A stretch of 52,203 bases of DNA, from assembly GCF_021699055.1 (NCBI RefSeq), contig NZ_SSXC01000022.1, forward strand, positions 1 to 52,203. The letters run 5' to 3'. The translations under genes were made by a program, and so were the position numbers. Position 1 is the stretch's first letter. Every line of letters starts with the position of its first letter. Of this stretch, positions 1-52,203 are shown piece by piece. This stretch comes from Blastococcus sp. MG754426. Its GTDB lineage: Bacteria; Actinomycetota; Actinomycetes; Mycobacteriales; Geodermatophilaceae. Below the pieces are notes generated by a model. That model was not told where the DNA came from. It made no database searches and saw nothing but the letters and a program-made list of their open reading frames with translations.

Positions 1-133
1 CCGCGGAGCCCGTGCGGCACACCGGTGGCCGGGTGCGCTGAGCTCCCCAGGACGTCATCGCGGGGCCAGCTACCCGGGGCGGTGATCGACAACCGCCGGT
101 CTCGGAAGGTTCGCCTTCCCTACCCCCGGTCGT
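1..133. other. Left edge, no gene identified
   Basis: No gene can be assigned here. One plus-strand frame runs from base 3 to a TGA at 39-41 and could be the last codons of a gene entering from the left, but twelve codons are too few to judge. The only clear structure is the hairpin at 104-119. Confidence 0.4.
104..119 (-). terminator. Short hairpin, likely terminator of the PH-domain operon
   Basis: Perfect inverted repeat GGAAGG-TTCG-CCTTCC lying 14 nt beyond the stop of the minus-strand PH-domain gene. The plus-strand loop is a UUCG tetraloop; on the minus strand the loop is CGAA. There is no U-tract, as is usual for high-GC actinobacterial terminators. Confidence 0.5.
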
Positions 134-1678
134 TCACCGGCCCAGCGTGCCCGCCCACGGCTCGGAGGCGGCCAGGGCGAAGCCGGGCACCTCGTCGGCG
201 GCCATGTCGACGGCCGCGTAGCCCCCGCTGCCCGCGCCGACGCAGGCGGTGACGGTGGCCAGACCCGCCCGCCGCTGGAAGAACGACTGCCGGACCTGCC
301 AGCCCACGACGGCCCGCCGCTCCAGCACGGCCTGCTCCCGCACCAGCCAGCCGCTGCGGACGGCGAAGGTGCGCGGCCCGGCGGCGTGCCCGAGCGACCG
401 GTAGCGGGCGAGCCCCACCGGGACGCCCAGCACCGTCAGCCCGGCGCCGGCGGCCAGCAGCCACCAGGCGCCGTCGCCAGCCAGGAGCGCGCCGCCGCCC
501 GCGGTGACCAGCAGGCCCGAGGCGACGGCGCGCAGCACCCGGCGGCGGCGGGCCGCGGGCGGGTGCGCGACGAGCGGGCCGGGGTCGTCGGCGACCCGCC
601 GGGCCAGCGCCCACGCCTCCGTGCGCGGCCCCAGGGGGAACAGCTGCCCGCGCCCGGCGGCGTCGCCGAGGCCGGTGACCAGGGCGCTGACCCGGGCGGC
701 CCGGACCAGCCGCATGCCGAGCCCGTCGGTGACCGTCACGCCGCGGATGCGGTCGATCTCCAGCTCGGTGTGCCGGCGGGTGAGCAGACCGCGGGAGGCG
801 ATCAGCGAGCCGCCGCGGCGGACCACCCGGAAGCGCCAGTTGACCAGGGCCGCGCCGACGACGGAGCCGGCCAGCAGCACCAGCAGCGCGATGACCAGCC
901 CGGCCGCGAGCAGCCGCACGTCGGAGAGGTCGGGCTCCCGGAACTCGGGGGTCCACTGCTCGGGCAGCTCCTCGGCCAGCCGGAAGAGCGCGCCGACGGC
1001 GGCGAGCGGGACGGCGAGGTAGGTGCCGACCAGCGGGGCGTAGCGCAGCCAGCGGTGGTCGAAGCGGGCGTACTCCTCCTCGACCGGCTCGGCCGCGGGG
1101 GCGCCGTCCGGGCCGGTCGCGGGGGTCGCGGCGGCGCGGTGGGTGAGGACGGCGACGCGCAGCCGGTCGCCCTCCGCGCGCGGGATGCCGTCGACGAGCA
1201 GCTCCTCGTCGCCGTCGGTGACCGCCCCCGCGGCGGCGTCGATGCGGACGCGCACCAGGCCGAACAGCCGGTGCAGGGGCGGCGCCTCGACGTCGACACC
1301 CCGGATGCGGTCGTTCGGCACGGTGCGCACCGACCGGGCCAGCAGCCCGCGGGTGATGACGACCGCGGCCGGACCGTCGGCGTAGCTGAACCGCCACCAG
1401 TTCAGCGTCGCGGTGAGCAACGAGAGCACCGTGACGCCGACGACGAGGACCGCGATCGTGCGGATCCCGCCGTCGAAGCCGGTGGCCGCGATCAGCGGGA
1501 TGACGGCGGGGACGAACGAGCGGGCCTGCCGGAACGTCGCGGTGTGGACGGCGATGACGCGGGGCGACAGCCGCCGCGGCGCGCCGGCGGTCGGCGGGGC
1601 CGGTGGCGGGCCGAGGGGCGGTGGCCAGGGCGGGAGCGGGCCGGCCGGCCGGCGCGGGGGTGGGGGCGCGGGGTGCAC
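134..1678 (-). CDS. Membrane protein with three bacterial PH domains (YdbT-like)
   Basis: 514 residues. After a Pro-rich cytoplasmic N-terminus (about 1-40) come pairs of hydrophobic segments, each followed by a bPH2-type domain. The first PH unit begins after WWRFSYADG, the second after NWRFRVVRRGG, and the third sits near the C-terminus after RTFAVRSGW. Each carries the family pattern in which a strand is followed by R-G-L-L and then an R-I-R-G-V element (DRIRGVDV, DRIRGVTV). This is the YdbT layout. The family is membrane-bound and its function is poorly defined. It follows the 179-residue YdbS-like gene after 6 nt, and such YdbS/YdbT pairs are common, so the two probably form one complex. 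Start is GTG. Confidence 0.85.
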   Translation of the reverse strand: MHPAPPPPRRPAGPLPPWPPPLGPPPAPPTAGAPRRLSPRVIAVHTATFRQARSFVPAVIPLIAATGFDGGIRTIAVLVVGVTVLSLLTATLNWWRFSYADGPAAVVITRGLLARSVRTVPNDRIRGVDVEAPPLHRLFGLVRVRIDAAAGAVTDGDEELLVDGIPRAEGDRLRVAVLTHRAAATPATGPDGAPAAEPVEEEYARFDHRWLRYAPLVGTYLAVPLAAVGALFRLAEELPEQWTPEFREPDLSDVRLLAAGLVIALLVLLAGSVVGAALVNWRFRVVRRGGSLIASRGLLTRRHTELEIDRIRGVTVTDGLGMRLVRAARVSALVTGLGDAAGRGQLFPLGPRTEAWALARRVADDPGPLVAHPPAARRRRVLRAVASGLLVTAGGGALLAGDGAWWLLAAGAGLTVLGVPVGLARYRSLGHAAGPRTFAVRSGWLVREQAVLERRAVVGWQVRQSFFQRRAGLATVTACVGAGSGGYAAVDMAADEVPGFALAASEPWAGTLGR

Positions 1679-1684
1679 GGCGGC

Positions 1685-2224
1685 TCAGGTGGCCTGGTCG
1701 CGGACCAGCTCGGCCCGGCGGGCGAGGTCGTCGGCGACGCGCTGGGCGACGTCGTGCTCGAGGTGCCAGATCCGCACGGTGCCCTGGCTGGAGGCGGTGA
1801 GCACCGCGACGGTGGCCAGACCGAACAGCTGCTGCAGCACGCCGCGGGTGACGTCGACGGTCTGGATGCGGGAGATCGGCACCAGCGTCCAGGTCTGGGT
1901 GAGCCAGCCGGTGCGGGTGTAGGCGGCCTCGTTGGTGATCTCCCACCGGTACACCCGGTGCTTGAACCACGGGCGGATGCTCAGCGCGACCACCGCGTAC
2001 ACGGCGCCCGCGATCGGGACCAGCCGGCGCATCAGCGGCAGCGGGTCGCCGGCGTCGGCGGGCACGAAGAGCAGGAAGGCGCCGATCGCCAGCCACACGA
2101 ACGCGGTGCTGATCAGGCTCTCGACCACCCACAGCCCGATCGCCGAGCGCGGCAGCTCCCAGGCGGGCTCGCGCACGGGCGTCGGGCGGGCGCTGCTCGG
2201 GGCGGCCCGGTGGCTGGGGGACAT
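1685..2224 (-). CDS. PH domain-containing membrane protein (YdbS-like)
   Basis: About 179 residues: a short cytoplasmic N-terminus, two hydrophobic segments (AIGLWVVESLISTAFVWLAI and the region around LVPIAGAVYAVVAL), then one bPH2 domain beginning near WEITNEAAYTRTGW and containing ISRIQTVDVTRG. It is the first gene of the two-gene PH operon. I prefer the ATG at 2224, which has GGAGG about 9 nt upstream and also a GAGGAT 7 nt upstream that could act as a leaderless -10. An in-frame ATG at 2233 abuts the GGAGG and would have no spacing. Function unknown beyond the fold. Confidence 0.8.
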   Translation of the reverse strand: MSPSHRAAPSSARPTPVREPAWELPRSAIGLWVVESLISTAFVWLAIGAFLLFVPADAGDPLPLMRRLVPIAGAVYAVVALSIRPWFKHRVYRWEITNEAAYTRTGWLTQTWTLVPISRIQTVDVTRGVLQQLFGLATVAVLTASSQGTVRIWHLEHDVAQRVADDLARRAELVRDQAT

Positions 2225-2289
2225 CGGCCCCATCCTCCCAGTGCGGTCGGCGCCGGTCGCGCAACCGGTCCCCGTGCCACGATGGGGGC

Positions 2290-2622
2290 GTGATGCCGCA
2301 GCAGGTCCCGACCGTGCCCGCCTCCGAACTGCCCGAGGACGCCGTCGTCCTCGACGTCCGCGAGGACGACGAGTGGGTGCACGGCCACATCGAGGGCGCC
2401 ACGCACATCCCGATGGGCGACGTCCCGGCGCGGCTCGACGAGCTGCCCGAGGGCGACCCGCTCTACGTCACCTGCCGGGGCGGTGGCCGGTCGGCGCGCG
2501 TGGCCGCCTGGCTGAACGCCAACGGCTTCGACGCGGTGAACGTCGGCGGTGGCATGGGCGAGTGGCAGGCGGCCGGCAAGCCGATGGTCAGCGAGACCGG
2601 CGAGGAGCCCTTCGTCCGCTGA
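2290..2622 (+). CDS. Single-domain rhodanese-like protein
   Basis: 110 residues, a complete single rhodanese domain (sulfurtransferase or sulfur carrier). Visible landmarks are VVLDVREDDEW near the N-terminus, HIEGATHIPMGDV, and the active-site loop YVTCRGGGRSARVA, where the Cys would carry the persulfide, followed by LNANGFDAVNVGGGMGEW, a typical rhodanese C-terminal signature. The start is GTG-ATG; a CACGAT hexamer ends 6 nt upstream, so it may be leaderless. Divergent from the PH operon and convergent with the membrane protein gene at 2661, sharing a bidirectional terminator. Physiological acceptor unknown. Confidence 0.88.
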   Translation: MMPQQVPTVPASELPEDAVVLDVREDDEWVHGHIEGATHIPMGDVPARLDELPEGDPLYVTCRGGGRSARVAAWLNANGFDAVNVGGGMGEWQAAGKPMVSETGEEPFVR

Positions 2623-2664
2623 CCCCTCCTGGCGTTCTGTGCACAAAACGCCAGGAGGGGTCAG
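2619..2664. terminator. Bidirectional terminator palindrome (family A, copy 1)
   Basis: Perfect 18-bp arms, CTGACCCCTCCTGGCGTT at 2619-2636 and its complement at 2647-2664, around a 10-nt loop containing TGTGCACA. The arms include both stop codons of the flanking convergent genes. The inner 2631-2652 core recurs at 11167 and 46665. Confidence 0.8.
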
Positions 2665-3431
2665 CGCCAGGCGGCCGCGGTCTCCTCGTCGAAGTACCGG
2701 GTGAAGCCGCACAGCCAGGCGATCGGCTCCAGCGGTGCGCCCTCCCACCGGTCGGCGCCGCTGACCAGCAGGCGCGACCCGATGCCGTAGACCGGGCCCG
2801 GCGTGGTGCTGCCCGCGGCCGGGTCGTAGGGCGCCGGGAGGTCCACGGTCACCGTCTCCCCCGACCCGCCGGTGAACCACTCCTGCACGGCGAAGGTGAC
2901 GCCGACCAGGTCCTCCGGCGGCCCGGGTGAGCGCGGCTGCGTCGTGACGGCGGGTCCGATGCCCACCACCACGCCGGCGAAGGCGAAGTCTCGCTTGGCC
3001 AGCGCGGCCGGGCTGTACTCGACGGCGCAGGAGCTCGCAGGGGTGCTGTCGAGGGGCCCGGTGCGCCCGGCGGTCGGGTCCTGGGCGGGCGGGGCGAGCT
3101 GGCTGCCCGACGCTGCGTCGCCGCCGTCGGCCGGGGGCATGCCGGTGCCCGGCGCGGCGTCGGCCGCCTCCGGGCCGCCCTCCCGGGGCTCCTCGGCGCT
3201 CAGCGCCGCCGCCGAGCCGGCGGCGTCCCCCTGCCCGTCCGGCAGGTCGACGACGGTGACCACGCCGCCGGCGATGACCGCCGCACCCGCCGCGACGGCG
3301 AGCGAGACACCGGCGGTCCGGCGCCGGCGTGCGCGGCGCCCCGCCTTCAGCAGCTGCCCCACGGGTGCGGGGCCGACCGGCACGCGGTCGGCGGCCTCCC
3401 CCAGCAACGTCGAGGTCTCCCGGTCGGTCAC
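2661..3431 (-). CDS. Membrane-anchored protein coupled to the SigE-type sigma factor
   Basis: 256 residues if started at GTG 3431, which overlaps the TGA of the upstream sigma-factor gene (GTGA) with GGAGGG just before it. A cytoplasmic N-terminus of about 35 residues is followed by a run of basic residues (RRARRRRT), one transmembrane segment (VSLAVAAGAAVIAGGVVTVV), a long Ala/Gly/Pro-rich linker and an extracytoplasmic domain with two Cys (SSCAVEY and WLCGF). Size, topology and coupling suggest an anti-sigma factor or sensor partner of the sigma factor, but no zinc anti-sigma (HxxxCxxC) motif is visible. It could instead be a secreted-domain protein of another kind. Confidence 0.75.
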   Translation of the reverse strand: MTDRETSTLLGEAADRVPVGPAPVGQLLKAGRRARRRRTAGVSLAVAAGAAVIAGGVVTVVDLPDGQGDAAGSAAALSAEEPREGGPEAADAAPGTGMPPADGGDAASGSQLAPPAQDPTAGRTGPLDSTPASSCAVEYSPAALAKRDFAFAGVVVGIGPAVTTQPRSPGPPEDLVGVTFAVQEWFTGGSGETVTVDLPAPYDPAAGSTTPGPVYGIGSRLLVSGADRWEGAPLEPIAWLCGFTRYFDEETAAAWR

Positions 3432-3934
3432 GATGCCCTCCCTCCCCGCAGCTCGGCGACGTCCAGATCGGTCTGCAGCTGGGCCAGCGCGCGGGACAGC
3501 CGGCTCTTCACCGTCCCGGGTGCGATGCGCAGCGCCTCGGCGATCTGCTGCTCGCCCAGGTGGGCGTAGTAGCGCAGGACGACGACCGCGCGGTGCGCCG
3601 GGCTCAGCCGGGCCAGCGCGCGGCGGACGGCGTCGGCGTCGTCCACCTGGGCGGTGCCGTCGTCGGTGGCGACGTCGGGCACCTCGGCGGTCGGCCGCTC
3701 GCCCCACCAGCGCCGGCGGCGGCTGTCGTGGTGGCAGTTGACGAGCACCCGGTAGACGTAGGCGTCCCGGTTCCCGGCGCTGCCGACCTTGTCCCAGGCG
3801 ACGTAGCAGCGCACCAGCGCCGTCTGCACCAGGTCCTCGGCCTCGGGGCGGGCGCAGCCGAGCAGCACGGCGGAGCGGACGAGCACCGGCCAGCGCTCGT
3901 CCACGTACCGCGTGAACGCCTCGTCCCGCTCCAC
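3428..3934 (-). CDS. SigE-family ECF RNA polymerase sigma factor
   Basis: 168 residues. Region 2 runs from FTRYVDERWPVLVRSAVLLGC through EDLVQTALVRCYVAWDKV and DAYVYRVLVNCHHDSRRRRW. Region 4 runs from ALARLSPAHRAVVVLRYYAHLGEQQIAEAL to GTVKSRLSRALAQLQ, a clear helix-turn-helix. This is the actinobacterial 'SigE family' of short sigma factors. The GTG start has GGAGGGCGA just upstream. Translationally coupled (GTGA) to the downstream membrane protein. The regulon cannot be inferred from this window. Confidence 0.92.
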   Translation of the reverse strand: MERDEAFTRYVDERWPVLVRSAVLLGCARPEAEDLVQTALVRCYVAWDKVGSAGNRDAYVYRVLVNCHHDSRRRRWWGERPTAEVPDVATDDGTAQVDDADAVRRALARLSPAHRAVVVLRYYAHLGEQQIAEALRIAPGTVKSRLSRALAQLQTDLDVAELRGGRAS

Positions 3935-3976
3935 TCGCCCTCCGGAAGTCGTCCTCCGGTGAGCATGACGGGTGAG

Positions 3977-4007
3977 GGGGCGGGCGCGGTTCCACCGCGC
4001 CCGCCCC
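3977..4007 (-). terminator. Strong GC hairpin after the acyl-CoA ligase gene
   Basis: Perfect 13-bp stem, GGGGCGGGCGCGG with loop TTCCA and its complement, 5 nt beyond the stop of the minus-strand ligase gene. It separates that gene from the sigma-factor operon downstream. Confidence 0.75.
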
Positions 4008-4012
4008 GGGGG

Positions 4013-5629
<1,617 letters not shown>

Positions 5630-5701
5630 GGCCGGATCCTGCCAGTGACCGCGCTCACCTTCTACCGGTGCGGCGACGATCGGCTTCCCCGATCACGGGG
5701 T

Positions 5702-5733
5702 GTCCTCCCTCGCGGTGGGTGGTGAGGGAGGAC
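5702..5733. repeat. Intergenic inverted repeat (family B/C)
   Basis: Arms GTCCTCCCTC (5702-5711) and GAGGGAGGAC (5724-5733) with a 12-nt loop containing CGGTG. A degenerate third arm copy follows at about 5740-5751. It lies between the stop of the P450 gene and the start of the acyl-CoA ligase and may terminate P450 transcription. Related elements occur at 13335, 18571 and 21863. Confidence 0.7.
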
Positions 5734-5763
5734 GCCGTGCGGTGGGGGAGGGCGGCGTCGCCG

Positions 5764-6972
5764 TCAGCGGCCGAGGACGACGGGCAGCGTCTCCAGGCCG
5801 CGGATGACGAACTCGGGGCGGCGCGCCGGCTCCCCGCCGAGCTCGAGCACCGACGTGCGGTCCAGCAGCGCGCCGAACGTCGCCTGCAGCTCCACCCGTG
5901 CCAGCGGCGCACCGATGCAGAAGTGGATGCCGGCCCCGAAGGCGATGTGCGGGTTGTCGGTGCGCCGCACGTCGAGCGTCTCCGGTTCGGCGAAGACGGC
6001 GGGGTCGTGGTTGGCCGCACCGAGCAGCGCGGCGATCTTCTGGCCCTCGCGCACCGTGACGCCGCCGATCTCGACGTCGGCGGTGGCGGTCCGCTCGAAC
6101 AGCTGCAGCGGCGGGTCGAAGCGCATCAGCTCCTCCAGCGCCGCGGGCAGCAGGTCGCGGTCCTCGCGCAGGGCGGCCAGCTGGTCGGGGTGGCGCAGCA
6201 GCGCGAGCATCCCGTTGCCCGTGACGTTGACGGTCGCCTCGTGGCCGGCGTTGAGCAGCAGGATGCAGGTGGTGACCAGCTCGTCCTCGGTGAGCTTGTC
6301 GCCGTCGGCGTCCCGCACGGAGACGAGGTGGGAGAGCAGGTCGTCGCCGGGCGTGGTCCGCCGCTCGGCGGCCAGCCGGCGCAGGTACGTGACGAACTCG
6401 TCCGCCGCGCGCTCGGCCGCCTCCTCGACGGCCGCCGTCCGCCCGTACTCGTACATCTTCACGATCGCGTTGGACCACGGGCGCAGCAGCGGGCGGTCGG
6501 CCTCGGGCACGCCCAGCAGCTCGGCGATGACGGCGACCGGCAGCTGCTCGGCCATGCCGGTGAGCAGGTCGACCGGCGCCGACCCCGCGGAGCGCTCGAC
6601 GAGCTCGTCGGCCAGCCGCCCGGCGAGCTCCTCCACCCACGGCCGCAGCCGCTCCACGTGCCCGCGGGCGAACGCGCTGGTGATCAGCCGCCGCAGGCGG
6701 GTGTGGTCCGGCGGCTCCATCTCCAGGATGGCGTTGCGGTGGATGAGGTTGAAGCTGCCGAAGCGCTCGGCCGGCTCCTTGTCCCGCCAGATGCGGCCGA
6801 GCCGCCGGTCGCGCAGCACGGCGTTGGACTCGGCGTGGGTGAAGGCCAGCCACAACCCCAGCCCCTCGTGCCACTGCACCGGCGCCTTCTCCCGGGCACG
6901 GGCGAAGGCCGGGTACGGGTCGGCGACGAACGAGGGGGCGCGGAGGTCGAGCGCGTCGACGGACACGGTCAC
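5764..6972 (-). CDS. Cytochrome P450
   Basis: 402 residues from GTG 6972 (VTVSVDALDLRAPSF), a normal length for a soluble class I bacterial P450. The I-helix reads LLLNAGHEATVN, with Ala where AGHETT usually has the second Thr. The K-helix ExxR is EELMR, and the heme-binding loop is FGAGIHFCIGAPLAR with the axial Cys. The substrate is not predictable; oxygen chemistry needs a ferredoxin and reductase, neither of which is adjacent. Frames extending upstream to 7119 are open but would overlap the neighbouring divergent gene and lack P450 similarity, so I reject that start. Confidence 0.93.
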   Translation of the reverse strand: MTVSVDALDLRAPSFVADPYPAFARAREKAPVQWHEGLGLWLAFTHAESNAVLRDRRLGRIWRDKEPAERFGSFNLIHRNAILEMEPPDHTRLRRLITSAFARGHVERLRPWVEELAGRLADELVERSAGSAPVDLLTGMAEQLPVAVIAELLGVPEADRPLLRPWSNAIVKMYEYGRTAAVEEAAERAADEFVTYLRRLAAERRTTPGDDLLSHLVSVRDADGDKLTEDELVTTCILLLNAGHEATVNVTGNGMLALLRHPDQLAALREDRDLLPAALEELMRFDPPLQLFERTATADVEIGGVTVREGQKIAALLGAANHDPAVFAEPETLDVRRTDNPHIAFGAGIHFCIGAPLARVELQATFGALLDRTSVLELGGEPARRPEFVIRGLETLPVVLGR

Positions 6973-7050
6973 GCCACCGGACCCTAGCGACCCGGCCGGT
7001 GTGCTCCCCGCCACGCGCGGGCTCGCGGTCGGCCCCGGGAAGGGGCCGCT

Positions 7051-7063
7051 TACGCTGCTGCGC
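7051..7063 (+). promoter_or_regulatory. Leaderless-type -10 element of the DUF5926 gene
   Basis: TACGCT at 7051-7056 ends 7 nt before the ATG at 7064, so transcription would begin at the start codon itself. No Shine-Dalgarno sequence lies between. Confidence 0.6.
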
Positions 7064-7996
7064 ATGGCTTCCCGCAAGCGCCCCGCCGCTCCCGCCGCCG
7101 TCGCCGAGGGCGGCGTCAACCCGAAGGCGCCCTGCCCCTGCGGGTCGGGCCGCCGCTACAAGCACTGCCACGGCTCGGGGTACGCCCCGCCGGTGACGCG
7201 GCCGTTCGAGGGGCTGCCCGGCGAGGCCGACTGGGTGGCGCTGCGGGAGCTGGTCCCGGCGGCGACGGCGACGCTCCGCTCGGCCGACGGCCGGGAGCTG
7301 ACGCTGGCCAGCGTCCTGCCCGGCGGTGCGCCCGGGCTGGTCCGCGCCAACGGCCAGATCCTCGTCGGCGCGCAGCTGGCGACCTCGTCGGACGACGTCA
7401 GTCGCGACCTCGGCACCGCGATCGCCGCGGCGCTGGAGGCCCCCGCCGGCGCGCCCGTGGACCCGGGCCCGATCGGTGGCGCCGGCTCGGCGGGCCCGCG
7501 GCTGCAGGAGGTCCTCGACCTCACCGCGCCGCTCGAGGTGACCGTCCACGAGACCTTCGACTTCTGGCTGGAGGGCACCGACCCCAGCCCCCAGGCGCGC
7601 GCCGGTCTGGCGCAGGCCAACGAGGCGATCCTGCCGACGGTGCGGCTGGAGGGCCTGGAGGCGGCCTACTGGGTGCGCCCGGGCAACGAGCGGGCGCACC
7701 TGCGCTGGGTGCGGGCGGAGAAGGAGGAGCAGCTCCTCGACGCGCTGGCCCGGCTCTCGGCCGCCGAGCAGATCCTGCTCGGCGAGGGCACCCGCTACGC
7801 CGGGGCCTTCCGCGCGCACGGCCTCGTCGTCCCGGTGTGGGACCTCCCCGCCGACGTCCCGGCCGCGGACTGGGCCGGCCCCGCGACCGAGTTCCAGGCC
7901 CGGCTGGAGAAGGCGCTCGCCGAGACCGCGCCGCTGACCGCCGACGAGCGGCGCGCCCGCGCCGGCCTGCTCTCCCGCCAGATCACCCTGCGCTGA
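7064..7996 (+). CDS. DUF5926 family protein with N-terminal SEC-C zinc motif
   Basis: 310 residues. Near residues 22-40 it has CPCGSGRRYKHCHG, the SEC-C metal-binding motif (CxC...HC), preceded by a basic Ala/Pro-rich tail. The remainder has no catalytic motif I recognise; it includes FDFWLEGTDPSPQA and a C-terminal helix rich in Ala and Arg. SEC-C tails bind zinc and often mediate protein contacts, as in SecA. DUF5926 is a conserved actinobacterial family of unknown role. Start ATG 7064 appears leaderless. Convergent with the M20 peptidase gene, with a two-tier hairpin between. Confidence 0.85.
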   Translation: MASRKRPAAPAAVAEGGVNPKAPCPCGSGRRYKHCHGSGYAPPVTRPFEGLPGEADWVALRELVPAATATLRSADGRELTLASVLPGGAPGLVRANGQILVGAQLATSSDDVSRDLGTAIAAALEAPAGAPVDPGPIGGAGSAGPRLQEVLDLTAPLEVTVHETFDFWLEGTDPSPQARAGLAQANEAILPTVRLEGLEAAYWVRPGNERAHLRWVRAEKEEQLLDALARLSAAEQILLGEGTRYAGAFRAHGLVVPVWDLPADVPAADWAGPATEFQARLEKALAETAPLTADERRARAGLLSRQITLR

Positions 7997-8018
7997 TGAG
8001 CGGTTCCGGCGCCTGAGC

Positions 8019-8108
8019 CCCGCACCCCCAGGGGGCCGCGGACAGTCGCGCTCTGCCCCGCGGGTGTGGGCAGAGACCTGCTGATCCGGAAGCCCCCCGG
8101 GGTGCGGG
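8019..8108. repeat. Two-tier intergenic hairpin (family D, copy 1)
   Basis: Outer arms CCCGCACCCC (8019-8028) and GGGGTGCGGG (8099-8108). Inner arms CTCTGCCC (8051-8058) and GGGCAGAG (8068-8075). The stretch 8043-8075 matches 48517-48549 at 31 of 33 positions. Here it lies between two convergent genes and could act as a bidirectional terminator. Confidence 0.7.
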
Positions 8109-8123
8109 CGGGACGTGGCGGCG

Positions 8124-9566
8124 TCAGACGCTGCGGATCAGGTGCCGGAAGAACCCCGCGCCGCGGTGCAGGGCGGCGATCGAGATGCGCTCGTCGGCGG
8201 CGTGCAGCGCGGACAGCTCCTCGCGGCTCAGGTCGAAGGGCATGAACCGGTAGACGCTGTCGCAGATCCGGCTGAAGTGCCGGGCGTCGCTGGCCTGCAC
8301 CATCACGTAGGGCGCGACGACGGCCTCGGGGTACGTCGCCCGCGCGGCTGCCGAGAGCAGCGCGAACGCCTCGTTGTCCGACCGCGACACCGGCGAGGGG
8401 TCGTTGCCGGACACGACCCGCACCTCCACCGACGGGTCGCCGATGACCCGGTGCAGGCGCGCCACCGTCGACTGCACGGTCTCGCCCAGCGCGATCCGGA
8501 TGTTCAGGTGCGCCAGCGCCCGGGTCGCCAGCACGTTGGACGCCCGGCTGCCCTCGAGCCGGGTGACCGCCACCGTCGTCCGCACCATGGCGCCGGCCTC
8601 GCGGCCCGCCCGCGCCAGCACCGATGCGAGCACGGGGCGCAGCCGGCCCGCGTGGGCGAACAGCGCCCGGTGGCCGAGCGGGGCCTGCCGGCCGACCGCG
8701 TCGATCATGCCCAGGACGACGTCGTGCAGCCGGGCGGGGAACGGCTCGGCCTCCAGCGCGAGGATCGCCCTGGCCAGCCGCGCCGGCGCACCGTCGCGGG
8801 CGGGGGAGGAGGCGTGGCCGCCCGCGTCGGTGGTGACCAGCTCGACGTCCAGCAGCCCCTTCTCGGCCAGCCCGACGACGGCGACCTGCCCCGGCACACC
8901 CGGGAACATGCCGCTCACCACGGCGCCACCCTCGTCGACCACCGCCCAGGGCCGGATGCCGCGGGCGGTGAACGCCTCCACGGCGAGCCGGGCCCCGACC
9001 CCGGCGACCTCCTCGTCGTTGCCGAAGGAGAGGTGGACGTCGCGCCGGGGCGTGAAGCCCTCGGCCACCAGCGCCTCGACCGCCTCGAGGATCGCCACCA
9101 TCGAGCCCTTGTCGTCGATGGCGCCGCGACCGTGCACGCAGCCGTCCTCGACCAGCCCGGAGAACGGGTCGCGGCTCCACTCCTGGCCCGCCACCGGGAC
9201 GACGTCGTAGTGCGCCATGAGCACCAGCGGCGGCTCGTCGGTGGTGCCGCGCCAGCGGTAGAGCAGCGCGCCGTCGCCGAGCACCTCGCGATCCAGCGCC
9301 TCGTGGGTGCGCGGGTACAGCTCGGCCAGCCGCGCGCGGTAGGTCTCGAAGGCCGCGGCGTCCACCTGGCCCGGGTCGCGCGAGGAGACCGTCGGGATGC
9401 GGATGAGCTCGGCGAGCCGCTGCGCCGCCGCGTCGGCGTCCAGGCCGGTGAGGTCGACCGGTGCCACGGGCTGCTCGACCGGCCGGAACCGGGCGACCCG
9501 GCGGGCGGCCGCGGCGGCGGCTCCGGTGGCGGCTCCGGTGACGGCCAGGGCCAGCGCGCGCCTCAT
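8124..9566 (-). CDS. M20/M25/M40 family metallopeptidase
   Basis: 480 residues from ATG 9566. Metal-site motifs are visible: MAHYDVVPV (His and catalytic Asp), GRGAIDDKGSM (bridging Asp), GNDEEVAG (catalytic Glu plus ligand Glu) and a C-terminal His in AALHRGAGFFRH. The insertion typical of the dimerisation domain follows the GLAEKGLLDVEL region. An Ala-rich hydrophobic N-terminus (about 1-22) could be a signal or membrane anchor. The closest group appears to be Gly-Xaa/CPS1-type carboxypeptidases, dizinc enzymes that hydrolyse N-acyl or dipeptide substrates. The ATG overlaps the TGA of the upstream MFS gene (ATGA), so export and hydrolysis may be linked. Confidence 0.9.
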   Translation of the reverse strand: MRRALALAVTGAATGAAAAAARRVARFRPVEQPVAPVDLTGLDADAAAQRLAELIRIPTVSSRDPGQVDAAAFETYRARLAELYPRTHEALDREVLGDGALLYRWRGTTDEPPLVLMAHYDVVPVAGQEWSRDPFSGLVEDGCVHGRGAIDDKGSMVAILEAVEALVAEGFTPRRDVHLSFGNDEEVAGVGARLAVEAFTARGIRPWAVVDEGGAVVSGMFPGVPGQVAVVGLAEKGLLDVELVTTDAGGHASSPARDGAPARLARAILALEAEPFPARLHDVVLGMIDAVGRQAPLGHRALFAHAGRLRPVLASVLARAGREAGAMVRTTVAVTRLEGSRASNVLATRALAHLNIRIALGETVQSTVARLHRVIGDPSVEVRVVSGNDPSPVSRSDNEAFALLSAAARATYPEAVVAPYVMVQASDARHFSRICDSVYRFMPFDLSREELSALHAADERISIAALHRGAGFFRHLIRSV

Positions 9567-11062
9567 GCTCGGGACTCCTCGGCGGTCTCGGGGACGGTGG
9601 TCTCGGGGACGGCGGGGTCGGAGAAGGCCAGCCGGGGGACGACGAGCAGCGCCACCGCGGCCAGCAGCGCCGTCGTCCCGCAGACCACCCACACGGTGAT
9701 GTAACCGGACAGCGAGCCGGCGGTGCCTGCCGACCCGTCGGCCAGCAGCGGGACGTCGGAGGCCAGCGCGATCGCGAACACCGCCGAGGCGAACGACCCG
9801 CCGATCACCTTGGTGGTGTTGGTCAGCCCGGTCGCGACCGCGGTGCGACCCACCGGCGCGGCGGCGGCGGCCGCCGCGGGCAGCGCCGCCACCAGGGCGC
9901 CGGAGCCCAGGCCCGCGATGGCGATGCAGGAGAGCATCTGGGCCAGCGTGCCGTGGAAGGGGACCAGCAGCAGGTAGCCGGTGCCGGTGAGCGTCGCGGC
10001 GCCGATGAGCGTGCTCCGCGGCGTGGTCCGCCGGCTCACCCGGGAAAACTGGCTCGCGCCGACCAGCATCGAGACGACGTAGGCCCCGATGACGACCGAG
10101 ACCTCGCTGGTCGACAGCCCCAGCCCGTAGCCGTAGACCGCCGGGTCGGTGCGCGCGTAGGTCGACAGCGGGCCCTGGGCGCCCAGCACGCTGACCCCGA
10201 ACAGCCCGGCGGTGAGCTGCACCGGCCACATCGCGGGGCTGCGGAGCACCCGGAAGTCCACCAGCGGGTCGTCCTGCCGCAGCTCGTAGGCGACGAACGG
10301 GACGACGAGCAGGACCCCCACGGCGGCCACCGCCCACGGCCACAGCGCGCCCTCGTTGAGCCGGACGAAGCTCAGACCCCCGGTGATCACCAGCAGGACC
10401 ACGCTGAGCAGGGCGACGCCGGTCGCGTCCACGCTGCCGCCGGTGCGGTCCTCGCTCTCGGGCACCCGGAAGGCCACGACCAGGCAGACGCCGACGACCA
10501 GCACCGCGGGCAGCACCAGCACCAGCCCCAGGGAGTCGCCGAGGCTCTGCCCGATCTGGCCGCCGCCCAGCGCGCCCGCGATCGCCCCGGCCTGCAGCGC
10601 GGCCACGATCAGCCCGGTGGCGCGGCGGGTCTGGCCCGCGGCCCCCGGCGTGCGGCGCGACCGGTCCCAGATCAGCGCCACCTGCAGCGGCAGCCAGACG
10701 ACGTAGAGCCCCTGCAGCGCCCAGGCGACCAGGAACACGGGGAAGCTCGTGGCGAACGCCAGCGCGACGGTGGACAGCGCCGTGGCGACCGCCGACCACA
10801 GCAGCACCCTGCGGTGCCCGTGCAGGTCGCCGAGCTTGGCGAGCACGGGGACGGCGACCGCCGACAGCACCAGCTGCGCGGCCTCGAGCCAGTTGACGTC
10901 GGCGTCGTTGACCCCGAGGTAGCGGGCGATGTCGGTGAGCAGAGGGATGTAGTAGCCCTGCAGCACGCCGCTGGTGAACTCGACGAAGACCAGGTAGCCG
11001 ACGAGCCCGCCGCCGATGCCCGCGATGCGCCCCGCCCCGCGCGCCGTCCCCGTCGTCGCCAC
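9563..11062 (-). CDS. MFS transporter (14-helix DHA2-like)
   Basis: 499 residues with about 14 hydrophobic segments. TM1 is YLVFVEFTSGVLQGYYIPLL, and the cytoplasmic loop-2 motif is AKLGDLHGHRRVLLW, matching the MFS motif A pattern GxLxDrxGrrxxl. Length and segment number fit the DHA2 drug:H+ antiporter group rather than 12-helix families. The C-terminal tail is acidic and hydrophilic. Translationally coupled to the M20 peptidase. Substrate unknown; efflux is the likely direction. Confidence 0.88.
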   Translation of the reverse strand: MATTGTARGAGRIAGIGGGLVGYLVFVEFTSGVLQGYYIPLLTDIARYLGVNDADVNWLEAAQLVLSAVAVPVLAKLGDLHGHRRVLLWSAVATALSTVALAFATSFPVFLVAWALQGLYVVWLPLQVALIWDRSRRTPGAAGQTRRATGLIVAALQAGAIAGALGGGQIGQSLGDSLGLVLVLPAVLVVGVCLVVAFRVPESEDRTGGSVDATGVALLSVVLLVITGGLSFVRLNEGALWPWAVAAVGVLLVVPFVAYELRQDDPLVDFRVLRSPAMWPVQLTAGLFGVSVLGAQGPLSTYARTDPAVYGYGLGLSTSEVSVVIGAYVVSMLVGASQFSRVSRRTTPRSTLIGAATLTGTGYLLLVPFHGTLAQMLSCIAIAGLGSGALVAALPAAAAAAAPVGRTAVATGLTNTTKVIGGSFASAVFAIALASDVPLLADGSAGTAGSLSGYITVWVVCGTTALLAAVALLVVPRLAFSDPAVPETTVPETAEESRA

Positions 11063-11166
11063 CGCGCCGTCCCTTCCCCGAGGCGCCGGGCCCGGCGCGG
11101 AGAGCCAGCAGCGTAGTGGCCGGGATCACCGTGGCCGCCTGCGAGCAGCACATGACGCCCCTGTCG

Positions 11167-11188
11167 GGCGTTATGTGCACAAAAGGCC
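11167..11188 (-). terminator. Family A hairpin after arcA (copy 2)
   Basis: GGCGTT, loop ATGTGCACAA, then AAGGCC (one mismatch to the perfect arm). It starts 8 nt beyond the minus-strand stop codon of arcA and precedes the MFS gene, so it probably ends arcA transcription. Confidence 0.65.
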
Positions 11189-11196
11189 GGGGTGGG

Positions 11197-12423
11197 TCAG
11201 AGGGGATCGCGGGAGACGGGGCAGGACATGCAGCGCGGGCCGCCCCGGCCGCTGCCGAGCTCGGAGCCCGCGATGCGGACCACCTCGATGCCGGCCGCCT
11301 CGAGCGCGGCGTTGGTGACGGTGTTGCGCTCGTAGGCCACCGCCAGCCGCGGGGCGAGGGCGAGGGTGTTGTTGCCGTCGTCCCACTGCTCGCGCTCGGC
11401 GGTCACCGGGTCCAGCCCGGTGTCGATCACCCGCAGCCTGTCGATGCCCATCGCGCGCGCCGCGGCGCGGACGAACGGCTCGGGCCCGGCGACGGCGAGG
11501 TCGGTGGTGTCGGCGTCCTCGGGGGAGCAGCCCTCGGGCGCGCGCACCGTCCAGGCGACCAGCGAGTCGGCGACCGCGGGGTACATGACCATCGCGTCGA
11601 CGTCGACCATCGTGGCGATCGTGTCCAGGTGCATCGTCGCCCGCTCCTGCGCGATCGGGACGACGAGCGCGGTGTGCGCCAGCCCGCGGGCGAACAGCCG
11701 CCGCGCCAGCCGCTCCGCGCCGCCGGGCGTCGTCCGCTCCCCCACCCCGACGGCGACGACGCCCTCGGCCAGCAGCAGCACGTCCCCACCCTCGAGGTGC
11801 TCGAGCTCGGGCCCGTACAGCTGCGGGGCCCCGGCGAAGCGCGGGTGGTGGGTGTAGATGGCGGCGGTGATCGTGCTCTCCCGGTGCCGCGCGGGCATGG
11901 CCAGGGAGGTCACCGCGACCTCGTCGCCGATCCACACCGACGAGTCCCGGGTGAAGAGCAGGTTGGGCAGCGGGGGGACGACGAAGTCCGAGCGGTCCAT
12001 GAGCTGGTAGGCCAGCCCGGATCCGCGCAGCTCCTCGTGCGCCAGCCCCGCGATGAGCGCCGTCGCCAGGTCGTCCGGCGCGAGGGCGGCCAGGTGCCGG
12101 GTGGCGTCGCGCTGCAGCGTGGCGCCGAGCCGGGGGTCGTCCACGGCGGCGGCGATGAGCTCGTCGCGGGCGGCGGGGACGGCGAGCACCTCGGCCAGCA
12201 GCGTGGCCACGTGCAGCACCTCGACGCCGCGGTCGCGGAGGGCCTGGGCGAAGGCGTCGTGCTCGTCCTGCGCCCGCGCCACCCACGGGACGCCGTCGAA
12301 GAGCAGCTGGTCGTTGTTCCGCGGCGTCAGCCGGCGCAGCTCGGGGCCGGGCCGGTGCAGCATCACGGTGCGCAGCGGGCCGACCTCGCTCGTCGCCCCG
12401 GGGGTCGCGGCGGATCCGATCAT
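11197..12423 (-). CDS. arcA: Arginine deiminase
   Basis: 408 residues from ATG 12423, the usual ADI length. It converts arginine to citrulline and ammonia through a covalent amidino-thioenzyme. Landmarks: the N-terminal [55 protein letters not shown] with the catalytic His, and the C-terminal [15 protein letters not shown], in which the Cys of RCMSCP is the nucleophile. No arcB, arcC or arginine/ornithine antiporter is adjacent, so a full energy-yielding ADI pathway is not encoded here. A family A hairpin follows the stop codon. Divergent from the SDR gene. Confidence 0.95.
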
Positions 12424-12529
12424 GACCGCCAGGCTGGCACAGGTCGGCGGGGACGGCGTCGTGGACGCCTCGTTAGGGTGCCGGGGTCGGTGCCGACGAC
12501 GGCGCCGCGACGCCGAACCGGAGGTACCC

Positions 12530-13297
12530 GTGGACCTGTTCGACCTGACCGGCAAGGTGGCTGTGGTCACCGGGGGTACCCGCGGCATCGGCCTGATGAT
12601 GGCCCGGGGCCTGCTGCAGGCGGGGGCGAAGGTCTACATCAGCTCCCGCAAGGCCGAGGCCGGCGAGGCCGCGGCCGCGGAGCTGGCCGAGTTCGGCACG
12701 GTCGTCTCGATCCCGGCCGACCTCTCCACCGAGGCCGAGTGCCGGCGGCTGGCCGAGGAGGTGGGCCGCGCCGAGGAGCGGGTGCACGTCCTGGTCAACA
12801 ACGCCGGCGCCACCTGGGGCGAGCCGCTGGAGACCTTCCCCGAGTCGGCCTGGGACAAGCTGCTCGACCTGAACCTGAAGTCGCCGTTCTTCCTCACCCG
12901 GGCGTTCCTGCCGAAGCTGGAGGCCGCGGCGTCCGACGGCGACCCGGCGCGCATCGTCAACGTCGGCAGCATCGACGGCCTGCACGTCAGCTCCATGCCG
13001 ACCTATTCCTACGCCGCGAGCAAGGCCGGGCTGCACCAGCTCACCCGCGTGCTGGCCAAGGAGCTCGGGCCGAGGGGTGTCACCGTCAACGCCGTCGCCC
13101 CCGGCCCGTTCGAGTCGAAGATGATGGCCGCCACGCTGGACGCCTTCGGCGCCGAGATCGCCGCGAAGTCGCCGCTGGGCCGCATCGGCCGCCCCGACGA
13201 CATGGCCGGCGTCGTGGTCTACCTCTCCTCGCGGGCGGGCGCCTACGTCACCGGCGCCGTCATCCCCGTGGACGGCGGCATCGCGACGACGGCGTAG
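12530..13297 (+). CDS. SDR family NAD(P)-dependent oxidoreductase
   Basis: 255 residues from GTG 12530, with GAGG 6 nt upstream. Classical short-chain dehydrogenase: cofactor motif [11 protein letters not shown] (TGxxxGxG), NNAG in [11 protein letters not shown], the Ser of VNVGSIDG, catalytic YxxxK as YSYAASKAG, and the PG motif VAPGPFES. The C-terminal IPVDGGI is typical of FabG-like enzymes. The residue after the second strand is SSRKAE, so NADP is somewhat favoured. The substrate cannot be named. Its end faces the SARP regulator gene across a repeat hairpin. Confidence 0.92.
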
Positions 13298-13313
13298 CGC
13301 GGGGGCCCGCGAT

Positions 13314-13390
13314 GATCAGGTCACCTGATCGTCAGGGGTCCTGGCTCAGCATGGACGGTGAGCCAGGACCCCGAACGGTGAGCCAGGACG
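13314..13390. repeat. Composite palindromic element (family B/C)
   Basis: Contains GATCAGGT-C-ACCTGATC at 13314-13330, then a hairpin with perfect 14-nt arms, GGGGTCCTGGCTCA (13335-13348) and its complement (13359-13372), then a third copy of GGTGAGCCAGGAC at 13378-13390. It lies between convergent gene ends. The same modules occur at 18548-18627. Confidence 0.8.
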
Positions 13391-13414
13391 GTGCGCGGAG
13401 CCGCGGGCCGGGCC

Positions 13415-16400
13415 TCAGGCGGGGCTGGGCTCGGCCGCGACCCGGTGCAGGTGGGCCTCGGCCAGGGCCACCTGGTGCGGTGAGCCGACGAGCCCGCCCT
13501 GCTCCCGGGCCGCCGTCCACCACCGCCGCGCGCCCTCCAGGTCACCGAGCCGCTCGGCGATCCGGCCCAGCAGCTCGTCGTAGGCGCCGAGGGTGAGCGA
13601 CGGCGTCCCGAGCACCGCCTGCCGGCCGCGGTAGGGGAGCAGCGAGGCCAGCGCCGCCGCGCAGTCCGGTTCGTCGCCCAGCCACAGCGTGCTCTCCGCC
13701 TGCAGGTAGAGGGCGACGTCGCTGGCCCAGTCCCGGACCAGCGTGCGGCCCCAGCGGGCGCGCAGCCGGCGGGCCTCCGCGACGTCCCCGGACTCCGCAG
13801 CGGCCAGCACCGCCATCTCCTGAAGCAGCGGGTTGCCCTCGTCGCCGGTCTCGACCAGCAGCGGCAGCGCGTCGGCCTCGCGGTGGTCGGCCCGCCGCAG
13901 GGTGAACTGGTGCGCCGCGTAGGCGTGCCGCGCGTGCGGGGTCACCCGCCGGAACAGCTCGTAGGCCTCGGTGGTCAGCTCCTCGGCGCGGGCGGCGTTG
14001 CCGCGCAGCCAGGCCAGCCCAGCGGCCTGCCAGAGCACGTGCGGGCGCACCTCCGGCCCGCTCAGCGACACCGCCAGCCGCCGCGCCTGGGCGTGGTCGG
14101 CCTCGAAGCCGGCCAGGTCGCCCAGGTGCAGCCGGATCGCCGCCCGGTGCAGGTGCGCGAGGAACTCGGTGCGCCGCGGCAGCCCCCGGCCGGCGAGCTC
14201 CAGCGACTCGTCGGCCGCGGCGAGCCGCAGCTCGGCCGCCCCGGGCCGCCCCCACACCGCCAGGCTGAAGTTGTTCAGCGTGCGACCCAGCAGCTCCGGG
14301 TCGCCGATCCGGCGGGCCATCGCGACCGCCCGCTGCGCCGCCTGCACCCCGCGGTCGTCCGGGTCGAAGGCGAGCTCGACGCCCAGGGTGCCCAGCAGCC
14401 GGGCGGTGGTCGGGTCGTCGCCGCCCCCGCGCTCGGCGAGCAGGTCCTCCAGGACGGCGACCATGTCCTCGTCGACCACCCCGTGCGGCCGCCAGTTCCA
14501 CAGCGTGACGCTGCCCCAGACCGCCGCGGACTCCGCGAGGCACTCCCGGTCGTCGAGCTGGCGGGCCAGGCCGATCGCCTCGGCCACCACCTCCCGGGCC
14601 TCGGTGAGCTGGCCGCTGCGCAGCAGGTCGCCGCCCAGCGCGGTGAGCAGGTCGTGCCGGGTGCGGGCGGCGTCCGGCGCCTCGGGGTCGAGCAGCTGCA
14701 GGGCCCGCCGGCCGTGCGCGGCGGCCTCCCCGTGGGCCAGCCGGGCCCGGGCGGCGCGGGCGGCGGCGCCGAGGTAGAGCAGCGCCGGCCCGGGACCGAC
14801 CACCGGGAGCGCCGCGACGAAGTGGTGGGCCAGCCGCTCGACGACCCCGTCGTCCGTCGACGTCGCCAGCTGCCGCTCCAGCGCCTCGCCGACGCGGGCG
14901 TGCAGCCGTGCCCGCCGCAGCGCGGGCAGGTCGCCGGCGAGCACCTCCTGCACCAGCGCGTGGGCGAACCGCCAGCTCCACGGCCGCCCGCCCTCCACCA
15001 CCAGGCCGACGGCGAGGGCGGAGTCCATCGCGGCGAGGGCGTCGTCCACGGCGGTGCCGGCAGCCTCCAGCAGGGCCAGCGGCACCTCGCGGCCGGCGAC
15101 GGCGGCCACCTCGAGCACCTCGCGGGCGCCCGCGGGCAGCCGGGCCAGCCGCGTCCGCAGCACCTCCCCGACCGACGGCGGCACCGGGACGGCGTCCAGG
15201 TGCAGGTCGTGGGCGCCCACCATCCAGCGCGACAGCTCGACGACGAAGAACGGGTTGCCGCCCGTGCGGTCGTGCACCGCGGTGGCCAGCGCCCGGTCGC
15301 CGGGCGAGCCCAGCTGGGCGGTCAGCAGCGCGGCGACGTCGTCGGCGTCCAGCCCGCGGAGCCGCAGGCAGGTGGCCGCCGGCTCGCGGGCCAGCCGGGC
15401 CAGGCAGTCGGCGACCGCCTCGGGCAGCGGCTCGCCGACGGTCCGGGCGGTGACGACCAGCAGCACCGGCGCCCGGGGGAGGTGGCGCACGAGCAGCCCG
15501 AGCAGCTGCACCGACGTCGTGTCGGCGCCCTGCAGGTCCTCGAGGACGACGAGCACGGGGCGGGACGCGGCCGCCGTGAGCCGGGCCCGCAGGTCCTGGA
15601 ACAGCCGGAAGCGGGCGGCGTCGGCGTCGTCGCCGGGCGTGGCGGCGTCGGGGACCAGCTCGGGCTGGTCCAGCTGCTCGAGCACCTGCGTCCACGGCCA
15701 CAGCGCCGGCGCGCCGGTGTCGTCGGCGCACCGGCTCCACGCCACCGGCCACCCCAGCAGCCGGGCGCCGTCGGCGACCGCCCCGGCCAGCCGGGTCTTC
15801 CCGATGCCGGCCTCCCCCTCCACCACGACGACGGCGGAGCGCCCGCCGGCCACCTGCTCGGCGACCGCCCGCACCTGGTCGAGCTCCGCCCGCCGGCCGA
15901 CCAGCGCGTCGGCCGAGGTGCTGGGCGCCGGAGCGGGGGCGGACGGGAGCACGGGCCGGGGCAGCCGCTCCAGCAGGCGCGGGTCCTGCCGCAGCACCGC
16001 CTGCTCCAGGTCGCGCAGCTCCGGCCCGGGGTCGATGCCCAGCTCGTCGCGCAGCAGCTCGGTGCACCGGCGGCAGGCGTCCAGGGCCTCGGCCTGCCGG
16101 TCGGCGGCGTAGAGGGCGGTGACCAGGCGGGCCCACAGCCGCTCGCGCAGCGGGTGCTCGGTCACCAGGTGCTGCAGGTCGGGGACGGCGGCCTCCGGGC
16201 GGCCCACCGCCAGCAGCGCGTCGCAGCGGCGCTCGCGTGCGCGCACGTGCAGCTCGGTGAGCCGCAGCCGGTCGCTCGCGGCCGCCGGCAGGTCGCCCAG
16301 CTCGGCCAGCGGCTCCCCGCGCCAGAGGCCCAGGGCCTCGTCCAGCAACGCCACCCCGCGGGCGGGTGAACCGTCGGCCACCGCGCGGTCGCCGGCCTCG

Positions 16401-16735
16401 ATCAGCTGCGTGAAGCGGAGCAGGTCCAGGTCCTCGGCGCCCGCGCGCAGCAGGTAGCCCGGTGGGCGGGTGATGAGCACGGACGGCGCCTCGCGCGGGC
16501 CGCGGCCGGGCTCCAGCACGCGGCGCAGGTGCGAGACGTAGGCCTGCAGGGTGCCGGTGACCGTCGGCGGCGGCTCCTCGCCCCAGAGGGTGCTCACGAT
16601 CCGGTCGACGCCGACGACCCGGTCGGCGTCCGCCAGGAGCAGGGTCAGCAGCGCCCGGGGCTTGGCGCCGCCCACGTCGACGGGGCGGCCGTCGGGACCG
16701 GTGACCTCGAGCGGCCCGAGGACTCGGAAGCGCAC
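13415..16735 (-). CDS. AfsR/SARP-family transcriptional regulator with ATPase and TPR-like region
   Basis: 1106 residues from GTG 16735. Residues 1-100 form an OmpR-type winged-helix DNA-binding domain (FRVLGPLEV, GTLQAYVSHLRRVLEP). Residues 100-250 form the bacterial transcriptional activator domain. From about 275 there is a STAND-like ATPase with Walker A GEAGIGKT at 307-314 and a Walker B region VLVVLEDLQGAD. The remaining half is Ala/Arg/Leu-rich helical repeats resembling TPRs. SARPs activate nearby genes by binding direct repeats at one-turn spacing. It is divergent from a flavoprotein oxidase gene, and such repeats lie in the 301-bp gap between them. I infer it controls that oxidase and perhaps itself. 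Upstream frames to 17047 are open but lack the domain. Confidence 0.9.
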   Translation of the reverse strand: MRFRVLGPLEVTGPDGRPVDVGGAKPRALLTLLLADADRVVGVDRIVSTLWGEEPPPTVTGTLQAYVSHLRRVLEPGRGPREAPSVLITRPPGYLLRAGAEDLDLLRFTQLIEAGDRAVADGSPARGVALLDEALGLWRGEPLAELGDLPAAASDRLRLTELHVRARERRCDALLAVGRPEAAVPDLQHLVTEHPLRERLWARLVTALYAADRQAEALDACRRCTELLRDELGIDPGPELRDLEQAVLRQDPRLLERLPRPVLPSAPAPAPSTSADALVGRRAELDQVRAVAEQVAGGRSAVVVVEGEAGIGKTRLAGAVADGARLLGWPVAWSRCADDTGAPALWPWTQVLEQLDQPELVPDAATPGDDADAARFRLFQDLRARLTAAASRPVLVVLEDLQGADTTSVQLLGLLVRHLPRAPVLLVVTARTVGEPLPEAVADCLARLAREPAATCLRLRGLDADDVAALLTAQLGSPGDRALATAVHDRTGGNPFFVVELSRWMVGAHDLHLDAVPVPPSVGEVLRTRLARLPAGAREVLEVAAVAGREVPLALLEAAGTAVDDALAAMDSALAVGLVVEGGRPWSWRFAHALVQEVLAGDLPALRRARLHARVGEALERQLATSTDDGVVERLAHHFVAALPVVGPGPALLYLGAAARAARARLAHGEAAAHGRRALQLLDPEAPDAARTRHDLLTALGGDLLRSGQLTEAREVVAEAIGLARQLDDRECLAESAAVWGSVTLWNWRPHGVVDEDMVAVLEDLLAERGGGDDPTTARLLGTLGVELAFDPDDRGVQAAQRAVAMARRIGDPELLGRTLNNFSLAVWGRPGAAELRLAAADESLELAGRGLPRRTEFLAHLHRAAIRLHLGDLAGFEADHAQARRLAVSLSGPEVRPHVLWQAAGLAWLRGNAARAEELTTEAYELFRRVTPHARHAYAAHQFTLRRADHREADALPLLVETGDEGNPLLQEMAVLAAAESGDVAEARRLRARWGRTLVRDWASDVALYLQAESTLWLGDEPDCAAALASLLPYRGRQAVLGTPSLTLGAYDELLGRIAERLGDLEGARRWWTAAREQGGLVGSPHQVALAEAHLHRVAAEPSPA

Positions 16736-17036
16736 GCCGCGGATGCTCTCAGCGCGGTGCGGCGCGGGGCACCCCTTTCCGCGCGCGACGAGTCCTCCGG
16801 CCGGGGCGGGTCGAGCCGGACCGCCGGACGTCCGGCCGGGCCACGGCGCGGCTGGACGGTCGCTGGACCGTCCTGACCCCGCGCAGGGAGCGGTCGGCGC
16901 GCTGCAAGCCGGCGTCCAAGTCGGCTCCAAGTGCCCGGCAAGCGGGGCCGCGCACGCTCCCCCTGTCCCGAGAAGCCGCGGCCCGACCGCGGTGCCCTTC
17001 CCGCGGTGACCGCCGCGGCAGCGAAGAGGAATCCGC
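16736..17036. promoter_or_regulatory. 301-bp divergent regulatory region between SARP gene and oxidase
   Basis: No gene. It contains a 14-bp palindrome GCCGGACGTCCGGC (16823-16836), an inverted repeat GGACGGT-N6-ACCGTCC (16854-16873), the four-copy CAAG direct repeat (16905-16942), and a CACGCT hexamer (16953-16958). The ribosome-binding site of the oxidase, GAAGAGGA, lies at 17022-17030. Confidence 0.7.
16901..16958 (+). promoter_or_regulatory. Predicted SARP-binding direct repeats and -10 of the oxidase gene
   Basis: CAAG occurs at 16905, 16917, 16928 and 16939, a spacing of 12, 11 and 11 bases, within partly conserved units such as CGTCCAAGTCG and GCTCCAAGTGC. The last repeat ends about 10 nt before CACGCT at 16953. 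SARP boxes are known as direct repeats at 11-bp spacing just upstream of the -10. Confidence 0.65.
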
Positions 17037-18485
17037 ATGTCCCTCACCGAGCTCCCCCGCGAGCCCGAGCAGCCCGTCGCCCTCCTGGACGCGGCGGCCG
17101 TCGACAGCCTCGTCCCGCCCTTCCCCGCGGCCGACGTCGACGAGCTCCGCGGCGTCGTCCACGGCCCCGTCTACGCCGCCGGCGACGACGGGCTGGCCGC
17201 GGAGGTGGCCACCTGGAATGTCGCGGTCACCCACACGCCGGCGATCGCGGTGGGCGCCACCTGCGCCGCCGACGTCGCCGCCGCCGTCTCCTGGGCCGTC
17301 GCCCGCGGCCTGCGCGTCGCCGTCCAGGCCACCGGCCACGGCCCGGTGCGCAACGCCGCCGGGTCCATGATGATCACCACCCGCCGGATGCAGGGCCTGT
17401 TCATCGACCCCGAGCGGCGGACCGTCCGCGTCGAGGCGGGGGTGAAGTGGAAGCGGCTCATGGAGTCCGCCGCCGAGTTCGGCCTCGCCGGGCTGTGCGG
17501 GTCGTCGTCCGACGTCGGGGCGGTCGGGTACACGCTCGGCGGTGGGGTGGGGTCGCTGGGCCGCAAGCACGGCTTCGCCGCGGACCACGTGCGCGCCGTC
17601 GAGATCGTCACCGCCGACGGCCGGCAGCGCACGCTGTCGGCGGACTCCGAGCCGGAGCTGTTCTGGGCGGTGCGGGGCGGCAAGGGCAACTTCGGCGTGG
17701 TCACCGCGCTGGAGATGGACCTGGTACCGCTGACCGGCCTGTACGGGGGCGGCATCTTCTTCGCCGGCGAGGACATGGCCGACGTCCTGCACGCCTTCCG
17801 CCGCTGGTCCCGCCACCTGCCCGACGAGGTGAGCACCTCGATCGCCGTCATGCGGCTGCCGGACATGGAGTTCCTGCCGCCGCCGCTGCGCGGGCAGACC
17901 GCCGTCCACCTGCGCTACGCCTACTGCGGCACCGACTTCGCCGACGGTGAGCGGCTGGTCGAGCCGATGAAGCAGGCCGGCCGGATCCTGCTCGGCTTCA
18001 CCGGGCCGATGCGGACCGACGAGATGGACGCCATCCACATGGACCCGGTCGACCCGCTGCCGGCGTGGGAGAAGGGCCAGCTGCTCACCGAGCTGACCGT
18101 CGAGGGCGTCGACGCGCTGCTGGCCGTGGCCGGCCCGCAGGCGCAGATCCCGCTGCTGATGGTCGAGCTGCGGATGCTGGGCGGGGCGTTCGCGCGCCGG
18201 CCGAAGGTGCCCAACGCGGTGGCCGGCCGGGACGGCGCGTTCTCGATGCTCGTGCTCGGGCCGGGCGTGCCGGAGCTCGCCGAGGTGGTGCCGGCCGTCG
18301 GGCGCGCCGTGCTCGCCGCGATGGCGCCGTGGAAGGCCCCGGGCTGCCTGACCAACTTCCTCGGGGACGTCTCCGGCCCCGGTGAGGTGGCCGCGGCCTA
18401 CCCGCCCGGCGTCTCCCAGCGGCTGGCCGAGGTGAAGGCGGCGGTCGACCCGGAGCGCGTCTTCTCCTTCGGCCACGCCTTCTGA
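17037..18485 (+). CDS. FAD-binding oxidoreductase (berberine bridge enzyme-like)
   Basis: 482 residues. The PCMH-type FAD domain spans about 55-235: VGATCAADVAAAVSWAVARGL, QATGHGP with the likely covalent-flavin His, then LCGSSSDVGAVGYTLGGGVG, where the Cys occupies the position used for second covalent attachment in bicovalent BBE enzymes. The C-terminus ends PERVFSFGHAF, resembling the BBE tail (normally P-x-N-x-F). These enzymes oxidise alcohols, sugars, alkaloids or secondary-metabolite intermediates with O2. Start ATG follows GAAGAGGA. Its position opposite an AfsR/SARP regulator suggests a regulated specialised-metabolism oxidation; the substrate is unknown and no biosynthetic cluster accompanies it. 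Confidence 0.9.
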   Translation: MSLTELPREPEQPVALLDAAAVDSLVPPFPAADVDELRGVVHGPVYAAGDDGLAAEVATWNVAVTHTPAIAVGATCAADVAAAVSWAVARGLRVAVQATGHGPVRNAAGSMMITTRRMQGLFIDPERRTVRVEAGVKWKRLMESAAEFGLAGLCGSSSDVGAVGYTLGGGVGSLGRKHGFAADHVRAVEIVTADGRQRTLSADSEPELFWAVRGGKGNFGVVTALEMDLVPLTGLYGGGIFFAGEDMADVLHAFRRWSRHLPDEVSTSIAVMRLPDMEFLPPPLRGQTAVHLRYAYCGTDFADGERLVEPMKQAGRILLGFTGPMRTDEMDAIHMDPVDPLPAWEKGQLLTELTVEGVDALLAVAGPQAQIPLLMVELRMLGGAFARRPKVPNAVAGRDGAFSMLVLGPGVPELAEVVPAVGRAVLAAMAPWKAPGCLTNFLGDVSGPGEVAAAYPPGVSQRLAEVKAAVDPERVFSFGHAF

Positions 18486-18547
18486 GAGCCGGGCGGCGTC
18501 ACGGGCCCCTGACCCCGGCCCTCCCGGCGCCCCACCGGCCCCTTGTC

Positions 18548-18627
18548 GATCAGGTGACCTGGTCGTTCCGGGTCCTGGCTCACCACCGGTGGTGAGCCAG
18601 GACCGCAGACGATCAGGTCACCTGATC
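18548..18627. repeat. Composite palindromic element (family B/C)
   Basis: GATCAGGT-G-ACCTGGTC (18548-18564, one arm mismatch), then a perfect loop-less 34-bp palindrome with half-site GGTCCTGGCTCACCACC (18571-18604), then a perfect GATCAGGT-C-ACCTGATC (18611-18627). It lies between the ends of convergent genes at 18485 and 18639. Confidence 0.85.
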
Positions 18628-18638
18628 ACCATGGCCGA

Positions 18639-20291
18639 TCAGTCGGGGAGCAGGACGCCGGGGTTGCAGATGCCGTGGGGGTCCAGCCGCTGCTTGACCG
18701 CCCGCAGCACCTCGACGCCCAGCGAGCCCACCTCCCGCTCCAGCCACGGCCGGTGGTCGGCGCCGACGGCGTGGTGGTGGGTGAGCGTGCCGCCCGCGGC
18801 CAGCAGCGCGTCGGTGGCGGCGCGCTTCGCGGAGAGCCACTGCTGGATGGGCAGGGCGTCGTCCCGGTCGGCGAGCACGGTGAAGTAGAGCGAGGCGCCG
18901 GTGGCGTACCCGTGCGAGACGTGCGCCATCACCAGCGGCCGGTGCCCGCCGCGGGCGAGCGACTCCCGCAGCGCCCGGCGGGTGGTGTCGTACACGGTGG
19001 GCAGCGCCGTCCAGGTGGCCGCGGTCTCCAGCGTCTCGACCAGCAGGCCGCCGTCCATGAGCCGGTCGCGCAGGTAGGGCGCCTCGAACCGGTGCCGGCG
19101 CCAGGAGTCGCCCACCCGCCGGCCCAGCCGGACGGCGCCGCCGTCACGCAGCAGCGACGACGCGGCCCGCACCCGGGCGCGGACGAGGTCGGGCACGCCC
19201 TCCCAGCCCACGACCAGCATGCAGCCCTCGGCGCGCCCCCGGGCCCGCAGGCTGCCGCGCAGCGCCTTCGCTCCGGCCCCGGCCGCCATGAGCAGGTTGG
19301 CCCGCGTCTCGTCGGCGTCGGAGAGCCGGACGACGTCGGGCAGCAGGTCGTGCCGGGCGAGCTGCTGGAGCGCGGCCAGCCCGTCCGCCCAGGTGCGGAA
19401 GGACCAGCCCTCGTAGGCGCTGGCCGAGGGCTTGGGGCGCACCCGCAGCGTCAGCTCGGTGATCACCCCGAGCGTCCCCTCCGAGCCCAGCGCGAGGCCC
19501 AGCAGGTCGGGCCCCGCGGCCGACGCCGGCGGGTGGCCGAGCTCGAGGACCCCCGACGGCGTGGCCAGGGTCAGGCCGGCGACCAGCTCGTCGAACCGGC
19601 CGACGCCGGTGGAGGACTGGCCGGCCGAGCGGGTCGCGGCGTACCCGCCGAGCGTGGCGAACTCCCAGCTCTGCGGCAGGTGGCCGAGGGTGAGCCCCTC
19701 CCGGGCCAGCGCCCGCTCGAGGGCCGGCCCGCGCATGCCCGGCCCGACGGTGACCAGCGACGAGTGCACGTCCAGCGCCTGCACCGAGGCCATGCGGGTC
19801 AGGTCGACCGCCAGCACCGGCCGGTCGTCGGGATCGACGCCGGCCAGCCCGCCGACGACGCTGGTGCCCCCGCCGAACGGCACGACGACGATGCCGCGCT
19901 CGCTGCACATCGCCAGCAGCGCGGCCGTCTCCTCGGTCGTGCCGGGCAGCGCCACGGCGTCGGGGGCGTCGGAGGCGTCGCCCTCCCGCCGGCGCAGCAG
20001 GTCCAGGTAGCTCTTGCCCCCGGCCCGGCGCAGCCGCGACCCGCGGTCGGTGCGCACGTGGTCCTCGCCGAGCAGGCCGGCCAGCGCGGCGCGGTCCTCC
20101 TCGGGCAGCCGGCAGGGCGCCAGCCGGATCCCGTCCACCGGCGCGGGGGGCGTGGCCCGCGGTTCCCAGCCCAGCTCGCGGGTGAGGTGGCGGCGCGCGG
20201 CCTTGGTCAGGACGCCGTCGGGCCCCTCGTCCCCGGGGGTGGCGGGGCGCGGGCCCCAGCCCTGGATCGTCAGTTCCGGCTGCTCGGGCAC
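18639..20291 (-). CDS. FAD-linked oxidase resembling alkyldihydroxyacetonephosphate synthase
   Basis: 550 residues from GTG 20291. The N-terminal part holds a VAO-type FAD domain (VVVPFGGGTSVVGGL, the P-loop PFGGGTSVVGG, then TLGGYAATRSAGQSSTGVGRFDELV). The C-terminal part has FAD-oxidase C features and the His-rich motif GTLTHHHAVGADHRPW, characteristic of AGPS, with SLYFTVL supplying the Tyr region. True AGPS exchanges the acyl group of acyl-DHAP for a fatty alcohol to make ether lipid. Bacterial homologues may have other substrates. It lies divergently from glpD with only about 40 bp between starts, which supports a link to glycerol-3-phosphate/DHAP metabolism. Confidence 0.85.
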   Translation of the reverse strand: MPEQPELTIQGWGPRPATPGDEGPDGVLTKAARRHLTRELGWEPRATPPAPVDGIRLAPCRLPEEDRAALAGLLGEDHVRTDRGSRLRRAGGKSYLDLLRRREGDASDAPDAVALPGTTEETAALLAMCSERGIVVVPFGGGTSVVGGLAGVDPDDRPVLAVDLTRMASVQALDVHSSLVTVGPGMRGPALERALAREGLTLGHLPQSWEFATLGGYAATRSAGQSSTGVGRFDELVAGLTLATPSGVLELGHPPASAAGPDLLGLALGSEGTLGVITELTLRVRPKPSASAYEGWSFRTWADGLAALQQLARHDLLPDVVRLSDADETRANLLMAAGAGAKALRGSLRARGRAEGCMLVVGWEGVPDLVRARVRAASSLLRDGGAVRLGRRVGDSWRRHRFEAPYLRDRLMDGGLLVETLETAATWTALPTVYDTTRRALRESLARGGHRPLVMAHVSHGYATGASLYFTVLADRDDALPIQQWLSAKRAATDALLAAGGTLTHHHAVGADHRPWLEREVGSLGVEVLRAVKQRLDPHGICNPGVLLPD

Positions 20292-20294
20292 GGC

Positions 20295-20333
20295 TACAGT
20301 CTGCCGGTGCCGCAGCGGTGGAGGACCGGGTGA
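20295..20333 (+). other. Candidate leaderless 8-codon ORF overlapping the glpD start
   Basis: TACAGT (20295-20300) ends 6 nt before GTG 20307. That GTG opens an 8-codon frame (VPQRWRTG) whose TGA at 20331-20333 overlaps the GTG at 20330, the preferred glpD start. This arrangement could couple glpD translation to a leaderless leader peptide. Confidence 0.35.
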
Positions 20334-21826
20334 TCGGTTCCCTGTCGCCCGCCCGCCGGGCCCGTGACCTCGCCGCCGTCGCCGGGGCGGCCGTCGACGT
20401 GGTCGTGGTCGGCGCCGGCGTCACCGGCGCCGGGGTGGCGCTGGACGCGGCGTCCCGCGGGCTCTCGGTGCTGCTGTGCGAGCGGGCCGACCTCGCGGCG
20501 GGCACCAGCCGGTGGTCCTCGAAGCTGGTGCACGGCGGGCTGCGCTACCTGGCCCACGGGGAGCTCGGCCTGGCGCGGGAGAGCGCCCGCGAGCGCGCCG
20601 TCCTCATGGGGGCGACGGCGCCGCACCTGGTGCGCCCGCTGCCCTTCCTCGTCCCCGACGCCGCCGGCCGCGACGTCACCGCCCTCGCCGAGCTGGGCGG
20701 GCGGCTGGGTGACGCGGTGCGGTTCTCGGTGCCCGGTGGGCGGCGGTCGCTGCCCCCGACCCGGCGGGTGGGCGCCGCCGAGGTGGGCCGGCTGGTCGCG
20801 GGGGTGCGGCCCGGCGGCGGTGGCGTCGTCTTCTGGGACGGGCAGCTGGTCGACGACGCGCGCCTCGTCGTCGCCCTGGTCCGGACGGCGGCCGCGCACG
20901 GCGCCCGCGTGCTCACCGGCGCCGCGGTCACCGCCGTCGACGGCGCGGACGTGCACGTGGCCACCGACGAGGGGCCGGTCACCGTGCGGGCGGGGGCGGT
21001 GGTCAACGCGGCCGGGGTCTGGGCGCAGCGGCTCGCGCCCGGCCTCCGGCTGGTGCCCTCCCGCGGCTCGCACCTCGTGGTGCCGGGCGTGCGGCTGGGG
21101 TCACCCTCGGCGGCGCTGACCGTGCCGCTGCCCGGCTCGCGCTCGCGGTACGTGTTCGCGCTGCCGCAGGCCGATGGGCTGGTCTACCTGGGGCTGACCG
21201 ACGAGCCGGTCGAGGGGCCGGTGCCCGACGACGACGCGACGCCGTCCGAGGCCGAGGTGGCGCAGCTGCTGGGCACCGTGAACCGGGTGCTCGCCGAGCC
21301 GCTGACCCCTGGCGACGTGGTGGGCGCCTACGCGGGCTACCGGCCGCTGGTGCTGCCCGCGGCGGCGACCCCCGGCAGCGCGACCGCAGACCTCTCCCGC
21401 CGGCACCTCCTGGCGTGGGACGGACCGGTCCTCTCCGTGGTCGGCGGGAAGCTCACCACCTACCGCGCCATGGCCGAGGAGGCCGTCGACGCCGTCGTGG
21501 CGCGGCTCGGCCGGGGCGCTGCGCGGTCGGTCACCGCGCGGCTGGCGCTGGTCGGGGCCGCGCCGCGGGTGGCGCTGGACCGGCTGGTCGCGCCGCCGCG
21601 GCTGGTGGCCCGGTACGGCACCGAGGCGCCGGCGGTCGAGGCGCTGGGGCCGGCGCTGGTGGTCGCGGGACGGCCGGAGACGGTGGGGGAGCTGCGGTTC
21701 GCCGTCCGCCACGAGGGGGCGCGCACCGTGGCCGACCTGCTCGACCGCCGCACCCGCATCGGCCTGGTGCCCGCAGACAGGGAGCGCGCGGTGCCGGTGG
21801 CCGAGCAGGTGCTCGCCGAGGCCTGA
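20330..21826 (+). CDS. glpD: Glycerol-3-phosphate dehydrogenase/oxidase
   Basis: 498 residues from GTG 20330, preceded by GGAGG with 5-nt spacing. A GTG at 20318 would add four residues but has no ribosome-binding site at normal distance. The N-terminal dinucleotide fold is VDVVVVGAGVTGAGVALDAASRGLSVLLCER. GTSRWSSKLVHGGLRYL is the GlpD signature, and SVVGGKLTTYRAMAEEAVD is the second flavin motif. It oxidises glycerol-3-phosphate to dihydroxyacetone phosphate at the membrane with quinone as acceptor. The C-terminal helical cap domain is present (ELRFAVRHEGARTVADLLDRRTRIG). Divergent from the AGPS-like flavoprotein. Confidence 0.93.
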   Translation: MIGSLSPARRARDLAAVAGAAVDVVVVGAGVTGAGVALDAASRGLSVLLCERADLAAGTSRWSSKLVHGGLRYLAHGELGLARESARERAVLMGATAPHLVRPLPFLVPDAAGRDVTALAELGGRLGDAVRFSVPGGRRSLPPTRRVGAAEVGRLVAGVRPGGGGVVFWDGQLVDDARLVVALVRTAAAHGARVLTGAAVTAVDGADVHVATDEGPVTVRAGAVVNAAGVWAQRLAPGLRLVPSRGSHLVVPGVRLGSPSAALTVPLPGSRSRYVFALPQADGLVYLGLTDEPVEGPVPDDDATPSEAEVAQLLGTVNRVLAEPLTPGDVVGAYAGYRPLVLPAAATPGSATADLSRRHLLAWDGPVLSVVGGKLTTYRAMAEEAVDAVVARLGRGAARSVTARLALVGAAPRVALDRLVAPPRLVARYGTEAPAVEALGPALVVAGRPETVGELRFAVRHEGARTVADLLDRRTRIGLVPADRERAVPVAEQVLAEA

Positions 21827-21862
21827 CCCGCCGCGACGACCAGGTCCCCCGGTCATGGCGCG

Positions 21863-21913
21863 CCCTCCCTCACCGTGGGCGCTGGGCGAGGACGCGCTGC
21901 GCCGAGGGAGGAC
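21863..21913. repeat. Intergenic inverted repeat (family B/C, degenerate copy)
   Basis: Arms CCTCCCTC (21864-21871) and GAGGGAGG (21904-21911), with an extended pairing region and a degenerate middle arm near 21885-21892. It is preceded at 21838-21854 by GACCAGGTCCCCCGGTC, which looks like a decayed GATCAGGTCACCTGATC module. Located after the glpD stop. Confidence 0.5.
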
Positions 21914-21919
21914 AGGCGT

Positions 21920-21936
21920 ATCTCGTGCAGTGAGAT
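21920..21936. promoter_or_regulatory. Short inverted repeat upstream of the methyltransferase
   Basis: ATCTC-GTGCAGT-GAGAT, 41 nt before the methyltransferase start. It could be an operator or a small hairpin. No regulator gene is adjacent. Confidence 0.3.
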
Positions 21937-21976
21937 GCTGGTTCCACTCTGCGAGACGGAGGAGAACACTGCGGCC

Positions 21977-22770
21977 GTGGACACCTACACGCACGGGCAC
22001 GCCGAGCCGGTCCTGCAGTCGCACCGGTGGCGCACCGCCGGGAACTCCGCCGCGCACCTCCTGCCCGCGCTGCGCCCCGGCCTCGACCTGCTCGACGTCG
22101 GCTGCGGGCCGGGCACGATCACCGTCGACCTGGCCGCACGGGTGGCGCCCGGCCGGGTGCTGGGCCTGGACCTCTCCGCCGACCCCCTCGACGAGGCGCG
22201 GGCCGCCGCCGACCGGGCCGGGGTCGCGGTCACCTTCGCGGTCGGCGACGTCCACGCCCTCGACCTGCCCGACGCCTCGTTCGACGTCGTCCACGCCCAC
22301 CAGGTGCTGCAGCACCTCACCGACCCGGTGGCCGCGCTGCGGGAGATGGCGCGGGTGTGCCGGCCGGGCGGGCTGGTCGCCGTCCGCGACGTCGACTACG
22401 CGGCGACCACCTGGTTCCCCGCCGACGACGGGCTGGACCGCTGGCTGTCGCTCTACCGGCAGGTGGCCCGCCGCAACCACGCCGAGCCCGACGCCGGGCG
22501 GCGGCTGCTGTCCTGGGCCCACGCGGCGGGCCTGCGCGACGTCACGGCGACGACGTCGTCCTGGTGCTTCGCCACCCCGGCGGAGCGGGAGTGGTGGGGC
22601 CGCTCGTGGGCGGGGCGGCGACGGCGTCGGCGTTCGCCGAGCAGGCGGTCGCGTACGGCCTGGCGACGCCGGGGGAGCTGCGGGGGATCGCGGACGCGTG
22701 GCTGCGCTGGGCCGCCGCGGACGACGGCTGGCTCGGCATGCTGCACGGGGAGCTGCTGGTCCGCGTGTGA
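21977..22770 (+). pseudogene. Class I SAM-dependent methyltransferase, frameshifted
   Basis: Starts at GTG 21977 (VDTYTHGHAEPVLQSHRW) after GGAGGAG. The Rossmann fold is intact: DLLDVGCGPGTITVDLA (motif I), VLGLDLSADPL (acidic residue binding ribose), GDVHALDLPDASFD and VVHAHQVLQHLTDP. It reads in frame to about EREWWGRSWAG near 22620. The family-like continuation ATASAFAEQAVAYGLATPGEL, ending HGELLVRV, is then found only in the next frame, with TGA at 22768-22770. One base is effectively missing in the GC-rich run GGGCGGGGCGGCGACGGCG. This is either a real inactivating indel or a sequencing error in a homopolymer-like tract. If the frame is restored, the protein is about 264 residues, normal for the family. 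Confidence 0.8.
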
Positions 22771-22774
22771 CCCC

Positions 22775-23860
22775 TCAGGCCACCTCCTGCCGCTGGTGCG
22801 CACCGAGCGTCGCCAGGCTGCGCCGGAGGCCGACGGCCACCGCCCCGAGGGCGAAGAAGCCCTGGTCGTCACCGATGGCGGAGTCGCGCACCAGCGCCGT
22901 GAGCCGCCCGGCCGCGGCGAGCGCGCCGTCGACGGCGCGGTCGCGCTCGTCCGGCCCGGCGCCCGCGGCGTGGTACGGGGTGCGGACGACGCCGGCCAGG
23001 CCGTCGAGGGCGTCGGCCAGCACCCAGCCGGTCCCGTCGTCGACGCGGTCCAGCCCGCGGCGGTGCGGCTGGAACTCGACGACCAGCGTGGTGAGGTCGT
23101 CGATGAGGACGGCGACGCGGTCCAGGGCCCGGGACTGCTCCCGGATGCTGGCGGCGGTCCCGTGCCACTTCCGCGCCCGCGGGTTGGCCCGCCGCGCGCG
23201 CTCGACCACCAGCTCCGCGTGCCGCATCCGCTCCAGCGCCCGGTCGAGCTCGGTCCCGCGGGCGTCCCACTCGTCGGGCGCCGGTACCCGGCCGCTGCGC
23301 AGGGCGGCTGCCATGGTGCCCAGGTGGTCGGCGATCAGCGCCCGGGCCGCCTGGATCCGCTGGACCGCCGTGGTGAGCTGCAGCGGCGGGAAGAGCACGG
23401 TGGTCACCAGGACGCCGATCGCCGCCCCCAGGAAGGTCAGCCCGGCGTAGCGGACCGCGTAGTCGGCGGGGTCGGCCGTGCCCACCGTGAGCATCAGGAC
23501 GGCCGCGAAGCTGACCCAGCTCGCCTGCTCCCTCAGGACCCGCCACTGCTCGACGACGATCGCCAGCAGCACGATCAGCGCGATGCTCAGCGCATTGGGC
23601 ACCGCCCGGGTGAGCTCGTACACCCCGACGGCGAGCGCGAAGCCGAGCAGGATGGCCAGCAGGCTCCGCCACGCCGCCGACGCGGAGTCCGCGACGGTCG
23701 GGCTGACGGCGATCACCGCGCCGAGCGGGGCGTAGTAGGCGTAGTCGGAGAGGCTCCCGGGCAGCAGCAGGGCCACCTGCCACGCCAGGCCCGCTGCCAG
23801 CGCTGCCCGGACCGCTCGCTGCACCCACGGCTGCTGCAGCCGCGCGACCACCTGTCCCAC
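22775..23860 (-). CDS. FUSC-family inner-membrane protein
   Basis: 361 residues. Two clusters of hydrophobic helices occupy about 15-165 (AVRAALAAGLAWQVALLLPG, APLGAVIAVSPTVADS, LAILLGFALAVGVYEL, ALIVLLAIVVEQW, FLGAAIGVLVTTVLFPP). A cytoplasmic helical domain follows, with heptad-like ALERMRHAELVVERARRAN. The pattern matches the N-terminal half of FUSC/aromatic acid exporter (AaeB/YccS-like) proteins, of which Actinobacteria often have a single-repeat form. Function, probably organic-acid export, is inferred only from the family. GTG start at 23860. Its end lies 4 nt from the methyltransferase stop, convergent. Confidence 0.8.
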   Translation of the reverse strand: MGQVVARLQQPWVQRAVRAALAAGLAWQVALLLPGSLSDYAYYAPLGAVIAVSPTVADSASAAWRSLLAILLGFALAVGVYELTRAVPNALSIALIVLLAIVVEQWRVLREQASWVSFAAVLMLTVGTADPADYAVRYAGLTFLGAAIGVLVTTVLFPPLQLTTAVQRIQAARALIADHLGTMAAALRSGRVPAPDEWDARGTELDRALERMRHAELVVERARRANPRARKWHGTAASIREQSRALDRVAVLIDDLTTLVVEFQPHRRGLDRVDDGTGWVLADALDGLAGVVRTPYHAAGAGPDERDRAVDGALAAAGRLTALVRDSAIGDDQGFFALGAVAVGLRRSLATLGAHQRQEVA

Positions 23861-24121
23861 CCCGCCAGGATGCGCTCCCCTCCCGGCGTCCCCTCCCCGG
23901 GGTGGGGACGCCGGCGGCGGCCCCGCCGCGCGATGTCACGGAACCGTCATGGGCGGCGGGTCGCCGGCCCCGGTGAGCTGTGCGAGAGTCGATGGCCGCG
24001 TGTCGTGGCTCGCCGGCTGCCTGGAGCGCCGAAGATCGCCCGCCCCGCCGATCGGCGGGACGGCTCGCACTGCCGGACGACGAGGACGCGGCCCCGACGC
24101 GGGCCAGGGGAGGTGCGGCCC
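23861..24121. other. Divergent intergenic region before the OpuC-type operon
   Basis: 261 bp without a gene. A GC-rich inverted repeat lies at about 23885-23935. Near 24118 GGGGAGG precedes the ATG of the first permease gene. A fragment GCGCCGAAG near 24027 recalls a glycine-riboswitch core, but the rest of that fold is missing. No confident promoter seen. Confidence 0.4.
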
Positions 24122-24763
24122 ATGTGGGAGTACGTGACCGAGCGGGCCGACCTCATCACCTTCCAGGCGGTCCAGCACGTCAGCCTCGTCGTGCAGTGCG
24201 TCCTGCTGGGCTCGCTGATCGGGGTCGCGCTGGCGGTCCTGGTGTACCGCAACCCCACGGCGACGGCCCTGGCCAACGGGGTGTCGGCCGTGGGCCTGAC
24301 CATCCCCGCCTTCGCGCTGCTGGGCATCCTCCTGGCGCCGTTCGGCTTCGGCATCACGCCCGCGGTGATCGCGGTGACCTTCTACGCGGCGCTGCCGGTG
24401 CTGCGCAACGCCGTGGTCGGGCTGGCGGGGGTCGACCGGGCCACCGTCGAGTCCGCGCGGGGCATCGGCATGACCCGCGCCGCCGCCCTGCTGCGGGTGG
24501 AGCTGCCGCTGGCCTGGCCGGTCATCCTGGCCGGCATCCGCGTCGCCACGCAGATGGTCATGGGCATCGCCGCGATCGCGGCCTACGTGCTCGGGCCCGG
24601 GCTCGGTGGCTTCATCTTCTCCGGCCTCTCCCGGCTGGGTGGCGCGAACGCCCTCAACTCCGCGCTGACCGGGACGATCGCCATCGTCCTGCTCGCGCTC
24701 GTCCTCGACCTGCTGCTCGTGCTGGTGGGTCGGCTCACCACCCCCAGGGGGATCCGTGCCTGA
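24122..24763 (+). CDS. Osmoprotectant ABC transporter permease (OpuCB/ProW-like)
   Basis: 213 residues, five or six transmembrane helices. The permease loop contacting the ATPase is visible as VESARGIGMTRAAALLRVELPLAWPVILAGIR, the EAA-like motif. FYAALPVLRNAVVGLAGVD is typical of glycine betaine/carnitine/choline permeases. ATG 24122 follows a GGGGAGG ribosome-binding site. First gene of a four-gene operon (permease, ATPase, permease, binding protein), each overlapping or abutting the next. Likely imports quaternary-ammonium compatible solutes for osmoprotection. Confidence 0.9.
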   Translation: MWEYVTERADLITFQAVQHVSLVVQCVLLGSLIGVALAVLVYRNPTATALANGVSAVGLTIPAFALLGILLAPFGFGITPAVIAVTFYAALPVLRNAVVGLAGVDRATVESARGIGMTRAAALLRVELPLAWPVILAGIRVATQMVMGIAAIAAYVLGPGLGGFIFSGLSRLGGANALNSALTGTIAIVLLALVLDLLLVLVGRLTTPRGIRA

Positions 24764-25940
24764 GACCGCATCCGCAGCCGCCGCCGGGACGGCGGGCGAC
24801 GACCGGCGCATCAGCGGGGTGCCGATCCGCCTGGAGGGCGTCACCAAGCGCTACCCCGGGCAGGACCGGCCGGCGGTCGACGACGTCGACCTGGAGATCG
24901 CCGCCGGCGAGACGGTGATGTTCGTCGGCCCGTCCGGCTGCGGGAAGACCACCCTGCTCAAGATGCTCAACCGGCTCATCGAGCCGACCAGCGGGCGCAT
25001 CCACCTGGGCGACGAGGACGTCACGGACCAGGACGCCGACCAGCTGCGCCGGAGGATCGGCTACGTCATCCAGGCCGGCGGGCTCTTCCCGCACATGACC
25101 GTCGCGACGAACGTCGGGATGGTCCCCCGGATGCTCAGGTGGGACAAGCAGCGCACCGCCGCCCGGATCGACGAGCTGCTCGAGCTGGTCGGCCTGGACC
25201 CGGCCGTCTACCGCGACCGGTACCCGCGGGAGCTCTCCGGCGGGCAGCAGCAGCGGGTCGGCGTGGCCCGCGCCCTGGCCGCGGACCCGCCGGTGCTGCT
25301 GATGGACGAGCCGTTCGGCGCCGTGGACCCGGTCACCCGCCAGCGCCTGCAGGACGAGCTGCTGCGCATCCAGGAGGAGCTGGGGAAGACGATCGTGTTC
25401 GTCACCCACGACTTCGACGAGGCGGTGAAGCTGGGCGACCGCATCGTCGTCTTCGACGTCGGGGCGCGGGTGGTCCAGTACGACACCCCGGAGCGGATCC
25501 TCGCCGAGCCGGCGGAGGACTACGTCGCCGACTTCGTCGGCGCGGGCGCCACCCTCAAGCAGCTCACGCTGACCCGGGTCGGCGACGTCGACCTCGTGCA
25601 GGTGACGACGGCGGTCGCGGGCTCCCCGTCCGCGGAGGCGGTGGCCGCGGCGCAGGCCGCCGGCGACGACTTCGTGGTGGTGCTGGACTCGAGGGGGCGG
25701 CCGATCAGCTGGCCGACGGTGGCCGAGCTGACCCGGACGACCACGGTGCCGCACACGGTGGACGAGCGGCTCCCGGTCGTCGGGCTGCGGTCGACGCTCA
25801 ACGACGCGCTGGACACCATGCTCGCGGCCAGCCAGGGCGGCGTCGTGGTGACCGGACGGCGTGACGGACTCGCCGGGGTGATGGCGGTGGAGACCGTCAT
25901 GGCCGCCATCCAGCGGTCCCGCACGGAGACGGCCGGATGA
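24756..25940 (+). CDS. Osmoprotectant ABC transporter ATP-binding protein (OpuCA-like)
   Basis: 394 residues, starting at GTG 24756 inside the end of the permease gene (8-nt overlap). Walker A is GPSGCGKTT, the signature is LSGGQQQRVGVARAL, Walker B is VLLMDEPFGAVDP, and the switch His is in VFVTHDFDEAVKLGDR. The Q-loop region reads YVIQAGGLFPHMTVATN. The C-terminal 110 residues extend past the ATPase core and contain a CBS-like stretch (VVLDSRGRPISW, DALDTMLAASQGGVVVTGRRDGLAGVMAVETV). In OpuA/OpuC-type ATPases CBS domains sense ionic strength or c-di-AMP. The CBS part here is shorter than a full Bateman pair. Confidence 0.92.
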   Translation: MPETASAAAAGTAGDDRRISGVPIRLEGVTKRYPGQDRPAVDDVDLEIAAGETVMFVGPSGCGKTTLLKMLNRLIEPTSGRIHLGDEDVTDQDADQLRRRIGYVIQAGGLFPHMTVATNVGMVPRMLRWDKQRTAARIDELLELVGLDPAVYRDRYPRELSGGQQQRVGVARALAADPPVLLMDEPFGAVDPVTRQRLQDELLRIQEELGKTIVFVTHDFDEAVKLGDRIVVFDVGARVVQYDTPERILAEPAEDYVADFVGAGATLKQLTLTRVGDVDLVQVTTAVAGSPSAEAVAAAQAAGDDFVVVLDSRGRPISWPTVAELTRTTTVPHTVDERLPVVGLRSTLNDALDTMLAASQGGVVVTGRRDGLAGVMAVETVMAAIQRSRTETAG

Positions 25941-26752
25941 CCGCCGCCCCCGAGGTGCGCGCCGGCGGCGCACCGGAACCCGCCCCCGCCGAGGAGACCG
26001 CGCGGCACGCCGACCCCTCCGCCGCGGGCGGCGGTGGCTGGCGGGCGCTGCTGCTGCAGCCGGCGCTCGTCGTCCTCGGGGTGGCCGCCTTCCTGGTGTG
26101 GCGGCTGACCGCCGACCTGAGCGACACCGAGGCCCGGCAGCTCGGCTGGGGCGTGCTCGGCGACAGCATCCGCGAGCACCTGGCCCTGACCGTCGTCGCC
26201 GCGGTCATCGTGCTGCTCATCGCGGTGCCGCTGGGCATCGCGCTGACCCGGCGCCCGCTGCGGCGGCTCAGCCCGCTGGTCGTCGGCATCGCCAACACCG
26301 GGCAGGCGGCCCCCGCGATCGGCCTGTTCGTCCTGCTGGCCACCTGGCTGGGCTTCGGCTTCGGGACGACGGTCGTCGCGCTCGTCGTGTACGCGGCGCT
26401 GCCCGTGCTGCGCAACACCATGGTCGGCATCCAGGGGGTCGACGAACGGCTGGTCGAGGCGGGGCGCGGCATGGGGATGAGCGCGCTGGCGGTGCTGCTG
26501 CGGGTGGAGCTCCCGCTCGCCGTGCCGGTGCTGCTCGCCGGCGTGCGCACCGCCCTCGTCCTGCTGGTCGGGACGGCCACGCTGGCCACCTTCATCGACG
26601 GCGGCGGGCTGGGCGTCCTGATCAACACCGGGATCACCCTCTCGCTGGACTCGCTGCTGATCAGCGGGGCGGTGCTCGTCGCGCTGCTCGCGCTGGCGGT
26701 GGACTGGCTGGGCAGGGTCGTCGAGCACGTCGCCCGGCCGAAGGGGCTGTGA
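25937..26752 (+). CDS. Osmoprotectant ABC transporter permease (second subunit)
   Basis: 271 residues; ATG 25937 overlaps the ATPase stop (ATGA). A cytoplasmic acidic N-terminus of about 30 residues is followed by six hydrophobic segments. The EAA-like loop is VEAGRGMGMSALAVLLRVELPLAVPVLLAGVR, and YAALPVLRNTMVGIQGVDERL parallels the first permease closely, so the two are paralogous partners of a heterodimeric channel. The last segments include TATLATFIDGGGLGVLINTGI, typical of OpuCB/OpuCD proteins. Confidence 0.9.
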   Translation: MTAAPEVRAGGAPEPAPAEETARHADPSAAGGGGWRALLLQPALVVLGVAAFLVWRLTADLSDTEARQLGWGVLGDSIREHLALTVVAAVIVLLIAVPLGIALTRRPLRRLSPLVVGIANTGQAAPAIGLFVLLATWLGFGFGTTVVALVVYAALPVLRNTMVGIQGVDERLVEAGRGMGMSALAVLLRVELPLAVPVLLAGVRTALVLLVGTATLATFIDGGGLGVLINTGITLSLDSLLISGAVLVALLALAVDWLGRVVEHVARPKGL

Positions 26753-27729
26753 TGCGCGCCCCCGCTGCCGCCGCCGCGGCCGTCCTGTCCACCGCGCTGG
26801 TGGCCGGCTGCGGCCTGGAGAGCGCCAACACCTTCACCCCGGAGGCCGCGCCGGGCGCGATCGAGCCGGTCGCGGAGGAGGGCGCGCAGGTCGTCGTCGG
26901 CACCAAGAACTTCACCGAGGCGCTGCTCCTGGGCAAGATCGCCGTGATCGCCCTGCAGGTGGCGGGCTTCGACGTCGTCGACCGCAGCGGCATCCCCGGT
27001 GCCGCCCCGGCGCGGGCCGCGATGCTCGACGGCGAGGTCGAGGTGCAGTGGGAGTACACCGGCACCGGGTGGCTGAACTACCTGGGGATGCCGGAGGGGA
27101 TCCCCGACCGGCAGGAGCAGTACGAGGCGGTGCGCGACGCCGATGCGGCCAACGGGCTCACCTGGCTGCCGCCGGCCCCGCTGAACAACACGTACGCCTT
27201 CGCCGTCCGCTCCGAGGCGGTGCCGGAGCTCGGTGGGGTCGCCAGCCTCTCCGACGTCGCCGAGCTGCCGGTGGAGCAGCGGACGTTCTGCGTGGAGTCG
27301 GAGTTCGCCACGCGCGGTGACGGCTTCGAGCCGATGCTCGAGGCGTACGGCATCCCGCTCGGCGACCCGGACGGCGTGCCGCGGGAGAACGTCCGCGTCC
27401 TGGACACCGGTGCGGTCTACACGGCGACCGACGACGGGGCGTGCAACTTCGGCGAGGTCTTCACCACCGACGGCCGGATCGCGGCGCTGGACCTCACCGT
27501 CCTGGAGGACGACCGCGGCTACTTCCCCGCCTACAACGCGGCCCCGGTGGTGGTGACCGACGTCCTGGAGGAGAACCCGGCGATCGCCGACGTGTTCGCC
27601 CGGATCGCCCCGCGGCTCACCGACGAGGTGATGGTGGAGCTCAACGGCCGCGTCGACGTCGGCGGGGAGCAACCCGCCGACGTCGCCCTGGACTGGCTGG
27701 TCTCCGAGGGGCTGGTCACCCGCGGCTGA
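26752..27729 (+). CDS. Glycine betaine-type ABC transporter substrate-binding lipoprotein
   Basis: 325 residues; the ATG shares a base with the permease stop (TGATG). A lipoprotein signal peptide ends in lipobox LVAGC, so Cys at about residue 21 is lipidated. The OpuAC/OsmF domain begins VVVGTKNFTEALLLGKIAVIALQ, with VEVQWEYTGTGWLNYLGM and the C-terminal NAAPVVVTDVLEENPAIADVFARIAPRLT. The family binds glycine betaine, choline or carnitine in an aromatic cage. Its 3' end overlaps the convergent MarR gene by 14 nt. Confidence 0.92.
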   Translation: MRAPAAAAAAVLSTALVAGCGLESANTFTPEAAPGAIEPVAEEGAQVVVGTKNFTEALLLGKIAVIALQVAGFDVVDRSGIPGAAPARAAMLDGEVEVQWEYTGTGWLNYLGMPEGIPDRQEQYEAVRDADAANGLTWLPPAPLNNTYAFAVRSEAVPELGGVASLSDVAELPVEQRTFCVESEFATRGDGFEPMLEAYGIPLGDPDGVPRENVRVLDTGAVYTATDDGACNFGEVFTTDGRIAALDLTVLEDDRGYFPAYNAAPVVVTDVLEENPAIADVFARIAPRLTDEVMVELNGRVDVGGEQPADVALDWLVSEGLVTRG

Positions 27730-28177
27730 CCCGCGCCCCCGGAGCGGGGGCCATCGCCTCGGCGAAGCGGGTCAGCAGGTCGGCCAGCGTGCCGATCTCG
27801 TCCTCCGGCCAGGAGTCGAGCGCGCCGCGCAGCCGGGCGGTGCGGAAGGCGCGCGACGCCGCCACCAGCCGTTCCCCGTCCGCGGTGAGCGACAGGGCCA
27901 CCCGCCGCGGATCCCCGGTGTGCGGCCGCCGCGCGACCATGCCGGCCGCCACGGCCCGGCCGACCAGCCGGCTCGCCGTCGAGTGGGTGACGCCGAGCGT
28001 GCCCGCGACCTCGGTGACGCCGGCGTCGGCGCCGGCCCGGCCGTGCTCCTCGACGGCCAGGCTCACCAGCAGGGTGGAGCCCTCCACGGTGCGCCCCTCG
28101 TGCTCGATCCCCGCCGGGGCGTCCCAGACGCGCCGCAGCCGCAGCAGCGCCCGGTCGAGGCGTTCGAGATCGGACAC
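27716..28177 (-). CDS. MarR family transcriptional regulator
   Basis: 153 residues from GTG 28177, with AAGGAGGGC just upstream. The winged helix covers about 55-115 (TEVAGTLGVTHSTASRLVGRAVAAGMVARRPHTGDPRRVALSLT), with the DPRR wing typical of MarR. It is divergent from an NmrA-like NAD(P)-binding gene, and a short palindrome (28194-28204) lies in the 30-bp gap overlapping that gene's -10. I infer autoregulation and repression of the two-gene reductase operon by a small-molecule-responsive MarR dimer. Confidence 0.9.
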   Translation of the reverse strand: MSDLERLDRALLRLRRVWDAPAGIEHEGRTVEGSTLLVSLAVEEHGRAGADAGVTEVAGTLGVTHSTASRLVGRAVAAGMVARRPHTGDPRRVALSLTADGERLVAASRAFRTARLRGALDSWPEDEIGTLADLLTRFAEAMAPAPGARVSRG

Positions 28178-28193
28178 GGCGCCCTCCTTCACA

Positions 28194-28204
28194 TGTACCG
28201 TACA
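28194..28204. promoter_or_regulatory. Predicted MarR operator overlapping a leaderless promoter
   Basis: TGTAC-C-GTACA, an inverted repeat centred at 28199. TACCGT at 28196-28201 is 6 nt before ATG 28208 and would be the -10 of a leaderless transcript, so a regulator bound here would block it. Confidence 0.6.
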
Positions 28205-28207
28205 CAT

Positions 28208-29089
28208 ATGACCGTCCTGGTGACCGGCGCCTCCGGCAACGTCGGCCGGCCCGTCGTCGACCGCCTCGTGGCCGGCGGGATCGCCGTCCGCCGCGCGGAC
28301 CGCAGCCCCGCCGATCATGCCGGGCCCGGCGCCGAGGCCGTCCGCTTCGACTTCACCGATCCGTCCACGTGGCCGGCCGCCTTCGCCGGCGTCGAGACGG
28401 TCTTCCTGGTCCGCCCGCCGGCGCTCGGGGACGTCCGGCGCGACCTGCTGCCCGCGGTGGCCGCGGCCCGGGACGCCGGCGTCGGCCACGTCGTCTTCCT
28501 GTCGCTGCAGGGCGCCGAGCGGATCCCCGTCGTCCCGCACGCGACCGTGGAGCGCTGGTTGCGCGGCTCCGGCATGTCGTGGACGTTCGTGCGCCCGTCC
28601 TTCTCCACGCAGAACCTCTCGACCACCCACGCCGCCGACATCCGCGACCGGGACGAGCTGGTCCTGCCGGCGGGGGACGGGCGCACGGCGTTCGTGGACA
28701 CGCTGGACGTCGCCGACGTCGTCGCCGCCGTCCTCGCCGAGCCGCGGGCGCACCGCGGGCGGGCGTGGACGGTCACCGGGCCGGAGGCGCTGACCCACGG
28801 CGAGGTGGCGGACGCGCTGTCCGAGGTCCTCGGCCGCCGCATCACCTACCGCCCGACAGGCGTGCTGCGGTACGTCCGCCACGCGCGCACGGCGCTCGGG
28901 ATGGGCGCCGGGATGGCGTGGGTGACCGCCGGCATCTACACGACCGCGCGGCTCGGGCTGGCCGCCGGCCTGACCGGTGACGTGCGGCAGGTGACCGGGC
29001 GCGACCCGCGCCCGGTGCTCGAGACCGTGCGGCGCGAGGCGGGGGCGTGGCGCCGCCCGGAGACCGTCCCCCGGGAGGAGTCGTCGTGA
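28208..29089 (+). CDS. NmrA-like NAD(P)-binding protein
   Basis: 293 residues. The N-terminal Rossmann motif is VLVTGASGNVGRPVVDRLVAGG (GxxGxxG). HVVFLSLQGAER and WTFVRPSFSTQNL match the extended atypical SDR/NmrA group, and the usual catalytic YxxxK is absent. Such proteins act as redox sensors or quinone/NADPH-dependent reductases. The start appears leaderless. It forms an operon with the next gene (GTGA overlap) and is divergent from the MarR gene. Induction by electrophiles or quinones would fit the family pairing, but this is inference. Confidence 0.88.
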   Translation: MTVLVTGASGNVGRPVVDRLVAGGIAVRRADRSPADHAGPGAEAVRFDFTDPSTWPAAFAGVETVFLVRPPALGDVRRDLLPAVAAARDAGVGHVVFLSLQGAERIPVVPHATVERWLRGSGMSWTFVRPSFSTQNLSTTHAADIRDRDELVLPAGDGRTAFVDTLDVADVVAAVLAEPRAHRGRAWTVTGPEALTHGEVADALSEVLGRRITYRPTGVLRYVRHARTALGMGAGMAWVTAGIYTTARLGLAAGLTGDVRQVTGRDPRPVLETVRREAGAWRRPETVPREESS

Positions 29090-29721
29090 AGGTCGCCGTG
29101 CTGGGGGCCACCGGGCGCACCGGCCGCCCGCTGGTCGAGGAACTGCTCCGCCGCGGGCACGAGGTCACCGTGCTCGTGCGCGACCCGGCGAAGCTGGGGG
29201 AGACGGCGGGGCGGGTCCGCCTCGTCCCCGGCAGCAGCCGGGACGAGGCCGCGCTCACCGAGCTGGTCTCGGGTGCGGATGCGGTCGTCTCCGCCCTGGG
29301 CCCGGTGGGCGGAGACCACACGCTGCACCGGGACACCGCCGCGGCGCTGGTCCCGGTCATGCAACGGACCGGGGTGGCACGCTTCGTCGGCGTCTCCGGA
29401 GCCGGGATCGACGTGCCGGGCGACCGGAAGTCCCCCACCGCGCGGATCATCTCCCTGCTCATCCAGAAGCTGGGCGGCGAGGTGGTGCAGGACAAGCCGG
29501 CCGAGCACGCCCGCTGGGCGGCCAGCGACCGGGAGTGGACCCTGGTGCGGCCGCCGCGGCTCAAGGAGGGCAGCCCGACCGGCGCGGTCGACCACGACGC
29601 CCACCGGTCGGCGCGGGCGACCTGGATCGACCGCGCCGACCTGGCGGCGTTCCTCGTCGACTGCGTCGAGCAGGACCTCTACCGGCGCCAGGCGCCGCTG
29701 GTGGCCGCGGCCAAGGCCTGA
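29086..29721 (+). CDS. NAD(P)H-binding oxidoreductase (atypical SDR)
   Basis: 211 residues from GTG 29086, overlapping the previous stop, with GGGAGGAG upstream. The Rossmann motif is VAVLGATGRTGRPLVEELLRRGHEVTVLVRDPAKL; ADAVVSALGP and RFVGVSGAGIDVPGDRK follow, typical of the BVR-B/flavin-reductase-like NAD(P)H-binding family. Probably reduces flavin, biliverdin-like or quinone substrates; none can be specified. Convergent with the MerR gene, 10 nt apart. Confidence 0.88.
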   Translation: MKVAVLGATGRTGRPLVEELLRRGHEVTVLVRDPAKLGETAGRVRLVPGSSRDEAALTELVSGADAVVSALGPVGGDHTLHRDTAAALVPVMQRTGVARFVGVSGAGIDVPGDRKSPTARIISLLIQKLGGEVVQDKPAEHARWAASDREWTLVRPPRLKEGSPTGAVDHDAHRSARATWIDRADLAAFLVDCVEQDLYRRQAPLVAAAKA

Positions 29722-29731
29722 CCGCACACGC

Positions 29732-30484
29732 TCAGCCCTGGCGCGCGGCGTTGGCCTCGACGGCGGTGCCCACGTACCGCGCCAGGCCGGGCGCGATCCG
29801 CTCGTAGTGGGCGGTGAACCGCTCGTCCTCGACGTACATCCGGCCCAGGCCGGCGTGCATCTCGGGCGGGCAGTCGTAGAAGTTCCGGCCGATGTGCTGC
29901 CGGTGCTCCTCCGCGAGGTCCATCGCCCGCTCCGAGTCGGCCGGGGCGCCGTCGGCCAGGGCGGCCGCGAAACGGGCCTCGAGGTCCTCCCCCTCGGCCT
30001 TGATGCGCAGCCAGTCCTCCTTGGCGTACGCCGCGGTCCTCCGCTTCGACTCCGCGTGGGCGTCCGTCTCGCCCCAGCGCTCCCGGACCTCGGCCTCGTA
30101 CCGCTCCGGGTCGTGCTCGCCGAACACCTCGAACCGCTCCTCCGGGGTCAGGTCGATCCCCATGTCCCGTGCCTCCATCTCCTTCTCGACGGCCGCGACC
30201 ATGGCCTGCGTCCGCTCCAGCCGGTCCCGCAGCAGCCGGTGCTGCCGGCGCAGGTGCTCGGCGGGGTCGGCGGACGGGTCGTCCAGCAGGGCCGCGACCT
30301 CCTCGAGGGGGAACCCGAGCTCGCGGTACAGCAGCACCTGGTGCAGCCGGTCGAGGTCGGCCGGCGCGTACCGCCGGTAGCCGGCCGACGTCCGCCCGGA
30401 CGGCCGCAGCAGGCCGATCCGGTCGTAGTGGTGCAGCGTGCGCACCGTGACGCCGGCCAGCGCGGCCACCTCTCCCACGTTCAC
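29732..30484 (-). CDS. MerR family regulator with TipAS domain
   Basis: 250 residues. The N-terminal MerR winged helix is VGEVAALAGVTVRTLHHYDRIGLLRPSGRTSAGYRRY, followed by the dimerisation helix ending near residue 110 (LERTQAMVAAVEKEMEA). The C-terminal TipAS domain (about 120-250) includes RYEAEVRERWGETDAHAESKRRTAAY and the Cys-containing FYDCPPEMHAGLGRMYVEDERFTAHYERI. TipAS domains bind thiopeptides or other amphipathic drugs, covalently when the Cys is in place. GTG start. The promoter shows MerR hallmarks (see 30513-30543). Divergent from a methyltransferase gene. Confidence 0.92.
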   Translation of the reverse strand: MNVGEVAALAGVTVRTLHHYDRIGLLRPSGRTSAGYRRYAPADLDRLHQVLLYRELGFPLEEVAALLDDPSADPAEHLRRQHRLLRDRLERTQAMVAAVEKEMEARDMGIDLTPEERFEVFGEHDPERYEAEVRERWGETDAHAESKRRTAAYAKEDWLRIKAEGEDLEARFAAALADGAPADSERAMDLAEEHRQHIGRNFYDCPPEMHAGLGRMYVEDERFTAHYERIAPGLARYVGTAVEANAARQG

Positions 30485-30512
30485 CGGATCCCTCCTCTCC
30501 GTGACGACGACG

Positions 30513-30543
30513 AGCGTGCGGCCTGACGTCGCGTCAGGGTCAA
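30513..30543 (-). promoter_or_regulatory. MerR-type promoter with 19-bp spacer and operator palindrome
   Basis: On the minus strand TTGACC (30543-30538) and CACGCT (30518-30513) are separated by exactly 19 bp, the overlong spacer typical of MerR-activated promoters. The palindrome CCTGACG-TCG-CGTCAGG (30522-30538) fills the spacer. Confidence 0.7.
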
Positions 30544-30561
30544 GCCTCTATGGTCGGTCCG

Positions 30562-31263
30562 GTGAGCGGGGGAGCGGACGGCTGGGGCGCGGTGCTGCAC
30601 GAGGCGGTGCTGGACGCCGCCGCGGTGGCCGCCGGCACCCGGCTGCTCGACCTGGGCTGCGGTGCAGGCGGGCTGGCGCGGCGCGCGGCCGACCGCGGTG
30701 CCCGGGTGACCGGCGTCGACACCGACCCGGACGCCGTCGCGGAGGCGGCCGCCGCCGTCCCCGGCGGGACGTTCCTCGTGCGGCACGCGCAGGACCCGCC
30801 GCCCGGGCCGTTCGACGTCGTCACCGCCGTCCAGCTGCTCATGCACGTGGCCGACCCGGTCGCGGTGCTGCACCGGGCCGGGCGGGCCGGCGGTGTCGTC
30901 GTCGCGACCGTCTGGGGCCGCGACCGGGAGTGCGACCTGCGGGTGCTGCAGGAGGCCCTGGCGCCGCGCCGGCCCGGCCGGGGGCCCGCGGTGAGCGAGC
31001 CGGCGCGGCTGCGCGCGATGGCGGGACGGGCGGGGCTGGTGGTCGAGCGGCTCGACGAGGTGGTCGTGCCGTTCGGCTACGCGGACGCCGACGAGCTGCT
31101 CGGGCCCCTCATGGCCACGCCGGTCGCCCGCTCGGCGGCGCGCCGGGCCGAGCCCGAGGCGGTGCGGGACAGCCTGCTCGAGCACCTGGCGCCCCACCGC
31201 ACCGGCGACGGCGGCTACCGGCTGCGCAACCTGTTCCGCGTGCTGGTCGCACGGCCGGCCTGA
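30562..31263 (+). CDS. Class I SAM-dependent methyltransferase
   Basis: 233 residues from GTG 30562. TATGGT at 30549-30554 ends 7 nt before this GTG, indicating a leaderless transcript; the ATG at 30550 lies inside that -10 and is a poor candidate. SAM motif I is LLDLGCGAGGLARRAADRG, the ribose acidic loop is VTGVDTDPDAV, and FDVVTAVQLLMHVADP follows. Small-molecule methyltransferase of the type 11 fold; substrate unknown. It lies opposite a TipA-like drug-responsive regulator, so it may be co-regulated, possibly as a modification or resistance activity. Confidence 0.85.
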   Translation: MSGGADGWGAVLHEAVLDAAAVAAGTRLLDLGCGAGGLARRAADRGARVTGVDTDPDAVAEAAAAVPGGTFLVRHAQDPPPGPFDVVTAVQLLMHVADPVAVLHRAGRAGGVVVATVWGRDRECDLRVLQEALAPRRPGRGPAVSEPARLRAMAGRAGLVVERLDEVVVPFGYADADELLGPLMATPVARSAARRAEPEAVRDSLLEHLAPHRTGDGGYRLRNLFRVLVARPA

Positions 31264-31308
31264 GACGGCGACCGGCGGGGATCGCCGGGCGGTGTGAGGA
31301 TCGGCGGC

Positions 31309-32196
31309 ATGGCCGACGACGTCTCGCCCGAGGACCCGTTCCCCCGCACGCGGATCACCGTCGGGGACGCCGAGATGGCCTACGTCGACGTCGGCACCGG
31401 GGAGTCGATCGTCTTCCTGCACGGCAACCCGACGTCGTCCTACCTCTGGCGCAACGTCATCCCGCACGTGCAGCACCTCGGCCGCTGCATCGCCCCCGAC
31501 CTCGTCGGCATGGGTGAGTCGGACAAGCTGCCCGACGCCGGTCCCGGCACCTACTCGTTCGCCACGCACGCGGCCTACCTGGAGGAGTTCCTCGACCGGG
31601 TCTTCGTCGGCGACCGCGTCACGCTGGTCCTGCACGACTGGGGGTCGGGCCTGGGCTTCGACTGGGCCGAACGCCACCAGGACCGGGTCCGGGGCATCGC
31701 GTTCACCGAGGCGATCGTCGCCCCGGTGACCTGGGACGACTGGCCCGCGGCGGCGCGCAACGTCTTCCAGGTCATGCGCGGCCCGGACGGCGAGGCCGCG
31801 GTGCTGGACAAGAACGTCTTCGTCGAGCGCGTGCTGCCCGCGTCGGTGGCCCGCGGCCTCACCCCCGGGGCGCACGACCGCTACCGGGCCCCGTTCGCCC
31901 GGCGCGAGGACCGCTGGCCGACCCTCGAGTGGCCCCGCCAGCTGCCGATCGAGGGGGAGCCGACGGCGGTCGTCGAGGTGGTGGGGCGCTACGGGGCGTG
32001 GCTCGCCGGCAGCGACGTCCCCAAGCTCTTCATCGACGCCGATCCGGGGTCGATCCTGGTCGGGCGGCAGCGGGAGTTCGTGCGCACCTGGCCGGCGCTC
32101 ACCGAGGTCACCGTCGCGGGCAGCCACTTCGTCCCGGAGGACTCCCCGCACGAGATCGGCCGCGCGGTGGCCGACTGGATACCGACGCTGCCCTGA
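31309..32196 (+). CDS. dhaA: Haloalkane dehalogenase (HLD-II type)
   Basis: 295 residues, alpha/beta-hydrolase fold. The dehalogenase residues are all visible: Asn of FLHGNPTSSYLWRN (halide stabilising), nucleophile Asp and adjacent Trp in LVLHDWGSGLGF, catalytic Glu in AFTEAIVAP, and the His in AGSHFVPEDSP. APDLVGMGESDK is also typical. Subfamily II enzymes cleave haloalkanes to alcohol and halide. Start ATG 31309; an in-frame GTG lies at 31294. The neighbouring genes do not form a haloalkane pathway, so the natural substrate is unclear. Confidence 0.92.
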   Translation: MADDVSPEDPFPRTRITVGDAEMAYVDVGTGESIVFLHGNPTSSYLWRNVIPHVQHLGRCIAPDLVGMGESDKLPDAGPGTYSFATHAAYLEEFLDRVFVGDRVTLVLHDWGSGLGFDWAERHQDRVRGIAFTEAIVAPVTWDDWPAAARNVFQVMRGPDGEAAVLDKNVFVERVLPASVARGLTPGAHDRYRAPFARREDRWPTLEWPRQLPIEGEPTAVVEVVGRYGAWLAGSDVPKLFIDADPGSILVGRQREFVRTWPALTEVTVAGSHFVPEDSPHEIGRAVADWIPTLP

Positions 32197-32203
32197 TCGC
32201 CGG

Positions 32204-32800
32204 TCAGGTGAGCGCGCGGACCGTCTCGACGGCCGCGACCACGGCGAACACGAGGAACAGGCCCGCGGCGACCCGGCGGATCAGCGGGATCGGCAGCCGG
32301 TCGGCCAGCTTCTTGCCCAGGAACACGGCGAGCCCGGACACCACGAGCAGCGCGGCCCAGGCGCCGACGAACACCGACAGCGGCTCCTCGTAGCGCGCGG
32401 CCAGCCCGGCGGTGGCGAGCTGGGAGAGGTCGCCCCACTCGGCCGCGAACAGCACGCCGAAGGAGATCGCCGCGGCCCTCAGGAACGACGTCCGCTCCCG
32501 GGCGTCCGCGGCCGCGCCGGCGTCCTCGGCGCCCGCGGTGGCGCTGCGCCAGAGGATCACCGCGCCCACGAGGAACAGCAGCGCCACGACGCCGGTGACC
32601 AGCGCCTCGGGCAGCAGCGAGAGCAGCGACCCCGCGGTGACCGCGATCGCCACCTGCAGGCCGAAGGCGGTGCCGACGCCGACGAACACCGGCAGCGGCG
32701 GGAAGCGGGTGGCCAGCACCAGGCTGGCGAACAGCGTCTTGTCGGGCAGCTCGACCGGCAGCACCAGGACGAAGGCGGCCAGCACGACCGACCAGATCAC
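32204..32800 (-). CDS. TMEM165/GDT1 family cation transporter
   Basis: 198 residues from GTG 32800, with GAGGAGGG upstream. Six hydrophobic helices in two repeats, each carrying the family metal motif: VELPDKT near residue 20 (ExGDK[TS] with Pro for Gly) and AEWGDLSQ in the second half. The family exports Mn2+ or Ca2+ in exchange for protons. I found no yybP-ykoY manganese riboswitch upstream. Convergent with the dehalogenase gene (7 nt apart). Confidence 0.9.
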   Translation of the reverse strand: MIWSVVLAAFVLVLPVELPDKTLFASLVLATRFPPLPVFVGVGTAFGLQVAIAVTAGSLLSLLPEALVTGVVALLFLVGAVILWRSATAGAEDAGAAADARERTSFLRAAAISFGVLFAAEWGDLSQLATAGLAARYEEPLSVFVGAWAALLVVSGLAVFLGKKLADRLPIPLIRRVAAGLFLVFAVVAAVETVRALT

Positions 32801-32861
32801 GGGAACCCTCCTCGCACGGCTCTGCCGGGCGGGGCTCGGGCAGGCGACCTCTCGGCGGTCC

Positions 32862-32891
32862 ACGGTAGCGGCCGCCGGACGGCCGGGTCAG
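32862..32891 (-). promoter_or_regulatory. Candidate promoter of the GDT1 gene
   Basis: On the minus strand CTGACC (32891-32886) and TACCGT (32867-32862) are 18 bp apart. This predicts an untranslated leader of about 55 nt, and the -35 lies within the end of the neighbouring GGDEF gene. Confidence 0.4.
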
Positions 32892-34387
32892 GGAGCGGGG
32901 ACGGTGGGATCGGTCACCGGGCGGGGCGCCGGGACGCGGGCGCCCCGGCGGGCCGCCTTCACCCGGTACATCGCGGCGTCGGAGGCGGCCAGCGCGGAGT
33001 CCGGGGTCTCGCCGGGCCCGCAGAGCGCCACCCCGATGCTGATGCCGACGGCGTGCACATCGCCGTTGGGGCGGCGGAGGGGGGCGTCGAACGCGGCGGT
33101 GATCCGGTCGGCGATGACCTGGGCGGCCCGCTCGGAGCCGGCCTCCGGGCAGAGGACGACGAACTCGTCGCCGCCGATCCGCGCCACCGTGTCGCCGGGG
33201 CGGATCGCCGCGGCCAGCCGGCGGGCGGCCTCCACGAGCACCTCGTCACCGGCGGCGTGCCCGGCGGTGTCGTTGACCGGCTTGAACCCGTCGAGGTCGC
33301 AGTAGAGCACCGCCATCGGACGGCGGGCCCGCTCCGCGGCGGCGAGGGTCTGGTCCAGCCGGTCGAGGAGCAGGTTGCGGTTGGGCAGGCCGGTGAGCGG
33401 GTCGTGCAGCGCGGCGTCGCGCAGCGCGTCCTCGAGGGCCCGCTGCTCGGTGACGTCGGAGAGCGTGACGACGGCGCCGAGCAGGTCGCCGTCGGCGCCG
33501 TGCACCTGCACGCCGGAGCAGGAGATGCGGCGGAACGGCCGGCCCGGCAGGGCGATGCCCATCTCGGCGTCGTCGATCCGCCCTTCGGCGTAGATCCTGC
33601 GCAGCGGCACCTGCTCGGGGGTCAGCGGCTGCCCCGTGACGTCGGTGAGGCCGAAGGTGACCGGGATGTCCGCCGGCTCCACCGTCGGGTCGGCGTCGAG
33701 GCCGTGCCAGCGGCGGCTGGCGGCGTTGAAGAGGGTCACCCGACCCGCGGCGTCCGCGCCCACCACGCCGACGGGCAGCACCTCGAGAAGGGACCGCGTG
33801 AAGGCCGTCGAGCGGGCCAGCTCCTGGTGCGCCCGGGCGGTCTCGGCCCGGGCGAGCTGGCTGGCGGCGGCGAGGTCGGCGAGCTCGCGCGCCTGCTGCC
33901 CCGCGCGGAGCAGCGCGGCCACCGCGGCGGCGACGTCGGCCAGCCGGGCGCGCTCGGTGTCGGTGAAGGCGTGCGGCACCACGTCGAAGACGCAGACCGC
34001 CGCCACCGTGCGGCCGTCCACGACCACCGGGACGGTGCCGAAGGCGCGCATCCGTGCGCGGCGCCCGTCCAGCCAGGGGCTGCCGGCGAACGCCGGCTCC
34101 AGCGCGAGGTCGTCGCAGGTCTGCACCCCCGGCCCCCGCTCGAGCACGGTCGCCACCATGGAGCCCTCGCGCGGCCAGGAGGCGCCGCGGAAGCCGTGCA
34201 CCGCCAGGACGTGCATGACGGCGGTGTCCATGGTGATCACCGAGGCCCAGGGCGTCCCGGTGACCGCGGCGGCCACCCGCACCAGGCCCTGGAGCGCGGG
34301 GTCGGCGTCCATGACGGGCAGCTCGGAGTCCGCCTCGCGGGCGTCCGGACGCGTGGGCACCGGCGCGGGCTCGGCCGTGCTCGTCAT
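32888..34387 (-). CDS. Diguanylate cyclase with GAF and PAS sensor domains
   Basis: 499 residues from ATG 34387, preceded by a G-rich site (GGGGGGACACGAG). A GAF domain at about 35-185 (VRVAAAVTGTPWASVITMD ... VAAVCVFDVVPHAFTDTE), a short helix, a PAS domain at about 215-330 (VLPVGVVGADAAGRVTLFNAASRRWHG ... LGAVVTLSDVTEQ), then GGDEF at about 335-490. The active site GGDEF is intact, and an RxxD inhibitory site (RPGD) lies five residues before it. It makes c-di-GMP from two GTP. No transmembrane segment, so a cytosolic signal is sensed. It lies apart from the GGDEF pair at 36.9-41.3 kb. Confidence 0.93.
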   Translation of the reverse strand: MTSTAEPAPVPTRPDAREADSELPVMDADPALQGLVRVAAAVTGTPWASVITMDTAVMHVLAVHGFRGASWPREGSMVATVLERGPGVQTCDDLALEPAFAGSPWLDGRRARMRAFGTVPVVVDGRTVAAVCVFDVVPHAFTDTERARLADVAAAVAALLRAGQQARELADLAAASQLARAETARAHQELARSTAFTRSLLEVLPVGVVGADAAGRVTLFNAASRRWHGLDADPTVEPADIPVTFGLTDVTGQPLTPEQVPLRRIYAEGRIDDAEMGIALPGRPFRRISCSGVQVHGADGDLLGAVVTLSDVTEQRALEDALRDAALHDPLTGLPNRNLLLDRLDQTLAAAERARRPMAVLYCDLDGFKPVNDTAGHAAGDEVLVEAARRLAAAIRPGDTVARIGGDEFVVLCPEAGSERAAQVIADRITAAFDAPLRRPNGDVHAVGISIGVALCGPGETPDSALAASDAAMYRVKAARRGARVPAPRPVTDPTVPAP

Positions 34388-34550
34388 CTCGTGTCCCCCC
34401 GCGGGCAGGACCGGCGCTTCCGGTCCGTCCAGTTTCGCAACGGCGCGCACGCTACGGCGGTTGAGCCCCGGCGTGTCACTTCCCCCGCACGGGTCATCCG
34501 CGTCCGGCGGTTTCCCGTGGAACACCGGTGCGCTCGGGCCGTCCCGGGTC

Positions 34551-34578
34551 TACCGTGCCGGTCATGCGCCGACATTGA
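34551..34578 (+). promoter_or_regulatory. Leaderless promoter and 4-codon frame before the MFS gene
   Basis: TACCGT (34551-34556) ends 7 nt before ATG 34564. That ATG opens MRRH followed by TGA at 34576-34578, in the same frame as the MFS gene that continues without further stops to 35715. Confidence 0.55.
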
Positions 34579-34656
34579 TCCGCACCGCCCCCGCTGCCCC
34601 CGGCGGCCAGACCGCTCACCCGCCTGGCCATCGGCTGGGCCGCGCTGTCGGAGTGG

Positions 34657-35715
34657 GTGCCGCTGTACCCGCTCTACGCCCTGCTGTTCCTCGACGCCGG
34701 GGTCTCCGCCGCCGAGCTGTCGCTGCTGTTCGGCCTCTGGTCGGTCACCGGCCTGCTGGCCGAGGTCCCGGCCGGGCTGCTCGCCGACCGGTGGTCCCGC
34801 CGGGGCGTGCTGGCCCTCGCGGGCGTGCTGCAGGCGGCGGCCTTCGCCCTGTGGACGGCGACCCCCTCGACCGGCGCCTTCGCGGCCGGGTTCGTGCTGT
34901 GGGGCCTGGCCGGTGCCGGCACGTCGGGCACCGCGGAGGCGCTCGTGCACGACGGGCTGGCCGCGGTCGGCGCGGCGGGCTGCTTCGCCCGGGTGAACGC
35001 CGCCATGACCGCCGCCGAGCTGCTCGTGCAGGTGCCGACGGCGCTGGCGGCGACCGCCCTGCACGCCCTCGGCGGTTTCCCGCTGGTCGGCTGGGCGAGC
35101 GCCGCCGTCTGCCTGGCCGCCGCCGGCCTCGCCCTCCGGTTCCCCGAGGCCGTGGCCGGCGGCGCGGACGACGAGGAGCCCGCCGCGCGCCCGGGCGTCG
35201 CGCTGCGCCGCCCCGCCCTGCTGGCCGCCGTCGTGGCCGTGGCGCTGGTCGGCGGGCTGGACGGGGTGGAGGAGTACTTCCCGGTGCTGGTGGCCGACCG
35301 CGGCGTGCCCGCGGTGGCGGTGCCGGTGGCGGTGCTGGCCGTCTCGCTCGCCGGGGCCGCCGGCGCGGCGGCGGGCGGGCGGCTGGTGCGGCCGCCGGGC
35401 CGGCTGCTGGGGGCGCTGCTCCTGGCGGCGGGCGCGGGGCTGCTGCTGGCCGCGGCGACGGCGGGCCTGCTGGTGGTCGCCGTGCTCGCCGTGGCCTACG
35501 GCGTCTACCTGGCGGTGCTGGTGGCCGCGGAGGCCGAGCTGCAGCGGCGGATCAGCGGGCCGTACCGGGCGACGATCACCTCGGTGGCCGGGGTGGGCGT
35601 GGAGCTGTCCTCGCTGCTGGTGTTCGCCGCGTGGGCGGTGGGCGGCGCGGGCGCCGTCGGGCTGCTCGTGCTCGCGGTGGGACCGGTGGCGGCTGCCGGG
35701 CTGCGGGCGCGGTGA
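34657..35715 (+). CDS. MFS transporter, N-terminally shortened by an in-frame stop
   Basis: 352 residues from GTG 34657. Typical MFS features: the loop motif LADRWSRRGVLAL and about eleven hydrophobic segments, a 12-helix pattern with most of helix 1 lost. Reading upstream in frame gives RLTRLAIGWAALSEW-like hydrophobic sequence that would complete helix 1, but there is no ATG, GTG or TTG codon until a TGA at 34576. Four codons before that is an ATG with a well-placed leaderless -10. A CGA-to-TGA change would explain this. The gene may be a recent pseudogene, or translation may restart at GTG 34657. Substrate unknown. Confidence 0.7.
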   Translation: MPLYPLYALLFLDAGVSAAELSLLFGLWSVTGLLAEVPAGLLADRWSRRGVLALAGVLQAAAFALWTATPSTGAFAAGFVLWGLAGAGTSGTAEALVHDGLAAVGAAGCFARVNAAMTAAELLVQVPTALAATALHALGGFPLVGWASAAVCLAAAGLALRFPEAVAGGADDEEPAARPGVALRRPALLAAVVAVALVGGLDGVEEYFPVLVADRGVPAVAVPVAVLAVSLAGAAGAAAGGRLVRPPGRLLGALLLAAGAGLLLAAATAGLLVVAVLAVAYGVYLAVLVAAEAELQRRISGPYRATITSVAGVGVELSSLLVFAAWAVGGAGAVGLLVLAVGPVAAAGLRAR

Positions 35716-35722
35716 GCCGGGA

Positions 35723-36928
35723 TCAACCCCAGAGCGGGGGCGGCGCGGCGCGCGGGCCCACCGGGTGGGCCGCCTCCGCGGCGGCCGTGGCGGCCCGCAG
35801 CACCTCCTTGACCGGCAGCTCGCGGGCGCGGGCCAGCGCGGCGACGTCCTCGTACTCGACGCTCACGTTGACCACCTCACCGCCGGAGACGGCGAGCTTC
35901 ACGCCGACCGGGGCGCCGAGCACCTCCACGGTGGCCTGCACCCGCTCCAGGGCGACCTTCCCGACCTCGACCACCCGCAGCCCGATGGTCGACGTCGTCG
36001 CGAAGACCGCGGCCTGCACGGCGGGCACGACCTCGGGCCGGCAGAGGACCGACAGGGTGTGCGCCGGGCGGCCCTTCTTCATCAGGATCGGGGTGAGCCA
36101 CGCGTCGGACGCGCCCGCGGCGAGGAGGTCGTCGAGGACGCCGGGCCACACCCGCGGGTCGAGGTCGTCGACGTTGGCCTCGAGCACGACCGGGCGGGCC
36201 GGCGCGGGGTCGCCGGCGTGGCCCAGGACCAGCCGGACGACGTTGGGCTGCTGCTCGGGGTCGCGCGCGCCGGCGCCCACGCCGACCCGCTCGACGCGGA
36301 GGGCGGGCAGCGTCGTCCACTCCTCCACCCGGGCGGCGAGCAGCGCGGCGCCGGTGGGCGTGCACGTCTCCGCCGGGACCGCCCCGGCGTGCACCGGCGC
36401 CCCGGCGAGCAGTTCCAGCACGGCCGGGCCGGGGACGGGGACGACGCCGTGCGACCCGCGCGCCGTGCCGCTGCCCAGCGCGACGGGCGACGCGGTCAGC
36501 CGCGACAGGCCCAGGTGCTCGAAGGCGGCGACCACGCCCACCACGTCGGCCAGGGCGTCCAGCGCGCCGACCTCGTGGAAGTGCACCTCCGCCGGGTCGA
36601 CGCGGTGCACCCGGCCCTCCGCGACGGCCAGCCGCTCGAACACGTCGAGCGCGCCGTCGCGCACCGGTGCCGGCAGCGCCGCGGACCGGAGCAGCTCCCG
36701 GACGTCGGCCCAGGTGCGCCGCACGTCCGACGGCGGGGCGTGCACGTGCACCCGGGTGGCGCCGAGGCCGTGCCGGGTGACCTGCTCGGTGGTCAGCCGC
36801 ACCGGCTCGACCGGCAGCGCGGCCACCGCCCGCGCCGGCACGTCCAGCGGCACCCCGGCGTCGACCAGGGCACCCAGCAGCATGTCCCCCGAGGCGCCCG
36901 CCGCCAGGTCCAGCCACCCGATGGTCAT
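35723..36928 (-). CDS. larC: Nickel-pincer cofactor nickel insertase LarC
   Basis: 401 residues in one continuous frame. In some Lactobacillus LarC is split and joined by programmed frameshifting; here it is a single ORF. Signatures: GWLDLAAGASGDMLLGALVDAGVP at the N-terminus, VHFHEVGALDALADVVG, TCTPTGAALLA, EANVDDLDPRVW, and ILMKKGRPAHTLSVL near residue 290. LarC is the CTP-dependent cyclometallase that inserts Ni into pyridinium-bisthiocarboxylate mononucleotide, the cofactor of lactate racemase LarA and its homologues. The ATG overlaps the stop of the upstream GGDEF-LarB-like gene (ATGA). LarE and a LarA-type enzyme are not in this window. Confidence 0.93.
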   Translation of the reverse strand: MTIGWLDLAAGASGDMLLGALVDAGVPLDVPARAVAALPVEPVRLTTEQVTRHGLGATRVHVHAPPSDVRRTWADVRELLRSAALPAPVRDGALDVFERLAVAEGRVHRVDPAEVHFHEVGALDALADVVGVVAAFEHLGLSRLTASPVALGSGTARGSHGVVPVPGPAVLELLAGAPVHAGAVPAETCTPTGAALLAARVEEWTTLPALRVERVGVGAGARDPEQQPNVVRLVLGHAGDPAPARPVVLEANVDDLDPRVWPGVLDDLLAAGASDAWLTPILMKKGRPAHTLSVLCRPEVVPAVQAAVFATTSTIGLRVVEVGKVALERVQATVEVLGAPVGVKLAVSGGEVVNVSVEYEDVAALARARELPVKEVLRAATAAAEAAHPVGPRAAPPPLWG

Positions 36929-39603
36929 GACGACGTCCGCGCGCTCCTGCGTGCGACGCGGGCGGCGAAGATGCCGGCCGAGCAGCCGTCGTCCACCGCG
37001 GTGACGACGACACCGGAGCCCGCCGGGTGCAGCATCGACACCAGCGCGCCCAGCCCGCCCAGCCCGCCGGGGTGCGCGGCCGACGTCGGGACCGCCACCA
37101 CCGGCACGTCGGTGCGGGCGGCGATCGAGGAGACCTGCGCGGCGTCGGCGCCGGCGACGACGACCAGGCAGTCGGCGTCCTCCGGGAGCGGGTCGCCCTC
37201 GACCAGCACCACCTCGGTGCCCGCGACCCGGGCCACGAAGGCGGCCTCCGCGGTGGCGACGGGGTCGGCCCCGTCGGTGCGCAGCACGGCGGTGCGGCCG
37301 GCCGGCCGCGGCAGCGGGCCGACGGCGGCGGCCTCCGCGGCGCCGTCCACGGTGGTGCCGGAGCCGTGCTCGGTGGCCAGCGCCACCAGGGTCGAGGGTG
37401 CCGCCCGGACGACGAGCACCGGGCGGTCGGGGGTGTCGCGCCGGGCGTCGCGGACGAGGGCCAGCACCTGCTCGGTGCTGCGGCCGGCTGCCCGGACCAC
37501 CGCCGGGCCGACCTCCTCGGCGGGGCGGCGCACGGTCGCATCGGGCACGAGGAGCGGCTCGCCCGGGTGGGGACGCCCCAGCGGGGGGTGCGGCTCGCCC
37601 AGCAGCGCGGCGAACCCGGCGGCCTCCTCGCGGACGGCGGCGACGGCGCGGGCGGCGTCGCCGTCCGGGGTGGTCCGCGGGGCCGGCGTCCCGGGTGCGG
37701 GGGCCGGGGCGGCGCCGTCGGCCGCCCGGGTCTGGGTGAGCGCGGAGAGCCGGACGACGCGGTCGCGGCCGCTGCGCTTGGCGTCGTAGAGCACGCCGTC
37801 GGCGGCGGCGAACAGGGTCTTGCGGTCGTCGCCCCGGGTGGCCGAGGCGATGCCGGCGCTGATGGTCACCGGGACGTCGAGGCCGAGGTCCACCCACGGG
37901 TAGCGCGCGACCGCGGCCCGGATGCGCTCCAGCGCCCGCTCACCCTGCTCCGCGGTGGTCTCGGGCAGCAGGATGACGAACTCGTCGCCGGCCCAGCGGC
38001 ACACCTCGTCGGTGTCGCGCACGCCGGCGACCAGCAGCTCGCCGACGGTGCGCAGCACGGCGTCGCCGGCCGGGTGCCCGGCGGTGTCGTTGATCGCCTT
38101 GAAGTTGTCGACGTCGACCACGGCCAGCGCCGGCACGTCGCCGGCGGCGAGCAGCCCGTCCAGCCGCGCCTCGGCGTAGCGCCGGTTGGGCAGGTGGGTG
38201 AGCGGGTCCTCGTAGGCCTGCCGGCGCAGCTGCCCGGCGGCGCGCTCGGTCTCCAGCAGGCTCTTGCGCCGGCCGAACAGCTCCACCCAGCGGGTGCGCC
38301 GCTCGTCGACCCGGTCCAGCTCGTCGGCCAGGTAGGCCTGCAGGTACGGCAGCGCCCGCCCGGCGTCGTCGAGGTCGGCGTGCAGGGTGCACAGCTCGCG
38401 GAGCGCGGCCCGGCGCACCCGGGGCAGTCCGTGCTCGGTGGCCAGGGTGAGCGCGGCGACCAGGTGCTCGTCGGCCGCCCGCCCCTCGCCCTGCCGGCGC
38501 AGCGCCCGGCCCAGGGCGAGCTCGGCGGAGGCGGTGCGGTCGCGGTCGGCGGTGGCGGTCGCCTGCCGGACGGCGGCGCGGAGCGGCCCGACCGCCGCCA
38601 CCTGCTCGCCCATGCCCACCAGGGCCCACCCGTGCACGACCTGGGCCGCCACGACGCCGGGCGACTCCGGCGGCAGCTGCACCAGCGCCTGCTCGGCCAG
38701 CGCGCGTGCCTCGGCGAAGTAGGGCGCGGCGGACTCGGGGGCGCCGTCGTCCAGGAGCCCCTCGCCGAGCTCGGCGCACAGCTCCCCGAGCCGGGTGGCG
38801 GCCACGGCGACGAGCACGTCGCGGTCGGGCTCCGCGGCGGGGCCGGCCGCGACCGCCTGCGCGGCCTCCAGCGCGCGCCGCTGGTAGTCCAGCGCCAGCG
38901 GCATGAGCTCCAGGTCGGCGAGCACCCCGGCCAGCGTGCCCAGCGTGTCGACCAGCAGCGGGCTGGGGGTGAGCTCCGGGTCGAGCAGGCTCGCGGCCTC
39001 CACCGCCTCGTCCATCGCGGCGTCGATGCGCCGCGAGAGCAGCTCGATGCGCGCGTGCCGAGCGAGGCCCGCGGCCCGCTGGAGGGCGTCGTCGGCGGCG
39101 TCGAACGCGGCCTTCGCCGAGCGGACCAGCGCGATCGCGAGGGCGGCGCGGGAGGCCTGCTCCGCGCGCGGGTCGGCGTCCGGGTCGTCGGGGGAGCCGT
39201 CGATCAGCCCGGCGACACCGGCGTGCAGGTCGAGGGCGGGCCCTGCGGGGGAGACGGGCTCACCCACGAGGGTGAACCCGGCGACGCGCAGCCGGCGCAC
39301 CAGGAGCTCGGCGCGCAGCGTGTCGGCCCACGCGCGGCCCAGCGACGCCGGGGCGCCCTCGGGCGCGTCGGGCGCAGGAGTGGCGGCGACGTAGGGCGAG
39401 GGGTCCCGCTCGACCCCGGCGAGCAGCCGCTCGGCGTCGTCGAGCTGCCAGTTGCTGAGGGCGGCGGTCACCCGCTGGTGCAGGGCTCCCGGTGGCACGA
39501 GCGCACTGTGCATGTCGTCACCGAGCGTGTCGAGGACGTCACGGGAAACGCGCCGTCCCCCGTCCGACGCGTCCCTCCCGTCCCACGCGTGCAGCGTGGT
39601 CAC
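36925..39603 (-). CDS. TPR-like, GGDEF and LarB-like domain fusion protein
   Basis: 892 residues from GTG 39603. Residues 1-450 are helical repeats of TPR type. Residues 460-620 form a GGDEF domain (YEDPLTHLPNRRYAEARL, active site WAGDEF at 537-542, RDTD inhibitory site just before). A Pro/Ala/Thr linker covers about 623-648. Residues 649-892 resemble LarB, the PurE-like enzyme that carboxylates and cleaves nicotinate adenine dinucleotide for the nickel-pincer cofactor; the best match is VPVVAVPTSAAHPGGLGGLGALVSML at 838-858. Several LarB motifs are altered (see findings). The start overlaps the previous stop (GTGA) and the stop overlaps the larC start (ATGA). No stop or frame change separates the domains. 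Whether the LarB part is catalytic is open. Confidence 0.82.
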   Translation of the reverse strand: MTTLHAWDGRDASDGGRRVSRDVLDTLGDDMHSALVPPGALHQRVTAALSNWQLDDAERLLAGVERDPSPYVAATPAPDAPEGAPASLGRAWADTLRAELLVRRLRVAGFTLVGEPVSPAGPALDLHAGVAGLIDGSPDDPDADPRAEQASRAALAIALVRSAKAAFDAADDALQRAAGLARHARIELLSRRIDAAMDEAVEAASLLDPELTPSPLLVDTLGTLAGVLADLELMPLALDYQRRALEAAQAVAAGPAAEPDRDVLVAVAATRLGELCAELGEGLLDDGAPESAAPYFAEARALAEQALVQLPPESPGVVAAQVVHGWALVGMGEQVAAVGPLRAAVRQATATADRDRTASAELALGRALRRQGEGRAADEHLVAALTLATEHGLPRVRRAALRELCTLHADLDDAGRALPYLQAYLADELDRVDERRTRWVELFGRRKSLLETERAAGQLRRQAYEDPLTHLPNRRYAEARLDGLLAAGDVPALAVVDVDNFKAINDTAGHPAGDAVLRTVGELLVAGVRDTDEVCRWAGDEFVILLPETTAEQGERALERIRAAVARYPWVDLGLDVPVTISAGIASATRGDDRKTLFAAADGVLYDAKRSGRDRVVRLSALTQTRAADGAAPAPAPGTPAPRTTPDGDAARAVAAVREEAAGFAALLGEPHPPLGRPHPGEPLLVPDATVRRPAEEVGPAVVRAAGRSTEQVLALVRDARRDTPDRPVLVVRAAPSTLVALATEHGSGTTVDGAAEAAAVGPLPRPAGRTAVLRTDGADPVATAEAAFVARVAGTEVVLVEGDPLPEDADCLVVVAGADAAQVSSIAARTDVPVVAVPTSAAHPGGLGGLGALVSMLHPAGSGVVVTAVDDGCSAGIFAARVARRSARTSS

Positions 39604-41273
39604 CCGCCCGCCCCCCGGTCCGGGGGAGCCTCGGCGGGGCCGTGCGCGCGCACCCGGTTGCGGCCCAGGCGCTTGGCGGAGAACAGGTGCAGGTCGGCGG
39701 TGTCGAACAGCGACCGCCAGCCGGCGACCGGGCTGGGCTGGCCCTCGGCCGCCGCCGGCGCCGTCGCCACGCCGATGCTGACCGTCACCGGCGACGAGAG
39801 CTCCAGGTCGCCCCAGTCGGCCCCGGCGACGGCCGACCGCAGCCGCTCCATGACCACCACGGCCTGGGCCTCGGTGGCGGTGGGCAGCACCACGAGGAAC
39901 TCGTCACCGGCCCAGCGGTAGACCTCGTCCCCGGTGCGGCTGTGCTCGCGCAGCAGGTCGGCCACCCGCCGCAGCACGGCGTCGCCGTGGGTGTGCGAGG
40001 TGTCGTCGTTGACCTTCTTGAACCGGTCGACGTCGACGACGGCCAGCGACAGCGGCTCCTCGCCCAGCCGCATCGAGCCCAGCCGGCGCTCGGCGCTGCG
40101 CCGGTTGCCCAGCCCGGTGAGCGGGTCCTCCAGCGCGTGCCGGCGCAGCACCGCCTCCTGCCGCTCGGCCTCGCGCAGCCGGCTGCGGCGCACGAACATC
40201 TCCGCCCACAGCTCCCGGCTGCGGGCGTGCGCGCGGCCGGTGTCGGCGCGGTAGGCCTCCAGCCAGTGCAGCGCCTCCGCGGGGCGGCCCAGGTCGGCGT
40301 TGCCCTGCCCCAGCTCCAGCAGGCTCTGCCGGTAGCGGCGGCGGTCGCCGGCGGCCGCGAACGCCCCGGACGCGTCGACCAGCAGGTCGATGGCCTCCTC
40401 GCCGGGGGCGGTGCGGCCGTCGCGCGCGGCCACGGCCGAGAGCACGCGGGCCAGCGCCAGGTCGGCGTACCCGCGCAGCCACAGCCCGCCGTCCCGCTGC
40501 AGCGCCCGCCGGACCCGGCGGAGCGGCCCCAGCGCGGCGTCGGGGTCGCCGCTGCACATCAGCGCCCAGGCCTGCACGACGTCGAGCAGGTCGGCGTCGG
40601 CCTGCTCGGGGGACCAGTCCAGCTCGCGCGCGGCGGTGGCGCAGGTGATCGCCTCGCCGGCCAGCTCGGCGGCGCGCTCGGCCTCCCCGCGGCGGCGCAT
40701 GGTCTGGGCGAGCTCGACGTGCTGGCGGGCCGCGAGCAGGAGCAGCAGCCCGCGGTCGCCGACGTCGGGCAGCGCCGCGGCGACCTGGTGCCCGCGGACC
40801 GCGTGGTGGACGGCGAGCTCCTCTAGGTCCAGGGCGGAGAGGGTCAGCGACAGCCAGCGGTGCGCCTGCAGCAGGGCGCGGGAGGGCGGCAGCGACGGGC
40901 TGTCGGTGAGCAGGCTGGCGTCGACGGCGAGCAGCATCGCGGCGTCGAGGTGGTCGGCGGTCGTCTCGACGTGCGCCAGGTAGGCCATCAGCAGCGCCGT
41001 CCCGGCGGACACGGGGCAGGCGTCGAGCTGCTCGCGGGCCGCGGCGATCGCGGACGACGCCGCGGCGGTGTCGCCGTCCACCAGGGCGCGCCGGGCGCCG
41101 AAGGCGTGCCGCCAGGCCTGCCAGGTCGGCCAGGAGGTCTCGGGGAAGGCCTCGTCGACCCGGTCGGCGAGGGCGAGGAACGGGGCGGGGTCCTCCCGGT
41201 CGCTGGCGTCGAGCAGCCGCCAGAGGGCGCTCTGCAGGTCGCCGGGGGCGACGCGGGCCGGTCCGGGGCTCAC
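39600..41273 (-). CDS. TPR-GGDEF diguanylate cyclase
   Basis: 557 residues from GTG 41273, with GGAGGGATGC upstream. Residues 1-370 are amphipathic helical repeats (TPR-like) without membrane segments. GGDEF spans about 380-545: LEDPLTGLGNRRSAERRL, VDRFKKVNDD, active site WAGDEF at 454-459, with inhibitory RTGD five residues earlier. Paralogous throughout to the TPR-GGDEF part of the next gene, suggesting tandem duplication. Promoter-proximal gene of the three-gene unit, coupled by GTGA overlap. Likely a cytosolic cyclase controlled by protein contacts through its TPRs. Confidence 0.9.
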   Translation of the reverse strand: MSPGPARVAPGDLQSALWRLLDASDREDPAPFLALADRVDEAFPETSWPTWQAWRHAFGARRALVDGDTAAASSAIAAAREQLDACPVSAGTALLMAYLAHVETTADHLDAAMLLAVDASLLTDSPSLPPSRALLQAHRWLSLTLSALDLEELAVHHAVRGHQVAAALPDVGDRGLLLLLAARQHVELAQTMRRRGEAERAAELAGEAITCATAARELDWSPEQADADLLDVVQAWALMCSGDPDAALGPLRRVRRALQRDGGLWLRGYADLALARVLSAVAARDGRTAPGEEAIDLLVDASGAFAAAGDRRRYRQSLLELGQGNADLGRPAEALHWLEAYRADTGRAHARSRELWAEMFVRRSRLREAERQEAVLRRHALEDPLTGLGNRRSAERRLGSMRLGEEPLSLAVVDVDRFKKVNDDTSHTHGDAVLRRVADLLREHSRTGDEVYRWAGDEFLVVLPTATEAQAVVVMERLRSAVAGADWGDLELSSPVTVSIGVATAPAAAEGQPSPVAGWRSLFDTADLHLFSAKRLGRNRVRAHGPAEAPPDRGAGG

Positions 41274-41368
41274 GCATCCCTCCCTCCGCGGCGGGGCCCC
41301 GGAGGGCCGGTGGTACCGGTCCCCGGCACCCCTACCCGGGCCGGGCGACCACGTCGTTCCGTGCGCAC

Positions 41369-41380
41369 TACCCTCGTCGG
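41369..41380 (+). promoter_or_regulatory. Leaderless-type -10 element of pheA
   Basis: TACCCT at 41369-41374 ends 6 nt before the ATG at 41381; no Shine-Dalgarno sequence lies between. Confidence 0.6.
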
Positions 41381-42328
41381 ATGCCCGGGATGCCACCCAG
41401 TCCGCCGCCGACGCGGTTCGCCTACCTGGGGCCCGAGGGTACCTTCGCCGAAGCGGCCCTGAGCAGGGCGATCGCCACCGCCGGGGGACGGCGGGACCCC
41501 CACCCGAGTGTCGCCGCGGCGCTGGCGGCCGTCCGTTCGGGGGACGCCGACGCCGCCCTCGTGCCGCTGGAGAACTCCGTCGAGGGGTCGGTGCCGGCGA
41601 CCATGGACGGGCTGGCCGACGGCGACCCGCTGGTGATCACCCGCGAGGTGTACCTGGAGGTGGCGTTCGTCCTCGCCGTCCGGCCGGGGACATCGCTCTC
41701 CGACGTCCGGTCGGTCGCCAGCCACCCGCACGCCCTCGCCCAGACCACCGGGCGGCTGGCCGGGCTGCTGCCGGGGATCCGGCCGCTGCCCACCGCCTCG
41801 ACCGCCGCGGCCGCGGCGGCGGTGGCCGCCGGCGAGGTGGACGCCGCCGTCTGCGCGGCGATCGCGGCGGAGCGGTACGGGCTCGAGGTCCTCGCCGACG
41901 ACGTCGCCGACACCGCGGGCGCCGTCACCCGGTTCGTGCTGGTCCGGCCGCCCGGCCGGCTGCCCGCGCCGACCGGCAACGACAAGACCTCGCTGACCGT
42001 CGTCGTCGGGGACCGCACCGGGGCGCTGCTGGACGTGCTGCGCGAGTTCGCCGTCCGCGACATCAGCCTGACCCGCATCGAGTCGCGGCCCACCCGGCAG
42101 CGGCTCGGCGTCTACTCGTTCTCCCTCGACTGCGAGGGGCACGTCGCCGACGCGCGGGTGGGCGAGGCGCTGGCCGCGCTGCACCGGGTGTGCGACGACG
42201 TCCGCTTCCTCGGGTCCTACGCCCGCGCCGACGGCCGGGAGAACCGGGCGGTGCCGCCGGGGTCCTCCGACGCGGCGTTCGTCGAGGCCGGGGAGTGGCT
42301 GGCCGGGGTCCGCGCCGGCGGCAGCTGA
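41381..42328 (+). CDS. pheA: Prephenate dehydratase
   Basis: 315 residues. Catalytic domain about 10-190: RFAYLGPEGTFAEAAL, ALVPLENSVEGSV, VASHPHALAQT, and AGAVTRFVLV with the catalytic Thr of the TRF motif. A C-terminal ACT domain follows (SLTVVVGDRTGALLDVLREFAVRDISLTRIESRPTR), with the GALL and ESRP motifs that bind phenylalanine for feedback inhibition. It converts prephenate to phenylpyruvate in phenylalanine synthesis. Monofunctional, with no chorismate mutase domain. Start ATG 41381 appears leaderless; ATG 41390 is an in-frame alternative. Confidence 0.95.
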   Translation: MPGMPPSPPPTRFAYLGPEGTFAEAALSRAIATAGGRRDPHPSVAAALAAVRSGDADAALVPLENSVEGSVPATMDGLADGDPLVITREVYLEVAFVLAVRPGTSLSDVRSVASHPHALAQTTGRLAGLLPGIRPLPTASTAAAAAAVAAGEVDAAVCAAIAAERYGLEVLADDVADTAGAVTRFVLVRPPGRLPAPTGNDKTSLTVVVGDRTGALLDVLREFAVRDISLTRIESRPTRQRLGVYSFSLDCEGHVADARVGEALAALHRVCDDVRFLGSYARADGRENRAVPPGSSDAAFVEAGEWLAGVRAGGS

Positions 42329-42624
42329 GCCGCGGCGCGATCGAGCTGGGCGTGCTGCAGGGGCTGTACGTGCTGTTCCTGCTGCCGTGGTCGATGGTCG
42401 CCGTCGGCGGGGTCATGGCGGCGGGCAGCGCGGGCACCACGCTCGCGGCGCTGCTGGTCTACGCCTGGTTCGGCTACCCGTTCGTCGCCGTGGGGACGGC
42501 GGTCACCGCCTGGGTGCTGTTCGGCACCCGCCACGAGGTCGCCGCCCGCTGGGTGAACCGGGTCCCGCTGCTCTGGGTGGTCGTCGGCGGTGCCGTGCTG
42601 ACCTGGGTCTCCACCGCCGGCTGA
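42295..42624 (+). CDS. Small multi-span membrane protein
   Basis: About 109 residues if started at GTG 42295 inside the end of pheA; a GTG at 42349 is also possible. Three hydrophobic segments: LGVLQGLYVLFLLPWSMVAVGGVM, AALLVYAWFGYPFVAVGTAVTAWVLFG, and VPLLWVVVGGAVLTWVSTAG. No known domain recognised. Overlap with pheA suggests co-transcription. Convergent with panE, 6 nt apart. Confidence 0.6.
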   Translation: MAGRGPRRRQLSRGAIELGVLQGLYVLFLLPWSMVAVGGVMAAGSAGTTLAALLVYAWFGYPFVAVGTAVTAWVLFGTRHEVAARWVNRVPLLWVVVGGAVLTWVSTAG

Positions 42625-42630
42625 GCCCGA

Positions 42631-43518
42631 TCAGTGCAGGCGGGCGCGCAGCTCCTCGACGATCAGCCGGGTGGCCGGGACGTCGACGCCGTGCCGGTCG
42701 GCCGCCCGCAGCACCGCGCCGCCGATCGCCTCCAGCTCGGTGGGCAGCCCCGCCTCGGCGTCGCGCTGCATCGACGAGCGCATGCCGCCGGGCAGCGACC
42801 AGGCGAACTCCTGCGTCGCCGCGGCGTCGCCGGCGGCCCCCTCGGCCCGCGCCACCGCGGCCACCTCGGCGATGACGGCGGTGAACTCCGCGCCGTGCTG
42901 CTCGCGGACGGCGCCCAGGTCGGCCGCGTGCCGCGTGGTCAGCAGCGCCATGGGGGCCAGGAAGCAGAGCTTGTCCCACAGCAGGCCGGCCTCGTCCGGG
43001 CGGACGGCGACGTCCACCCCGGCCGCGGTCAGGGCAGCGGCCAGCGGCTCGGCGCCCGGGGCGAGCTGCACCGCGCACAGCTGCCCCTCGTGCCGGATCT
43101 CGCCCGGCGCGGGGCGGGAGGCGAAGACACGGATGGTGCCGGCGACCACCCGCGCGGCCGGGTAGCGCCCGCGCAGCGCGGCCAGGTGCTCGACGCCGTT
43201 GAGCAGCGGCACGACGACGGCGCCGCCCAGCGCCCCGGCCGGCACGCGGTCGAGCGCCTCGTCCAGCTGGGTGGCCTTCGTCGTCACCAGCAGCACGTCG
43301 ACCGGCCCGTCCAGCCGCTCGGCGCCGCGGACCCGGGCCGTCAGCTCGCCGTACCGGTCGCTGGTCACGTGCAGGCCCTGCTCGCCAAGGTGCGCGGCGG
43401 TCGCCGGCCGGGCCAGGCAGGTGACCGCGTGCCCCGCCCGCGCCAGCAGGGCGGCCAGCAGCCCGCCGACGCCGCCCGGTCCGAGCACCGCGATCCGGAG
43501 CTGCTCCGCAGAGGTCAC
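42631..43518 (-). CDS. panE: 2-Dehydropantoate 2-reductase family protein
   Basis: 295 residues from GTG 43518. The N-terminal dinucleotide motif is RIAVLGPGGVGGLLAALLARAG; LVTTKATQLDEAL carries the Lys that follows the second strand; PLLNGVEHL is the NG motif; WDKLCFLAPMALLT contains the catalytic Lys of the ApbA C-terminal domain. ApbA/PanE reduces ketopantoate to pantoate with NADPH for coenzyme A synthesis. No other pantothenate gene is nearby, and Actinobacteria carry several paralogues, so a different keto-acid substrate is possible. Confidence 0.88.
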   Translation of the reverse strand: MTSAEQLRIAVLGPGGVGGLLAALLARAGHAVTCLARPATAAHLGEQGLHVTSDRYGELTARVRGAERLDGPVDVLLVTTKATQLDEALDRVPAGALGGAVVVPLLNGVEHLAALRGRYPAARVVAGTIRVFASRPAPGEIRHEGQLCAVQLAPGAEPLAAALTAAGVDVAVRPDEAGLLWDKLCFLAPMALLTTRHAADLGAVREQHGAEFTAVIAEVAAVARAEGAAGDAAATQEFAWSLPGGMRSSMQRDAEAGLPTELEAIGGAVLRAADRHGVDVPATRLIVEELRARLH

Positions 43519-43555
43519 GCCCCCAGCCTGTCACCCCGGCGCCCCCGCCCCGCGA

Positions 43556-45718
43556 TCACGGTGCCGGGACCGCTCGCGGGCTCCGACCGGTGGTCACGGC
43601 GCCGTGCTCGCGCGGGGGCGGCGCGGTGGGGCCCTGCGCGAGCTTTCCGGGCCACCACACCGTGTCGCCGATCAGGTGCACGGCCGCCGGCACGAGCAGC
43701 GACCGGACGACGAACGTGTCGAGCAGGACGCCGAAGCCGACGAGGAAGCCGAGCTGGATGAGGATGACCAGCGGCAGCACGGTGAGCGCGCCGAAGGTGG
43801 CCGCCAGCACGAGCCCGGCGCTCGTGATGACCCCGCCGGTGACCGCCAGCGACCGCAGCACGCCCTCGCGCGCCCCGTGCCGGACCGACTCCTCCCGGGC
43901 CCGGGTCATCAGGAAGATGTTGTAGTCGATCCCCAGCGCGACCAGGAACACGAACCCGATGAGCAGCACCTGCGGGTCGCTGCCCGGGAAGTCGAAGAGG
44001 TGCTCGAAGACCAGCGCGGCGACCCCCACCGTCGCCGCGGTGCTCAGCGCGGTCGTCGCCACCAGCAGCAGCGGCGCCACGACCGCCCGGAGCAGCAGGG
44101 CCAGGACCACGGTGATCACCAGCAGCACCAGCGGCACGATCACCGCCAGGTCGCGCGCGGCGGTCTCCTGCGTGTCCAGGTCCTGGGCGGTGGAGCCGCC
44201 GACGAGGGCCTCCGGGTCGATGCCGCCCACCGCCGTCCGCAGCTGCGCGACGGTGTCCTGCGCGGCCTCGCTGTCCGGGGCGTCGGCGAGGGTGGCGTCG
44301 AGCCGGACCAGCCCGTCCACGTCGACCGGCTCGGCGTCCCCGGCCCCGGGCGGACCGCCCGGCTCGCCGGTGAACGGCGCCACCCCGGCGACGCCGTCGA
44401 CCTGGGACGCGGCCTCGGCGACGGCGGGCCAGCCGTCGGCCGGGGTGATGATCACCGCGGGGCTGGCGGAGCCGGCCTCGTAGTGGCGGGCCAGCGCCTC
44501 CTGGCCGGCGCCGGACTCGGAGCCGCCGCGTACCGCCTCCGACAGCGGGATGCCGTCCGCGTCGAAGGCCGGGAGGAAGAGCGCCATGACGACGAGGAGG
44601 GCGCCGCTGCCGGCGAGGTACCGGCCCGGGCGGCGGCCGACCGAGGAGGCCACCCGCTCCCAGCCGCGCCCGCGGGCGTGCTCCTCGCCGTACTTCGGGC
44701 GGAACGGCCAGAACGCCGCGCGGCCCAGCAGCACGAGCACGGCCGGCAGGAAGGTGAGGGCGGCCAGCATGGCGAAGGCGATGCAGACCGCGGAGATCGG
44801 GCCGAGGGCGCGGTTGGAGCCCAGGTCGGAGAAGAGCAGGCAGAGGACGCCGAGGATGACCGTGCCGCCCGAGGCGAGGACCGGCTCCCACGACTGCCGC
44901 AGTGCCACCCGCATCGCGGCGGCCGGGGACTGCTCGCGGCGCAGCTCCTCGCGGTAGCGGGCGACCAGCAGCAGCCCGTAGTCGGTGGCCGCGCCGACGA
45001 CCAGGATCGAGGCGATGCCCTGGCTCTGGCCGTTGACGGTGATCCAGCCCTGGTCGGCCAGGAAGTAGGCGACCGCGAGCGAGACGACCAGGGCCAGGCC
45101 GGCGGTGCCGATGACCAGCAGCGGCAGCAGCGGGCTGCGGTAGACGACCAGCAGGATGAGCAGGACGACGCCGAACGCGGCGACCAGCAGCAGCCCGTCG
45201 ATGCCGGAGAAGCCCTCGGCGAAGTCGGAGAAGATGGCGCCGGGGCCGGTCACGTACGCGGTCGTGCCGTCGATCCCGGGCAGGTCGCGCAGGTCGCCGA
45301 TGACCTCGGGGAGCGCCTCGCCCAGGTCCGGGTCGAAGGGCAGGACGGCCTGGAGCGCCTCGCCGTCCTCGGACGGGATCGGCGGGGACGGCTGCCCCAC
45401 CAGGGCGCCCGCCTGCTCCGCGATCGCGGCCGCCTCGTCGACCCGCTGCTGCGCCTCGGCCAGCGCGGCCCGGTCGAGGGCGCCGTCCTCGCTCTCCCAG
45501 AGCAGGATGACCGGCAGCGTGCGCTCGGTGCGGAACTGCTGCTGCAGCTCGGTGACGCGGGTGGACTCGGCGCTGTCGGGCAGGAAGGCGGCGGAGTCGT
45601 TCTCGGAGACCTCGGCCAGCTTGCCGCTGAACGAGCCCAGCGGGCCGGCCAGCCCCAGCCACAGCAGGGCGACGAGAGCGGGGAGGATCCAGCGGAGGGC
45701 TGAGGTGCGGCGCGGCAT
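43556..45718 (-). CDS. MMPL/RND family transporter
   Basis: 720 residues from ATG 45718, which has AAGGAA at correct spacing; an in-frame ATG at 45742 lies within the operator and is less likely. Twelve hydrophobic segments in two MMPL repeats, each preceded by a large extracytoplasmic loop. Conserved MMPL stretches include ASILVVGAATDYGLLLVARYREEL and FLVALGIDYNIFLMTRAREE, the Asp-Tyr pairs linked to proton translocation. Exports lipids or hydrophobic compounds in characterised homologues. Divergent from a MarR gene with a shared operator, so expression is probably drug- or stress-inducible. Confidence 0.93.
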   Translation of the reverse strand: MPRRTSALRWILPALVALLWLGLAGPLGSFSGKLAEVSENDSAAFLPDSAESTRVTELQQQFRTERTLPVILLWESEDGALDRAALAEAQQRVDEAAAIAEQAGALVGQPSPPIPSEDGEALQAVLPFDPDLGEALPEVIGDLRDLPGIDGTTAYVTGPGAIFSDFAEGFSGIDGLLLVAAFGVVLLILLVVYRSPLLPLLVIGTAGLALVVSLAVAYFLADQGWITVNGQSQGIASILVVGAATDYGLLLVARYREELRREQSPAAAMRVALRQSWEPVLASGGTVILGVLCLLFSDLGSNRALGPISAVCIAFAMLAALTFLPAVLVLLGRAAFWPFRPKYGEEHARGRGWERVASSVGRRPGRYLAGSGALLVVMALFLPAFDADGIPLSEAVRGGSESGAGQEALARHYEAGSASPAVIITPADGWPAVAEAASQVDGVAGVAPFTGEPGGPPGAGDAEPVDVDGLVRLDATLADAPDSEAAQDTVAQLRTAVGGIDPEALVGGSTAQDLDTQETAARDLAVIVPLVLLVITVVLALLLRAVVAPLLLVATTALSTAATVGVAALVFEHLFDFPGSDPQVLLIGFVFLVALGIDYNIFLMTRAREESVRHGAREGVLRSLAVTGGVITSAGLVLAATFGALTVLPLVILIQLGFLVGFGVLLDTFVVRSLLVPAAVHLIGDTVWWPGKLAQGPTAPPPREHGAVTTGRSPRAVPAP

Positions 45719-45741
45719 CGTGTTTCCTTGACGGTCGATCA

Positions 45742-45761
45742 TCTCGATGATCGAGAGATTA
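45742..45761. promoter_or_regulatory. MarR operator and promoter of the MMPL gene
   Basis: Perfect palindrome TCTCGAT-G-ATCGAGA (45742-45756) in the 77-bp gap between the MMPL and MarR genes. On the minus strand TAATCT (45761-45756) could be the MMPL -10, so bound repressor would cover it and the start point. Confidence 0.7.
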
Positions 45762-45795
45762 GAGCGGTCCCGGGCCGCGCGCGAACGGAGGTGCG

Positions 45796-46284
45796 GTGGG
45801 CGAGGTCGATCCCGCGCGGCAGGAGCTGGCGCTGCTCCTTCGCCGGCTGACCGTGGAACTGGATGCAGTCGGCCAGCGGTTCGCCGGGCTGCACGGGCTG
45901 GGGCGCACCGACGTCCGGGCGCTGGTCGCGGTCATGGACGCCGCCCGCCGCGGGGAGGCGCTCACCGCCGGGCGGCTCGGCTCGGCCGTGGAGCTCAGCT
46001 CGGCCTCGGTGACCGCGCTGGTGGACCGCCTGGAGCGCGCCGGGCACCTGCGCCGGGTCCGGGACGACGCCGACCGCCGCCGGGTCACCCTGGAGATGTC
46101 ACCGGAGGCCATGGCCGCGGGGGCGGAGTTCTTCGGCGGGCTGCAGCGGGACCTGCTGGTGGCGATGGAGGAGTTCTCCGACGACGAGCTCGCCGTCGTC
46201 CGCCGGTTCCTGACCGGGATGACCGGGGTGATCGAGGCGCACGCCCGCGAGACCCGGCCCGAACCCGGGGCGGCTCAGAGGTAG
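45796..46284 (+). CDS. MarR family transcriptional regulator
   Basis: 162 residues from GTG 45796 with GGAGGTGCG upstream. The winged helix spans about 50-110: ALTAGRLGSAVELSSASVTALVDRLERAGHLRRVRDDADRRRVTLEMS, with the D-x-D-R-R-x wing. Flanking helices form the dimer interface. It is divergent from the MMPL transporter, the usual setting for a MarR repressor of an efflux system, and the palindrome between them is the likely binding site. Its end overlaps the GroES-like gene by 10 nt, convergent. Confidence 0.92.
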   Translation: MGEVDPARQELALLLRRLTVELDAVGQRFAGLHGLGRTDVRALVAVMDAARRGEALTAGRLGSAVELSSASVTALVDRLERAGHLRRVRDDADRRRVTLEMSPEAMAAGAEFFGGLQRDLLVAMEEFSDDELAVVRRFLTGMTGVIEAHARETRPEPGAAQR

Positions 46285-46604
46285 AGGCCGGTCGATTCCT
46301 CGATGCGCTCGGCGGCGACGGCGTGCACGTCCCGCTCGCGCAGGATCACCAGGTCCTCGCCGTGCACCTCGACCTCGTGCTGGTCCTCGGGCGAGAAGAG
46401 CACCTGGTCGCCGACCTTCACCTGGCGCACCGACGGCCCCACGCCCTTGGCCTCGCCCCACACCAGCCGCTTGGCCACCTGGGCGGTCGCCGGGATGAGG
46501 ATGCCGCCGGTCGAGCGCCGCTCGCCGTCCTCCTTGCGCAGCGACACCAGGACGCGGTCGTGCAGCATCTTGATGGGCAGCCGGCCGGCGCTGTTCTCGG
46601 GCAC
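46275..46604 (-). CDS. GroES-like co-chaperonin family protein
   Basis: 109 residues from GTG 46604. A Cpn10 fold is indicated by IKMLHDRVLVSL, the mobile-loop region RRSTGGILIPATA (GroEL-binding GGIxIP), KVGDQVLFSPEDQHEVEVHGEDLVILRERDVHAVA. It differs from standard GroES in lacking the lysine-rich roof-loop sequence and in having a C-terminal tail (EESTGLYL). No groEL is adjacent, so it is probably a divergent second copy. TAGCGT ends 8 nt before the start. Confidence 0.85.
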   Translation of the reverse strand: MPENSAGRLPIKMLHDRVLVSLRKEDGERRSTGGILIPATAQVAKRLVWGEAKGVGPSVRQVKVGDQVLFSPEDQHEVEVHGEDLVILRERDVHAVAAERIEESTGLYL

Positions 46605-46664
46605 GTCCTCGAACGCTACTAGGGCCCTCGGAGCGGCCGGGGCCGACGTGTGATCGGCCCCCGG

Positions 46665-46686
46665 GGCGTTATGTGCACAAAACGCC
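46665..46686 (-). terminator. Family A hairpin after the metallopeptidase gene (copy 3)
   Basis: GGCGTT, loop ATGTGCACAA, AACGCC, a perfect 6-bp stem at the core. It begins 4 nt beyond the stop of the minus-strand metallopeptidase gene and separates the guaB1 operon from the GroES-like gene. Confidence 0.7.
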
Positions 46687-46690
46687 GCAG

Positions 46691-50047
<3,357 letters not shown>

Positions 50048-50051
<4 letters not shown>

Positions 50052-50959
50052 CGGGCACCACGCCGCGGGCCGTCCGCGCCCACGGTGTCCTCGAGGGGGC
50101 CGACACCGTCGTCGAGCTCGGCGACCTGGGCCCCTGGCGGCCCAAGCTGGTGGCCAGCGACCTCGACGGCACGCTGCTGGGCCCCGACGGCGAGGTCAGC
50201 CCCCGCACCCGCGCGGCGCTGGATGCCTGCTGGGACGCGGGGATCCCGGTCATCGGCGTCACCGGCCGCGGGCCCCGGCTGCTCGACAGCGTGCGGGTGG
50301 CGCTCGACGGCCGCGGCATCGCCGTCCTCTCGCAGGGCGGGTTCGTCGTCGACCTGGAGCGGGACGAGGTGCTGCGCACCGTCGCGCTCCCGCGGGGGCA
50401 GGCCGAGCGGGTGGTCGAGCAGATCGAGGCGGTGGCCGGCGACCTGCTCCTCGCCGTCGAGGACGCCGCCGAGCAGGGCGAGGTGCACGCCCGCCTGCGC
50501 GTGCAGCACGGCTTCGACTGGCCCTACCCGGAGCCCGCGCACTTGCTGCCGCGGGGGCGGGTGCTGCCCGAGCGCGCCGTGCTGAAGGTGTTCCTCCGCT
50601 CCTCGGCGCTCGGCCAGGACGAGCTGCTGGCCCGGGCCCGCTCCGTCGTCGACCCGGCCGACGCCGAGCTCACGCACGCGGGGCTGGGCTTCATCGAGGT
50701 GCTGCCCCCGGGGATCACCAAGGCCAGCGGGCTGGCGATGGCGCTGGAGCGCTACGGCGTCGGCTTCGGTGACGTGCTGGTGTTCGGCGACATGCCCAAC
50801 GACCTGCCGATGCTCGCGGCGGTCAAGGACGCCGGTGGCCGGGCGGTCGCGGTGGCCAACGCGCACCCGGCGGTCAAGGCGCTGACCGCGGACCTGACCA
50901 GCGGGCACGAGGTCGACGGGGTCGCCCGCTACCTGGAGGCGGTGCTGGGCGATGTCTGA
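50048..50959 (+). CDS. HAD family hydrolase (Cof-type phosphatase)
   Basis: 303 residues from ATG 50048. After an N-terminal extension of about 30 residues comes motif [13 protein letters not shown] (DxDGT), motif II as VTGRG, and motif IV in [17 protein letters not shown] (GDxxND), with [17 protein letters not shown] supplying the Lys region. A C2B cap domain lies between. Cof-type HADs dephosphorylate sugar phosphates, nucleotides or coenzymes; the substrate is not predictable. Coupled to serS and followed by a paralogue. Confidence 0.92.
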
Positions 50960-50982
50960 CCGGTTGCGCGATGTCTGACTGG
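50949..50982 (+). repeat. 19-bp tandem duplication at the junction of the two HAD genes
   Basis: GCGATGTCTGAC occurs at 50949-50960 and again at 50968-50979, offset 19 bp. The first copy holds the stop of the upstream gene and the second the start of the downstream gene. Confidence 0.8.
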
Positions 50983-51774
50983 AAGCCGCGGCTGATCGCC
51001 AGCGACATGGACGGCACCCTGCTGCGCTGGGACGACACGGTGAGCGAGGCGACGGTCGCCGAGCTCGCGCGCTGGCGGGCCGACGGGGTGCCGGTCGTCC
51101 TGGCCACCGGCCGGCCGCCGCGCTGGATGCACCGCATCCGCGAGGTCCTGGGCACCGGCACCGCGGTGTGCTGCAACGGTGCGGTGCTGCTGGACCTCGA
51201 GCGGTTCGAGATCGTGCACGAGGAGCCGCTCGGGCCCGAGGTGCTCGAGTCGGTCACCACCGAGCTGCGGCGGCGCCAGCCCGACACCTGGTTCGCGGTC
51301 GAGTACGGCCTGGAGTTCCGTCACGAGCCGATCTACCGGCCGCGGTGGGACGTCGACGCGCCCGGTGTGGCCGAGGCGACGCTGGCGGAGATGGTCGCGC
51401 AGCCGGTCGCGAAGCTGCTGGCCCGGCACGAGTCGATGACCCGCGACACCTTCGTCCGCCTCGTCGACGAGGTCGTCGGGGACCGTGCCACGGTCACCAC
51501 CTCCTCGACCGACGCGCTGGCCGAGATCTCCGCTCCCGGGGTGACCAAGGCGACAGGACTGGCGCGGGTCGCGGCCCGGCACGGTGTCGGGCCGGAGGAC
51601 GTCGTCGTCTTCGGCGACATGCCCAACGACATCGCCGCCTTCGAGTGGGTGCGCGACGGCGGCGGCCGGGCGGTCGCGATGGCCCACGCCCACCCCGACC
51701 TGCTCGCCGTCGCCACCGACGTCACCGGCACCAACGAGGACGACGGCGTCGCGGCGTTCCTGGCCTCGCTCTGA
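50971..51774 (+). CDS. HAD family hydrolase (Cof-type phosphatase), second copy
   Basis: 267 residues. Motif I is LIASDMDGTLLRW, motif II is LATGRPP, CNGAVLLDL follows the cap junction, the Lys is in APGVTKATGLARVAARHGV, and motif IV is [17 protein letters not shown]. Same architecture as the preceding gene without its N-terminal extension. Third gene of the serS operon. The two HADs may act on related phosphates. Confidence 0.92.
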   Translation: MSDWKPRLIASDMDGTLLRWDDTVSEATVAELARWRADGVPVVLATGRPPRWMHRIREVLGTGTAVCCNGAVLLDLERFEIVHEEPLGPEVLESVTTELRRRQPDTWFAVEYGLEFRHEPIYRPRWDVDAPGVAEATLAEMVAQPVAKLLARHESMTRDTFVRLVDEVVGDRATVTTSSTDALAEISAPGVTKATGLARVAARHGVGPEDVVVFGDMPNDIAAFEWVRDGGGRAVAMAHAHPDLLAVATDVTGTNEDDGVAAFLASL

Positions 51775-51917
51775 TCCGCCCCGCCGCTCGCCCCGCGCCC
51801 GCTCGCCGCCCGTCGGTGGAGTCGGTACACCGCTCGACTGCATTCCGGCCGATCGCCTACCGAAAGGGAGCACGACGGTCCTCGGAGGATCGACCGACCT
51901 CACGGAAGCGAGCAGGC
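51775..51917 (+). other. Leader region of the chemotaxis receptor gene
   Basis: 143 bp without a gene. GCCGATCG at 51848-51855 resembles a sigma-28 -10 but no convincing -35 lies at the right distance. No strong ribosome-binding site precedes ATG 51918. Confidence 0.25.
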
Positions 51918-52203
51918 ATGGATCACGCGCACGACCCCGCGGCGACGGCTGAGCCGGGGACCGGCGAGACCCGGCGGGGGGTGTCCGGCATCGGACTGCG
52001 TGGCCGGCTGCTCGGCTCGATCCTCGTCGTCGCCCTCACCACGGTGGGCGTCGGCGCGTTCGGCATCCAGCGGATGTCGGTGATCAGCGACCAGGCGCAG
52101 CAGGTCTACGACCGCGGCGCCGTTCCCCTGAGCGCCCTGGAGAAGCTCGAGACCGACTGGTGGAAGCTCTCCACCAACGTGGCGCGGGCCGCCATCCCCA
52201 CCC
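51918..52203 (+). CDS. Methyl-accepting chemotaxis protein, N-terminal fragment
   Basis: 95 codons visible, running off the right edge. A hydrophilic N-terminus of about 27 residues (MDHAHDPAATAEPGTGETRR) is followed by a basic patch (LRGRLLG), one transmembrane segment (SILVVALTTVGVGAFGI), and the start of a periplasmic four-helix bundle (MSVISDQAQQVYDRGAVPLSALEKLETDWWKLS), typical of 4HB_MCP sensors. HAMP and signalling domains would lie beyond the window. It implies a motile, chemotactic organism. Confidence 0.8.
   Translation, partial: MDHAHDPAATAEPGTGETRRGVSGIGLRGRLLGSILVVALTTVGVGAFGIQRMSVISDQAQQVYDRGAVPLSALEKLETDWWKLSTNVARAAIPT

Follow-up and report, generated by a model that had tools for sequence, protein, structure and literature searches.

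LarB is an NaAD carboxylase/hydrolase, with structures available for the Lactiplantibacillus plantarum protein (PDB 7mj0, 7mj1, 7mj2 and 8soq). Together with PurE and with diguanylate cyclases that carry sensory domains, it is the closest described system to the gene presented here, which lies in a 52,203-nucleotide stretch ('the window') of Blastococcus sp. MG754426 and joins a TPR-like region, a GGDEF domain and a LarB-like tail in one frame. Along its entire length the tail has the LarB fold, with query TM values reaching 0.85 in a typical case, and it also resembles LarB in 34 conserved positions and in its frequent place upstream of larC. Unlike LarB, however, it sits behind a TPR-GGDEF protein, has lost 21 conserved positions, and scores below the curated LarB cut-off. 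With PurE it shares the core fold and the AIR carboxylase profile PF00731 (matching fusion residues 810-885 with 34.1 bits, cut-off 30), but the structural match is weaker than to LarB (query TM about 0.5). The GGDEF domain has an A-site and an I-site, as in PleD, SiaD and DgcB, the cyclases found as structural matches; in contrast to these, the extra domain of the fusion stands behind the GGDEF domain and is derived from a metabolic enzyme. The initial annotation knew of no described fusion of this kind, and our text searches of an open-access library likewise found no description of a TPR-GGDEF-LarB fusion.

The fusion gene and its neighbours

The features of the locus are the following.

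36925..39603, minus strand: TPR-GGDEF-LarB-like fusion, 892 aa, GTG start, no internal stop (ORF translation, profile searches)
38284..39516, minus strand: helical TPR-like region, residues about 30-440 (Pfam TPR_MalT and AlphaFold2 model)
37759..38217, minus strand: GGDEF domain, residues 463-615 (Pfam, E 6e-38, 130.6 bits against a cut-off of 23.8)
37534..37752, minus strand: linker, residues 618-690, predicted to be disordered
36928..37533, minus strand: LarB-like tail (LBX), residues 691-892 (NF033503 profile and Foldseek)
37021..37023, minus strand: codon of Ala861, at the site equivalent to Cys221, the catalytic cysteine of LarB (alignment)
35723..36928, minus strand: larC, 401 aa (Pfam, 431.3 bits), the sole LarC match in the genome
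39600..41396, minus strand: upstream paralogue, 598 aa, like the fusion in its TPR and GGDEF regions (40% identical), unlike it in having no LarB-like tail

The single open frame of 892 residues described in the initial annotation is confirmed; its strand, which that annotation did not give, is the minus strand, so that the gene reads from 39603 down to 36925. Translation could also begin at the ATG of codon 31 (39513); start codons were compared over the 75 loci in which the motif was found. The TPR_MalT match falls below the Pfam cut-off (E 2e-4), and no closer identity was found for the TPR region past this weak MalT-like match. In the AlphaFold2 model the region is helical, with a pLDDT by blocks of 84-98 for residues 211-430 and mostly 42-85 for residues 31-210, while the linker has values below 50 at 623-650 and 657-696. 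The I-site RDTD (529-532) and the A-site AGDEF (538-542) are both intact, and from these motifs the domain is predicted to be a diguanylate cyclase, as first proposed. Among 71 named homologues of full length, a single pattern detects both sites in 66, the other five lacking a match to that pattern.

The NCBIfam LarB profile NF033503 aligns to the fusion over profile positions 11-208 of 209, with 65.6 bits against a curated cut-off of 175. The window's tail alone (70.7 bits) and the tail of a typical homologue, L146 (167.4 bits), also stay below this value. Because the match is nearly full length and yet far below the cut-off, the tail is clearly homologous to LarB and clearly not a typical member. 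Structural models point the same way: a predicted model of the window's tail matches chain 7mj0_B with a target TM of 0.79 (Foldseek), and for the L146 tail model (pLDDT 89) the top structural hits are 27 chains of LarB, at query TM values between 0.79 and 0.85 and with E values down to 1.9e-19, every PurE ranking lower; this indicates a LarB/PurE fold. A chance match to LarB is ruled out by the near full-length profile alignment and the fold, and the LarB-like C-terminal domain of the initial annotation thus stands, with a significant profile match.

The larC product exceeds both NCBIfam cut-offs (LarC1, 194.1 against 90; LarC2, 131.9 against 50). Its start codon and the fusion's stop codon share the four bases ATGA, as had been noted earlier; this 4-base overlap occurs only in the window and in L038. 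More generally, LarC lies downstream of the tail in 63 of 102 genomes, within 780 bases in 55 of the 63. On the other side lies the TPR-GGDEF paralogue, a gene absent from the initial annotation, whose stop codon runs into the fusion's GTG. Of 95 loci, 91 have such a paralogue upstream, and the remaining four are cut by contig ends.

Distribution of the fusion and loss of catalytic residues

Other Geodermatophilaceae carry the same fusion, in frame at 90 of 92 assessable family loci, the window included. The 101 loci examined comprise these 90, six with an ordinary LarB, three cut by contig ends and two (L103 and L107) with a frame change between GGDEF and tail. With the linker read through in frame at 90 of the 92 loci, an assembly error in the window is ruled out as the source of the fusion, and the suspected linker stop or frameshift that might have undone it is not borne out. 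In the order sample, 75 genomes have a TPR-GGDEF orthologue, and 74 of them have the tail. The other, G080, is not assessable at a contig end; a loss of the tail there was considered and rejected, because the TPR-GGDEF frame stops just short of where the contig breaks off, by a few residues, and ahead of the tail position. Outside the family, no such fusion came to light among the matches listed: six further loci with a LarB match in frames of 551-801 aa contain no GGDEF match (one from the order sample of 397 genomes, five from the phylum sample of 396), frames of about 450-550 aa having been inspected incompletely. In a tree, 25 sampled tails form one clade with 100/100 support, which speaks for one origin. 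The named relatives are the best 80 of 280 in the scan, genome counts and named-locus counts overlap and are not additive, and the 102 tails include contig-end fragments (for example G097, G033 and G019) in which the fusion is not visible.

Position 221 of LarB is the catalytic cysteine, and the acidic residue at Glu180 is important; a cysteinyl-pyridine intermediate is named in the title of a published paper. Cys221 is kept in none of 95 tails, nor is Ser127 of the AGTSD motif, which is replaced by Gly in 47, by Ala in 43, and by other residues or a gap in 5 (S127A is a crystallised LarB variant, present among the Foldseek matches). Asp128 is kept in 93 of 95 tails, and Ser201 and Asp231 in all 95. 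The place of Glu180 is taken by Asp in 87 tails, Glu in 7 and Gly in 1, Asp being also found in the intact LarB of the window's genome. His158 of the VAGIHR loop persists in 8 of 95 tails, with Arg the commonest residue, and the whole loop is deleted in the window, L038 and L123. With 26 canonical LarBs as reference, and a threshold of at least 90% of tails in either direction, 34 conserved positions count as retained and 21 as lost; positions falling between the two are left uncounted. The retained core includes Asp128, VPTS and IDxG; the lost positions include Lys57, Ser127, Gly156, His158, Arg159, Tyr204, Gly205 and Cys221. The initial annotation had not remarked on these losses.

Pathway genes and selection on the tail

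The window's genome encodes a separate intact LarB (241.2 bits, over the NF033503 cut-off) beside LarE, so the tail as sole LarB of the genome is ruled out. Of the two partners that the initial annotation would have sought, LarE is present, but there is no LarA match in the genome. Among the 102 tail-bearing genomes, 28, all at least 95% complete, have no match to another LarB, to LarC or to LarE. Wherever a genome has a LarB sharing at least 76% identity with the intact one of the window's genome (53 genomes), LarC lies downstream of the fusion; in 11 of the 12 genomes with a second LarB type it lies elsewhere. Nine genomes were counted as having LarC but no canonical LarB, the latter term denoting, in the 102-genome table, matches with E up to about 1e-56 (positions tabulated by hand); three of the nine, G057, G081 and G096, have a second, weaker LarB match.

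The median dN/dS of the tail is 0.21 both in genomes where no pathway was found (39 pairs, 27 of the 28 genomes) and in those with the pathway (first 60 pairs, 41 of the 53 genomes), against 0.48 and 0.51 for the linker in the same pairs. These values are simple pairwise counts (Nei-Gojobori style) on high-GC DNA, from non-independent pairs with 80-97% tail identity. The window's own tail is degenerate: it is 62% identical to that of L146, against 70-93% for 46 others, and its dN/dS is 0.44 versus L039 and 0.35 versus L040, with 0.32 and 0.35 for the linker (versus L038, tail 0.22 and linker 0.31). Given this low identity, the deleted loop and a dN/dS not below that of the linker versus L039 and L040, whatever role the tail has kept may be on its way out in this lineage.

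Origin and role of the tail

The question arises as to how a larB-derived domain came to this position. In 12 LarB loci retrieved from other families of the order (L246-L257), the cysteine is kept in all 12, and LarC follows LarB on the same strand in all but L254. Since an ordinary larB thus immediately precedes larC in 11 of 12 loci, the larC adjacency of the fusion looks inherited, and gene order by itself says nothing about function. On the basis of this synteny and a single tree, we infer that an ancestor of most Geodermatophilaceae had a larB copy directly in front of larC, and that this copy became continuous, in frame, with a TPR-GGDEF gene. The fused larB would then have lost the residues for NaAD carboxylation and been retained as a non-catalytic module, whose likeliest job would be control of the cyclase. 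As the LarB fold and much of the conserved core are kept, the tail could bind a nucleotide-like ligand, assemble chains so that GGDEF domains pair, or both. Overall we think it probable that a single fusion event attached a larC-linked larB to a TPR-diguanylate cyclase, and that the added domain, no longer catalytic, now has a regulatory task within that cyclase.

Other scenarios have to be weighed against this one. The initial annotation read the protein as a bifunctional enzyme, with the tail making a precursor of the pincer cofactor, GGDEF making c-di-GMP and the two activities coupled. Homology to LarB over the whole domain, the overlap with larC and the frequent presence of larC downstream speak for it, but the missing Cys and Ser in all 95 tails, the lack of the VAGIHR loop in the window and the intact LarB elsewhere in its genome do not fit a cofactor-synthesising tail, and a tie between cofactor synthesis and c-di-GMP is hard to reconcile with the 28 genomes that keep the tail without LarC, LarE or another LarB, or with the lack of a LarA match in the window's genome. 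We therefore regard this reading as very improbable. It is quite unlikely, in our view, that the dead LarB acts as a regulator or scaffold that pairs with true LarB or LarC and, in genomes with the pathway, brings cofactor synthesis under c-di-GMP control. LarB forms multimers, so a mixed assembly with the tail is conceivable, and the 53 genomes with LarC downstream agree with it; however, the tail is under the same median dN/dS where no pathway was found, LarC is not next to the fusion in 11 of the 12 genomes that carry the second LarB type, and the inherited larB-larC order is uninformative on function. In genomes that have the nickel-pincer pathway the tail may nevertheless play some role beside it, because the tail precedes LarC in 63 of the 102 genomes overall and in every one of the 53 whose LarB reaches 76% identity to the intact one.

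A new enzyme, in which the remodelled pocket catalyses a different reaction on a nucleotide, would account for the tail consensus having its own conserved motifs (for example VPTSTGQ and AGLDA) and for changes at near-invariant residues (Lys57 to Arg in 94 of 95 tails, Gly181 to Ala in 95 of 95). Yet neither the Cys221 site nor the Ser127 site has a conserved nucleophile, and a loop of the old pocket is missing in the window and two others, so that this scenario appears unlikely. Finally, the tail might be a functionless relic riding along with the cyclase, as the additional loss and raised dN/dS in the window's lineage and the frame changes in L103 and L107 would allow. This hypothesis is hardly tenable against the low median dN/dS of the tail relative to the linker, the in-frame retention at nearly all assessable loci and the presence of the tail in 74 of 75 order-sample genomes with a TPR-GGDEF orthologue.

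A regulatory module of the cyclase remains our preferred reading. Most genomes of the family carry the fused form, and the disabled-looking tail persists even in those without matches to the cofactor pathway; both observations suggest a regulatory part put to new use rather than a cofactor maker. As a practical caution, the fusion should not be annotated, or counted in surveys, as LarB. Across nearly the whole family, a metabolic enzyme has seemingly been turned into a non-catalytic component of an enzyme of second-messenger signalling. The case is a clean one, since comparison is possible with relatives that are still intact, with the gene that adjoined larB in the former operon, and with genomes in which no pathway was found. 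It is conceivable, though rather less likely than not, that the dead LarB senses the level of a nicotinate nucleotide (NaAD/NAD type) or of an adenylate and sets cyclase activity accordingly, which would translate the NAD-precursor state into c-di-GMP in most of the family. If the tail does bind a nicotinate or adenine nucleotide, it would represent a new kind of input into c-di-GMP signalling.

Gene structure and predicted fold

The initial annotation described a GGDEF domain and a LarB-like domain in a single open frame, with an overlapping larC, and all of this was borne out, on the minus strand. The NCBIfam LarB model is covered almost end to end, though at 65.6 bits for the whole protein and 70.7 bits for the tail alone, below the curated cut-off of 175 bits. 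The genes concerned are the following.

39603-36925, minus strand: TPR-GGDEF-LarB-like fusion, 892 residues, 0 internal stops; Pfam matches to GGDEF (residues 463-615) and, in the LarB-like tail (residues 691-892), to the AIR carboxylase family (residues 810-885)
35723-36928: larC, 431 bits, with a 4-base overlap (ATGA) with the fusion at the larC start
39600-41396: second TPR-GGDEF gene, upstream of the fusion and 40% identical to it; its stop overlaps the fusion's GTG start
32888-34525, minus strand: GAF-PAS-GGDEF protein

The GAF-PAS-GGDEF gene, the fusion and its paralogue place three GGDEF genes inside 9 kb. The upstream paralogue is present in 91 of 95 loci, the remaining four being cut by contig ends. 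Relatives from the same genus share a similar N-terminus, which backs the GTG start at 39603; an ATG at 39513 is a possible alternative, the codon at that place being ATG or GTG in 54 and a non-start in 21 of the 75 loci in which the motif was found.

The full-length structure model has a mean pLDDT of 77 and a pTM of 0.48, and its domain arrangement is therefore not reliable; residues 211-430, the GGDEF domain and most of the tail are predicted well, the first 210 residues and the linker between GGDEF and tail (predicted to be disordered) are not. Foldseek places GGDEF structures on top for this model, with LarB (7mj0_B, target TM 0.79) at rank 24. When the tail of another locus (L146, pLDDT 89) was submitted alone, 27 LarB chains matched ahead of any PurE.

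Distribution in the Geodermatophilaceae and proposed origin of the tail

The fusion is widespread within one family, the Geodermatophilaceae. The tail as query finds matches in 111 of 112 family genomes, a count that takes in ordinary LarBs; by inspection, 102 of the 112 hold a fused-type tail, some as mere fragments at contig ends. In one further genome (G080) the TPR-GGDEF part is present and the contig end precedes any visible tail, and the remaining nine, from three genera (g5, g6 and g7), have ordinary LarB only and no close TPR-GGDEF orthologue. Among 101 loci inspected, 90 are in-frame fusions, six are ordinary LarB, three are cut by contig ends and two change frame in the linker. In these last two (L103 of G046 and L107 of G091) the GGDEF and LarB-like parts lie in separate frames, through sequencing error or a true split. 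The best 80 of 280 named relatives are chiefly from Blastococcus, Geodermatophilus, Modestobacter and Klenkia, with Goekera and Trujillonella also represented, a few vaguer titles and one unverified record that says Bacillus; one frame runs from the TPR start through the tail in 71 of these 80, and in the other nine the available stretch stops short of the TPR start. TPR-GGDEF orthologues (matches with E up to 1e-60) occur in 75 of 397 genomes sampled across the Mycobacteriales, and all 75 belong to the Geodermatophilaceae.

How the tail arose is suggested by other families of the order, where 11 of 12 loci (L246-L257) carry LarB then LarC on the same strand, in frames that adjoin or overlap (judged by open frames, not exact starts); no LarC was seen in the single exception, L254. 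The LarBs of these 12 loci all have the cysteine and 10 carry the AGTSD pattern; their frames contain no GGDEF match. The LarB-LarC pair is likewise found in g6 and g7 (L132-L136). The 25 tails sampled in the tree form a single clade (support 100/100) beside LarBs of the order, though the exact branch is weak (82/59) and the root is at the midpoint. The simplest history, which is inferred, would start from a larB-larC pair whose larB became fused to the preceding gene.

LarB chemistry and the pincer pathway

The catalytic cysteine of LarB is Cys221. LarB reportedly makes a cysteinyl-pyridine intermediate. Aligned with L. plantarum LarB, none of 95 tails keeps Cys221 (Ala in 73, Ser in 10, Thr in 6, Gly in 4, Pro in 2) or Ser127; 93 retain Asp128, and 94 have an acidic residue at position 180. 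Of the positions strongly conserved in 26 canonical LarBs, the tails keep 34 and lose 21. Five of the lost ones (39-47) come from the N-terminal part, the least certain region of the alignment, and the rest lie mostly inside or beside the motifs discussed in this section; the VAGIHR loop is additionally lost in the window, in its nearest relative (L038) and in L123. These sequences make it unlikely that the tail functions as a LarB.

The pincer pathway (LarB, LarC, LarE) is not needed by the tail. Among the 102 genomes with a tail, the fusion is followed downstream by LarC in 53 that also have a LarB of the window genome's own type, in one with a second LarB type and, by inspection, in nine without canonical LarB; a further 11 combine the second LarB type with a LarC located elsewhere, and the last 28 show neither LarC nor another LarB. 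Where LarC lies downstream of the fusion it is at most 780 bases away in 55 of 63 genomes, otherwise up to 4.8 kb. In each of the 28, all listed as at least 95% complete, a LarB query gives exactly one match, the tail, and none has a LarE match; LarE is matched in 73 of the 112 family genomes. With Cys221 and Ser127 absent throughout and no pathway found in these 28, it becomes very unlikely that the tail is, as initially proposed, a functional LarB linked to cofactor synthesis.

The window's genome carries an intact LarB and LarE elsewhere, convergent and with overlapping ends (L002:1219-1896, plus strand, and 1887-2723, minus strand; G000 C211), and LarBs at least 76% identical to this one occur in 52 other genomes. 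LarA-type domains occur in 35 of the 112 family genomes. The window's genome, with its intact LarB and LarE and one LarC, gives no LarA-type match: it has genes for the pincer cofactor but no known enzyme that would use it. PMC11796402 describes LarB's reaction and gives larB, larC and larE without larA in about 15% of genomes analysed.

In five genomes of the window's genus (G002, G011, G013, G015 and G018), a lower-scoring LarC follows the fusion, with E values of 7e-93 to 5e-108 (about 1e-129 in the window), with no canonical LarB and no LarE match; this LarC is presumably decaying or otherwise used. LarB of the second type shares 59-64% identity with the window genome's own and occurs in G039, G043, G047-G051, G056, G061, G062, G109 and G014; in 11 of these 12 LarC adjoins it rather than the fusion, and several have a LarA-type gene nearby too. 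The arrangement suggests a lar cluster that was acquired separately.

Selection and a proposed regulatory role for the tail

Selection acts on the tail, whose median dN/dS is 0.21 both in genomes without the pathway (39 pairs) and in those with it (60 pairs); for the same pairs, the respective values are 0.48 and 0.51 for the linker, and 0.10 and 0.17 for GGDEF. It is weaker in the window's lineage: dN/dS for tail and linker is 0.22 and 0.31 against L038, 0.44 and 0.32 against L039, and 0.35 and 0.35 against L040. The tails of the window (36928-37533, minus strand) and of G005 share a long branch (0.46) and have lost a loop; in this lineage the tail may be degenerating further.

GGDEF domains make c-di-GMP in pairs, in PleD-type enzymes the meeting of two such domains acts as the switch, and the LarB family forms multimers. 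A LarB-fold tail could hold or release GGDEF pairs, perhaps with nucleotide binding by the tail as the trigger. Taken as a whole, the reading of the tail as a regulatory module of the cyclase is in our opinion somewhat probable; for any particular ligand the chances are well below even. The Geodermatophilaceae possess a c-di-GMP reader, RsiG, its twin-motif form being reported in 16 of 16 species of the family in PMC8325347. No mention of the fusion was found in the open-access literature searched, which is weak evidence of absence. A predicted cyclase with a dead-enzyme tail in most of the family is of greater interest than a single fusion would be.
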